In this document: positions 1-45,911 of the stretch, one piece after another | Position numbering within the stretch: position 1 is the stretch's first letter | Layout: the number at the start of each line of letters is the position of its first letter | The notes under the pieces: generated by a model | What the model saw: only the letters and a program-made list of their open reading frames with translations | Told to the model about the DNA's origin: nothing | Databases searched by the model: none | Program-made: the position numbers and the translations under genes | From: Lachnospiraceae bacterium | Lineage (GTDB): Bacteria > Bacillota > Clostridia > Lachnospirales > Lachnospiraceae | Direction of reading: 5' to 3' | Length of the DNA: 45,911 bases | Assembly (NCBI GenBank): GCA_024698865.1 | Contig: JAILQS010000133.1 | Coordinates: forward strand, 1 to 45,911

Positions 1-905
1 GCTGCGAAGTCTTCATTTTTCTTTTCAAGACCTTCACCTGTTTCAAAACGAACGAACTGTTTGATTTTGAAATCAACACCACATTCTTTAGAAACCTGAG
101 CTACATACTGTCCAACTGTCTGCTTACCATCTTCAGCTTTAACATAAGCCTGCTCTGTAAGACAAACTTCTTTTAATTCTTTGTTCAAACGTCCGGTAAC
201 CATTTTCTCGATGATGTTATCCGGTTTGTTTGCATTCTTAGGATCACCTTTTGCCTGAGCCATTAAGATTTCAAGCTCGTGCTGTTTGTACTCTTCGCTT
301 ACATCTTCAGGAGAAACATACTTTGGTGAAAGTGCTGCTACCTGCATAGCGATGTTTGTAAGAGCTTCTTTAATTGCATCGTTAACGCTGTCAGCTTCTG
401 CTTCAACGATAACACCGATTCTTCCGCCACCGTGTGTGTAAGAAACTACACATCCGTTCGCAGGAACAACCTTTGTAAATCTACGGATAGAAAGATTCTC
501 TCCGATTACTGCGATTTTCTCAACTAATGCATCTTTTACAGTCTTGCTGCTGTCTTCTTTCCATGCTTCAGCAAGGAATGCATCGATGTCTGCAGATTCT
601 GTTGTAAGTGCCTGTTTTGCAACTAACTCAACGAATCCCTGGAACTCAGCATTTTTAGCAACGAAGTCAGTTTCAGAGTTAACTTCAACCATAGCTGCTA
701 CATTATCTTCCACGATAACTTTGCAAAGACCTTCTGCTGCAATTCTTCCAGCTTTCTTCTCTGCTTTAGCCTGTCCATTTTTTCTTAAGAAGTCTACTGC
801 TTCTTCCATATTTCCATTTGTTTCGTTAAGAGCTTTTTTACAGTCCATCATACCTGCGCCGGTCATGTCTCTTAACTCTTTTACCATTGCTGCTGTAATT
901 GCCAT
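1..905 (-). CDS. tsf: Elongation factor Ts (3' end cut by window edge)
   Basis: EF-Ts is the cytosolic nucleotide-exchange factor that releases GDP from EF-Tu. Reading the minus strand from the ATG at 905-903 gives 301 codons open to the left edge; no stop lies in the window, so the protein is partial at its C-terminus. The start MAITAAMVKELREMTGAGMM and the following DCKKAL are the conserved UBA-like N-terminus, and the N-terminal core carries a SETDFVAKN segment typical of the family. EF-Ts is usually 280-310 residues, so probably only a few residues are missing. An AGG-rich ribosome site precedes the ATG. It follows rpsB by 65 bases in the same direction, the near-universal rpsB-tsf pair. 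Identification is firm; only the 3' end is unseen. Confidence 0.97.
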   Translation of the reverse strand, partial: MAITAAMVKELRDMTGAGMMDCKKALNETNGNMEEAVDFLRKNGQAKAEKKAGRIAAEGLCKVIVEDNVAAMVEVNSETDFVAKNAEFQGFVELVAKQALTTESADIDAFLAEAWKEDSSKTVKDALVEKIAVIGENLSIRRFTKVVPANGCVVSYTHGGGRIGVIVEAEADSVNDAIKEALTNIAMQVAALSPKYVSPEDVSEEYKQHELEILMAQAKGDPKNANKPDNIIEKMVTGRLNKELKEVCLTEQAYVKAEDGKQTVGQYVAQVSKECGVDFKIKQFVRFETGEGLEKKNEDFA

Positions 906-970
906 TTTAAACCTCATTTCTTGTGCCTTCTCATTGCACAATCCGAATTCATATTATATTGTAACAAATC

Positions 971-1702
971 TTATGCTTCTTCTGCTTCAGCTTCCTCTGC
1001 TGGTGCATCAGACATTTCAACACCCTGGTTTGCTTCGATAACAGCATCTGCCATCTTAGAAACGATTAATTTTACTGCTCTGATAGCATCATCGTTACCA
1101 GGAATTACATAATCTAATTCTTCAGGGTCACAGTTTGTATCTGCGATACCGATTAATTTGATTCCAAGGTTCTGTGCTTCCTGAATACAAATTCTTTCTT
1201 TCTTAGGATCTACTACGAAAATAGCATCCGGAATTCTCTTCATATCTTTGATTCCGCCTAAGTTCTTCTCAAGTTTTTCCCATTCTTTCTTTAACTTGAT
1301 AACTTCTTTCTTAGGAAGAACATCGAAAGTTCCGTCTTCTGCCATTGTTTCAATTGCTTTTAATCTTTCGATTCTTGTCTGGATAGTTTTGAAGTTGGTA
1401 AGCATACCACCTAACCATCTTTCATTTACATAGAACATTCCACAACGCTCAGCTTCTGCTTTGATTGCATCCTGTGCCTGTTTCTTTGTTCCAACAAAAA
1501 GAACTGTACCACCTTCTGCTACAACGTCTTTGATTGCATTGTAAGCTTCATCTACTTTACCTACAGATTTCTGTAAGTCGATGATGTAGATACCATTTCT
1601 CTCTGTGTAGATGTATGGAGCCATCTTAGGGTTCCATCTTCTTGTCTGGTGTCCAAAATGTACACCTGCTTCTAATAACTGTTTCATTGAAATTACGCTC
1701 AT
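971..1702 (-). CDS. rpsB: 30S ribosomal protein S2
   Basis: Primary component of the small ribosomal subunit, bound late in assembly near S1 and the Shine-Dalgarno exit region. The 243-residue protein starts [20 protein letters not shown] and contains [18 protein letters not shown] and the later [20 protein letters not shown] block, all hallmarks of bacterial S2. The C-terminus is a short acidic tail (EEAEAEEA), common in Firmicutes. The start is set by a strong GGAGG site a few bases before the ATG. It heads the rpsB-tsf unit and has its own promoter candidate about 105 bases upstream. In B. subtilis rpsB-tsf also follows the fla/che operon directly; here four accessory genes separate them. 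Confidence 0.98.
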
Positions 1703-1739
1703 AATTTACCTCCATTGGTTTTGCTTCCGCATATCTCTC

Positions 1740-1751
1740 TTCTTCGAAGAA
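1740..1751. promoter_or_regulatory. Palindrome in the rpsB leader
   Basis: TTCTTCGAAGAA is a perfect 12-base palindrome in the untranslated leader between the rpsB promoter candidate and the rpsB start, about 40 bases before the ATG. Ribosomal protein S2 represses its own operon in several bacteria through leader RNA; whether this palindrome takes part is inference only. Confidence 0.3.
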
Positions 1752-1806
1752 CTTATACAAGCACCACTTCGAAAATCAATATGCGTGATTTTTAACGTAC
1801 TTGATA

Positions 1807-1835
1807 AATATATCACAATATCAAACATTACGCAA
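1807..1835 (-). promoter_or_regulatory. Candidate sigma-A promoter of rpsB-tsf
   Basis: On the minus strand TTGCGT (1835-1830) and TATATT (1812-1807) are separated by 17 bases, a good vegetative promoter layout. It lies 105 bases upstream of the rpsB ATG and would give a leader of about 100 nucleotides. I see no convincing terminator for the preceding zinc-ribbon gene, so read-through may add to rpsB expression. Confidence 0.5.
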
Positions 1836-1878
1836 GTACGAAAATTATTTTTTAAACGATAAAATCACCGTTTTATAA

Positions 1879-2544
1879 TTATCTGACGTGAAATCTTCTT
1901 CGCAATTCGTTTTTGGCTCTTTCCCCACCAAGAATCATCGTAGCGACAAAATCTATGATAATCAGTAAAATCGAAATCTCAGCAACCAACGGTTGATCGA
2001 TAATCCCAACATAAATAAAAACAGCCGTTACTACAGAAACCAATATCAGTCCAATATCAAAGATAATGTAGCTTTGCCAGTTCCGGTGATTGATCAGCTT
2101 AAAGATTGCAAGACTGACACTGACAAATATTACACCGCCCGGCAAAACATAGTTTACCGACCATCCCTGATATCCAAGCACCTGGTCTATCATTATTAAT
2201 AAGATCACTGCAAAAAAAGTTCCCCATAGCGTTCTTGAGAGATACGTAGCCGTATCTTTAAAAGAAATTCTGAGTAACCACATAATATACAAAATCATCA
2301 GCGCAAAAACAACGCCAAATTTCAGTATTTTCCCGCCAAAGAAGAAAACCGCTCCATCCGCAATCAAACCAACCGCACATAATAACATGAGAACTCTATA
2401 CACAATCGTTAAAGCACGGATTCTTTTTATGATGTTTGGATATGTATTACTTCCGGTTTCATTTCCATCCAATATACCATTACACAACGGGCACTGCTCG
2501 GTCTGATCTTTTATCCTGACACCGCAATTATTACATCTATTCAT
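1879..2544 (-). CDS. Zinc-ribbon, six-helix membrane protein (DUF6320-like)
   Basis: Function unknown. The 221-residue protein begins with a zinc ribbon (Cys4, Cys7, Cys18, Cys21 in the pattern CxxC...CPLC), followed by about six hydrophobic helices spanning residues 35-210 and a short basic tail ending in RRRFHVR. This architecture matches my recollection of the DUF6320 family, which often sits beside alcohol-acetyltransferase-like genes. The start at 2544 is chosen because GGAG lies 6 bases upstream; an in-frame ATG at 2565 lacks this. With that start it overlaps the end of the upstream acyltransferase gene by 8 bases, implying translational coupling and a shared role, perhaps a membrane partner or transporter for the acylated product (inference). 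Confidence 0.8.
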   Translation of the reverse strand: MNRCNNCGVRIKDQTEQCPLCNGILDGNETGSNTYPNIIKRIRALTIVYRVLMLLCAVGLIADGAVFFFGGKILKFGVVFALMILYIMWLLRISFKDTATYLSRTLWGTFFAVILLIMIDQVLGYQGWSVNYVLPGGVIFVSVSLAIFKLINHRNWQSYIIFDIGLILVSVVTAVFIYVGIIDQPLVAEISILLIIIDFVATMILGGERAKNELRRRFHVR

Positions 2545-3811
2545 AATATACTCCATTTGTCTCAATCAAAACATCTACTCCATCTTCTGCTATCTGCCGA
2601 AATACTCTGCGTTGAATGGATACATCCTTCCACGCTGATGTATAAGTATAGGAAAGTGTATCTTTATAGGAGGTAACCGTAGCTTTCAACAGCTGGCCTT
2701 TGGAAAATGCCAGAAAAGATTGAAATCTCTCTATGTATGGCTCATATACCTCATCAACTTTGATATTTCCTATGTTTGTAATCGTAGTTGTGTTGGCAAG
2801 TGCTGTCCTGGTATAAATCAGTTTAATCAATAAATTCTTAATAAACAGCGGAACCGCTCTTGCAGCAAAGAACTGTTCATTCGAAACGTTATAGGAAAAT
2901 ATTTTTTCTAAATGTTCTTTGGAAATCTGATTACGCAGACTCTCATGCGTAATCTCGCAAATATCATCAAAGGTATATTCTTCTTTTTGTGGAACAAACT
3001 CTGCCGAAACCATAACAAAGAAATTCTTTGTTGTGTTAGAACTAAAGTATGATCTTAAGTCTACCGGTACTGCAACTCGAATCGGTCTTTTCTTGGTGAT
3101 GAAACGATAATGTTCCTGATAGGTCGCCCAGATAAATGTTGCAACGAGATACTCGTTAATGCTTAGTCCCCGCCTTTTGCTCACCTCTTTTAAGCTGCTA
3201 ACACTCATATTACCATGGATCACACCAAAACCGTTGTACGGTAAACGCTCTCCTTTGATTAAAAATGCACGTTTGAATTTGTAGATGGGTGCTGACCGCT
3301 TTTTGTAATTCTTAATAAATGAATCCTCCCGATTGAGGGAAGTATCCTTACTCAAACGGTCCCCATAGATTTCACGAAGTTTTGGGTGCGCCAGACGCAG
3401 ATACTGATATACCAGTTCTTTCAAAAATGTGATTCCTCCCATTCCATCCGTCAGCACATGGAAAACTTCCAAATTGATTCTGTTCTTAAAATAGGTAACC
3501 CGGAAAAGATAACTGTTATTCTTGCCGGGGTGTATAAGTCTGCACGGGAAATTGTCCTCTTCTTTTACTCTTGGTGCACTTTTCCCGTTCTCCTCAAAAT
3601 AATACCAAAAAACTCCCGTCCTAAGTCTTAAATTAAAACCTTTTATTCTTGGCGTGACAATATCCACTGCCTCCTGCAAAAGTTCAGGATTCACTTCTTC
3701 TGTCAAAGTACAGCTTATTCTATAAGTATTCGTCATACTTTCTCCGGCAATGACCGGAAATAAATTCGCAGTATTATCAAGTTTGTCCCAATGGATATAT
3801 CCTTTCGCCAT
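2537..3811 (-). CDS. Condensation/alcohol acetyltransferase-fold acyltransferase
   Basis: The 424-residue protein carries the active-site motif HxxxDG (His118, Asp122, Gly123, in HVLTDGMGG), followed by the helix TFLKELVYQYL. This is the signature of the condensation/PapA/alcohol-acetyltransferase/wax-ester-synthase superfamily, in which the His deprotonates an alcohol or amine acceptor that attacks an acyl thioester. A mid-protein segment (RPIRVAVPVDLRSYF) and a later one (TTTITNIGNIKVD) match the second half of the fold, so both halves of the tunnel seem present and the length is normal. There is no signal peptide or membrane segment. Donor and acceptor cannot be read from sequence. The coupling to the downstream zinc-ribbon membrane protein suggests a lipid, glycolipid or secreted ester. 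It is not a flagellar gene by homology. Confidence 0.78.
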   Translation of the reverse strand: MAKGYIHWDKLDNTANLFPVIAGESMTNTYRISCTLTEEVNPELLQEAVDIVTPRIKGFNLRLRTGVFWYYFEENGKSAPRVKEEDNFPCRLIHPGKNNSYLFRVTYFKNRINLEVFHVLTDGMGGITFLKELVYQYLRLAHPKLREIYGDRLSKDTSLNREDSFIKNYKKRSAPIYKFKRAFLIKGERLPYNGFGVIHGNMSVSSLKEVSKRRGLSINEYLVATFIWATYQEHYRFITKKRPIRVAVPVDLRSYFSSNTTKNFFVMVSAEFVPQKEEYTFDDICEITHESLRNQISKEHLEKIFSYNVSNEQFFAARAVPLFIKNLLIKLIYTRTALANTTTITNIGNIKVDEVYEPYIERFQSFLAFSKGQLLKATVTSYKDTLSYTYTSAWKDVSIQRRVFRQIAEDGVDVLIETNGVYYE

Positions 3812-3827
3812 AATCCTCTCCTAATTA

Positions 3828-4499
3828 CTACTCTTTACGCGTGATAATTTTTGCAATATCTTCATAACTTGCTCCCTCCGGAATCTTATAGGTTCCAACG
3901 GAAATATCAGATGCATAGCCATGATTACATAAGAAATCATCAAACTTTATCGCACTGTCTACCACTCCGATATCTTTCATATATTCAGAAACCTGCTCTG
4001 ACCACATTCCGGGTTGTATCTTTGCTTTGGTATATTTCTTTTTTTCTTTTGCCGATGCATCTGCTCCTTTTGGTGACTTCGTCGGTGACAGGGTCGGTAC
4101 CGTCGTATCCATCGGCTCGATCGGTTTGATTGTTCCTATTGGAGAAATCGATGGCATTGGTGTCGGTGTAGGAGTTGCATCCTCTTTTTTACCGGTATCT
4201 TTCTTTGTTCCTGCTTCCTTGGATGCAGAATCGTCTTGACCGGCGTTATTCGAATCGGCAGCCTCGCCCTTATCTTCTGTATTTTTTTCATTATTGGCAG
4301 CGTCATCATCCTTCGCATCCGGACTTGCGCTTTGAATCACACGATCCTCTTCTTTTACCATGCCAAGTGCTTCTGCTTTTTCTATAATCTGCGCTTCCGT
4401 AAGTGTCTCATCTTTCTGCAGTTGATGCGACGCCATTACAATTACTGCTGAAAATACAATTCCTATTCCAAATCCTCTAAGAAAATATTTACGTTTCAC
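3828..4499 (-). CDS. Membrane-anchored MltG/YceG-like protein lacking the catalytic domain
   Basis: The 223-residue protein has a basic start and one N-terminal membrane helix (about residues 7-25). A long low-complexity linker rich in Asp, Lys, Thr, Ser and Pro runs from about 55 to 150 and includes TPTPTPMPSISP. The C-terminal domain of about 65 residues (IQPGMWSEQVSEYMKD... SVGTYKIPEGASYEDIAKII) resembles the LysM-like N-terminal subdomain of endolytic transglycosylase MltG/YceG. The catalytic YceG domain, with its essential Glu, is absent: real MltG proteins are 330-plus residues. It is therefore probably a cell-wall-facing binding or regulatory protein. The start is GTG with GAGG 7 bases upstream. 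It sits between a DUF6115-like gene and the acyltransferase gene with short gaps, suggesting one operon. Confidence 0.7.
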   Translation of the reverse strand: MKRKYFLRGFGIGIVFSAVIVMASHQLQKDETLTEAQIIEKAEALGMVKEEDRVIQSASPDAKDDDAANNEKNTEDKGEAADSNNAGQDDSASKEAGTKKDTGKKEDATPTPTPMPSISPIGTIKPIEPMDTTVPTLSPTKSPKGADASAKEKKKYTKAKIQPGMWSEQVSEYMKDIGVVDSAIKFDDFLCNHGYASDISVGTYKIPEGASYEDIAKIITRKE

Positions 4500-4522
4500 T
4501 TTTTATCCTCTTTCTAAAATTG

Positions 4523-5398
4523 CTATTTATCGGTATCAAAAAGATTTATTACCAGTCTTACCTCGCCCTGTCCAAGTCCAAGTTCTTTGGAAATCTCAAT
4601 AATGCTCTTTCCTTCCTGATGAAGTCTTAAAATCTTCTGGTTCTTGGATTCATTGCTTGTACCGACTACAGCTCCTGCGGTTCTTTCCTCTTCTTCCTTA
4701 GACATCGTCTGCATCATTTCAAGCGCTGAATGGGCAATCTGATGCAAAGCTTCATTCTCTTCCTCAATCGGATTCTTCTCATTGGAATGATTCAATGGAT
4801 TGATATCACTCACCCGCTCTTTTCGTTCTTTTTGAAGTACTTCGGCTTCTTTTTGTTCTTTTTCCATAATGGATTTGTTGCGTCTGGCTGACAAAATATC
4901 AACCGCAGTCTGAACATTCTTCGCCGGTTCCGCCACTGTTGTCGCAGATTTGCGTGCATGTGCCACACCATCTTTCGCATTTGCCTTGATTGGTAACGTA
5001 GCCATCACATTTTCGAGACCACTCTTTGCTTTATCAGCCTTAGCCATAAGAGTCTTCATCTCTGTCTCTTTTTCATTCAACATATTATATAAAAACACAA
5101 CTTCTGTATGATTCTGTTCGATTTTCTCTAATATCTGATCTGAGAAGTCACTAACCGCCATAATCTTTTCGTTACTAACCTCACTTAACTGATCATCTGC
5201 CTTAATTACAGAAGCGTCCAATTCTTTCGCCAAAGCATCTTTGATTTGCTTGCGAATATACTTTTCGTCCTTGGCGCTCCATACTTCGCTGGCAGTACTT
5301 CCTTCACTACCGGCTTTGTTTCCTTCGATTTTCTCTGAAATAAAAAAACTTGCTGCAACGATAACCAGTCCTACAACAATCAAAATAATATCTACCAT
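4523..5398 (-). CDS. Single-pass membrane protein with C-terminal HTH-like motif (DUF6115-like)
   Basis: The 291-residue protein opens with a membrane helix (MVDIILIVVGLVIVAASFFI). A long charged region follows, predicted from composition to be helical or coiled-coil (runs such as KEQKEAEVLQKERKE). It ends in a compact helix-turn-helix-like segment containing HQEGKSIIEISKELGLGQGE, the feature I associate with DUF6115 proteins found near flagellar and division genes in Clostridia. No enzymatic motif is visible. I prefer the ATG at 5398, which has GGAG 6 bases upstream, over the in-frame ATG at 5410, whose GAGG is too close. It lies directly after the terminator that closes the flagellar operon. 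No strong promoter is seen, so expression may depend on read-through. Function unknown. Confidence 0.72.
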   Translation of the reverse strand: MVDIILIVVGLVIVAASFFISEKIEGNKAGSEGSTASEVWSAKDEKYIRKQIKDALAKELDASVIKADDQLSEVSNEKIMAVSDFSDQILEKIEQNHTEVVFLYNMLNEKETEMKTLMAKADKAKSGLENVMATLPIKANAKDGVAHARKSATTVAEPAKNVQTAVDILSARRNKSIMEKEQKEAEVLQKERKERVSDINPLNHSNEKNPIEEENEALHQIAHSALEMMQTMSKEEEERTAGAVVGTSNESKNQKILRLHQEGKSIIEISKELGLGQGEVRLVINLFDTDK

Positions 5399-5423
5399 CT
5401 TATTCTCCATTCCTCATCATTTT

Positions 5424-5473
5424 ACACAAAAATATTTAGGACATACCCGATTATTATGGTACATCCTAAATAT
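5424..5473 (-). terminator. Intrinsic terminator closing the fla/che operon
   Basis: On the minus strand ATATTTAGGA (5473-5464) can pair perfectly with TCCTAAATAT (5441-5432) across a 22-base loop, followed by TTTTTGTGT. The position, 32 bases after the last small flagellar-cluster gene and just before the DUF6115-like gene, fits the end of the flagellar transcript. The stem is AT-rich, so termination may be partial. Confidence 0.6.
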
Positions 5474-5505
5474 AAATACTTCAAGTATCAATTCGTGATA
5501 TTTTT

Positions 5506-5820
5506 CTAAATTTTAATATCAAAACTTCCCTGTTTGATTTCGGGTGCTTTTTCTTTCTCTTTCTCATCTTTTTTCTTCTTATGCTGCTGACTAAATGCCC
5601 CCGCATTATTTCCACTGCTGTTACGAGCATCAAATTCACGTTTTTTTTCAGCGCTGTCTGTCTGATTGATTTGTTCGCTCTGCTGTCTGGATTCTTTCTC
5701 ATAAATTACACCAATCTGCTCCTGAGCATGTGTTGCTTTCGCCTGCTCTGCATGCTGTATATGACTTACTTCTTGAGATTTTGGTGCCATTGTAATTACG
5801 TCAATTGGTCGTATGGACAT
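5506..5820 (-). CDS. Small charged orphan protein of the flagellar cluster
   Basis: The 104-residue soluble protein is very hydrophilic, without membrane segment or enzyme motif. The N-terminal MSIRPIDVITMAPKSQEVSH is the ordered-looking part; the rest is Gln/Glu/Lys-rich, with a basic-acidic run (KKKKDEKEKEK) near the end. From memory, small proteins with a similar start (IRPVD...PK...EVS) occur beside fapA or sigD in other clostridial flagellar clusters, but I could not check this. It has a good GGGGG ribosome site 6 bases before the ATG. It lies 30 bases after fapA and just before the terminator, so it is the last gene of the fla/che transcript. Function unknown; a role as a small chaperone or regulator is only a guess. 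Confidence 0.75.
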   Translation of the reverse strand: MSIRPIDVITMAPKSQEVSHIQHAEQAKATHAQEQIGVIYEKESRQQSEQINQTDSAEKKREFDARNSSGNNAGAFSQQHKKKKDEKEKEKAPEIKQGSFDIKI

Positions 5821-5850
5821 ATTAATCCCCCATTTCTTTCGGTGATTGGT

Positions 5851-7452
5851 TTACAGTGACATAACACGCACGTCGCCTTTATCCTTTACAAATTGACTGT
5901 GAACAATTTCCTCTTTGATGAAGCAACTAACATTCATAATCGTAACTTTCACGCCCGGATACGTAACTCCATTTACCTTTACTCTTCCTGCCTGATAGTT
6001 CTCAATCTCTTTCTTTAATATCAGCTGACGTTCCATTTTTTCTTTTCGTTCTGCATCAAGTTTCTCGATTTTTCCTTTCGCCATCAGGAAATTTCGTTTC
6101 TGATCCGGTTTTAAATCGTCGCCTTTTTGCATCTTATTACGAAACATCGTAAATACTTTGATATTACTTTCCAGTTCCGTCGCCAATTCTTTTAAATCGC
6201 TTTCAATCTGGTGCAACTCCGCCTGTTTTTCATCATCCACGCCAATTTCAACAAGTGTCTGCGTTCCCATATTCGAGCCAAGAATTCTGGCACTAATCGC
6301 GGTACCACTCTTTACACTGCCGCCTGCAATCATACCTCTCTTGCCACCGACATCAATATCGCCCTTCGCAATAATGGTGCTATGCATAATTGCATCTGAA
6401 GTAACACTTCCGCCCGATTTGACCTCGGCACTTTCAATAAACTTGGCAATGACATTGCCTCCGGCCTCTAAGTGTCCACGTCCCATTCCCTGAATACCAC
6501 GTTTTAAAATGATCTGTCCACCTGCAATTAATGTTGCGCCTTCCACAACGCCGTCTACAATAATATCGCCTTTTGCTTCTACCTTAAAACCGGTAACTAC
6601 ATTACCACGAACTGTAACATCTCCATCGTATTCAATATCACCGGAAGCCACGCTGACATCTGCCGGCACCTCATAAACATTGGATACGAAGACACGATCT
6701 CCACCAAGCGATACATGTCCGTTTACCTCGGAATACATCTTCGTTCCATCTTCCGATAAATGAATGTTCTTTCCATGTTTGAGAATCTTCTTTACAACCT
6801 TCTTTGGCATAATCGGATTGCCACAAACGTCTTTTCCCGGTTCTCCCATCACTGCCGGTGTCAGTTCTGCAAGAATATCTCCTTCATTTACATTATTAAT
6901 CATATCCAGATGATGAAAATCTACGGATCCATCTTCATTCATCTTAGGTTTACTGTCTATATTCAGATTAAAGTTGTACTTGATGGAAGCACTTCTTCCC
7001 TCTTTTACCGGTTTTTCTTTCGCAAGCAGAACCGGTGTACAAAATTGTCTGTGAGCAAGGTATTTATCAATAACAGTTTCTGCAATGCCATATTTCACTC
7101 CTGCCATATGCAAATCCGAAATGATATCGTTTTTATCAATTAGTTTACCTTTATTGGATGGTGGATAAAAAATGCCGATTGCCTTGGAGCGGTCCAATGA
7201 GATAGCAACATCCAGATACTCCGACTGTGGAAGAATTTTCTGAACAGAAACTTTAACTTCTGTCGGTTCTGTTGCCGTTGAGATAACTTCATTAATAGCT
7301 CTTGAATTATAATCTGTGATTTTCTTTGCATCCAGATACCGGGATACAATTTCAAACGTCAAAGGATTGCCCCCATTCATGGCCGGATACACTTTAATAT
7401 AGGTACCATCCTCTTTATGTACTAACTGAAAAAAACTATGCTTATATACCAT
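5851..7452 (-). CDS. fapA: FapA (DUF342) family protein
   Basis: The 533-residue protein belongs to the DUF342/FapA family, found throughout Firmicute flagellar and polar clusters. The N-terminal half (about 1-190) has mixed secondary structure. Residues around 190-400 form repeated short strands with glycines (GDIEYDGDVTVRGNVVTGFK, then GDIIVDGVVEGATLIAGG), typical of the right-handed parallel beta-helix of this family. The tail has a coiled-coil segment (about 400-480) and a final small beta domain. In Vibrio, FapA has been linked to polar flagellar function; its molecular role in Firmicutes is not settled. It lies 12 bases after the sigma-28 gene with AGGGG before the ATG, clearly in the same operon. 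Family assignment is firm, function less so. Confidence 0.88.
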   Translation of the reverse strand: MVYKHSFFQLVHKEDGTYIKVYPAMNGGNPLTFEIVSRYLDAKKITDYNSRAINEVISTATEPTEVKVSVQKILPQSEYLDVAISLDRSKAIGIFYPPSNKGKLIDKNDIISDLHMAGVKYGIAETVIDKYLAHRQFCTPVLLAKEKPVKEGRSASIKYNFNLNIDSKPKMNEDGSVDFHHLDMINNVNEGDILAELTPAVMGEPGKDVCGNPIMPKKVVKKILKHGKNIHLSEDGTKMYSEVNGHVSLGGDRVFVSNVYEVPADVSVASGDIEYDGDVTVRGNVVTGFKVEAKGDIIVDGVVEGATLIAGGQIILKRGIQGMGRGHLEAGGNVIAKFIESAEVKSGGSVTSDAIMHSTIIAKGDIDVGGKRGMIAGGSVKSGTAISARILGSNMGTQTLVEIGVDDEKQAELHQIESDLKELATELESNIKVFTMFRNKMQKGDDLKPDQKRNFLMAKGKIEKLDAERKEKMERQLILKKEIENYQAGRVKVNGVTYPGVKVTIMNVSCFIKEEIVHSQFVKDKGDVRVMSL

Positions 7453-7464
7453 TTTTTCACCCCT

Positions 7465-8232
7465 CTACAGTATATTAAGGATATCTACATCATTCCCCAA
7501 AGCTGTCCTCATTTTTTGTATTGCTTTCGTATGAAGCTGTGAGATTCTTGATTCAGAAACCTCTAAGATTTTGCTGATTTCTTTCAAGGTCATTTCTTCA
7601 TAATAATATAATAAAATTACTTTCTTTTCGTTGTCCGTTAATTTTTCCAAAGACTCTGCCAGTATTCTCTTCAGTTCATCTTTTGCGATTGCCTGTTCCG
7701 GCTGATCAAAATGTGAACTGTTCACCGAATCAACTTTTGCTTCGCTCCCCTGCTCCATAAATTCATCCAGTGAAACCATATTGGTAAGTTTTAATTGGTT
7801 TTGCCAGTTCAATAACTCATCTACTGATATTTCTAAAGCATCTGCAAGTTCATCATCTGTAGCGAGTCTGCCAAGTTTTGATTCCAACTCCTGCATCGCC
7901 TGATCCAGTCTTTTCTGTTTTTGACGCAAGGTTCTTGGAATCCAATCCATTTTACGTATCTGATCCAATATTGCCCCTCGAATTCGAAGGCTTGCATAGG
8001 TTTCAAATTTGACTCCAACCTGAGGGTCAAATTTGTCAACTGCATCAATCAATCCAAAGGTTCCATATCCAACAAGATCATCATATTCCACAGTGTAACC
8101 AAGATACATACTCAGTCTTCCTGCTACAATCTTAACTAAGCCTGCATATTCAATTATCAGGCTTTCACGAATTTCCATTGATTTAGTTTTAGCATATTCT
8201 TCCCAAAGTTTTTTTCTACCCTCTTCGTTCAT
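7465..8232 (-). CDS. fliA: Flagellar sigma factor sigma-28 (FliA/SigD)
   Basis: Alternative RNA polymerase sigma factor that transcribes late flagellar, motor and chemotaxis genes. The 255-residue length is normal. Region 2 is clear (YGTFGLIDAVDKFDPQVGVK followed by FETYASLRIRGAILDQIR), followed by region 3 (DDELADALEISVDELL). Region 4 is a helix-turn-helix (LKEISKILEVSESRISQLHT) near the C-terminus. There is no region 1.1, as expected for this class. B. subtilis sigD occupies the same position near the end of fla/che, just before rpsB-tsf. GGGGAGG 5 bases before the ATG indicates efficient translation. The gene for its anti-sigma factor FlgM is not in this window. Confidence 0.96.
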   Translation of the reverse strand: MNEEGRKKLWEEYAKTKSMEIRESLIIEYAGLVKIVAGRLSMYLGYTVEYDDLVGYGTFGLIDAVDKFDPQVGVKFETYASLRIRGAILDQIRKMDWIPRTLRQKQKRLDQAMQELESKLGRLATDDELADALEISVDELLNWQNQLKLTNMVSLDEFMEQGSEAKVDSVNSSHFDQPEQAIAKDELKRILAESLEKLTDNEKKVILLYYYEEMTLKEISKILEVSESRISQLHTKAIQKMRTALGNDVDILNIL

Positions 8233-8268
8233 ATATGCCTCCCCTTAGATGTGTCATTCTAGCTATAC

Positions 8269-8604
8269 TTAAATCTCATTCTCGGTCGTTTCTTCCGAGT
8301 TTTCTTCGTTGGTATTGTCGGAAGCATCTTCCGACTGTTCTTCTTGCTCTTTCTCTGCTTCTTCCTGTTCTTTTTCTGCCTCTTCTTTAGCCAGTCGTTC
8401 TTCTTCTGCAATTGCAGCACGCGCTTCTTCCACAACTTTCATGATAACCTTCTTCGCTATCAATCCAATTATATAAAAAATAATCAGCGTTATCAGTAGG
8501 ACTGTAAGACTAAATACAACGTCTAACTTATTCAAAATACATGTCAGACATACCACAAAACCTGCAAGCAGTGTTATCGCCGCGGGTATGTATCTTTCCT
8601 GCAT
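8269..8604 (-). CDS. Small membrane protein with acidic coiled tail, in a swrB-like position
   Basis: The 111-residue protein has two close hydrophobic helices (about 6-24 and 30-48) and then a cytoplasmic charged helix built of EEAEKEQEE-type repeats, ending in an acidic, probably disordered tail. There is no enzyme motif. The ATG at 8604 is preceded by GAGGTG at 6 bases and is preferred over the GTG at 8613. It lies between cheD and the sigma-28 gene. In B. subtilis the membrane protein SwrB, which activates the flagellar export apparatus, is encoded on the other side of sigD. The membrane-anchor-plus-coiled-coil plan is similar, but no real sequence match can be claimed. Function unknown. 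Confidence 0.75.
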   Translation of the reverse strand: MQERYIPAAITLLAGFVVCLTCILNKLDVVFSLTVLLITLIIFYIIGLIAKKVIMKVVEEARAAIAEEERLAKEEAEKEQEEAEKEQEEQSEDASDNTNEENSEETTENEI

Positions 8605-8621
8605 TATATTCACCTCAGGTA

Positions 8622-9107
8622 TTATATTGTCTTAACCGGTTTGCCAACAGATTTAATTAATAAATCTCCTGTTTCCGGATAAAACTCAATTGTACGTCCA
8701 TAATTAGCTCCTGTATCATCAGCTAATATTTTAATCCCCAATTGTTTTAATTTTTGTCTTGTTGCCTCTGTATTTCGTTCACCAATACGTAACATGTCGT
8801 TATTACTGCCAAAGGCGAACATCTGGGCACCTCCTGCAATCTTAGCCGTAAGACGCATTCTGGACGCACCGGCTTTCACCATCATATCAATACATGCATC
8901 AATTCCTGTATCCGCAAATTTGGCAATATTTTCATTATTCTTTACAAGTTTACTGTCTGGCAACATTATATGTGCTAATCCGGCAATCTTCTTAACCGGA
9001 TCATATAATGCAATTCCGACACAGGAACCAAGTCCCAGGGTGGTAATTGCATCTGGGGCGTGACAAATATTAAAATCTGCCATCCCAACCTTCACCATAT
9101 TTCCCAT
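8622..9107 (-). CDS. cheD: Chemoreceptor glutamine deamidase CheD
   Basis: CheD hydrolyses specific glutamine side chains of chemoreceptors to glutamate and also binds CheC, increasing its CheY-P phosphatase activity. The 161-residue protein has the catalytic Cys29 in GLGSCVGI and His46 in GLAHIMLP. It also has the conserved KIAGGAQMF strand and the later NYGRTIEFYPETGDLLIK, all typical of the family. Its length matches B. subtilis CheD. It follows cheC by 9 bases, so the two partners are co-expressed. AGGTG precedes the ATG at 6 bases. Confidence 0.96.
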   Translation of the reverse strand: MGNMVKVGMADFNICHAPDAITTLGLGSCVGIALYDPVKKIAGLAHIMLPDSKLVKNNENIAKFADTGIDACIDMMVKAGASRMRLTAKIAGGAQMFAFGSNNDMLRIGERNTEATRQKLKQLGIKILADDTGANYGRTIEFYPETGDLLIKSVGKPVKTI

Positions 9108-9116
9108 TTATATCAC

Positions 9117-9734
9117 CTATAAACCCAAAGAAGTCATTATCTTTTTGTATCCTTCTATTGTTGGAATCAAAACGAAGTATCCATCGATTTCAACATCGTT
9201 TTCTGTAATCTGTGTTTTAATAACAAGTGCTTTATCTCCAACCTTACCAAACTCGATGGCTGGTACACTTAAAATCGCCCCTGCCATATCAATTGCCATA
9301 TATGGTACAGACGATGTTATTTGCATATTTGTTAACATAGATACGGATGACAAATAAGCACCTGCAATGATATTACCGATTTCGTTCATTGCAGACTTAT
9401 CCATATCTGTAAATTCGTCTACACTCGTAAGACTTCTACCCATCAATACATTTACAATGTGATGCGCAGAATTCTTTTCCAGCATAAACATCATCATTCC
9501 ATCAATGTCACCCTCTAACGTCAGCAATATACCGACAATTAGATTTTCAGGGCCTCCAAACATGTTTGGAAGCTCCTGAAAATTTAAAAGGTCAACATTG
9601 GGAACTTTCATATCAATTTTGATATTAAGCATCTGTGATAATGCGGTTGTAGCATTACCAGCGCCGATATTACCGATTTCTCTTAACACATCATATTCGA
9701 CTGTGTCTATAGATTCGTAATTAAAATCTCCCAA
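9117..9734 (-). CDS. cheC: CheY-P phosphatase CheC
   Basis: CheC dephosphorylates CheY-P and links with CheD in adaptation. The 205-residue protein holds two copies of the phosphatase signature (D/S)xxxExxN...P: DVLREIGN near residue 15 and SAMNEIGN near residue 110. Each is followed by a Pro about 22 residues later, so both active sites look intact. The start codon is TTG, chosen because GGGGG lies 8 bases before it and the next in-frame Met would remove the first motif. It lies between cheW and cheD with gaps of 14 and 9 bases. Confidence 0.95.
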   Translation of the reverse strand: MGDFNYESIDTVEYDVLREIGNIGAGNATTALSQMLNIKIDMKVPNVDLLNFQELPNMFGGPENLIVGILLTLEGDIDGMMMFMLEKNSAHHIVNVLMGRSLTSVDEFTDMDKSAMNEIGNIIAGAYLSSVSMLTNMQITSSVPYMAIDMAGAILSVPAIEFGKVGDKALVIKTQITENDVEIDGYFVLIPTIEGYKKIMTSLGL

Positions 9735-9748
9735 TTTGAGTTCCCCCT

Positions 9749-10234
9749 CTAATTGTTAGCAGATTCCTTCTTATCTTTTTCAATAATTACATCCGAGATA
9801 TTTAACAGGGAAATCAGTTCCTCTCCTACTTTTCCAACTCCTGCCAAATACTGTGATTTGGAATCTTTCTCATTATATGTTGGCTTGTCAATACTTTCTT
9901 CATCTAAATTAACTACCTCTTTTACTGCGTCTACAATCAAACCAACGCTGGATTGAGGCTCTAATTTGATGATAATAATACGAGTAGCGTCCGTATATTC
10001 ATCCGGCTCCAAGTCAAATTTCAAACGAAGACTCATAACAGGTACTATCTCACCACGAAGGTTAATTACACCTTTGAAGTACTTCTGCGCCTTTGGCACT
10101 CTCGTAATTCTCTGCATTCTTACAATGTTGTCTACATATTTAATATTAATGCCATACTGCTCATTCGCAAGTTTAACACAAATATACTGTTTTTCGGTAG
10201 CAGCATTTGCTGCCTGATTAGTCATATCGCTCAT
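9749..10234 (-). CDS. cheW: Chemotaxis coupling protein CheW
   Basis: Adaptor that links chemoreceptors to the CheA kinase in the membrane-associated array. The 161-residue protein is a single CheW/SH3-like double-barrel domain. Recognisable segments are QYICVKLANEQYGINIKYVD, VPKAQKYFKGVINLRGEIVP and a later VGLIVDAVKEVVNLDEESI. Length is normal. It follows cheA by 11 bases with GGAGG 7 bases before the ATG. B. subtilis has the same cheA-cheW-cheC-cheD order. No receptor genes are in the window. Confidence 0.97.
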   Translation of the reverse strand: MSDMTNQAANAATEKQYICVKLANEQYGINIKYVDNIVRMQRITRVPKAQKYFKGVINLRGEIVPVMSLRLKFDLEPDEYTDATRIIIIKLEPQSSVGLIVDAVKEVVNLDEESIDKPTYNEKDSKSQYLAGVGKVGEELISLLNISDVIIEKDKKESANN

Positions 10235-10245
10235 ATTGGCACCTC

Positions 10246-12327
10246 CTAAACTAATGCATTGGCATCAATGATTAATGCAACTTCTCCATCACCAAGGATA
10301 GCTGCTCCACTGATTACCTTATTGTTGTTGATGTATTTTCCGATAGACTTAATTACGATTTCAAGCTGTCCAATCAAATTATCAACAACTAATCCAGCAA
10401 GTTTTTCGCCCTTAGAAACAATTACAACTGTCAGGCTTTCAGGCTCTACCTCTCTAGGCTCTACGTCTAAGACTTTATCCAGACGAATCAATGGAATAAC
10501 GGTTCCACGAAGGTTAATAACCTCTTTCGTCTGTACATACTTAATATCGGAACAAGGAACGTCTTCAATTGTCTGAATGGATCCTAAAGGAATCGCATAT
10601 TTTTCACTTCCAAGTTCAACCATAAGTGCCTGAATGATAGCAAGGGTAAGTGGTAATCTGATAATAAAGTTACTTCCTTCGCCCAATACTGATTTACATT
10701 CAATATCTCCACCAAGTTTTTCAATCTTGGTTTTAACAACGTCGAGTCCAACGCCTCGTCCGGATACATCTGTAATCTTCTCTGCAGTAGAGAAACTTGG
10801 TTTGAACAGAAGGTCAATGGCATCTTTTTCTGTCATTACTTCTGCCTGTTCAGGAGTGATTGCACCCTTATCCAAAGCTTTCTGAATTACTTTATCTGTA
10901 TCAATTCCGGCACCGTCGTCACGAACTTCGATTACAACGTTGTTACCATCCTGATATGCATCGAGGAATACAGAACCAACTTCCGGTTTACCCGCAGCAA
11001 CACGGTCTTCGTTCTTTTCAAGACCATGATCGGCAGCATTTCTTAATAAATGCATCAATGGATCACCAATCTCGTCAATAACAGTTCTGTCTAACTCTGT
11101 ATCTTCACCTGTCATGTACAATTCCATTTTCTTATCAAGCTTTTTGCTTAAGTCACGAATCATACGTGGGAATTTATTTACAACACTTTCAATCGGCATC
11201 ATACGAACCTTCATAACTGACTCATGAAGATTGGTTGTTACTCTCTCGAGATATTCAATCTGCTCATTGAAAGAATTGCTGTTCTTTCCGTCTTCTGAAC
11301 CTCCAATAGAAATCAAGCCGTTCTTTGCGATAATCAACTCGCTGACAAGGTTCATCAATACGTCTAATTTTTCAATATCAACACGAACAGAGCGGTTTAC
11401 TACAGGTTTGCCTGCAGGTTTCTTAGCCTGCTGTGCATTCTTAGTTGTTGCAGTTGCTGTAGCTGCTGCTGCACCGCCTTTTGCTGTTGCCTGTGGTGCT
11501 TTCTTCTGTTCTTTTGTTTCTGTTGTTGTAGTAGGAACAACAAAGTTGTCTATTACAACATCTTTGATTTCTGAAACTGCCATAACAGCTGTTTTAACTT
11601 TATCCATAGGTGCCTGTGTTATTAAAACCACACTAAAGTCAAAGTCAAACTTCTCATCTTCAATGTCCTGAACTACCGGATCAGATTTTACAACCTCACC
11701 TAATTCTTCCAGACATTTGAATACAAGAAATGCTCTTGCTGCTTTCAAAATGCAGTTTTCCTGAATGTATACAGTAAGACCGAATACATTCTGTTCCACT
11801 TCTTTGGCTTTATTAATGGTATTCACTTCATACTCGGAAAGTTTTAATGCTGCAAACTTTGCTTCTGAAGCTCCACCTTCTGATTTTGTTTCTTCTGTTT
11901 TGGTTTCCGGTTCTTTTGCCGGAGCGCTGCTCTTCTTTCCGGTACCTGCTTCTAATATTTCATTCAATGCATTGATAATATCTTCATTATCTTCTGTACC
12001 TTCATCTGAAGTCGACTGGATAATTGCAAGATAACTCTCCAAAGCATCTAATCCCTTAAATAATACGTCAATCAGATTCGCCTGAACTGTCATTTTGCCG
12101 TTACGGATCTCAGAGAACACATTTTCCATATCATGTGTCAATCTCTGCATTCTCTTATAACCCATTGTTCCAGCCATACCCTTTAACGAGTGAGCTGCTC
12201 TGAAAATTTCATTAATGGTGTTCTCATTGTCCGGTTCCTTTTCAAGAACCAACAACTGTTCGTTTAAATCCTGTAAATGTTCTTTTGTTTCATCAATAAA
12301 AATCTCTAGATATTGACCTACATCCAT
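10246..12327 (-). CDS. cheA: Chemotaxis sensor histidine kinase CheA
   Basis: Autophosphorylating kinase that passes phosphate to CheY and CheB. The 693-residue protein has the classical domain order. P1 carries the phospho-accepting His46 in AAHSLKG; a P2-like response-regulator docking region lies near 160-270. An Ala/Thr/Lys-rich linker follows near 275-320. The P3 dimerisation helices come next (VDIEKLDVLMNLVSELIIAK). P4 has N box LLRNAADHG, G1 DDGAGID, G2 GRGVGLDVV and the GEGSNFIIRLP lid. P5 is a CheW-like domain ending near the C-terminus. All catalytic elements are present. The ATG immediately follows the cheB stop (TAAATG), with GGGGG 8 bases upstream, so cheB and cheA are likely coupled. 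Confidence 0.98.
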   Translation of the reverse strand: MDVGQYLEIFIDETKEHLQDLNEQLLVLEKEPDNENTINEIFRAAHSLKGMAGTMGYKRMQRLTHDMENVFSEIRNGKMTVQANLIDVLFKGLDALESYLAIIQSTSDEGTEDNEDIINALNEILEAGTGKKSSAPAKEPETKTEETKSEGGASEAKFAALKLSEYEVNTINKAKEVEQNVFGLTVYIQENCILKAARAFLVFKCLEELGEVVKSDPVVQDIEDEKFDFDFSVVLITQAPMDKVKTAVMAVSEIKDVVIDNFVVPTTTTETKEQKKAPQATAKGGAAAATATATTKNAQQAKKPAGKPVVNRSVRVDIEKLDVLMNLVSELIIAKNGLISIGGSEDGKNSNSFNEQIEYLERVTTNLHESVMKVRMMPIESVVNKFPRMIRDLSKKLDKKMELYMTGEDTELDRTVIDEIGDPLMHLLRNAADHGLEKNEDRVAAGKPEVGSVFLDAYQDGNNVVIEVRDDGAGIDTDKVIQKALDKGAITPEQAEVMTEKDAIDLLFKPSFSTAEKITDVSGRGVGLDVVKTKIEKLGGDIECKSVLGEGSNFIIRLPLTLAIIQALMVELGSEKYAIPLGSIQTIEDVPCSDIKYVQTKEVINLRGTVIPLIRLDKVLDVEPREVEPESLTVVIVSKGEKLAGLVVDNLIGQLEIVIKSIGKYINNNKVISGAAILGDGEVALIIDANALV

Positions 12328-13413
12328 TTAACGCACCCCCACGTTCTTAGTGATAGCTCCGGATACCTGATTCAGTGGCACTACCTCATCTGTCAATCCT
12401 GCTTCTGCTACAATCTTTGGCATACCATAAACTGTACTAGTCGCTTCGTCCTGAGCTATGACGTATATTTTGTTTGTTTGTTTAAGTTGACTGATTCCAT
12501 TTGTTCCATCGCCGCCCATACCTGTGAGGACCACACAAGTAATCTCTTCAAAATCTGAAGATACCAGCGATTCATACATAATATCTGCACACGGCTTCAA
12601 TGCATTTCGTGCAGGTTCCTGTGTAACCGTTAAACGATATGCACCATCGGGACCTTTTTTTAATCGCATCTGGCGACCACCTTTTGCAATGTAAACTGTG
12701 CCTTTTTCGATTACATCACCATCTTCTGCTTCTTTTACGTAAACATTGCTAAGTTCATTCAAACGAACGGCAAGAGATTTGGTAAATCCCTCCGGCATAT
12801 GCTGTACGATAAGCATTGGAGCGTCCAAATTGCTTGGAAGAGTTGGTATCACACTCTGTAATGCTCTTGGACCTCCGGTGGAGCAAGCAAGTGCAATTAA
12901 CTTCTTGCCATTGGAGACCACCCTTCCCATAGGAGAAGGTGTAAACGTTCTTGCAGGCTTTGGAGCAGGTTTTGCAGTTGTTTTCTTCTCTCCGATGATG
13001 GATTGCTCATCACCAAACATAACTCCCAAACTGGTAAGAATTTTGTTGTGGAAAGAATTACCTTTGGCTTCTGCAAAGCTGTCCGGTTTTGTAATAAAGT
13101 CAAAAGCCCCTAATTCTAATGCCCGAATAGTTTCTTTTGCACCTTCTTTTGCAAGTGTGCTAACTACCAGGATTGGAATCTTGATTTTATGTGCAGACAA
13201 TTGTTCCAGGAACTCTAAGCCACCCATCTTTGGCATATTGATATCTAACATCAGAGCATCGATTGATTTGTAGTCTCTAATCACTATATCAAGTGCCTCT
13301 ATGCCGTTAGTAGCCGTACCACAAACCTGAAACCTATCATCCGAGTTAATTATATCAGATAATACCCTTCTTATAAGTGCAGAGTCATCAATAACCAAAA
13401 TATTTTTCTTCAT
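12328..13413 (-). CDS. cheB: Protein-glutamate methylesterase CheB
   Basis: Response-regulator methylesterase that removes methyl groups from receptor glutamates and so resets the array. The 361-residue protein has an N-terminal receiver domain (acidic Asp9/Asp10, phosphorylated Asp57, Lys109). A Pro/Ala/Lys linker spans about 143-160. The C-terminal esterase has a Ser178-His205-Asp302 triad, seen in CSTGGP, VQHMPEGF and GMGGDGTNG. All key residues are present. Its ATG shares bases with the stop of the upstream PilZ gene (TAATG), and cheA starts directly after its own stop. The matching methyltransferase gene cheR is not in the window. Confidence 0.97.
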   Translation of the reverse strand: MKKNILVIDDSALIRRVLSDIINSDDRFQVCGTATNGIEALDIVIRDYKSIDALMLDINMPKMGGLEFLEQLSAHKIKIPILVVSTLAKEGAKETIRALELGAFDFITKPDSFAEAKGNSFHNKILTSLGVMFGDEQSIIGEKKTTAKPAPKPARTFTPSPMGRVVSNGKKLIALACSTGGPRALQSVIPTLPSNLDAPMLIVQHMPEGFTKSLAVRLNELSNVYVKEAEDGDVIEKGTVYIAKGGRQMRLKKGPDGAYRLTVTQEPARNALKPCADIMYESLVSSDFEEITCVVLTGMGGDGTNGISQLKQTNKIYVIAQDEATSTVYGMPKIVAEAGLTDEVVPLNQVSGAITKNVGVR

Positions 13414-14177
13414 TATGCAAAGCCCCTTTCCCGTCTCCTTATTTTTCTTTCCTCTTCGAAAATATACTTAATCAAAGTCTCTCTCTGATCGATATTTATT
13501 CCGGTAAATTCAACTCTTGTTGCGTAATATCCCGGACGATTCATAATACGTTCGGAACTGATTACCTTTGCGGGAAGTTCATAATAGTATTTCTCTTTGC
13601 TGAGCATAAATTCAAGGCATACAACTACATTTTCATCTGCTTCATGCGCATAGACAGAATTAAATCTGCAGCCACCTCCACTGATATCTGTAACTGTTGC
13701 ATTGATTTTGGATGCTCTCATAGCCTCCAACTCAGAAAGCGCACCTTCTCGCTCTGCTACATCCCCAAAATTCTCATTTTCAAGTCTAGAAACAAGCATT
13801 TGTTCTTCTCTACTAATTAAATGATACTTGATATTCAAAATACATTCAAGACGATAATACTGTCTTCTTTGAAATTTTTCTAATTCTGTCGTGAAATGAA
13901 CGGAAGCCATATGTAACGCATTGTCTTTGTAGCGGTCTACAACTTCTCCTTTGCACCGGAACATTCCTCGTTCTGTGTAAAAACAAAGCTGATATTCTTC
14001 TCCAACCTCCAATGGTACAATTGTGCTGCCTTCAATCGGCATTGAAATCTGAGCAAGACCATTATCTGCGATGTCATGAATTTTACTCGCATACTGTCTC
14101 GCCTCAACGGAATTACCTTCTGAATCTTTCAAACGAATAATGTCTATTTTATCCCCTGGAGTAATCATTTCATACAT
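13413..14177 (-). CDS. PilZ-domain (YcgR-type) c-di-GMP flagellar brake
   Basis: The 254-residue protein has an N-terminal YcgR-like beta domain (about 1-100) and a C-terminal PilZ domain with both c-di-GMP-binding motifs: RxxxR (Arg105-Arg109, in RRQYYR) and DISGGG (164-169). In this family c-di-GMP binding lets the protein contact MotA or FliG and slow the motor. The PilZ domain has an insert of about 45 charged residues (roughly 120-160) between the two motifs, longer than usual. The ATG at 14177 is preferred because AGGGG lies about 9 bases upstream; an upstream in-frame ATG at 14207 would overlap flhG. It lies between flhG and cheB, overlapping the cheB start by TAATG. B. subtilis has no PilZ gene at this point. 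Confidence 0.9.
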   Translation of the reverse strand: MYEMITPGDKIDIIRLKDSEGNSVEARQYASKIHDIADNGLAQISMPIEGSTIVPLEVGEEYQLCFYTERGMFRCKGEVVDRYKDNALHMASVHFTTELEKFQRRQYYRLECILNIKYHLISREEQMLVSRLENENFGDVAEREGALSELEAMRASKINATVTDISGGGCRFNSVYAHEADENVVVCLEFMLSKEKYYYELPAKVISSERIMNRPGYYATRVEFTGINIDQRETLIKYIFEEERKIRRRERGFA

Positions 14178-14181
14178 AATA

Positions 14182-15081
14182 TCAATCCCCTCTGTTTTTA
14201 TTTGCAAATTTCGCGCGTATCAAATTTGAAAAGAGAACAGTAATTCCCTTCTTGTCTCTTTGTTCTACAACGGTATTGTCATTGAGCATTACCGCCAATT
14301 CATAAATAGAACGGGCTGCCTGTGAATTCGGATATCCTATCATCACCGGTTTCTGCTGGATTACAGCTTTGGAAAGGCTTGCATCCTGCGGAATGGCTCC
14401 AAGAAAATCCAGTTTGATATTCAAAAACTTATTCACTACAACACTAAGTTTATCAAACAGTTCCCGACCTTCTTGCAAAGTTCCCACACGATTGGAAACC
14501 ATTTTAATTACTGTATTATCAGCAAGGAAATCAGCCTTCTTGTCGAGTGTCTTAAGCAGCGCATATGCATCTGTAATAGACGTCGGCTCAGGCGTAACCA
14601 CCAAAAGCACCTCCGAACTTGCTGCAACAAATTCCAAAACGGAATCTGCAATTCCTGCTCCCGTATCTATTATTATAACATCTACATATTCATCCAGTTC
14701 ACAAAGGGAACGGGTTAAATACATAATCTGGTCCTTGGTCAGCTTCGTGAGCTCCTGTATTCCGGAGCCACCGGATATAAAACCGATTCCTTCCGGACCT
14801 GATGTAATAATCTCATTTAATTCTTTGCCTCTGAAAATCAAATCTGCAAGATTGTATTTTGGACGAATTCCAAGCATTACTTCTACGTTGGCAAGGCCAA
14901 AATCCGCATCCATAATTACTACTCTTTGTCCCATTTTCCGAAGCTGTATCGCTAAATTAACGGACAAACTCGACTTGCCTACGCCACCTTTTCCACTCGT
15001 TACAGTTATTACGCGGGCGGTTGGACGGGCTGCCGGTGCCTGATTTTTAATTATATTTCTTAACTGTGTAGCCTGATCCAT
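14182..15081 (-). CDS. flhG: Flagellar number regulator FlhG (MinD/ParA-type ATPase)
   Basis: MinD-like ATPase that works with FlhF to set flagellar number and position and helps assemble the C-ring. The 299-residue protein begins MDQATQLRNII, the DQAxxLR motif known to stimulate FlhF GTPase. The deviant Walker A SGKGGVGKSS follows with Lys31 and Lys36, then DADFGLANVE and the Walker B-like DVIIIDTGAGI. The C-terminus has no long extension but is rich in hydrophobic and basic residues that could form the membrane-targeting helix. Its ATG overlaps the flhF stop (TAATG), so the two partners are translationally coupled. Confidence 0.96.
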   Translation of the reverse strand: MDQATQLRNIIKNQAPAARPTARVITVTSGKGGVGKSSLSVNLAIQLRKMGQRVVIMDADFGLANVEVMLGIRPKYNLADLIFRGKELNEIITSGPEGIGFISGGSGIQELTKLTKDQIMYLTRSLCELDEYVDVIIIDTGAGIADSVLEFVAASSEVLLVVTPEPTSITDAYALLKTLDKKADFLADNTVIKMVSNRVGTLQEGRELFDKLSVVVNKFLNIKLDFLGAIPQDASLSKAVIQQKPVMIGYPNSQAARSIYELAVMLNDNTVVEQRDKKGITVLFSNLIRAKFANKNRGD

Positions 15082-16346
15082 TAATCATTGCCTCCCAACA
15101 ACTGTTTTGCAATTCTTTGCGCGTCGATTCTTCCGATGTCATCCGGAACATTTTGCCCCCATGTTGCATAGGAAAGCGGCGCATTGGTAAGCATATGTAT
15201 ATTATATATATTGCCAATGCAGGAAGTTTCGTCTAATTTCGTAAATATCAGATTATAATCGGATATCTGGGAATACTTCTCGGTAATCTTAATTAAATCC
15301 TTATATTTGGTCGTTGTACTGAGAACAAGATATACCTTGCGCTGTTCCTTTGGAATTGCCTTAATGAGTTCTGCAATATCTGTCTGTCGTTCCTCATTAT
15401 TGTGAGAACCACCGGCAGTATCAATCAAAACAATATCACTGCTTTCAAACTCGCTATAGGATGCTTTCATCTCATCGGCATTATAGACAACTTTCAACGG
15501 TACACCAAGTATTCCGGCATACGTTCTAAGTTGCTCTACTGCAGCGATACGATAGGTATCTGAAGTGATGAGCGCAACCTTTTGTTTTTTCTTCAAATTA
15601 AGACTTGAGGCGATTTTTGCAATCGTAGTTGTCTTTCCTACTCCTGTCGGTCCAATGAAGAAAATAAACTTCGGTTCTCCTTCTTCCGTCTTAATCGTAT
15701 CCGGTTGTCCGAGTTTCAATACGATTTTTTGATATACCCCGGAAAGAACCGTATCTACGGAAGCGTCTTTATTAAGATTCTTCTCCACTTCGTTAATCAA
15801 CTGATTGGCGTATTTTTCATCTACCTCATTATCAATCATCTGATTGTAAATAAGCTGCATACAGGCAATTTTCTTGGAATTCTCCTGTACTCCTTTTTCT
15901 TCTGACTTCTCCTCGTCATCCGCTTTTTCTTTCTCTTTTTCGATAATCTGTTTTTCTAAGAGTTTTTGAAGATTATTGAGTCTTTCTTCAATCTCCGTTT
16001 CTTTCTTCTTATCGTCTATCGATTCATCCAGAATAATATCTTTGTTAGCTTCACGTTTAGCCTGTGTTGCCTGCGCGTTTTGTGCATTATGTCTGGCAGC
16101 GTTTGCTTCCTGCTCTTTTAACTTCTGAACCTCAGATACGATACGATCACTCTTATCCAAATCATCATAAGATTCGCTGTCATCCACAGCTGCAGTAATC
16201 TCTACGGAAGGTTTCTTGAATAATTTGTGCAAACCCCTAGGTTCAAACTTTTTGATATTCATAACAATCGCGTCTTTACCAAGCTCTTCTTTTGCCTGCA
16301 TTATAGCTTCCGTTTCTGTAGCCGCGCGAAACTTCTTAATTATCAT
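15081..16346 (-). CDS. flhF: Flagellar placement SRP-type GTPase FlhF
   Basis: SRP-family GTPase that marks the site of flagellar assembly at the membrane. The 421-residue protein has a B domain with the conserved start MIIKKFRAATETEAIMQAK. A variable charged linker spans about 55-160, followed by the N domain and the GTPase G domain. In the G domain, G1 is GPTGVGKTT (232-240), and DTYRIAAVEQL, DTAGGS and TKLDE follow in order. All nucleotide motifs are intact. It overlaps flhA upstream and flhG downstream by single-base TAATG junctions. Presence of both FlhF and FlhG suggests a controlled flagellar pattern, but the pattern itself cannot be deduced. Confidence 0.97.
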   Translation of the reverse strand: MIIKKFRAATETEAIMQAKEELGKDAIVMNIKKFEPRGLHKLFKKPSVEITAAVDDSESYDDLDKSDRIVSEVQKLKEQEANAARHNAQNAQATQAKREANKDIILDESIDDKKKETEIEERLNNLQKLLEKQIIEKEKEKADDEEKSEEKGVQENSKKIACMQLIYNQMIDNEVDEKYANQLINEVEKNLNKDASVDTVLSGVYQKIVLKLGQPDTIKTEEGEPKFIFFIGPTGVGKTTTIAKIASSLNLKKKQKVALITSDTYRIAAVEQLRTYAGILGVPLKVVYNADEMKASYSEFESSDIVLIDTAGGSHNNEERQTDIAELIKAIPKEQRKVYLVLSTTTKYKDLIKITEKYSQISDYNLIFTKLDETSCIGNIYNIHMLTNAPLSYATWGQNVPDDIGRIDAQRIAKQLLGGND

Positions 16347-18379
16347 TAGACTGTCACCATCCCAACTGATTGTAATTCAACATTTGAGTCGATTTCATTA
16401 TAGGAAACCACAATCAAATCCTTAAAATAATCGGAAGTCAGTTTCTTGAAATACATACGTACAATTGGTGACGTAATGACAATCGGATCTTTTCCGATAT
16501 TTTCAAGTTTCTGCATTTCTTCCTGAAGGGAATCAATGATTCCTTTAATTTTATCCGGTGCCAGAGTAAGATATGCCCCCTGCTCCGTCTGTTTCACACT
16601 GGACATAATCTCCTGTTCTATCTGAGGATCCAGTGTTACAACGCTTGTTGTTTCGTAAGATGGGAAATACTTATTCGTAATTGCCCTCTTAAGATTCTGA
16701 CGAACATATTCCGTCAATACGTCGGTATCTCTTGTCGTAGGAGCATAATCTGCCAGTGTTTCGAGAATTGTTACCAGATCTCGAATCGAGATACCCTCGC
16801 TAAGCAGGTTCTGAAGAACCTTCTGTATTTCACCGATTCCAAGAAGTTTTGGAACTAATTCGGAAACAAGTGTTTCATTTGCTTCTTTTACGTTATTAAT
16901 CAGATTCTGAACATCTTCACGCGTCATAAGTTCATCCAGATGACTTCTAACAACTTCGGTAAGATGTGTTGCAATAATCGAAGGTGGGTCTACTACCGTG
17001 TAGCCCATGGATTCTGCTCTTTCTCTCTGACTTTCCGTAATCCAGATTGCCGGAAGATGGAAAGACGGTTCAAATGTCGGAATACCCGTAATCTCCTCTT
17101 CTACATACCCCGGATTCATCGCCATATAATGATCAAATAAAATTTCGCCGTCACTTACCGGCACACCTTTTATCTTAATAACATACTGGTTTGGATTAAG
17201 CTGGATGTTATCCCTCAAACGAATCATCGGAACAACGCAGCCAAGTTCCAGTGCAATCTGTCTACGAATCATAACAACACGGTCAAGCAAATCTCCACCC
17301 TGTTTTACGTCCGCAAGCGGAATAATACCATATCCGAATTCCAACTCGATTGGATCCACCTGTAAGAGTGAAGATACATTCTCCGGTCGTCGAATTTCTT
17401 CTGCTGTCGTCTCCTCCTCCGAGGCTTCCGCTTCGATTTCTTTGACTTCCACTCCTGTTGCAATGCTTCTTCCAACGAAAATGAACACGGCTCCGTAAAG
17501 TAAGAATATCACTCCCGGTAACGGAGTTACCAATCCAAGAACCATCATAGCCGCTCCAACGAGATAGAGCACTCTTGGAATGGAAAACAGCTGAGAAATT
17601 AACACATCTCCAATATCTGCTTCTTTGGATACTTTAGTTACAAGAATACCGGTGGCAAGTGAAATCATAAGCGATGGCATCTGTGATACAAGACCATCAC
17701 CAATGGTAAGTTTAACGTAGGTATCTAACGCTGTAGCAGCATCCATACCCTGCATCATCATACCCATTGCCATACCACCGACAAAGTTAACGATTGTAAT
17801 GATGAGACCTGCAGCCGCATCTCCCTTTACGTACTTGGTAGCACCGTCCATGGCTCCAAAGAAAGTGGACTCATCCTGAATCTTCTGACGTCTCTCTCTT
17901 GCCTCTTCATCTGTAATTGCTCCGGTATTTAAGTCTGCGTCTATCGCCATCTGTTTACCCGGCATCGCATCCAAGGTGAAACGAGCTGTTACTTCAGATA
18001 CACGTTCAGAACCTTTATTGATAACCATAAACTGAACGAGAACGAGAATACCAAAAATAATCGTTCCGGTAATCAGATTACTTCCACCTACGAATTCGCC
18101 AAATGTACGAACTACTTTTCCCGGATCTCCACCGTTCAAGATTAATTTGGTGGAAGAAACGTTAAGTGAAATTCTAAATATTGTTGTAAATAACAGCAAA
18201 GTAGGAAATGAAGATAATGAAAGTGCTTCTTTTGCGAACAAAGAAGTAAACAAAATTACCATTGCAATTGCGAGGTTAAACGCAATTAATATGTCCAGCA
18301 AAAATGGTGGCATCTGTATAATAAAATTCAAAATTGAAGCTAAAACAAACACTCCAATGATAATATTATATCTTTTCAT
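16346..18379 (-). CDS. flhA: Flagellar export gate protein FlhA
   Basis: Large nonameric component of the flagellar type III export gate. It couples the proton motive force to export and offers a cytoplasmic docking ring to chaperone-substrate pairs. The 677-residue protein has about eight N-terminal membrane helices (roughly 1-310), including the FHIPEP-family cytoplasmic loop TARFTLDAMPGKQMAIDADL near 150. The C-terminal domain (about 330-677) contains NQYVIKIKGVPV and YTVVDPPSIIATHLTEV. Length is typical. GGAGG precedes the ATG. It lies 46 bases after flhB and overlaps flhF. Confidence 0.98.
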   Translation of the reverse strand: MKRYNIIIGVFVLASILNFIIQMPPFLLDILIAFNLAIAMVILFTSLFAKEALSLSSFPTLLLFTTIFRISLNVSSTKLILNGGDPGKVVRTFGEFVGGSNLITGTIIFGILVLVQFMVINKGSERVSEVTARFTLDAMPGKQMAIDADLNTGAITDEEARERRQKIQDESTFFGAMDGATKYVKGDAAAGLIITIVNFVGGMAMGMMMQGMDAATALDTYVKLTIGDGLVSQMPSLMISLATGILVTKVSKEADIGDVLISQLFSIPRVLYLVGAAMMVLGLVTPLPGVIFLLYGAVFIFVGRSIATGVEVKEIEAEASEEETTAEEIRRPENVSSLLQVDPIELEFGYGIIPLADVKQGGDLLDRVVMIRRQIALELGCVVPMIRLRDNIQLNPNQYVIKIKGVPVSDGEILFDHYMAMNPGYVEEEITGIPTFEPSFHLPAIWITESQRERAESMGYTVVDPPSIIATHLTEVVRSHLDELMTREDVQNLINNVKEANETLVSELVPKLLGIGEIQKVLQNLLSEGISIRDLVTILETLADYAPTTRDTDVLTEYVRQNLKRAITNKYFPSYETTSVVTLDPQIEQEIMSSVKQTEQGAYLTLAPDKIKGIIDSLQEEMQKLENIGKDPIVITSPIVRMYFKKLTSDYFKDLIVVSYNEIDSNVELQSVGMVTV

Positions 18380-18425
18380 ATTTTCCTCCTCTCCGGTTAT
18401 TTGTAATTATACTTCCCATTGTTTG

Positions 18426-19541
18426 TTACAGTTTACCTTTCAAGCCATATACATAGGCAAGAATTTCTGCAACCGTCTGATAAAGTTCCGGTGGAATCTC
18501 CTGATCAAGATCCACGTTATAGTAAAGCATTCGGGCAAGTGGTTTGTTTTCAACAATCTCCACATCTGCCTCTCTCGCGATATCTTTCAATCTCTGAGCA
18601 ACGTAATCAGCACCTTTTGCTACTACAATCGGTGCACTGCCTGCATCCCTGTCATACTTAATTGCAACCGCCAGATGCGTAGGGTTCGTGATTACTACGT
18701 CGGCATCCGGAACGGACTGCATCATTCTTCTCTGTGAAGACTCTCTCATCATCTGTCGTCTTCTCGACTTAATCTGCGGATCACCTTCTGAGTTTTTGAA
18801 CTCATCTTTCACTTCCTGTTTGGTCATTTTCATGTCTTCTTTAAATTTGCGGCGCTGGTACATATAATCTACTGCCGCAAATCCCAGGAAAAATAAACTC
18901 ATTTTAATTCCAAGGTTTATGATGACAGATCCGACCAATCCAATCGCTGAAAACAAATCAAACGAATACAAATCCATCAACAGTCCCCAATCATCTTTCA
19001 GGGATGTGTACACAATATATCCGATAATTCCAATCTTTACAACCGCTTTGAAAAGTTCAAAAAGTTTATCTTTGGAGATAATCTTGGAGAACCCTGAGAT
19101 TGGGTTCAAACGGCTGAATTTGGGCTGCATCGGCTTAGTGGTGACCGTCCAGCCGACCTGCACCACATTAACAACAATCGCCGCAACAAATGATGCAAGC
19201 AACAATGGTAATCCAATCATGACAATCCGAACCATTGCATATTGTACGATACTATCACAGGTGTTGCCGGTGAACGGCTCTCCGGTAATATTGTCAATCA
19301 GATTCAACGAACCTTGAAAAGTCCCAAGGAATCCTTCTCCTATATATCCAATAAACACTTTCAATATCAAAAAAGCTACCAAAAGTGATACTGCCACATT
19401 AACATCCTGGCTTTTCATTACCTGCCCTTCTTCTCGGGCATCTTTTAATTTTTTCGCTGTAGCATCTTCGGTTTTTTCGCCACCAGGACCCTCTTTTGCA
19501 AAAAACTGAAGATTATAGCTTAGAAGAGTGGTACTATGCAT
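18426..19541 (-). CDS. flhB: Flagellar export switch protein FlhB
   Basis: Export-gate subunit whose self-cleavage switches substrate specificity from rod/hook to filament proteins. The 371-residue protein has a basic start (LQFFAKEGPGGEKTEDAT), four membrane helices (about 48-225) and a cytoplasmic domain. That domain carries the autocleavage motif NPTH at 286-289 (VVITNPTHLAVAI). The motif is intact. The ATG at 19541 is chosen because it lies 1 base after the fliR stop with GGGG 7 bases upstream; an in-frame upstream ATG at 19559 would run into fliR. Confidence 0.97.
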   Translation of the reverse strand: MHSTTLLSYNLQFFAKEGPGGEKTEDATAKKLKDAREEGQVMKSQDVNVAVSLLVAFLILKVFIGYIGEGFLGTFQGSLNLIDNITGEPFTGNTCDSIVQYAMVRIVMIGLPLLLASFVAAIVVNVVQVGWTVTTKPMQPKFSRLNPISGFSKIISKDKLFELFKAVVKIGIIGYIVYTSLKDDWGLLMDLYSFDLFSAIGLVGSVIINLGIKMSLFFLGFAAVDYMYQRRKFKEDMKMTKQEVKDEFKNSEGDPQIKSRRRQMMRESSQRRMMQSVPDADVVITNPTHLAVAIKYDRDAGSAPIVVAKGADYVAQRLKDIAREADVEIVENKPLARMLYYNVDLDQEIPPELYQTVAEILAYVYGLKGKL

Positions 19542-19542
19542 T

Positions 19543-20319
19543 TTACGCCCCTTTCGCAAGTGCCTGTGTCATCAGATTTAACATGGTACGCATTTCCACG
19601 AAAATAAAATCCGATACTTTTGGAATCAGTCCTACAATCAAAAACAGGATAAACAATCCGATAAACACTTTTAACTGCATACCGACAACAAACATATTAA
19701 TCTGCGGCGCAATTTTGGATAGTACGCCTAAGACAATATTAACAAGTAGAATCGATGCAAATACAGGTAACACTATGCGAAAACCGATTACAAAATAGTC
19801 CGTCATAAATTTTTGTATAATTTCGTATAATCTCGGATTGAAGGATACGGTACCAAGCGGAATCGTTTGAAACGAATCCAGAATCGCGCTGATAATATAA
19901 TAATGCATATCTGTTATCATCAGCATCAACATCACAAAGTAGGAATAATAGTTTCCTGTAATTGTGTTGGTAATCTTAGTTGCCGGATCGAGCTCATTTA
20001 CCATGGAAAAACCAATTTCCATATCAATCAGCTGGCCGGATAAACCAACGATATAACTGCATACATTCGCGCAAAAGCCAAGTACCAGCCCGATTATTGC
20101 TTCCCGGATTACAAGGAATGCGAATCCGACTGTTCCTGTATATTCCAACGGATCATAAGGAATCATCTGAAACATCAATATGGACAACGTTACAGAAATC
20201 CCAAGCTTCACCCTGTGCGGAACAGACGAAAGGCTCAAAAAAGGGGCTGTATAAACAAATGTTGACATTCGCACTACAATCATAAGAAAAAATTCTAAAT
20301 TTTCTACCGTAAAACTCAT
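19543..20319 (-). CDS. fliR: Flagellar export protein FliR
   Basis: Membrane component of the FliPQR export channel. The 258-residue protein is almost wholly hydrophobic with about six membrane helices. It contains the conserved VYTAPFLSLSSVPHRVKLGI and the GFSMVNELDPATKI stretch, the FliR/YscT/SpaR signature. GGGGG lies 6 bases before the ATG. It sits between fliQ (19 bases upstream) and flhB (1 base downstream), the order usual in Firmicutes. Some clostridia fuse FliR to FlhB; here the two are separate. Confidence 0.97.
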   Translation of the reverse strand: MSFTVENLEFFLMIVVRMSTFVYTAPFLSLSSVPHRVKLGISVTLSILMFQMIPYDPLEYTGTVGFAFLVIREAIIGLVLGFCANVCSYIVGLSGQLIDMEIGFSMVNELDPATKITNTITGNYYSYFVMLMLMITDMHYYIISAILDSFQTIPLGTVSFNPRLYEIIQKFMTDYFVIGFRIVLPVFASILLVNIVLGVLSKIAPQINMFVVGMQLKVFIGLFILFLIVGLIPKVSDFIFVEMRTMLNLMTQALAKGA

Positions 20320-20338
20320 CGTCTGCCCCCATTAGCTG

Positions 20339-20608
20339 TTACTGAATGTACAAACCAAACTTTGAAAACAGGTCTGTTGTGTAAAAAATCATGGAGTTCA
20401 TCAACCAGTGACCCGCAATCATAATAACCAAAAATATAGCTAACAATTTAGGAACAAAAGTTAATGTCTGCTCCTGAATTGAAGTTACCGTCTGAAAAAT
20501 ACTGATAACCAAACCTACAATCAACGAAATAATAAGCATTGGTGCAGAACATTTTATAATCATCCAAAGAGTCGCTCTGGCAATATCTATTAGTTGTTGT
20601 TCTGTCAT
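20339..20608 (-). CDS. fliQ: Flagellar export protein FliQ
   Basis: Small export-channel subunit forming the helical FliP5Q4R1 complex. The 89-residue protein has two hydrophobic hairpin helices (about 15-40 and 50-75), with the conserved VGLVISIFQTVTSIQEQTL turn between them. Length and sequence are typical of the family. GGAGG lies 7 bases before the ATG. It lies between fliP and fliR with gaps of about 20 bases. Confidence 0.97.
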   Translation of the reverse strand: MTEQQLIDIARATLWMIIKCSAPMLIISLIVGLVISIFQTVTSIQEQTLTFVPKLLAIFLVIMIAGHWLMNSMIFYTTDLFSKFGLYIQ

Positions 20609-20630
20609 ATCTTAACCTCCGGTGTCGACG

Positions 20631-21551
20631 TCAATAAAACGTCTTTACTACTTCTCCTATTACCAGGTTCCAGCCGTCTACCATAATAAACAGCAAAATC
20701 TTAAACGGCATCGAGATGGTTGTTGGCGGTAACATCATCATACCCATCGACATAAGCGTCGACGCCACAACCATATCCATAATCAAAAACGGCAGGTAGA
20801 TGAGGAAGCCGATGGTAAACGCCTTTCTTAACTCACTGATAATAAATGCGGGAATTAACGTAGTAGTAGGAATGTCTTCCACTTTTTCTACGGATTTGGT
20901 ACCGGATATCTCCATGAATAATTTGATATCCTTCGTATTCGTCTGACTAAACATAAAATCCCGAAGTGGTTCCATTCCCTTGTTAATTGCTTCTTCCTGT
21001 TTGATTTCACCTTTCGATAAAGGAACAACCGCATCCTTGTATATTTGGTTAAATGTAGGTGTCATAATAAAAAATGTTAAAAACAAAGCCAAACCTATTA
21101 AAATCTGATTTGGCGGTGTCGTCTGCATTCCGATTGCCGACCTCACAAAGTGTAGCACGATAATGATTCGTGTAAATGAAGTAAGCATAATCAGAATAGA
21201 TGGCGCAAGCGAAAGAACGGTTAACATCAGCAAAATCTGCAAAGTTGAGGAAAGACTGGTACTTCCCTCATTCGTTGAAATTGCTAACGTCAGGTCATCA
21301 TTCAATACTTCGGCAAGACTTGGATCATCTGACTCAATGTCTCCGGTTGCATCATCTTTTGGTTTATTTAAATCCGGTGCCACGTCGTCTCCTCTTTCAC
21401 TCGTAGCGTCTAAAAAATCAGAATCCCCAACAGAATGTGTTGAGGATGCTGATACTTTTGTAGCAGAAACAAAGGTTAATAAACACACCAGCAAAACAAC
21501 AGTCATTAAAAATGAATGTCTATTTTGTTTCTTACTTGCTGTTTTTCTCAT
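20631..21551 (-). CDS. fliP: Flagellar export protein FliP, with long N-terminal region
   Basis: Core subunit of the export channel. The 306-residue protein has a signal peptide (basic start, hydrophobic core MTVVLLVCLLTFVSA). An acidic, probably extracytoplasmic segment of about 60 residues follows, then the family core with LTSFTRIIIVLHFVRSAIG and the C-terminal MGMMMLPPTTISMPFKILLF. B. subtilis FliP is near 220 residues, so the acidic insert accounts for most of the extra length. The ATG at 21551 has AAAGG about 9 bases upstream; a TTG at 21560 is an in-frame alternative. It follows fliO by 37 bases. Confidence 0.96.
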   Translation of the reverse strand: MRKTASKKQNRHSFLMTVVLLVCLLTFVSATKVSASSTHSVGDSDFLDATSERGDDVAPDLNKPKDDATGDIESDDPSLAEVLNDDLTLAISTNEGSTSLSSTLQILLMLTVLSLAPSILIMLTSFTRIIIVLHFVRSAIGMQTTPPNQILIGLALFLTFFIMTPTFNQIYKDAVVPLSKGEIKQEEAINKGMEPLRDFMFSQTNTKDIKLFMEISGTKSVEKVEDIPTTTLIPAFIISELRKAFTIGFLIYLPFLIMDMVVASTLMSMGMMMLPPTTISMPFKILLFIMVDGWNLVIGEVVKTFY

Positions 21552-21588
21552 GATTACCAACCTTTTCTCATGCTGTATGTTTTAAATT

Positions 21589-21954
21589 TTATTTTGCGGA
21601 TTTGGTGAACTTATCAAAAATTTTCTTGAAGTTCATATCCGTTGTGCCTTTAGATTCATCATCCTCCAGCGACAATTCGTCTTCGGTTAATTCCGTCAGA
21701 TATTCGATATGATCCTTTGAAATACCAATCAAAAGATACTTATCTCCAACTTTAATAATCTCTAAAATCTTATTCGGATTAATTCGAAATGCTTCTACAA
21801 TAGAGATATTCCTAGTATGCGGATTAACCAAACTTGACTTACCAAGCCATTTTGCTGAAAATGAGGCGAGTACCAGAATAATAATAAACAGCACTATAAC
21901 GCCAATCAGTTTCGTAACACTCTCAAATGTAGAGACCTGTGTTAAAAATATCAT
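21589..21954 (-). CDS. fliO: Flagellar biosynthesis protein FliO
   Basis: FliO helps assemble the FliP ring of the export gate. The 121-residue protein has one membrane helix near the N-terminus (LIGVIVLFIIILVLASFSA). A small cytoplasmic beta domain of FliO type follows (NISIVEAFRINPNKILEIIK, then VGDKYLLIGISKDHIEYL). It corresponds to B. subtilis FliZ but is shorter and lacks an N-terminal extracytoplasmic part. Position between cheY and fliP is conserved. Its ribosome site AGGAT overlaps the end of cheY. Confidence 0.9.
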   Translation of the reverse strand: MIFLTQVSTFESVTKLIGVIVLFIIILVLASFSAKWLGKSSLVNPHTRNISIVEAFRINPNKILEIIKVGDKYLLIGISKDHIEYLTELTEDELSLEDDESKGTTDMNFKKIFDKFTKSAK

Positions 21955-21958
21955 AATA

Positions 21959-22321
21959 CTATCCTATAGCTTTTTGAACAGCCTCTAATACACGATCTGC
22001 CTGGAATGGTTTAACGATAAAATCCTTAGCTCCGGATTGAATTGATTCAATAACCATCGCCTGCTGTCCCATCGCAGAACACATAATAACATTTGCTGAG
22101 GCATCGGTTTCTTTGATTTTCTTGAGTGCCTGAATACCATCCATCTCCGGCATAGTAATATCCATCATTACCAAATCAGGCTTTGTTTCATTGTATTTTT
22201 CTACAGCTTTCAAACCATTTTCTGCTTCACCGACAACATTATATCCGTTTTTAGTCAAGATGTCTTTAATCATCATTCTCATAAATGCCGCGTCATCACA
22301 AATTAAAATGTTTTTTGCCAT
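21959..22321 (-). CDS. cheY: Chemotaxis response regulator CheY
   Basis: Single-domain response regulator that, phosphorylated by CheA, binds FliM and FliY to change motor rotation. The 120-residue protein has the acidic pair Asp9/Asp10, the phospho-acceptor Asp54 in VMMDITMPEMDG, Ser82 in MCSAMG and Lys104 in VKPF. This is a complete receiver domain with no output domain. The ATG at 22321 is chosen because GGAG lies about 8 bases upstream and the family starts MAKNILICDDA. It lies between fliY and fliO, as in B. subtilis. Confidence 0.97.
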   Translation of the reverse strand: MAKNILICDDAAFMRMMIKDILTKNGYNVVGEAENGLKAVEKYNETKPDLVMMDITMPEMDGIQALKKIKETDASANVIMCSAMGQQAMVIESIQSGAKDFIVKPFQADRVLEAVQKAIG

Positions 22322-22348
22322 ATCTTTCTCTCCTATCACTTTGATAAA

Positions 22349-23521
22349 TTATCTGATTATTTCTGTTACTCTGATACCAAAACTTTCTTCAATAACAACT
22401 ACTTCTCCTTTGGCAACGAATTTGCCGTTCACCAATACGTCAATCGGTTCACCTGCCAGTTTGTTCAATTCAATGATCGTACCAGGTGAGAAATCAAGGA
22501 TTTCTTTGATTGTTTTGTTGGTTCTGCCCAATTCAACTGTTACCTCAAGAGGAACATCCATAATCAAATCAATGTTCTCTTGCTGCATAATCGGATTAAT
22601 AGCAGCATTAAACGCTTGGAACTGTGCAGGCTGTACATTAACATCAGGCTGCATCATAGGTTGTTGCATCATTGGCTGCTGCATCATAGGCTGTGATGCT
22701 TGCTGCATCGTCGGTTGTGGTGCAACATTCTGCTGGTCCATAGCAGGCTGCTGCATAGCAGGTTGTGGTTCCTGTTGTGCAACCGGTTCCGGTGCGCTCT
22801 GCGCCGGTGCAACATCATTTGCAATCTGCTCATCCCCTGAGAACTTGCGATACAATTCTTTCGCAAAGTCAAAAGGATACAATTGCATAATCTGACTATC
22901 AATCAAATCTCCAATTTCCATATGAAAGGCAACCTGGATAAAATCGCCTTGTAAAAATGAAGATAGTCTACCTTCTTCAACCGAGTCATTCAAGTCAATA
23001 AGACTCGCGATTGGAGGGCTAATGTCCACTTTCTTATCTAACATGGAAGAAAGGGATGTGGAAGCTGAACCCATCATCTGATTCATTGCTTCACTAATAG
23101 CACTAAGATGGAGTTCGGATAATTCATCCGGTAAATTAGTACCATCTCCACCCATCATAAGGTCTGTAATAATCTTAACATCAGATTCTTGTAAAATCAA
23201 GATGTTATTCCCCTCAAGACCTTCGATATATGAAATTTGGACAAATACACAAGGCCTGTCATAATTACTTGACAGTTCGCTGAGACTTGTCTTTGTAACC
23301 GATGGTGTTGTAATAACTACCCGGTTATTCAACAAAGTGGAAAGTGTTGTAGCGGCAGTTCCCATGCAGATGTTCGAAATCTCACCAACTGCATCCCGTT
23401 CCTGCTCAGACAACTCGACTGATGGGCCACTTTGTGGAGCTGCTTCAGCTGTGTCAGCTGCGTCGTCGGACATGCCACTTAAAAGCGCATTAATCTCTTC
23501 CTGCGACAGCATTCCATCCAT
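22349..23521 (-). CDS. fliY: Flagellar switch protein FliY (CheC-like plus FliN domain)
   Basis: C-ring switch component and CheY-P phosphatase. The 390-residue protein begins with a CheY-P-binding peptide (MLSQEEINALLSG) closely like the one in FliM. It then has a CheC-like region with two phosphatase signatures (DAVGEISN near 43 and SAISEAMN near 138). A Pro/Gln/Met-rich linker (about 220-300) follows, and finally a FliN/SpoA domain (DVPLEVTVELGRTNKTIKEI). Both phosphatase motifs look intact. The linker contains three near-identical 15-base repeats. It follows fliM by 6 bases with GAGGAG upstream of the ATG. No separate fliN is present. Confidence 0.96.
   Translation of the reverse strand: MDGMLSQEEINALLSGMSDDAADTAEAAPQSGPSVELSEQERDAVGEISNICMGTAATTLSTLLNNRVVITTPSVTKTSLSELSSNYDRPCVFVQISYIEGLEGNNILILQESDVKIITDLMMGGDGTNLPDELSELHLSAISEAMNQMMGSASTSLSSMLDKKVDISPPIASLIDLNDSVEEGRLSSFLQGDFIQVAFHMEIGDLIDSQIMQLYPFDFAKELYRKFSGDEQIANDVAPAQSAPEPVAQQEPQPAMQQPAMDQQNVAPQPTMQQASQPMMQQPMMQQPMMQPDVNVQPAQFQAFNAAINPIMQQENIDLIMDVPLEVTVELGRTNKTIKEILDFSPGTIIELNKLAGEPIDVLVNGKFVAKGEVVVIEESFGIRVTEIIR
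22646..22690 (-). repeat. Three tandem 15-base repeats in the FliY linker
   Basis: Three consecutive 15-base units of the type ctgctgcatcatagg (plus strand) encode the repeated peptide PMMQQ in the linker between the CheC-like and FliN domains. Two copies differ at only a few bases. Such repeats can change in number by slippage and would lengthen or shorten the linker in whole codons without a frameshift. Confidence 0.7.
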
Positions 23522-23527
23522 AATACT

Positions 23528-24505
23528 CTACTCCTCTCTTATCACTTGAGTAACACGTACTGCATATGCATCATTCGATGCACCCGGTAACGCCTTAAAT
23601 TTATTAATATTCCCAACGTAAACATTTAACTCATCTTCTACGTTGGTATTTAATCTGATAATATCTCCCGGTTGCAAATTCACAAAATCATTCACTGAAA
23701 TTGCACTCTTACCAAGAACAGCTCTTACCGGAACCATAACCTGATTAATTGCATTTTCAATAATATCACGACTTTCTTTGTCGTCTTTCACCTGCATATT
23801 TGCATACCAGTATTTTGTATTCAAACGATCAATTACTTCTTCAACGCATGTATATGGGATACATACATTCATAAGACCTTCCACGTTACCAATCTTGATA
23901 TTCATCGTAATAATAGAGGTCATCTCACTTGGAGAAATAATTTGTGCAAACTGCGAATTCGTTTCAATTCGTTCGAGTCGAGGGTTTAAGTGAACTACAC
24001 TCAACCATGGCTCAACCAACAAGTTCGTACAGATATTCATAATTCGTTCCAGGATCATCATCTCAATCTCGGTGAAATCCCTGGATTTTTCTAATGGTTG
24101 TCCACCACCGCCAAGCATTCTGTCGACGATCGTGTAACCAAGATTATCCGCCACTTCCATGATAATACTGCCTTCCAAAGGACGGAAATCTATAATACCC
24201 AGAATAACCGGGTTTGATAAAGCATTCGTAAATTCCGAATATGTAATCGCTTCCGAATTCATTACTTCTATCTGAACATTCTTTCTAAGATAACCCGGCA
24301 GGTTCGTAGAAAGAAGTCTGCCATAATGTTCAAATATAATCTCTAATGTTCTAAGATGTTCTTTTGAGAATTTTGACGGTCTGGCGAAGTCATAGTTTTT
24401 AACCTGTTTCTCACCGGTTTCCTTCATATCCTCTGCGTCAAGTTCACCACTATCCAAAGCGGCAAGCAGACTGTCTATCTCATTTTGCGACAGGACATCG
24501 CCCAT
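23528..24505 (-). CDS. fliM: Flagellar motor switch protein FliM
   Basis: C-ring protein that binds CheY-P and contacts FliG. The 325-residue protein starts MGDVLSQNEIDSLLAAL, the canonical CheY-P-binding peptide. The CheC-like middle domain follows (YGRLLSTNLPGYLRK; DNLGYTIVDRMLGGGG), then a C-terminal SpoA/FliN-like domain (about 245-325). AGGTG lies 7 bases before the ATG. It precedes fliY and follows fliL across a 160-base gap that holds a weak promoter candidate. Confidence 0.97.
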   Translation of the reverse strand: MGDVLSQNEIDSLLAALDSGELDAEDMKETGEKQVKNYDFARPSKFSKEHLRTLEIIFEHYGRLLSTNLPGYLRKNVQIEVMNSEAITYSEFTNALSNPVILGIIDFRPLEGSIIMEVADNLGYTIVDRMLGGGGQPLEKSRDFTEIEMMILERIMNICTNLLVEPWLSVVHLNPRLERIETNSQFAQIISPSEMTSIITMNIKIGNVEGLMNVCIPYTCVEEVIDRLNTKYWYANMQVKDDKESRDIIENAINQVMVPVRAVLGKSAISVNDFVNLQPGDIIRLNTNVEDELNVYVGNINKFKALPGASNDAYAVRVTQVIREE

Positions 24506-24547
24506 TCCATCTCACCTCTCAATACCTAAATACAAACCTCTTATGAT

Positions 24548-24575
24548 ATAATAACATAAAAAATCGATATTTCAA
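24548..24575 (-). promoter_or_regulatory. Weak promoter candidate before fliM
   Basis: In the 160-base fliL-fliM gap the minus strand carries TTGAAA (24575-24570), 16 bases, then TATTAT (24553-24548), 43 bases before the fliM ATG. The gap is very AT-rich, so chance matches are expected. Confidence 0.3.
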
Positions 24576-24665
24576 AGCAATATTCGAGATATTTTAATTT
24601 TTTTCACTATATTTAGTGCTTTTTCACCATAAAGCTCACTATATATCCTTTTCAATTTCCATTAA

Positions 24666-25175
24666 TTAGGAGAAAATGAAGTTATTCAAGGTGATATCAG
24701 AAATAAAGTCTAAAGAAGCAAAATGCTGCTGCAATTTCTTTAAAATTTCGGATTTGATTTCTTCGGTGTTGCCGGAAGCTTCTTCATATGTATATTTGGA
24801 AACAACGCCTCCGACAATCTCCATAATGGAAGACTGCTGACTTTCCAACGTAGGTTGTAATTTTTCGTAGTCATCAGACTTTGTATTGATATACATTGTT
24901 ATACCATCAATAACTGCATAATGTGTAGCGCCATCCTGTCCGATTTTAAGGTTCATTGTCTTGCTGCTTGCAATATCATACTGCTCCAAATCTTCCAGAG
25001 CCACGGTAGCAGTGCTGTCGCCCATCAGTTCAAGGTCGATAACCGAAGCTACCTGTGCAATCAACTTGTCCGTCCTTTTTTGTGTCGGAAGCACAGTAAA
25101 GATAATCACTGCACTAAGAACCAGATTCACAAGACAAATGGCTAAAATTAAAACGGTAAAAATATTTTTCTTCAT
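24666..25175 (-). CDS. fliL: Flagellar basal body protein FliL
   Basis: Membrane protein that surrounds the stator units and improves motor torque. The 169-residue protein has a short basic start, one membrane helix (about 5-27) and an extracytoplasmic domain. That domain ends in the typical SEILKKLQQHFASLDFISDI and LNNFIFS. The ATG at 25175 has GGAGG about 6 bases upstream and is preferred over 25187. It follows motB by 61 bases; the motA-motB-fliL order is common in clostridia. Confidence 0.9.
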   Translation of the reverse strand: MKKNIFTVLILAICLVNLVLSAVIIFTVLPTQKRTDKLIAQVASVIDLELMGDSTATVALEDLEQYDIASSKTMNLKIGQDGATHYAVIDGITMYINTKSDDYEKLQPTLESQQSSIMEIVGGVVSKYTYEEASGNTEEIKSEILKKLQQHFASLDFISDITLNNFIFS

Positions 25176-25236
25176 GTCATCCTCCAATCAAGAATTGTAC
25201 TTATAAGTAAATGATTCTATCTTTGTTATATCAGAA

Positions 25237-26163
25237 CTAGTCGGTATATATTTGAATTTCGACACGTCTGTTCTTCGCACGTCCGTCCGGTGTTTTGTTG
25301 CTGGCAACCGGTTCAAACTCTCCTCTTCCGGAAGCTTCCAGTGTCGCCGGATCTAATTTTTTCTTATCCACAAGATATTCAAACACTCTGGTTGCTCTTG
25401 CTTCCGACAGCCACATATTGCTTTCAAATTGGCCTTTTCCCGAAATCGGAACATTATCGGTGTGTCCTACAATCTTGATGAGATTCTTGTCGTAATTCTT
25501 CAAAATATCGCCTACTTTATTCAAAACCGGCTTTGCACCTTTGACAATCTCGTCCTGTCCGGATTCAAACAAAATAGCGCCACTGATAATAATCTTAACA
25601 TATTGATAAGAGTCGTCTACGTCCAACGTAATCTCGTCTTCGACAGCTCCCTTTTCAGCAGCTTTGGCGACTTCGTCATAAAGAGCTTCCACTTCTTTTT
25701 TCTGCTCTTCCTGAAGCTTCTCTTCCATCTGTTCAATGGAATCTGCCTGATTTTGTTCCTCTGCAGTAGATTGACTCTGTTCACCAGACTCCGATTGTTC
25801 CTGCATTTGTGCTTCCGACTCTGAATTGTTCTTTGATACTTCTTCCTGGTCACTTTCCGCTTCAGTATCTTCATCCGCATTACCTCTGCCGGCACCAAAT
25901 GCGCTAAAGTAGGAACTCAAACCTTCCATCTGACTGATTCCCTGTGAAATCAAGCTACCTTCATCCAACGATCTCGCTCCACCCGTAAAGATACTAAAAT
26001 CATTCGAGAAAGATGCTGCAATCTCTGCAAAAGCTTCTGCATCGACGCTGGAAAACGCGAATAACAATACGAAGAAACAAAGCAACAGGTTCATAAGATC
26101 CGAGAACGTGGCCATCCAGGCCGGTGAGCCTCCGCCACCTTCTTCTTTCTTTTTACGAGCCAT
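25237..26163 (-). CDS. motB: Stator protein MotB
   Basis: Peptidoglycan-anchoring stator subunit. The 308-residue protein has a basic start, then PAWMATFSDLMNLLLCFFV with the proton-binding Asp22. The plug-like region near 60-95 follows, then a Glu/Gln/Ser-rich linker of about 75 residues (roughly 95-175), much longer and more acidic than in B. subtilis MotB. The C-terminal OmpA-like domain has GHTDNVPISG and WLSEARATRVFEYL. The linker probably spans the cell wall and may tune stator activation (inference). It follows motA by 2 bases. Confidence 0.96.
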   Translation of the reverse strand: MARKKKEEGGGGSPAWMATFSDLMNLLLCFFVLLFAFSSVDAEAFAEIAASFSNDFSIFTGGARSLDEGSLISQGISQMEGLSSYFSAFGAGRGNADEDTEAESDQEEVSKNNSESEAQMQEQSESGEQSQSTAEEQNQADSIEQMEEKLQEEQKKEVEALYDEVAKAAEKGAVEDEITLDVDDSYQYVKIIISGAILFESGQDEIVKGAKPVLNKVGDILKNYDKNLIKIVGHTDNVPISGKGQFESNMWLSEARATRVFEYLVDKKKLDPATLEASGRGEFEPVASNKTPDGRAKNRRVEIQIYTD

Positions 26164-26165
26164 TA

Positions 26166-26960
26166 TTATTCACCGCCTTCACTGCCTTCACCGATATTTC
26201 CTCTAGCAGCAGGTGCTAAGAAGGATTTGAGTTTTTCTTCAATTACACGAGGGTTTTCACCCGCCTGTATAGATAATAAACCTTCCACCATAACTTCTTT
26301 AATCATGATTTCAGCTTCATTCTTTGCTTTTAGTTTGTTGGCAGTCGGTGTACAAATCCAGTTTGCAATCAACGAACCATAGAATGTTGTAACAAGTGCT
26401 ACCGACATGTTCGGTCCTACCGAAGCCATGTCCGACAGATCCTTTAACATGTTAACCAGACCGATCAGAGTACCAATCATACCCCAGGCAGGTCCCATGG
26501 CAGCCATACCATCCCAGAATCCGATAATCTTACCATGTCGGGAATCGATACATCCTAAGTCTGTTTCGAGAATGCTACGAACCAATTCCGGGTCTGTACC
26601 ATCGACAATCAGCAAAACACCTTTTTTGAGGAAATCATCGTCGATACTTCCCGCTGCTTCTTCCAATGCCAGAAGACCTTCTTTTCTGGCTACATTTGAA
26701 AGATCAATAATACTTTTTATCGTCTCTTCTTCATTCGAAGGAGTTGTTTTCATAATGAGTCCAATGGAGGTTAATGACTTAACAAAGCCACCAATATCCT
26801 GCGCCTGTGTTAACATACAAGCAAATGTTCCTCCGATTGTAATGATGATGGATGGCATATCTACGAAGTTCATAACCGCCTGAAATGACTTACCGAATAC
26901 CATACCGAAAATAATTAAACCGAAACAAATTACAATACCTAAAATTGAAGCTATATCCAA
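26166..26960 (-). CDS. motA: Stator protein MotA
   Basis: Ion-channel subunit of the flagellar stator. With the TTG start at 26960 the protein is 264 residues (MDIASILGIVICFGLIIFG). It has four membrane helices and the conserved segments GPAWGMIGTLIGLVNMLKDL and VALVTTFYGSLIAN. The large cytoplasmic loop lies between helices 2 and 3. I choose TTG because AGGTGG sits 8 bases upstream and homologues begin this way; two GTG codons at 26972 and 26969 overlap that ribosome site. Promoter candidates and a structured leader lie upstream, so motA may head its own transcript. It overlaps nothing and is 2 bases from motB. Confidence 0.93.
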   Translation of the reverse strand: MDIASILGIVICFGLIIFGMVFGKSFQAVMNFVDMPSIIITIGGTFACMLTQAQDIGGFVKSLTSIGLIMKTTPSNEEETIKSIIDLSNVARKEGLLALEEAAGSIDDDFLKKGVLLIVDGTDPELVRSILETDLGCIDSRHGKIIGFWDGMAAMGPAWGMIGTLIGLVNMLKDLSDMASVGPNMSVALVTTFYGSLIANWICTPTANKLKAKNEAEIMIKEVMVEGLLSIQAGENPRVIEEKLKSFLAPAARGNIGEGSEGGE

Positions 26961-26981
26961 TGTCGCCACCACCTAATTTTT

Positions 26982-27020
26982 TTAGATAAGAACAAGTGTC
27001 ATTGCGCACATCTTATCTAT
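26982..27020 (-). promoter_or_regulatory. Inverted repeat in the motA leader
   Basis: AGATAAG (minus strand, about 27018-27012) and CTTATCT (26990-26984) can form a 7-base-pair stem around a 21-base loop, ending about 20 bases before the motA start. An A-run follows, not a T-run, so it is not a terminator for this strand. It could affect message stability or access to the ribosome site. Confidence 0.35.
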
Positions 27021-27023
27021 ATA

Positions 27024-27052
27024 ATTTTATCTGAAATTTCGCGTTTTGTCTA
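27024..27052 (-). promoter_or_regulatory. Promoter candidate 1 of motA
   Basis: TAGACA (27052-27047), a 17-base spacer and TAAAAT (27029-27024) on the minus strand match the vegetative consensus at 5 of 6 positions each. They lie about 65 bases before the motA start. A loose CodY-box-like sequence overlaps the -10. Confidence 0.45.
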
Positions 27053-27069
27053 CATTCTTTTACAGTGTT

Positions 27070-27099
27070 TTTATATCCGTGTTCTTTCACCTGTTTCAA
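27070..27099 (-). promoter_or_regulatory. Promoter candidate 2 of motA
   Basis: TTGAAA (27099-27094), an 18-base spacer and TATAAA (27075-27070) on the minus strand lie just after the terminator-like structure behind flgE. Together with candidate 1 this suggests that the motA-onward genes can be transcribed separately from the early flagellar genes. Confidence 0.4.
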
Positions 27100-27101
27100 G
27101 T

Positions 27102-27170
27102 CAAATAAAAGCCAGGATACCAACTATTCTCCTATCGGAAAATAATTAATATCCTGGCTATTAATTATTT
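27102..27170 (-). terminator. Terminator-like hairpin with competing stem, after flgE
   Basis: Seven bases after the flgE stop the minus strand carries AAATAATTAAT (27170-27160), AGCCAGGAT (27159-27151) and ATTAATTATTT (27150-27140). The first and third can form an 11-base-pair AT stem whose 9-base loop is AGCCAGGAT. Further on, ATCCTGGCT (27118-27110) is complementary to the whole of that loop and is followed by TTTATTTG. The second pairing, with a 30-base loop and T-rich tail, looks like an intrinsic terminator. The two pairings cannot fully coexist, so this could be a switch. Confidence 0.55.
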
Positions 27171-27175
27171 ATATA

Positions 27176-28657
27176 TTATCTCTTCAGGTTAATAAGTTCT
27201 TCCAACATCGTATCGGATGTGGTAATAATTCTTGAGTTTGCCTGGAATCCTCTCTGCGTTACGATCATCTGTGTAAATTCTGTTGAGAGGTCTACGTTTG
27301 ACATTTCCAAAACTCCTGTTGTAAGTTTGCCGCCTCCTGCGGTCGGGTCCTGTCCGATTCCATCGAATTCACCGGAGTTCTGTGTCTGAGCAAACATGTT
27401 GCTTCCTACTGCTTCCAAACCGGATGGGTTGGTGAAAGAAGCGGTAACAATCTGTCCAAGAAGACGACTGGTACCATTATCGTATGTACCATAAATCTTA
27501 CCGGACTGGTCAATGCTGATTCCTGACATGTTACCTGCAGGGTATCCTGCTCCACTACCATTGATTGCACCTCTGGTTGGTTCAATAGAAGAACTTCCAC
27601 TTGTAGAGTACATGGTAAGTGATGAGAAATCGATGCTTAAATCTTCAAATGGATTAGCAACGGTGTCATCTGTAAGGAATGCCATGGTTACTTTCTCTCC
27701 AAGGATAGAGAGTAAGTCTGTTTCATTTGGTGTTGCTACATTTGTACCAACAAATTTACCATTAGATCCACTAAACTCTAACATTACACAATCGTCGCCG
27801 TCTTCCGGTCCAACGATTGTGTAGCTGCTACCGTCGTCTGACACCTCACAGGTGTACTCAATTCCACCGAGGGTAACAGTAGCAACCTGCGCTCCATCCG
27901 TGGAGTAGGTTACAGATCCATCTGTGTTCGTGGTTGCTGTAACAAAGATAGAGTTTCCATTGGAGTCGAGAATGTCTGTTACATTTACTGTATACTGGCT
28001 TGTTACATCTGTCTGTTTGATGTTTAACTGTGCTGTATACGCATTACCTAATTTATCGTAGAAAGTAGGCTGTACGTTAATTCCCGTTGATGTAAGGGAA
28101 GTATCGTTCTTATCAATATTTCCGGAAAGATAAGCATCTGTTGTTGCTTCCGGTGCGGAATATAAGAACTTAGGTGCCATAACGGTCAAATCCTGAACTG
28201 CTGCACGAACAACTTCGCCGGTTTGATCATCAACCATCCATCCCTGTACGGTTGCACCTGAGGAGGTACATAAAGTACCATTTGCATCTATTTTAAAGGA
28301 TCCATCCTTAGTAAAATAATTTGTTCCACCGGATTTGACTACAAAAAACGCATCTCCTGAAATCATTACATCAAGCGGATTGTCTGTTGTCTGTGAACCA
28401 CCGGCTGTTGTCATTGAACTTGTGATAGATGCCAGACCTGAACCAAGACCGATCTGCTTTGCATTGGTACCGGCTGCACCGGTTACTTCATTGGCACCGG
28501 ATGCACTCTGTGTTGTCTGATAAAGTACGTCGGAAAAATTAACTGTACTTGATTTAAAACCTACTGTGTTAACGTTGGCGATATTGTTACCAATAACGTC
28601 CATTTTGGTCTGGTGTGTTTTTAAACCTGCAACACCAGAAAATAATGATCTCATCAT
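27176..28657 (-). CDS. flgE: Flagellar hook protein FlgE
   Basis: Structural protein of the universal-joint hook. The 493-residue protein has the N-terminal flagellar rod/hook signature (MMRSLFSGVAGLKTHQTKMD followed by VIGNNIANVNTVGFKSS). A large Thr/Ser/Asp-rich variable D1-D2 region comes next. The C-terminal FlgE/F/G motif is MSNVDLSTEFTQMIVTQRGF, then QANSRIITTSD. Size and domain plan are those of hook proteins. GGAGG lies 10 bases before the ATG. A 131-base leader with two adjacent hairpins separates it from the preceding gene, and a terminator-like structure follows. No flbD/swrD-like gene lies between flgE and motA, unlike many clusters. Confidence 0.96.
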   Translation of the reverse strand: MMRSLFSGVAGLKTHQTKMDVIGNNIANVNTVGFKSSTVNFSDVLYQTTQSASGANEVTGAAGTNAKQIGLGSGLASITSSMTTAGGSQTTDNPLDVMISGDAFFVVKSGGTNYFTKDGSFKIDANGTLCTSSGATVQGWMVDDQTGEVVRAAVQDLTVMAPKFLYSAPEATTDAYLSGNIDKNDTSLTSTGINVQPTFYDKLGNAYTAQLNIKQTDVTSQYTVNVTDILDSNGNSIFVTATTNTDGSVTYSTDGAQVATVTLGGIEYTCEVSDDGSSYTIVGPEDGDDCVMLEFSGSNGKFVGTNVATPNETDLLSILGEKVTMAFLTDDTVANPFEDLSIDFSSLTMYSTSGSSSIEPTRGAINGSGAGYPAGNMSGISIDQSGKIYGTYDNGTSRLLGQIVTASFTNPSGLEAVGSNMFAQTQNSGEFDGIGQDPTAGGGKLTTGVLEMSNVDLSTEFTQMIVTQRGFQANSRIITTSDTMLEELINLKR

Positions 28658-28728
28658 AATAAATCAACCTCCTGATAAAATAGCACTTACTTTACGTATT
28701 TACTATCCAATTTTTTGCGAGGCAATTT

Positions 28729-28780
28729 GCATCTAATCTGTCAGTCATAGATGCCACACTTCCTAATGAGGTCCAGTGTG
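28729..28780 (-). other. Two back-to-back RNA hairpins in the flgE leader
   Basis: On the minus strand CACACT...AGTGTG (28780-28755) has an inner CCT/AGG stem and AATG-type loop. It is followed without a gap by GCATCTA...TAGATGC (28754-28729) with a 12-base loop. Neither has a T-run, so they are not terminators. They lie 72 bases before the flgE start in a 131-base gap that otherwise shows nothing recognisable. Confidence 0.5.
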
Positions 28781-28788
28781 TATTGCTT

Positions 28789-29196
28789 CTAGCTAATAAC
28801 TGCTCCGTCTATGTTTGTAAAAACTCCGTCATTTCCATCGTTCACCGCTGTAATGACTGTATTGTTTTTTACATTTACGATGAATGCCAAATCATCCACC
28901 ATTACGAGAGACTCGTTAATGCCTTTTTCTCTTGCTTTACTCGTTCCATTTTCCAGTCTTTGCATCTGTTCTTTGGATAAATCAATATTTCTGTCCGATA
29001 ACCTCTGGTTTGCATGTTTCGAAAATCTAAGTGATGAATTTGCAATCACCAGATCGGATTCTTTGGTTTTTAAAACATCTGCAAAAGAAACCGGTGAAGA
29101 ATTCGCTGATGAATCAGCTTTCTTTGTCTGTTCTTTTAAAAGCTGTCCCGTCATTTGTTCAATGGAAGAGTATAGTTTGCTTTGAATCAAATTCAT
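28789..29196 (-). CDS. Flagellar operon protein, TIGR02530 type
   Basis: The 135-residue protein matches my recollection of the TIGR02530 family of Firmicute flagellar-operon proteins, always found between flgD and flgE. The C-terminal half carries the conserved pattern FSKHANQRLSDRNIDLSKEQ and then LVMVDDLAFIVNVKNNTVIT. The N-terminal half is polar and variable. No membrane segment or enzyme motif is seen. The biochemical role is not established; a hook-assembly chaperone or export accessory is possible. GGAGG lies 6 bases before the ATG; it follows flgD by 39 bases. Confidence 0.88.
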   Translation of the reverse strand: MNLIQSKLYSSIEQMTGQLLKEQTKKADSSANSSPVSFADVLKTKESDLVIANSSLRFSKHANQRLSDRNIDLSKEQMQRLENGTSKAREKGINESLVMVDDLAFIVNVKNNTVITAVNDGNDGVFTNIDGAVIS

Positions 29197-29235
29197 AGGA
29201 TACCTCCATTCTATTTCGCGACTGCTTACTGGCTT

Positions 29236-30027
29236 TTAGCCTTCTTCTGTCCCTGTATTATTTATATCGGCACTTGTCTCCTCATTCTTTATACCCGGTT
29301 TGTTGCCAATTATTGTAATATCTGCTTTGTCGGCAACTACGGTTTGTAACGGATCATTAAATACGAAACCGATAGAATATTTTCCAGCATCCAAATCTTC
29401 AAATGCTTTGGATGAAATGGTAAGTTTGCCGGCTTCATAAGAAAGATTCTCACTCTCTACCGCTTTTCCGTTTATGTATACGAGAATGGACGATGCCTGG
29501 AATTCATCCTGTCCAAGGGAAACTTTAAGTGTAAGGTCTTTTGGATCCTCATGATCATATTTCGCATGTGTTTCTTCAACAGAAGGTATCTTTTTGGAAA
29601 TAATATAATCACTTCCTACAACGGAATACAAATCATCGATTGGATAAAGTGTTCCTTCGATGGAAAGTTGCGCTTTTCCGCCCTCCATTCGTACGAAATC
29701 TACAACGCCTTCCACATATGTTGTATTGCCGGAAGCAGATGAGGTCTTAACAATTACATCCTGTCCTACCAGTGAAAATGCCTGACTGTTGAGTGTTGTC
29801 TGACTCATATTCTGCATCTGTTCCAGTTCAGAGAACGTTGCTAACTGTGAAACATATTCCGTATTGTCTGTCGGTTCCAATGGATCCTGATATTTCATTT
29901 GTGCTACCAGCAACTGCAAAAACTGTTCTTTATCTACACTAGAGCCGGATTTCTTGGAATCACTCGCCTTTTCATTGGCTAATTGCCCGTTGTTAATCGG
30001 AGCGGTTAATGGTGTAGTATCTGCCAT
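29236..30027 (-). CDS. flgD: Hook cap protein FlgD with extra Ig-like module
   Basis: Scaffold that caps the growing hook. The 263-residue protein has the canonical N-terminal core (KEQFLQLLVAQMKYQDPLEP followed by TDNTEYVSQLATFSELEQMQ, about 32-72) and the middle beta region to about 145. Residues about 163-240 form a further beta-rich module (LTLKVSLGQDEFQASSILVY followed by IN-G and later KLTISSKAFEDLDAGKYSIG). Its pattern resembles an X2/Ig-like domain: strand, alternating hydrophobics, then L..L..GKYSIGFVF. B. subtilis FlgD is only about 140 residues. The short tail is acidic. It follows fliK by 15 bases. Confidence 0.93.
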   Translation of the reverse strand: MADTTPLTAPINNGQLANEKASDSKKSGSSVDKEQFLQLLVAQMKYQDPLEPTDNTEYVSQLATFSELEQMQNMSQTTLNSQAFSLVGQDVIVKTSSASGNTTYVEGVVDFVRMEGGKAQLSIEGTLYPIDDLYSVVGSDYIISKKIPSVEETHAKYDHEDPKDLTLKVSLGQDEFQASSILVYINGKAVESENLSYEAGKLTISSKAFEDLDAGKYSIGFVFNDPLQTVVADKADITIIGNKPGIKNEETSADINNTGTEEG

Positions 30028-30042
30028 AATATTCTCCTTTCC

Positions 30043-31470
30043 TTATGCTGTATAATCAAGGCTTCCTCCGTTGTCCTGCATAACTTTTGCTGCTAACTCT
30101 TCTTCTTCGGTGAGGTTATCCATCTCACTTAAAGAAGATGCATCTAAATTAACTCTCCTACGACTGTTGCCTTTCTTCTGTCCTTCATTACCGGATGCTG
30201 ATTCCTGATTATGTTCAAAACCAAAATCAGAAATATTTACTTCGATGGATGTTACTTTCAATCCCTGATTATTGAGATTATCCCTAAGCGACTCTACCTG
30301 AGTCATCAGTGCTTCTCTCACAAATTCGTTCTGTGCATGGAAGCTTGCAGTTACCTGTCCGTTTCTCTCAACAATCTGTACATTTACTTTTCCAAGATGC
30401 TCCGGATTCAATGTAAGTTCCACTGAGGTATCTTCCGGTTTCAAGGAAACTTTAATCTGTTCGAGCACCTGTTTTGTAATGTCATTGAATGTAATCTCCT
30501 GCTGTTCCATCACCTGTCTTGCATCTACGGATAAATTATCGCTTGCTTTATGCAGGTTATAAAGGAAATCCTGCAAAGGATTCTGCTGTTCTTTGTTATC
30601 ATTCGTAAAATCCCTTGTGTCAAATTTCTTTCCGTTATTATTTGTTGTTTCAATTTCTTTTTCTGTTTTGACAACAAAACTGATACCTTCGTCATTGTCT
30701 GTCTCCGGTACTTCTTCCTGCGGAGCAATACTAAGCTGATTAGTATCTTCCTCTAAAACAACATTTAAATTAAGTACCTGTTCGCCTCCCTGGAACTGTT
30801 CCAGTACTTCCAGCAACTCCTCCTTGGTAATTGGCATTTCTTCCGGTAATTCCACATTTGCGACCTGCTCCATCAAGTCTTTAAATTGAACCGTAAGTTC
30901 TTCATTGGTTACAAGCTCCATCGGACTTTCGATTCCTACTGCCTTTTGAAATACCTCCTGTAAATTCTCCGGCATAAGCAAATCTTCATACGTCATGGAC
31001 AAATCCTGTAACATACTTTTCAAATCGCCTTCACCCAAATCAAGTGCCTGTGTAACGATATCCTCAACCGCTGTTTCGAGTTGTTCCAGTGCCTGATTAA
31101 TCATAACCAATCCTGCCTGAACTACTTCTTTCACTTCTTCCGGCAATTCGTCGATTGTGTCTGCTTCTTTGACCGCTTTTGTGAACTCATCTTTTGTAAC
31201 CGTAACATCATCCGTAACCTGTTTATCCGCTTTTCCTTTTGCGGTTTTGTTACTTGACTTTACATCCATGTTTTTCTCGTTGTTACCGTTTTGTGCACCG
31301 TCATTCTTCACTTCCGCTTTTACGGATATTTTATTCATATTCATTTCGGTATTACTTTTCAAAATATCTGAAAAACTACTTGTGGTTTTGGCAACTGCGT
31401 TATCCTTAACATTTGCATTTGGTGTAGAAAACAAGTTCACTGCCTGTGTCAAGACGCTTTGTGTCATCAT
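30043..31470 (-). CDS. fliK: Hook-length control protein FliK
   Basis: Secreted molecular ruler that measures hook length and triggers the FlhB switch. The 475-residue protein has a variable, acidic and Asn-rich N-terminal two-thirds, as expected for the ruler. The conserved C-terminal hook-length domain is at about 335-420 (VELTLNPEHLGKVNVQIVER followed by NGQVTASFHAQNEFVREAL). The remaining tail is basic then acidic. The start has two ATGs in tandem with GGAGG about 8 bases before the first. It lies between the MotE/YlxF-like gene and flgD, the standard position. Confidence 0.93.
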   Translation of the reverse strand: MMTQSVLTQAVNLFSTPNANVKDNAVAKTTSSFSDILKSNTEMNMNKISVKAEVKNDGAQNGNNEKNMDVKSSNKTAKGKADKQVTDDVTVTKDEFTKAVKEADTIDELPEEVKEVVQAGLVMINQALEQLETAVEDIVTQALDLGEGDLKSMLQDLSMTYEDLLMPENLQEVFQKAVGIESPMELVTNEELTVQFKDLMEQVANVELPEEMPITKEELLEVLEQFQGGEQVLNLNVVLEEDTNQLSIAPQEEVPETDNDEGISFVVKTEKEIETTNNNGKKFDTRDFTNDNKEQQNPLQDFLYNLHKASDNLSVDARQVMEQQEITFNDITKQVLEQIKVSLKPEDTSVELTLNPEHLGKVNVQIVERNGQVTASFHAQNEFVREALMTQVESLRDNLNNQGLKVTSIEVNISDFGFEHNQESASGNEGQKKGNSRRRVNLDASSLSEMDNLTEEEELAAKVMQDNGGSLDYTA

Positions 31471-31514
31471 GTTTCATTCCTCCTTTCTGTTTACTTGCAG
31501 AAGGTTCCAATGCT

Positions 31515-32267
31515 CTAATTGATTAAAGACATTTTCTTGGTAACCTGTGCTGCATACTCGGCGGACATTTCGGCAATAATGGCTGCGCTTTCTTCCGGTT
31601 TCATATTCTTCAGAATCTGACATACCAGATCCAAATCCCCGGTCATTACTTCAAGAATCTGTGCGGCATTTGCAGGATCCATCGCTGCATATCTTTGTGC
31701 CTGTTCTTTGATGTTCGCTCTTGACTCTAACTGCTCTACCACTTTCTGATAAATCGCCTCGGCATTTGTCGGATCGATTTCTTCGTAATACTTTTTATAT
31801 TCTTCAATATCGGGAGCATTTTTCGTGAACACAACTTCGTTATCGAACTCTTCTTTCTGCTTTGCAAATTCTGCCTGATTCTGTTCAAATACTTTAAGTC
31901 TTGCCACTTCCGCTTCCAACTGCGCAATATAATCTGTATTCGCGGTAGCTGAATTAGAAGAAGAACTCATCATAAGTTCTAACTCGTTGATTTTGTCAAT
32001 TGCCTGTCCGAGTGAGGTATAGGTATTCCCTTCACTATCTACTATATCGGCATTTCCCGGCAAAACTTTATTCAAAACAGGAACATCTTTTAAAATTGGC
32101 GTCAAAACATTACTTCCAAAGCCTCCAACGTCCATTTTGATAAGTAATCCGAACACAAAAAGCCAGATGATAACAATTGCCATTGCAATTAGAAACGTCA
32201 TCAGTTTGCTTCCGAATTTCTCTTCATTTCCGATATCTTCAATTTTATCTTTATTCTTCTTTGCCAT
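31515..32267 (-). CDS. MotE/YlxF-like flagellar membrane protein (MgtE N-domain fold)
   Basis: The 250-residue protein has a basic start and one membrane helix (about 21-43). A coiled-coil stretch follows near 90-135 (IAQLEAEVARLKVFEQNQAE). The C-terminal domain ends in repeated MgtE-N-like turns (MDPANAAQILEVMTGDLDLV, then MKPEESAAIIAEM). This is the plan of the YlxF/MotE-type proteins encoded between fliJ and fliK in Firmicutes; related MotE proteins chaperone the stator protein MotC in other bacteria. The exact role here is unproven. The ATG at 32267 has GGAGG 5 bases upstream and is preferred over the ATG at 32291. Confidence 0.85.
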   Translation of the reverse strand: MAKKNKDKIEDIGNEEKFGSKLMTFLIAMAIVIIWLFVFGLLIKMDVGGFGSNVLTPILKDVPVLNKVLPGNADIVDSEGNTYTSLGQAIDKINELELMMSSSSNSATANTDYIAQLEAEVARLKVFEQNQAEFAKQKEEFDNEVVFTKNAPDIEEYKKYYEEIDPTNAEAIYQKVVEQLESRANIKEQAQRYAAMDPANAAQILEVMTGDLDLVCQILKNMKPEESAAIIAEMSAEYAAQVTKKMSLIN

Positions 32268-32303
32268 GATATCCTCCATTTCAAGCGACACAAGGTGAAC
32301 AAG

Positions 32304-32741
32304 TTACGGACGGAATCTGTAACTTACCAATTCATCCACGTCTCTTCTTTCTTCCTTCTCTACTTCTTTCTTAAACTCTTCAAATGCTTTCTCTTTTAGT
32401 TTTTCATGTGTTTTTCTCTCAATCATTGCTTCGTTCAACACATTTCTTGCAATTTCGAGTTGTTCTTCACATTTACGGATCACACGTTTTTGCTCTTCGA
32501 TATGATATTTCATCACTTCGATTGCTTCCTCCGTGCTCTTAATATCCAGAAGCGCAAGCCTATCCAGCAATAACTTCGCAAGCGTTTTCTCGTAGTAGAG
32601 TTTCTTTTGTTCCAGCGCTTCGAGTTTGTCTTCCTCTGCGTTAAGCGCAGCTTGAGCGGCGGCAAATTCGCCTTTTGCCTGTTCTTCCATTTTATACTTA
32701 ATGGACAAAATATTCTCCATTTTATAAACAAACTTCGCCAA
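32304..32741 (-). CDS. fliJ: Flagellar export chaperone FliJ
   Basis: Small coiled-coil stalk of the FliH-FliI ATPase complex and escort for export chaperones. The 145-residue protein is almost entirely charged helix (MAKFVYKMENILSIKYKMEE, then repeated Lys/Glu heptad-like runs), matching FliJ in length and start. The start codon is TTG at 32741: homologues begin MAKF, and GGTGAG lies just upstream. The next Met would drop that conserved start. It follows fliI by 22 bases. Confidence 0.9.
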   Translation of the reverse strand: MAKFVYKMENILSIKYKMEEQAKGEFAAAQAALNAEEDKLEALEQKKLYYEKTLAKLLLDRLALLDIKSTEEAIEVMKYHIEEQKRVIRKCEEQLEIARNVLNEAMIERKTHEKLKEKAFEEFKKEVEKEERRDVDELVSYRFRP

Positions 32742-32763
32742 CTACTCACCCACTTTACAAATG

Positions 32764-34083
32764 CTATTCTTCCTCATCCGATGCGCCATCCTGAAAAATA
32801 TCACCTAACAGTTTCAATTCTTCCTCGTAAGTGAATTTTTCCATCACATCCTGCTTGAGAAAATTATTAACCTCATCGATTTTGCTGATTGCAAAATCAA
32901 TTCTTGGATTTGAACCGTTTTTGTATGCACCAATACTAATCAAATCTTCAGCTTCGTCGTATGCTGCCATAACATCCTTTAAGCGACTTGCATTGGTCTT
33001 TTGTTCTTTGGAAACAATAGAATTCATTACCCTGGAAATACTCTGCAAAACATCAATTGCAGGATAATGATTCTTATGTCCAAGTCGTCTTGACAGCATA
33101 ATATGTCCATCCAAAATACCACGTGCCGTATCCGTAATCGGTTCATTGAAATCATCACCGTCTACAAGTACGGTGTAAAGTCCGGTTATGGAACCAACAT
33201 CAGAATTACCGGCCCTCTCTAAAAGTTTAGGCATTTCTGAATAAACACTTGGTGGATATCCTCTGGATACCGGCGGTTCACCGGATGCAAGACCGATTTC
33301 CCTTTGTGCCATGGAAAAACGCGTCAGCGAATCCATCATCAAAAGGACATCTCTCCCCTGATCCCTGAAATATTCAGCGATTGCAGTTGCTGTCTTTGCA
33401 GCTTTATTACGAATCAGTGCGGGCTTATCGGAAGTTGCCACCACTACAACAGAGCGTTTCATTCCTTCCGGACCAAGGTCTCGTTCAATAAATTCCCGAA
33501 CCTCTCTTCCACGCTCTCCAATCAGTGCAATTACGTTAATATCTGCCTGCGTGTTTCTTGCAAACATACCCAACAACGTACTTTTTCCAACACCGCTACC
33601 GGCGAAGATTCCGATACGCTGTCCCTTTCCAAGCGTTAAAAGACCATCCACAGCCTTTACCCCAAGCGGAAGCACTTCATCAATCAATTTTCTCTGCATC
33701 GGGTCAGGCGGTTCTGCCTCAACAGAATAGGTATGTTGTGAAACAAAGGTAGAACCATCCAGCGGTCTTCCCAGACCATCCAAAGTCATTCCCAAAAGTT
33801 CATCACCGACGGTAACCTGTAAGGGCTTCTCCGTATTTTCAATTCTGCTTCCAAGTCCTACGCCTTCCACGTTGTCATATGGCATAAGCAAAACTCTGTC
33901 ATCACGGAACCCTACTACTTCAGCCATAATTTCCTGACCCTGACTATTGGTAATAACGCAAAGATCATTTAGTTTGGCTTCCGGTCCCAGAGATTCTAAC
34001 GTAAGCCCAACCACTTTAACTACTTTTCCCATTTTCTTTACGTATTTTCTATCTAATAATATCTGATATTTATCAAAATTCAT
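32764..34083 (-). CDS. fliI: Flagellum-specific ATPase FliI
   Basis: Hexameric export ATPase, related to the F1 beta subunit. The 439-residue protein has Walker A AGSGVGKST (161-169) and Walker B LLMMDSLTRFSMAQREIGLA. The ASGEPPVSRGYPPSVYSEMP segment and catalytic Glu/Arg region of the type III ATPases are also present. Length and order are typical. A GGGAG ribosome site lies about 11 bases before the ATG, somewhat far. It follows fliH by 48 bases. Confidence 0.98.
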   Translation of the reverse strand: MNFDKYQILLDRKYVKKMGKVVKVVGLTLESLGPEAKLNDLCVITNSQGQEIMAEVVGFRDDRVLLMPYDNVEGVGLGSRIENTEKPLQVTVGDELLGMTLDGLGRPLDGSTFVSQHTYSVEAEPPDPMQRKLIDEVLPLGVKAVDGLLTLGKGQRIGIFAGSGVGKSTLLGMFARNTQADINVIALIGERGREVREFIERDLGPEGMKRSVVVVATSDKPALIRNKAAKTATAIAEYFRDQGRDVLLMMDSLTRFSMAQREIGLASGEPPVSRGYPPSVYSEMPKLLERAGNSDVGSITGLYTVLVDGDDFNEPITDTARGILDGHIMLSRRLGHKNHYPAIDVLQSISRVMNSIVSKEQKTNASRLKDVMAAYDEAEDLISIGAYKNGSNPRIDFAISKIDEVNNFLKQDVMEKFTYEEELKLLGDIFQDGASDEEE

Positions 34084-34131
34084 GTATCTGTCATCTCCCA
34101 GGGAATTCTTCCAAGAAAATATGATTCTCTT

Positions 34132-35031
34132 TTAACAACTTCCAAGAATTCTTAAATTATCGGTCAGTTTTTTCAGTGCCACATCGATACCGGAGTTAAT
34201 CACCCTTGAATCCGCTTCGATCAGACACTGCCCTTTTGTCAAAGAATTATCTTCTAATATTTCTAATTTCGTTCCTTCTTTCAATAGTCCAAGGAATCGC
34301 TCATAGTTCTCATTCACAAATTCAAAATCTTCCGATGAAACATTGATGAGAACTCTCTCACTTCTTCCGGTTTCAGATAATCCAATATCCAAAAGATGCA
34401 AAATCACTTCTTTATTTTGTTCTACAACGATACCCGTTATTTTCTCAATCAACGCACAGGATAACTCTGCAAAGAACGGCTCGAGCTTGTCAATCTGTCC
34501 CTGCATCTGTTGTTCCATTTCCTGTCTTTGATTCTCAATATCGGAAAGCATCTTTGCACGGTCCTCTTCCACCATGGCAAGACCTTCTTTTCTACCGGTA
34601 TTCACGCCTTCTTTGTAGGCTTCATCCTTGATACCCTCTGCCTGGGCATTAGCGTCATTTACAATCTGCTCTGCCTGGGCATTGGCATCTGCAAGAATCT
34701 GTTCCGCTTCTTCTTTGATTCGCTCACGTTCTTTGGCAAACATTTCGTCGTAATTGACAACCGCCATCCCCTGTGTAAAACCATCTTCCTTCGGAGCAGA
34801 ACTATCTCCTAATAATGCATCGATTTCAGCTTCTGTCAGTTCTCCTTCGTTTTGAACCGGATTGTCATTAAAATTGACCGGCACAAAAAGGTCTGAATTA
34901 GAAGAAGGAGGAAGAGACTGCGTCTTTTCCTCCCCTTTATCTTCCGGAAAATATCCCCGACTGTCTGAATCGATGACACGCTTTTCATCTTTTTCAAGAT
35001 TGATATAATTCCATTTGATGATATTAGACAA
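34132..35031 (-). CDS. fliH: Flagellar assembly protein FliH
   Basis: Peripheral stalk that regulates the FliI ATPase and links it to the C-ring. The 299-residue protein has a variable N-terminus. An Ala/Glu-rich coiled coil with repeats (EQILADANAQAEQIVNDANA, then QAEGIKDEAYKEG) spans about 120-165. The C-terminal FliH/HrpE/AtpE domain follows (FFAELSCALIEKITGIVVEQ). I choose the TTG at 35031 (MSNIIKW...) because GGAGGT lies 10 bases upstream; an upstream TTG at 35064 is possible. The start overlaps the fliG stop by 8 bases, so the two are probably coupled. Confidence 0.93.
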   Translation of the reverse strand: MSNIIKWNYINLEKDEKRVIDSDSRGYFPEDKGEEKTQSLPPSSNSDLFVPVNFNDNPVQNEGELTEAEIDALLGDSSAPKEDGFTQGMAVVNYDEMFAKERERIKEEAEQILADANAQAEQIVNDANAQAEGIKDEAYKEGVNTGRKEGLAMVEEDRAKMLSDIENQRQEMEQQMQGQIDKLEPFFAELSCALIEKITGIVVEQNKEVILHLLDIGLSETGRSERVLINVSSEDFEFVNENYERFLGLLKEGTKLEILEDNSLTKGQCLIEADSRVINSGIDVALKKLTDNLRILGSC

Positions 35032-36043
35032 TAATCTCGTCACCTCCACCTCGGGCGATAACAATTTCAGCAGAATCCTCTAACTTACGTATGATGTTAA
35101 CAATCTTCTGCTGTGCTTCCTCAACATCCTTCAAACGAACAGGTCCCATGAAATCCATATCCTCTCGGATCATAGTAGCAAGACGTTTGGACAGGTTGTT
35201 GAAGATAACTTCCTGCACTTCTTCGTTCGAGCCCTTTAAGGCAACTGCAAGTTCATTGTTATCAACTTCACGAAGTACACGCTGAATAGATTTTTCGTCG
35301 AGTGAAAGGATATCCTCGAATACGAACATCTTACGACGAATTTCATCTGCAAGTTCAGGTTCTTCGATTTCAAGAGTTTCCATAATGTGTTTTTCTGTAC
35401 CACGGTCAACCGTATTCAAGATTTCTACGATAGAATCTACACCACCGACAATCGTGTAATCCTGATTAACAAGTGCAGCAAGCTTCTGCTCCAATACACG
35501 TTCCACGTCTTTGATGACATCCGGTGATGTTCTGTCCATCTGGGCGATTCTCTTTGCAACGTCCGTCTGTTTATCCGGCGTTAATGCGGAAATAATCTGC
35601 GCAGACTGTGCGGATGACAAATAAGACAAAATCAACGCAATGGTCTGCGGATGCTCGTCCTGAATAAAGTTTAACAACTGGCTGGCATCAGTCTTACGCA
35701 CAAATTCGAACGGACGAACCTGTAAGGAAGCGGTAAGTCTTCCAATAACGTCCATCGCCTTTTCTGCACCGAGTGCCTTCTCCAAAACTTCTTTGGCGTA
35801 TCCGACACCACCTTCGGCAATATACTGCTGTGCAAGACAAATCTCGTAAAACTCATCCATTACCAAATCTTTTTCTGCCGGTGAAATACTTCTTGTATTG
35901 GCTATTTCCAGCGTAAGCTGTTCTATTTCTTCTTCTTTGAGATGTTTGAAAATGGTAGCTGACTTTTCAGGTCCCAAAGTAATCAAAAGAATCGCAGCCT
36001 TTTGCAGACCGGTTAATTCTTCTTCGTATTTTCCACTAGCCAT
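35024..36043 (-). CDS. fliG: Flagellar motor switch protein FliG
   Basis: C-ring protein that converts stator action into torque. The 339-residue protein has the N-terminal FliF-binding domain (LTGLQKAAILLITLGPEKSA) and the middle domain with the EHPQ motif (130-133) for FliM binding. The C-terminal torque helix region contains AVALKGSNEEVQEVIFNNLS and RLKDVEEAQQKIVNIIRKLE. Length is typical. GGGGG lies 8 bases before the ATG and overlaps the end of fliF. Its stop overlaps the fliH start. Confidence 0.98.
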   Translation of the reverse strand: MASGKYEEELTGLQKAAILLITLGPEKSATIFKHLKEEEIEQLTLEIANTRSISPAEKDLVMDEFYEICLAQQYIAEGGVGYAKEVLEKALGAEKAMDVIGRLTASLQVRPFEFVRKTDASQLLNFIQDEHPQTIALILSYLSSAQSAQIISALTPDKQTDVAKRIAQMDRTSPDVIKDVERVLEQKLAALVNQDYTIVGGVDSIVEILNTVDRGTEKHIMETLEIEEPELADEIRRKMFVFEDILSLDEKSIQRVLREVDNNELAVALKGSNEEVQEVIFNNLSKRLATMIREDMDFMGPVRLKDVEEAQQKIVNIIRKLEDSAEIVIARGGGDEIIV

Positions 36044-36048
36044 TTACA

Positions 36049-37656
36049 TTACCCCCAATCGTCCTGAAGCCAGTTACGAAGCAAGTTAGCAACTGCTTCC
36101 GGATTCTCATCAACGAATTTTTCAACCATTTTTCTGGTTTCAGATTTTTCACTAAAGTCAATATCCTCAGGTGTCTGATTTTCTTTCGTGGTAGCAAGCA
36201 ACTGTTCAACAGAAAGCTCCGGTTCCATTTCGGTAACTTCTACCGGTGCTGTTCCTCTTACAATTACAAATACAAGGAATGCAACAATCAGTACAGCAAG
36301 GACAATCATCAAAATGTTCTTTGGATCGACCGGTGATACCTCTTTTGGATTAAATACCGGCTGATCCCATGCAGAAACCGAAATATTTTCGGTAGCAATT
36401 CCGGTTGCCTGTGAAATCAGTGAAATTACCTGTTCTTCGTCGTATTCGCTGGCAACTCTGGCACTGTTCTGGTCGATGTAATCCTCAAATGTGATTCCTT
36501 CTAATAATCCCTGACGCTCTAACGCCTCTTCGTCATACTGGATAAATCGTGTAAGTACAACAGATATAGAGGAGTTTTCCGGCTGTACAGCACCAACTTC
36601 ATAATCTGTCTTCGTTACTCTCTCATTCGGCAGATAATCTGCTTTATTTACCTTAACGGAGCTGTCACTGGAGCCTCCGTTATCTATTACATAGTCCGTC
36701 TCTTCATCATTGGACGTTGTACCCGGAATTCCGGCTGCTGTCGTATTTTTACCTTTGGATTCGTAAGAATAGCTGGAAGAATAAACACCCTGGTCTTTTC
36801 CTTCGTCCGGTGTATATTCCGTATACATTTCCTGTACGGTATCAAAATTAAATGCAATGTTGGCTCCAACTTCCACATCATCAAAACCATACTTGATTAA
36901 CATCTGCTGTACGGTAAGTTTGTACTGGTTGGTAAGTCTCTCCTCGTACTCTTCCTTATCGCTGACTGCAGCGCCAAGACCTTCTCTTGATGCGGAACTG
37001 AACAAAAGATTTTGTTCACTGTCCATAATTACAACATTGTCCGTATTCTTTGCTCCAACAGCATTGGAAACCAATACCGCAATACTCTCTGCTGCATCCT
37101 TGGAAATATCTTCACTTAACGTAAGAATAATGCTTACGTTGGTATCCTGCTCTGCATCTAAAATCGTATATGTATTGTCCGGTACGTTGATGCTGACTGT
37201 AGCATCCTCGATTCCTTCAATCTTACAGATTGCATTTTTAAGTTCGGTCTGGGACGCAAGAATCGCCTTTTGATTCTTCTCTGTCTCAGTCGTACTCATA
37301 TCATTATCAAGTGCCCAGTCCCAATCGTAATTGTCTGACTGGATTTCGTTATCTGCCATTACATTAAGACCTGCGGTATAATCCTTGTCCTGTACGAAAA
37401 TAGTCTTACCATCTCTTGACTGCTCATACGTGATGTTCGCTGCGCTCAACAATGTACCCAGATTGCTCGCATCAGCGACTTCTTCAAAGCTTGCCAAGGT
37501 CGTCTCATACTTTGGTCTTGACAAAAAATAAGACAGCAATCCAATTACTACAACGATTAAAACAATCACTCCGATAATAATCGTTTTTTGTCTTGCCGTA
37601 TATTTATTCCAGAACTCTAAAAATCTCTCCTGGAGTTGTCTGATTCGTTCCTGCAT
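36049..37656 (-). CDS. fliF: Flagellar MS-ring protein FliF
   Basis: Forms the MS ring in the membrane, the first structure of basal-body assembly. The 535-residue protein has a first membrane helix (about 26-46: IIIGVIVLIVVVIGLLSYFL) and ring-building motif domains with DATVSINVPDN. A large extracytoplasmic region with a Gly/Ser/Thr loop near 285-330 comes next. The second membrane helix lies near 440-465 (ILMIVLAVLIVAFLVFVIV). The FliG-binding tail ends in DENPEAVANLLRNWLQDDWG. GGAGG lies 7 bases before the ATG. It is followed by fliG after 5 bases. Confidence 0.98.
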   Translation of the reverse strand: MQERIRQLQERFLEFWNKYTARQKTIIIGVIVLIVVVIGLLSYFLSRPKYETTLASFEEVADASNLGTLLSAANITYEQSRDGKTIFVQDKDYTAGLNVMADNEIQSDNYDWDWALDNDMSTTETEKNQKAILASQTELKNAICKIEGIEDATVSINVPDNTYTILDAEQDTNVSIILTLSEDISKDAAESIAVLVSNAVGAKNTDNVVIMDSEQNLLFSSASREGLGAAVSDKEEYEERLTNQYKLTVQQMLIKYGFDDVEVGANIAFNFDTVQEMYTEYTPDEGKDQGVYSSSYSYESKGKNTTAAGIPGTTSNDEETDYVIDNGGSSDSSVKVNKADYLPNERVTKTDYEVGAVQPENSSISVVLTRFIQYDEEALERQGLLEGITFEDYIDQNSARVASEYDEEQVISLISQATGIATENISVSAWDQPVFNPKEVSPVDPKNILMIVLAVLIVAFLVFVIVRGTAPVEVTEMEPELSVEQLLATTKENQTPEDIDFSEKSETRKMVEKFVDENPEAVANLLRNWLQDDWG

Positions 37657-37683
37657 CTTAGTCCCTCCGGTTACCCCCTAGAA

Positions 37684-37998
37684 TTAGAATTGTAAATTCA
37701 TAATCTCTTTATATGCATCCAATACACCATTGCGAACGGCTACCGTGTATTGTAATGAAATATTGGCTTTCTGCTGCGCCACCATCAAATCATGTGTGCT
37801 TGTGGAAGTTCCTAACGCATAATTGATTTCTTGTTCTTCGGCAGCATTCGTCAAATCATTTGTTTCATTTACCATGTCCATTGCAGACTGAAACAAGGTA
37901 TCAAAAGTTGTACCCTGTGTCTTTTTCTCATCATCAATTCTTTTAAAAATAGTATTATATCTGGTTGCTTCTGTTACAGAACCTAATTTTGAAACCAT
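37684..37998 (-). CDS. fliE: Flagellar hook-basal body protein FliE
   Basis: Adaptor between the MS ring and the rod, exported early. The 104-residue protein has the C-terminal FliE signature (THDLMVAQQKANISLQYTVA, then VRNGVLDAYKEIMNLQF). The ATG at 37998 has GAGG 7 bases upstream and is preferred to the in-frame ATG at 38013. It lies between flgC and fliF, as in B. subtilis. Confidence 0.96.
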   Translation of the reverse strand: MVSKLGSVTEATRYNTIFKRIDDEKKTQGTTFDTLFQSAMDMVNETNDLTNAAEEQEINYALGTSTSTHDLMVAQQKANISLQYTVAVRNGVLDAYKEIMNLQF

Positions 37999-38074
37999 GA
38001 TTCTTCCTCTCATCCGTTGTATCTGTCGTTTAAATTACTATGTACTGTCTATCGCTTGATTAATAGCCTGATAA

Positions 38075-38518
38075 TTAGCTATCCATCTCCAAAGCCTTGG
38101 TTATCATTGCCTTCGTCGCGTTAAATGCGGTTACATTTGCTTCATAGGAACGGCTGGCGTCAATCATATCTGTCATCTCGGTTGCAATATTAACATTCGG
38201 ATAGGTAACGTAACCCTGTTCGTCTGCATCCGGATGCGTCGGATCGTAAACTTTACTTCCTACGGAAGGATCTTCTACGATTCTGGTAATACGCACACCG
38301 TTACTTCCCCCGGAAACAACTCCGGTAGCAAGGGTAAATGCCTCATTAAATGTACCAATCTTCTTCTCCGCAAAAACCACATTCTTGCGTCGGTATACTT
38401 TTCCTTCAGCATCTCTGGTTGTATTCGCATTTGCAATATTCTGCGCAATAATATCTGTTCTCGTCTGTTGTGCCGTCATTCCGCTGGCACTGATATTCAA
38501 AGCTCCAAATACACGCAT
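38075..38518 (-). CDS. flgC: Flagellar basal-body rod protein FlgC
   Basis: Proximal rod subunit. The 147-residue protein has the N-terminal rod signature (FGALNISASGMTAQQTRTDI, then IAQNIANANTT). The C-terminal helix is TEMTDMIDASRSYEANVTAF, typical of FlgC. Length matches the family. GGAGG lies 7 bases before the ATG. It follows flgB by 58 bases. Confidence 0.97.
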   Translation of the reverse strand: MRVFGALNISASGMTAQQTRTDIIAQNIANANTTRDAEGKVYRRKNVVFAEKKIGTFNEAFTLATGVVSGGSNGVRITRIVEDPSVGSKVYDPTHPDADEQGYVTYPNVNIATEMTDMIDASRSYEANVTAFNATKAMITKALEMDS

Positions 38519-38576
38519 ATAAGTACCTCCTCAAAATTCCAAGAGTATCTGTTATCTGTTGTATATTATATATCGG

Positions 38577-38969
38577 CTATTTTGCCTGTGAAAGTACAGA
38601 TTTGATACGACTAAATTCCTGTGTCATGGAATCTAACAATGTGTAATATCGAAGCTGGTTCTTTGCCAGTTCCGCATTCTCTGTACTAATATCTACGTTA
38701 TTGTTGTCCATACGGAAGCTATACTGATAGGCCTCTGTATAGGTTGTTGAATTAATGGTATTCAAATCTATATTATTAATATCATCATCCAAAGATTTAC
38801 CACCGGAAACTGCTGTTCTAAGATAGGCTTCAAACTGCACATCCTTACGTTTGTAGTTTGGCGTATCTACATTTGCAATATTTTCTGCAATTAATTCATT
38901 TCTTTTCCAGCTTGCATCCGCTGCTTTGTCTAAAACATTGATATAATTGTATGCATTTGAACCAATCAT
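38577..38969 (-). CDS. flgB: Flagellar basal-body rod protein FlgB
   Basis: Proximal rod subunit and first gene of the flagellar cluster. The 130-residue protein has the rod motif ELIAENIANVDTPNYKRKDV near residue 25 and the C-terminal helix typical of FlgB. I use the ATG at 38969, with an AAGGGA site about 9 bases upstream; a GTG at 38975 is a close in-frame alternative. A perfect -10 (TATAAT) lies 25 bases before the ATG, so the flagellar transcript likely starts here with a very short leader. Confidence 0.96.
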   Translation of the reverse strand: MIGSNAYNYINVLDKAADASWKRNELIAENIANVDTPNYKRKDVQFEAYLRTAVSGGKSLDDDINNIDLNTINSTTYTEAYQYSFRMDNNNVDISTENAELAKNQLRYYTLLDSMTQEFSRIKSVLSQAK

Positions 38970-38994
38970 AGTCACACTTCCCTTCTTATAGTTT

Positions 38995-39022
38995 ATTATA
39001 GACTATTTTATAAAAAACACAA
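38995..39022 (-). promoter_or_regulatory. Candidate promoter of the fla/che operon
   Basis: On the minus strand TTGTGT (39022-39017), a 16-base spacer and TATAAT (39000-38995) lie just before flgB and just after the codY terminator. The -10 is a perfect match and the -35 is weak, a pattern open to activator control. I see no c-di-GMP riboswitch in the short leader and no sigma-28-type promoter. Confidence 0.55.
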
Positions 39023-39084
39023 GATTTATTTATTAAAAAGATAATAAAGCACTATATTTTGTGAAAAGAACAAAGTAGTTTTCT

Positions 39085-39126
39085 ATAAATTGCAAAAGGG
39101 ATTTGCAGTAACCTACAAATCCCTTT
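39085..39126 (-). terminator. Terminator of codY
   Basis: AAAGGGATTTG (minus strand 39126-39116) pairs perfectly with CAAATCCCTTT (39105-39095) around a 10-base loop. It is followed by a T-rich stretch (TGCAATTT). It starts 23 bases after the codY stop and separates codY from the flagellar promoter. Confidence 0.75.
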
Positions 39127-39148
39127 GTTCCTTGATTTCCATAATCAA

Positions 39149-39922
39149 TTATTTGTTTTTCATCTTTTCCAGTTCGTCGAAAATCACATCATTGACAACC
39201 TTGATATACGTTCCTTTCATTCCGGAAGAACGTGATTCGATAACACCTGCACTTTCAAATTTGCGAAGTGCGTTGACGATAACGGAACGTGTGATTCCAA
39301 CTCTGTCAGCAATCTTGCTTGCAACAAGAATTCCTTCATTGCCTTCCAATTCGTCGAAGATGTGTGTAATTGCTTCCAGCTCCGAGAAAGAAAGTGTATT
39401 GATCGCACTACGTACAATCTGAACTTTACGATTCTCTTCTGCGTTCTCTTCATTAACAGAGCGAAGCATCTCGAGTCCGACAACCGTTGTACCATATTCA
39501 CTAAGAATAATATCGTCAATACTGTAGTTTCCATAACGTTTATAAATGAACAATGTTCCAAGTCTCTCTGCCGCAATATCAATCGGACAGATAATTGCCT
39601 GATATGAATCTACTTCTTTGCACTCAAAACCTAATGTTTCAAGATTAACATTCTCTTTTGTAGAAAGAATATTAAGAAGTCGCTCATTTAACATATCATC
39701 GATGTGTCCCCCAACACTATCTTTGATTAATTCCTGAATCTCGCGTACACCCTCACGATTTTTAATCCCAAGTACCTTCCCCTTTTTACTGATCACCATT
39801 ACATTGGATTCCAGTATCTCACTCATCACATCACATATATCATTAAAGACTACTTTATGTGAGTTGTTGTTGTGTAACAATTTATTAATCTTTCTTGTTT
39901 TATCAAGCAATTGTACACTCAT
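39149..39922 (-). CDS. codY: GTP- and branched-chain amino acid-sensing repressor CodY
   Basis: Global nutrient regulator of Firmicutes that represses many genes, including motility genes in B. subtilis, when GTP and branched-chain amino acids are plentiful. The 257-residue protein has the N-terminal GAF effector domain (about 1-150). The winged helix-turn-helix at about 200-245 (SKIADRVGITRSVIVNALRK, then SRSSGMKGTYIKVVND) is nearly identical in pattern to known CodY. GGAGG precedes the ATG. It sits immediately upstream of flgB, the conserved codY-flgB neighbourhood, but with its own promoter and terminator. Confidence 0.97.
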   Translation of the reverse strand: MSVQLLDKTRKINKLLHNNNSHKVVFNDICDVMSEILESNVMVISKKGKVLGIKNREGVREIQELIKDSVGGHIDDMLNERLLNILSTKENVNLETLGFECKEVDSYQAIICPIDIAAERLGTLFIYKRYGNYSIDDIILSEYGTTVVGLEMLRSVNEENAEENRKVQIVRSAINTLSFSELEAITHIFDELEGNEGILVASKIADRVGITRSVIVNALRKFESAGVIESRSSGMKGTYIKVVNDVIFDELEKMKNK

Positions 39923-39951
39923 ATTAATCCTCCTTCATATGTTAACAACGT

Positions 39952-39974
39952 AATCGACTCCCCTTTCGTCGATT
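39952..39974 (-). promoter_or_regulatory. Hairpin at the 5' end of the codY leader
   Basis: AATCGAC (39974-39968) and GTCGATT (39958-39952) on the minus strand form a perfect 7-base-pair stem with a 9-base loop (GAAAGGGGA). Given the promoter just upstream, the codY message would begin almost exactly with this hairpin. Confidence 0.45.
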
Positions 39975-39982
39975 TCATTTAT

Positions 39983-40012
39983 AGTGTACCACCAAATCAG
40001 CAAAAAAATCAA
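39983..40012 (-). promoter_or_regulatory. Candidate promoter of codY
   Basis: TTGATT (40012-40007), an 18-base spacer and TACACT (39988-39983), with a TGG just before the -10 (extended -10 TGn), lie about 60 bases before the codY ATG on the minus strand. Confidence 0.5.
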
Positions 40013-40108
40013 TCCCATTTGTGTGTTTTTTTAGATTTATTTAAAAATTCAGTACTTTTTTCAGATTTTCATCAAGCACAGGTCGAAATTGTGTATATTT
40101 TGCACTTA

Positions 40109-42181
40109 TTATGTTTCTTTTGACGCTATTTTCACAAATCCACAATTCTGGTCCATACAAACGAGCTTATTGCCTTTTTCCAAAAGCAAACTTCCGCAAT
40201 CCGGGCATTTTTCTTTGGATGGTTTCTGCCATACCATAAAATCACAATCCGGATATGCCTCACATCCGAAAAATTTACGTCCTTTCTTTGTTTTGCGAAG
40301 GACAACATCCTTACCGCATTTCGGACACTCTACGCCGATTTTTTCAAAGTATGGTTTGGTGTTACGGCAGTCCGGAAATCCCGGACAAGCAAGGAACTTA
40401 CCATGCGGACCGTATTTGATGACCATCTTTCTTCCGCATTGTTCACACTCTACATCTGTTTCCTCGTCGTGAATTTCAACTTTTTCAAGTTCTTCTTCTG
40501 CGGCCTTCACTGCCACTTCCAAATCCGGATAGAAGTTTCGGATAATGGTTTTCCACTGTACCACACCTTCCTCCACGCAGTCGAGAAGTCCTTCCATATT
40601 AGCGGTAAAATTCACATCTACAATAGAATGGAATGCATCTGTCATAATGCTGTCTACAATCTCACCTAACTCTGTTACGTAAAGGTTTTTATTCTCTTTT
40701 ACAATGTATCTTCGCGCTAAGATTGTAGTAATGGTCGGTGCATACGTACTCGGACGACCGATTCCCATCTCTTCCAATGTTTTAACCAGACTTGCCTCGG
40801 TAAAATGTGCCGGAGGTTGCGTAAAGTGCTGGTCTTCTCTTGCCTCTTGCAGTTCAAGTGAAGTATTCTCTTCCAGGCCTTTCGATAAAACGGACTTGGC
40901 AACTTTATCTTCATCTGTTGTGTATACTGCCAGGAAACCATCAAATATCACTTTGGAATCAGAGGCTTTAAATACATGCTTTCCATCGCTGATTTTAACG
41001 GAAATCGTCTCATATTTTGCCTGTTGCATACGGCTTGCCACGAATCGTTTCCAAACCAGTTGATATAATCTGAACTGATCTCTGCTTAAGGATTCTTTTA
41101 CCTGGGCAGGTGTAAGTTCCACGTAAGTAGGACGAATCGCTTCGTGTGCATCCTGTATATTTTTATTCTCTTTTTTCGCTTTTACGGAATCTGCAACCAT
41201 ATCAGCACCGTAGTTTTCTTTGATAAACTCTTTGGCAAGCTGATCGGCTTCCTCAGAAATACGGGTAGAATCGGTACGCAGGTACGTAATCAAACCAACC
41301 GTGCCTCTTCCTTTGATATGCGTTCCTTCATACAACTGCTGTGCAATACGCATCGTTTTCTGGGTAGAAAAATTAAGTGTTTTGGCCGCTTCCTGCTGCA
41401 GTGTACTTGTTGTAAAAGGAAGCGGAGCTTTTTTAATTCTCTCTCCACGTTTGATATTGGTAATTGTATATTTGCCTTTTTTTATAGCTTTGAGATATTC
41501 ATCCGTCTGCTTCTTATCCGAAAGCTCCACCTTACCATCTTCTAATCCGTAGAACTTTGCAGTTAACGGCTTCTTCTCACCCGGAAGCTTAAAATCAGCA
41601 TCTATGCTCCAGTACTCTTCCGGAACAAAGGCATTGATTTCATCTTCTCTTTCACAAATGATTCTAAGTGCTACGGACTGTACTCTTCCGGCACTCAAGC
41701 CTCTTTTTACTTTTGCCCATAGCAAAGGTGAGATGCTGTAACCTACCATTCGGTCCAACACTCTTCGTGCCTGCTGTGCATTTACAAGGTTCATATTAAT
41801 CGTTCTGGCATTCTTAATGGATGCCTTTACGGCACTTTTGGTAATCTCATTAAATGTAATTCTTTGTGTATTGGTATTCTCTAACTTCAAGGCATGATAC
41901 AAGTGCCACGAAATCGCTTCTCCTTCGCGGTCCGGGTCGGTTGCGAGATAAACTTTATCTGCCTTCTTTACTTCCTTACGAAGCTTGGCAAGCAATTCTC
42001 CTTTTCCACGAATTGTAATATACCCCGGTTCAAAATCATTCTCAAAGTCAATTCCCATCTTGCTCTTTGGCAAATCCCTGACATGACCATTGGAAGCAAT
42101 GACTTCATAGTTTTTACCTAACATCTTCTTTATGGTGGCCGCTTTTGCAGGCGACTCCACAATTACCAGATTTTTTGGCAT
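40109..42181 (-). CDS. topA: DNA topoisomerase I
   Basis: Type IA topoisomerase that relaxes negative supercoils. The 690-residue protein has the TOPRIM domain (LVIVESPAKAATIKKML; ATDPDREGEAISWH), the catalytic Tyr300 in LITYLRTDSTR, and the usual gate domains. Three C-terminal zinc ribbons follow (CEQCG...CPGFPDC; CPKCG...CEAYPDC; CPDCG...CMDQNC). All key residues are present. The ATG at 42181 has GGAG 7 bases upstream and is preferred to the ATG at 42196. It follows dprA by 18 bases. A 186-base gap to codY shows no clear topA terminator. Confidence 0.98.
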   Translation of the reverse strand: MPKNLVIVESPAKAATIKKMLGKNYEVIASNGHVRDLPKSKMGIDFENDFEPGYITIRGKGELLAKLRKEVKKADKVYLATDPDREGEAISWHLYHALKLENTNTQRITFNEITKSAVKASIKNARTINMNLVNAQQARRVLDRMVGYSISPLLWAKVKRGLSAGRVQSVALRIICEREDEINAFVPEEYWSIDADFKLPGEKKPLTAKFYGLEDGKVELSDKKQTDEYLKAIKKGKYTITNIKRGERIKKAPLPFTTSTLQQEAAKTLNFSTQKTMRIAQQLYEGTHIKGRGTVGLITYLRTDSTRISEEADQLAKEFIKENYGADMVADSVKAKKENKNIQDAHEAIRPTYVELTPAQVKESLSRDQFRLYQLVWKRFVASRMQQAKYETISVKISDGKHVFKASDSKVIFDGFLAVYTTDEDKVAKSVLSKGLEENTSLELQEAREDQHFTQPPAHFTEASLVKTLEEMGIGRPSTYAPTITTILARRYIVKENKNLYVTELGEIVDSIMTDAFHSIVDVNFTANMEGLLDCVEEGVVQWKTIIRNFYPDLEVAVKAAEEELEKVEIHDEETDVECEQCGRKMVIKYGPHGKFLACPGFPDCRNTKPYFEKIGVECPKCGKDVVLRKTKKGRKFFGCEAYPDCDFMVWQKPSKEKCPDCGSLLLEKGNKLVCMDQNCGFVKIASKET

Positions 42182-42199
42182 AATAACACTCCTCAAAAT

Positions 42200-43297
42200 T
42201 CATTCTACTATCACAGAAAAATATTGCATTCCTGTACGCTTTATTATATGTAAACTTTCCAGTTTAACAAGTATTCGCATAGTCTCAACAGCACTGTAAC
42301 CGCTGTCTTTTGCTATCTGATCCACATGTCTCGGAATCAAACATACATTAGAATACACCATTTCCTCTTTTGAATCAAGTAAATTATTTGGCTTTTTTGC
42401 AGTTAGCTCTTTTCTGTCTGCAATTCCATAATACGTAAGAATATCTTCTTTGCTGTCTACAAGCATCGCACCTTCCTTAATCAGATTGTTGCATCCTCTG
42501 CTTTCTTCTCCGAGAATACCGCCCGGAACGGCAAATACATCTTTCCCTTGTTCCAAGGCCCATTTGGCGGTAATAAGCGAACCGCTTTTCTTTTTTGCTT
42601 CTATAATAAGTACACCGTCACTTAATCCGCTGATAATCCGGTTGCGCATTGGAAATGTTCCCGGACTTCCCTGTGTTCCCGGCAAAAACTCTGACAGTAC
42701 ACATCCCTGTTTCTGAATATCCATATAAAGCCCGATGTTTTCTGTCGGATAACATATATCAACTCCACATCCAAGCACCGCATAGGTATTTCCATGCGCC
42801 CGCAACGCTCCCCTGTGGGCGTACGTATCAATCCCACGTGCCATACCGCTTATAATCTGTATTCCACAATCCGCAAGCCCGGCACTAATGCTTTCTGCTA
42901 CAACTCTTCCATAATTGCTGCAATTTCTCGCACCCACAATAGAAACACTTACGCGATCTTCTTTGGGCAGCGTACCCTTGTAGTAAAGAATCAAAGGTGG
43001 CTCATAGATTTCTTTCAACCGGCCGGGGTATTTGGCATCGTGTATCGTAACATAAGAAATTCCTGCCTCGTTAAGCATCGCACTTCTCTTTTTAACATCA
43101 GCAGGATTTCTTTGCGAGAGAAGTGTTGCAATCTGACTTTGTTTGATCTGAAAATGTTCTTTTAACCGGTTTAACTCACGTTCACTTGCCTCATAAACCG
43201 CTTTCGGACTGTCAAAATATTCTAACAATCGATGAATGGTTCGTATTCCGATTCCTTTTTGTTCATTTAACCATAAATAATATTCTCTATCGTTCAA
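42200..43297 (-). CDS. dprA: DNA processing protein DprA (Smf)
   Basis: Rossmann-fold protein that protects incoming single-stranded DNA and loads RecA during transformation. The 365-residue protein has an N-terminal helical region and the Rossmann core (VSIVGARNCSNYG at about 117-130; SGMARGIDTYAHRGAL; YAVLGCGVDICYP; SGSLITAKWALEQGKDVFA). A C-terminal winged-helix-like domain follows (about 300-365). The start is TTG, with GGGAG 7 bases upstream. It begins 1 base after the comM stop. Intactness suggests at least vestigial competence, though dprA is also common in non-competent bacteria. Confidence 0.96.
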   Translation of the reverse strand: MNDREYYLWLNEQKGIGIRTIHRLLEYFDSPKAVYEASERELNRLKEHFQIKQSQIATLLSQRNPADVKKRSAMLNEAGISYVTIHDAKYPGRLKEIYEPPLILYYKGTLPKEDRVSVSIVGARNCSNYGRVVAESISAGLADCGIQIISGMARGIDTYAHRGALRAHGNTYAVLGCGVDICYPTENIGLYMDIQKQGCVLSEFLPGTQGSPGTFPMRNRIISGLSDGVLIIEAKKKSGSLITAKWALEQGKDVFAVPGGILGEESRGCNNLIKEGAMLVDSKEDILTYYGIADRKELTAKKPNNLLDSKEEMVYSNVCLIPRHVDQIAKDSGYSAVETMRILVKLESLHIIKRTGMQYFSVIVE

Positions 43298-43298
43298 T

Positions 43299-44834
43299 TT
43301 AATTCTCCCAATACTTTTTATCCAAGCTCTTATAAAATACAGCTTCTTCTACATGTTCCAATAAAATCTCCTCACTTTGTGCCATATCCGCAATTGTGCG
43401 CGCCACTTTCAAAATACGGTGATACACCCTTAGATTCATATCCATCCTTTGAAAACATTCCTCTATATATTCCTTCGCTTCCTTAGTCAGTCTGCAATAT
43501 TTTTTCATAAGAACCGGCGTTAACTGACCGTTGAATGTAATATTTTCCGATTGGTATCTTTGGGTTTGCCATTTTCTTGCGACCATAACCATCTCTCTCA
43601 TATCTTTTGTGGAAACCTGCTTCTCATCTGCCGAAATATCCTGATATTCCGTTTCCTTTGCCTCTGCGCAAATGTCTATTCTTGATAATAGCGGCTGGCT
43701 GATTTTGTTAATGTATCTTTTGATCTGCATCGGAGTACAACGACACCTTTGTATATCCGGATAATAGCCACAAGGACAAGGGTTCATTGCGCCTATCAGT
43801 TGAAAATCTGCCGGATAACTGCAACTGTATTCCAGCCTCGAAAGTGTCACCTTACGATCCTCCAGCGGTTGTCTTAACATCTCAATCATTTGTTTAGGAA
43901 ACTCCGGAAACTCATCCAAAAACAATACGCCACCGGTTGCAAGACTTACTTCCCCCGGCTTAGGGCGCATCCCACCTCCAATCAAAGCGGTCGAAGTTAC
44001 CGAATGATGAGGTGCACGGAATGGTCTCGTTCCAATAAGCCCCTTCTCGAGATCTAATTGTCCCACGATACTGTAAATCTTCGATATTCGTATACTTTCG
44101 TCGAAGGAAAGCTCCGGCATAATCCCAGGTATCCTTCTGGCAACCATTGTTTTGCCGACTCCGGGCGGGCCAATCATCAAAAGATTATGCATACCGGCTA
44201 CGGCAACACAAATTGCGCGTTTCAGGCTTTCCTGTCCCACCACATCCGCAAAATCAAGTTCCTCCAACTGCCAATCATTACTTAGCAGTGCTTTCACATC
44301 CACCTTTTGGGGACTGATTTCTATCGTCCCGGCCAGATAATCTGCCGCCTCTTTCAGATTACGCACTCCAATCACGTCAATCCCCTCGACGACTGCACCT
44401 TCCCTGGCGTTGACTTTGGGAACCAGACAGCGCTTAAATCCATGCTCTTTTGCCAAATGAACCATTGGTAAAATCCCGTTCACCGATACAATCTCTCCAT
44501 TAAGACTCAACTCGCCGACCAGAATCGTATCCTTTAAAAACGACTCCGGGATATAACCAAAGGAACATAATACCGAAATTGCTACGGGCAAGTCATACAA
44601 GGTTCCTTCCTTCCGAATATCGGCGGGAGATAAATTGATTGTGATGTGCTTTGGTAAAAGCTTATACCCACTGTTTTTGAGTGCGATTCGCACCCGGTCT
44701 TTTGCTTCTTTCACTTCCGACGACAGATATCCGACCATCGAAAAAAGAGGCAGACCATCACAGATGTCTGCCTCCACATTAACAATACAGCCTTCAATTC
44801 CCTGCAAAGCTATACTATACGTTTTACAAAACAT
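43299..44834 (-). CDS. comM: YifB/ComM-type Mg-chelatase-like AAA+ ATPase
   Basis: AAA+ protein of the YifB/ComM family; ComM of Vibrio is a helicase acting in branch migration during natural transformation. The 511-residue protein has an N-terminal Lon/S5-like domain (about 1-170) and Walker A GPPGVGKT (222-229). Walker B is GGVLFLDEFPEF, and FRAPHHSVTSTALIGGG and a C-terminal Mg-chelatase lid domain follow. A short Cys-containing segment (NPCPCGYYP...CRC) matches the family. Length is typical. It is followed directly by dprA. Its promoter candidate overlaps the nrdR terminator. Confidence 0.95.
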   Translation of the reverse strand: MFCKTYSIALQGIEGCIVNVEADICDGLPLFSMVGYLSSEVKEAKDRVRIALKNSGYKLLPKHITINLSPADIRKEGTLYDLPVAISVLCSFGYIPESFLKDTILVGELSLNGEIVSVNGILPMVHLAKEHGFKRCLVPKVNAREGAVVEGIDVIGVRNLKEAADYLAGTIEISPQKVDVKALLSNDWQLEELDFADVVGQESLKRAICVAVAGMHNLLMIGPPGVGKTMVARRIPGIMPELSFDESIRISKIYSIVGQLDLEKGLIGTRPFRAPHHSVTSTALIGGGMRPKPGEVSLATGGVLFLDEFPEFPKQMIEMLRQPLEDRKVTLSRLEYSCSYPADFQLIGAMNPCPCGYYPDIQRCRCTPMQIKRYINKISQPLLSRIDICAEAKETEYQDISADEKQVSTKDMREMVMVARKWQTQRYQSENITFNGQLTPVLMKKYCRLTKEAKEYIEECFQRMDMNLRVYHRILKVARTIADMAQSEEILLEHVEEAVFYKSLDKKYWEN

Positions 44835-44851
44835 ACGCGTCCTTTCCGCGT

Positions 44852-44895
44852 AAAAAAAATTATCACAATGCTATTATAGCATTATGATAATTTTT
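44852..44895 (-). terminator. Terminator of nrdR (possibly bidirectional)
   Basis: On the minus strand AAAAATTATCATAATGC (44895-44879) pairs with GCATTGTGATAATTTTT (44871-44855), 17 base pairs with one T-G wobble, and a 7-base loop. A run of T follows to 44852. It lies 8 bases after the nrdR stop. The symmetry would also allow termination from the other side. Confidence 0.8.
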
Positions 44896-44900
44896 GTAAA
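44873..44900 (-). promoter_or_regulatory. Candidate comM-dprA-topA promoter inside the nrdR terminator
   Basis: TTTACA (44900-44895), a 16-base spacer and a perfect TATAAT (44878-44873) on the minus strand lie 39 bases before the comM ATG. The -10 is within the loop of the nrdR terminator and the spacer is its first stem arm. Confidence 0.5.
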
Positions 44901-44902
44901 TA

Positions 44903-45355
44903 CTAATTATCTAAAATTTTCTTAATCTCATCCATAAATGTATTCACATCTTTAAATTCACGATACACTGACGCGAATCTTACGTAAGCAACCTGATCGA
45001 ATCCTTTTAATTTGTCCATAACAATCTCACCGATTTTGCTGCTTGGAATCTCCTTTTCTTCGAGACTGAAAATAACATTCTCTACTTCTTCCACAAGATT
45101 ATTAATCTGTTCTACAGAAATCGGGCGCTTGTGGCATGAGCGGAAAATTCCGGACTCAATCTTGGAGCGATCGTAGCTTTCTCTAATCATATCTTTCTTT
45201 ATAACCACAAGAGGAATTGCTTCGACCTTCTCATAAGTAGTAAAACGTTTCATACATGCGTCACACTGACGTCTTCTTCGAATAGAGCTATTATCTTCCG
45301 CCGGTCTGGAATCAATTACTCTGGTATTCTCTTCTCCACAAAATGGACACTTCAT
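44903..45355 (-). CDS. nrdR: Ribonucleotide reductase regulator NrdR
   Basis: Repressor of ribonucleotide reductase operons that senses ATP/dATP. The 150-residue protein has an N-terminal zinc ribbon (CPFCGEENTRVIDSRP and RRRRQCDACMKRFTTYE, with Cys pairs) and a following ATP-cone domain (about 45-140). Length is typical. The ATG at 45355 has GGAGG 7 bases upstream and is preferred to 45373. A strong promoter lies 43 bases before the start; a terminator follows directly. No NrdR boxes or nrd genes are in the window. Confidence 0.97.
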   Translation of the reverse strand: MKCPFCGEENTRVIDSRPAEDNSSIRRRRQCDACMKRFTTYEKVEAIPLVVIKKDMIRESYDRSKIESGIFRSCHKRPISVEQINNLVEEVENVIFSLEEKEIPSSKIGEIVMDKLKGFDQVAYVRFASVYREFKDVNTFMDEIKKILDN

Positions 45356-45397
45356 TACTATTCCTCCTGTCATTTCCTTGTAAATTCTAACAAATTA

Positions 45398-45426
45398 ATT
45401 ATATTGAATATACGATTAAAGGTCAA
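45398..45426 (-). promoter_or_regulatory. Strong sigma-A promoter of nrdR
   Basis: TTGACC (45426-45421), a 17-base spacer and TATAAT (45403-45398) on the minus strand, near consensus, lie 43 bases before the nrdR ATG. Confidence 0.8.
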
Positions 45427-45449
45427 GTTTTGTTTTTTTGTGTTTTCAA

Positions 45450-45734
45450 TCAATATTTATTTTTTCTTTTACATTTTTCCAGATCTACTTCGACCAGTAT
45501 CACATCGCTTCCAACACGGCGTATCTGTTCATAGGCAATACAATACTCATACTCATTGCCGAGTATCCCAAAGAATTTACAAGGTCCCGGCACAATAATA
45601 CTTTTTATTTTTCCGCTGCAGACTTCAAACTCCAAATCCTCCACATATCCCAGTTTTTCACCATCACAGATATTAATAACCTCTTTCTCGCCAAACTTGC
45701 AAAACCGCATATCCTTACGCAAACCTTCTCGCAT
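45450..45734 (-). CDS. YlmC/YmxH-type PRC-barrel protein
   Basis: The 94-residue protein has the YlmC/YmxH pattern (MRFCKFGEKEVINICDGEKL followed by GYVEDLEFEVCSGKIKSIIV) of small PRC-barrel proteins, some sporulation-linked, in spore-forming Firmicutes and relatives. The C-terminus is basic (KCKRKNKY). The ATG at 45734 has GGAGG 5 bases upstream; an ATG at 45764 and one at 45710 are in-frame alternatives. No promoter is evident between it and the hairpin block upstream. Molecular role is unknown. Confidence 0.85.
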   Translation of the reverse strand: MREGLRKDMRFCKFGEKEVINICDGEKLGYVEDLEFEVCSGKIKSIIVPGPCKFFGILGNEYEYCIAYEQIRRVGSDVILVEVDLEKCKRKNKY

Positions 45735-45775
45735 ATATTCCTCCCTATGCTTGCATTTTACCATTCTGGAATCGT

Positions 45776-45899
45776 CAAGACTCGCTCGCGAGTCTTGCGC
45801 GCCGGATTCGGGTCTGCTTCAGCAGACAAATTCCTGTCCGAATCCGTGCGCATCCTCGCGGAGCGTTTAACTCAGTCGGAGCTTGTACCCCGACTGAGT
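45776..45899. repeat. Block of three GC-rich inverted repeats (candidate dispersed repeat)
   Basis: Three hairpins follow one another. CAAGACTCG/CGAGTCTTG (45776-45784 and 45789-45797) is a perfect 9-base-pair stem with a CTCG loop. CGGATTCGG/CCGAATCCG (45803-45811 and 45838-45846) is flanked by GCGC/GCGC and encloses GTCTGC-TTCA-GCAGAC. ACTCAGTCGG/CCGACTGAGT (45870-45879 and 45890-45899) is 10 base pairs. The block is clearly more GC-rich than the AT-rich gaps elsewhere. No T-run follows, so these are not simple terminators. It may continue beyond the right edge. Confidence 0.6.
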
Positions 45900-45911
45900 A
45901 TAGTTTGTCAT
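45867..45911 (-). other. Short open frame at the window edge inside the hairpin block
   Basis: From the last base the minus strand reads ATG then 13 codons and TAA (MTNYTQSGYKLRLS). It could be the end of a gene lying outside the window or chance. Its stop falls inside the repeat, so the repeat may supply this C-terminus. Confidence 0.2.

Follow-up and report, generated by a model that had tools for sequence, protein, structure and literature searches.

Among described mobile repeats, REP/REPIN sequences and their RAYT transposases (PMC2817692, PMC3116915) are an example of palindromic, intergenic, high-copy and non-coding units that carry compensated hairpins and are moved in trans. PATEs and other non-autonomous derivatives of the IS200/IS605 family share hairpin ends, lack target duplications and are oriented by the lagging-strand template, which IS608 and ISDra2 are known to use (PMC6006769). 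ERIC, NEMIS, Ype and Efa repeats (PMC1590033) are likewise structured and intergenic, are larger than REPs and have no known transposase, while the mobile or repeat MRSC motifs, which come from comparative RNA searches (PMC11109978), occur in many copies per genome, covary strongly and are suspected to be selfish DNA.

We found that a block at the end of a 45,911-nt Lachnospiraceae contig (hereafter the window, meaning this whole stretch of DNA) is a single copy of a mobile DNA repeat of Lachnospiraceae, which is short, folds strongly and carries no gene, and we identify it as a mobile structured repeat with very high confidence. The family resembles each of these systems and differs from each. 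Unlike REP/REPINs, it is 130-192 nt long, combines at least three different hairpins, always in the same order, with a single-stranded core, lacks a GT(A/G)G head, is not tied to a RAYT gene and occurs throughout a Firmicutes family. Unlike PATEs and related derivatives, it is not linked to Y1 or TnpB genes, shows no fixed short target sequence at its left end and has hairpin sequences that change freely between genera. It is family-wide, whereas ERIC, NEMIS, Ype and Efa are limited to a few species, and its orientation is linked to replication. The MRSC example in PMC11109978 consists of one long stem carrying UYCCGG repeats, in contrast to the three domains and GCTCCGCGAGGAT core seen here. 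No description of the repeat was found in the searchable literature and databases, and as far as these searches reach the family had not been recorded before. We know of no relationship in sequence or architecture between ERIC, NEMIS, Ype or Efa and the Lachnospiraceae element.

Architecture of the repeat and its copies

The repeat lies on the minus strand of the window, where 138 of its approximately 192 nucleotides are present (45774-45911; covariance model R1 matched 45774-45901 with 124 bits) before it is truncated by the contig end at 45911. Read 5' to 3' in its own direction, it consists of an H1 domain, a core, a P2 stem containing an internal loop and the hairpin P3, and a terminal hairpin H3. 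H1 appears in a local form, ACTCAGTCGG / CCGACTGAGT (45870-45899, with a perfect 10-bp stem at 45870-45879/45890-45899), in which all 12 modelled pairs show double-sided changes. In complete long copies the sense 3' arm of H1 (45866-45881) has another partner, a perfectly matching 16-nt arm that would lie past the contig end, and the long-form-specific segment ATGACAAACTATA (45899-45911; also in loci L015-L019 and L023) adjoins the missing 54 nt. The core, AACGCTCCGCGAGGATGCGCA in sense orientation, occupies 45847-45867. P2 (45799-45851) is built of GCGC/GCGC and CGGATTCGG/CCGAATCCG, including a perfect 9-bp stem (45803-45811/45838-45846), carries an asymmetric 10-nt internal loop at 45828-45837 (sense ACAGGAATTT) and has double-sided changes in 11 of 13 pairs; nested within it, P3 (45812-45827; sense GTCTGC-TGAA-GCAGAC, 6-bp stem 45812-45817/45822-45827) has them in 6 of 6. 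H3 (45776-45797), CAAGACTCGC / GCGAGTCTTG, has perfect 10-bp arms (45776-45785/45788-45797) and covaries in all nine modelled pairs (helices 4 and 5), and the element ends ...CTTGAC at 45774.

The RNA folding energy was 7.8 SD (plus strand) and 8.4 SD (minus strand) below that of dinucleotide-shuffled sequences, none of 200 shuffles folding as well. The original prediction, made from the sequence alone, had described a three-hairpin block with one nested stem and no coding sense; every stem was found where it had been placed, and the element carries no gene. Its limits had been set at 45776-45899, which encloses these stems; the repeat itself begins at 45774, runs to the contig end and continues for about 54 nt in unbroken copies. 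The absence of a T-run, also predicted, holds for the subtype in the window, which thus lacks the hairpin-plus-T-run layout of an intrinsic terminator, but in other subtypes a T-run does follow H3.

The source genome (G000), a fragmented and 86%-complete assembly, yielded about 40 matches, mostly 99-100% identical, many of which lie at contig ends, so that some must be two halves of a single copy. Interior copies in this genome are complete units of about 192 nt, in which the additional 54 nt beyond the window's contig break supply a CCCCCACC/GGTGGGGG hairpin and the second arm for the 45866-45881 strand. Copies of the window subtype with both ends visible are mostly approximately 130 or 192 nt long; their ends are constant (TTTAAC...TTGAC), their flanks are unrelated, and there is in addition a variant with a deletion. 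What distinguishes the long form is a duplication of the H1 5' arm together with an inserted, nested CCCCCACC-type hairpin, a layout that recurs in other genera with changed sequences. A deletion between these directly repeated arms probably turned the long form into the short one.

The two ends, TTTAACTCAG and GTCTTGAC, do not form an inverted repeat, and no target-site duplication was detectable in 28 copies, whose flank similarity did not exceed that of shuffled controls (p = 0.24). The repeat is accordingly not a classical MITE, a class defined by terminal inverted repeats and target-site duplication; nor is it a REP, since in place of a palindrome of about 20-40 nt with a GTAG/GGAG-type head it forms a 130/192-nt unit ending in TTTAAC and TTGAC.

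Several copies have distinctive surroundings. In four loci (L187 at 90-240, L054 and L035 near 1500, and L198) the copy starts directly after an intrinsic terminator, its first T's extending the terminator's T-run, which may reflect a target preference. One Lachnospiraceae genome has two different subtypes arranged in tandem with about 130 nt between them (L119, 5840-6212), a complete rRNA operon lies between two same-orientation copies in G192 (L249, 3925-9793), and one copy (L257 of G226, 3977-4255) comes immediately after the aptamer of a TPP riboswitch and shares its strand.

Distribution, covariation and spread between genera

From 16 sequences in nine genomes we built a covariance model, which, searched against 250 Lachnospiraceae genera, matched 122 of them (E <= 0.001). 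Many of these had at least 13 scored copies; the complete genome G192 contains 33 copies, and G219 contains 46. Every match of a core-pattern scan that had a named family belonged to Lachnospiraceae. The original prediction had tentatively placed similar short sequences in genomes of this family. The core of about 20 nt is nearly invariant across genera, while the stems vary. In an alignment of 114 members, 94.4% of stem cells were paired, 38 of 40 pairs had changes on both sides, and covariation reached 0.64, compared with 0.17 after shuffling and 0.05-0.10 after sliding; this alignment leans towards structure because it was fitted to the model and its members were partly chosen by the core pattern, but the contrast is still very large. 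Together with the copies in the source genome, this covariation supports the predicted dispersed repeat of REP/MITE or structured-RNA type.

Searching 4,227 Rfam covariance models produced no gathering match in the window and nothing across the element at E <= 5, and further copies in ten loci were likewise without a match, ruling out a known RNA family. The presence of copies in isolates grown in culture, among them Eubacterium oxidoreducens and Lachnospira multipara, excludes an assembly artefact.

The element of the source genome is 98-100% identical to copies in these two species, Butyrivibrio and others, whereas topA identity between the source genome and three carriers (G118, G150 and G277) is only 66-71%. 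Since stem sequences vary freely between other genera, constraint alone does not explain such identity. The repeat moves and spreads between Lachnospiraceae genera. Carriage by plasmids or phages was considered and rejected, with no plasmid match and only two weak, unannotated phage-like records and four viral contigs.

Presence and absence at an orthologous site was seen between lepA and hemW. This site is filled in two genomes of one genus (G150 and G283, in each of which it holds the sole copy) and empty in a third (G282), which shows a gap of 7 nt at this position and lacks the element throughout its genome. The two copies (L307 and L308) differ at 0 of 131 positions, compared with about 11 differences per 100 in the flanking DNA, and this unchanged state reflects either selection, which could mean a function, or a short recombination tract. 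Divergence between the two genomes is also lower in the 100-200 nt around the copy.

Orientation with replication and the nature of the folded strand

Identity of the lepA-hemW copy between two species is one of several observations in line with a different explanation, in which the repeat is a cis-acting structured RNA (an attenuator, mRNA stabilizer or processing site) that has spread, like ERIC or NEMIS, in 5' or 3' untranslated regions. Copies between tandem genes mostly run in the same direction as these genes (40 vs 3 and 51 vs 4 in two counts), in some subtypes the last hairpin, with its T-run, looks like a terminator, and copies often lie just upstream of a start codon. The window copy, for instance, precedes the probable start of a PRC-barrel gene by about 40 nt and reads in the same direction as this gene, which we take from its sequence to be ylmC/ymxH-like.

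The analysis of replication is limited to five genomes, with its direction taken from GC skew and the genes from our own ORF calls. Orientation agreed with replication in 81 of 88 copies, as compared with 135 of 176 adjacent genes, and where neighbouring genes disagreed among themselves or ran counter to replication, the element sided with replication in 33 of 38 cases. In a joint regression the replication coefficient was 1.9 (bootstrap 1.24-4.05) and the gene coefficients were no different from zero; the initial 40 vs 3 bias was thus explained by replication once more copies were analyzed, and an effect of transcription was rejected. Two apparently antisense copies proved to flank an rRNA operon miscalled as ORFs. 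The orientation makes the sense strand the lagging-strand template, as expected of a PATE or other IS200/IS605 derivative.

The base pairs of the stems were informative in the same respect. A transcribed structured RNA is expected to tolerate G-U above A-C, but the stems contained 66 G-U and 67 A-C cells with one dominated column omitted (86 vs 69 with it). G-U made up 2.2% of their standard pairs, compared with 7.5% in 14 tRNAs from the same sequences, a comparison confined to standard pairs and thus without an A-C control, as the tRNA tool brackets only those. Copies also occur between convergent genes, and the only gene families to recur alongside them in different genera are generic transporters and housekeeping genes. 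We therefore consider the structured-RNA explanation unlikely. Replication-tied orientation and the parity of G-U and A-C point to selection on folded DNA, and on these grounds we read the repeat as a structured single-stranded-DNA mobile element rather than an RNA regulator. The original prediction had left REP/MITE-type DNA and structured RNA side by side; mobile structured DNA is the favoured half, outside the classical definitions of MITE and REP.

Candidate movers and significance for Lachnospiraceae

Hairpin ends, lagging-strand-template orientation and the lack of target duplication would all suit movement by a Y1 transposase, either of a REP/REPIN driven by its RAYT or of a PATE derived from IS200/IS605. 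Such a transposase (PF01797) was not matched in the 86%-complete source genome, however, nor in 44 of the 122 element-bearing genomes, and Y1 transposases, present in 153 of 250 genera, showed no association with the element (p = 0.44), ruling them out as obligate partners. Around 30 Y1 loci in 16 genomes a single weak element match was found. The arrangement typical of REPs, in which repeats flank a rayt gene and occur together with it, was not seen in the source genome, across the 250 genera or at these loci. At one locus (L290 of G201, 1780-1840) a hairpin, GCCCACTTCTACAAGTGGTGAGT, resembles the long-form module and adjoins a degraded tnpA and a tnpB-like fragment; it may be an IS200/IS605 end, which would favour Y1-driven movement, or a decayed element copy. 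Other Y1/TnpB loci had no shared ends and only short element fragments. With the GTAG/GGAG-type head also absent, we regard a Y1-moved repeat as doubtful.

The conserved core with variable stems, and the constant 3' end followed by unrelated flanks, could also be read as part of an RNA-guided system, such as an omega-RNA or bridge-RNA scaffold with its guide sequence in the flank. TnpB was not found in five carriers (G000, G010, G167, G185 and G186), and its absence from several element-rich genomes rules it out as a partner; Rfam gave no omega-RNA or HEARO match, and G-U pairs are few. This explanation is accordingly highly improbable.

No autonomous parent or recurrent neighbour gene emerged among 839 flanking ORFs, one apparent recurrent family being translation running through the element itself. 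The mover may work from another part of the genome, or it may no longer be present.

The repeat family is real: a discrete unit with fixed ends and near-identical copies, spread between genera, present or absent at an orthologous site, with compensated hairpins and replication-tied orientation. In behaviour it is closest to REP/PATE elements, and by the features tested it belongs to neither family. The best explanation, which we consider probable, is a non-coding mobile DNA repeat that has a short form of about 130 nt and a long one of about 192 nt and, being non-autonomous, is moved in trans; a single-stranded, fork-coupled mechanism also seems rather likely. In such a mechanism, the sense strand would fold on the exposed lagging-strand template, a single-strand-acting enzyme would recognize the terminal hairpins and core, and this enzyme would paste the unit into a new site, as happens in REP and IS200/IS605-type systems. 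More tentatively, a family-wide element may move as folded single-stranded DNA at the replication fork, its enzyme being something other than a Y1 transposase or a TnpB-associated system.

The repeat is present in about half of the genera sampled from Lachnospiraceae, a dominant family of gut bacteria. It breaks metagenome assemblies, many contigs of the source genome terminating in a copy, and it puts strong hairpins into untranslated regions, while its core provides a simple marker for annotating Lachnospiraceae genomes and for strain typing. A structured DNA element that spreads horizontally, with no earlier record within the reach of these searches and no enzyme assigned to it, sets a concrete search for its mover.
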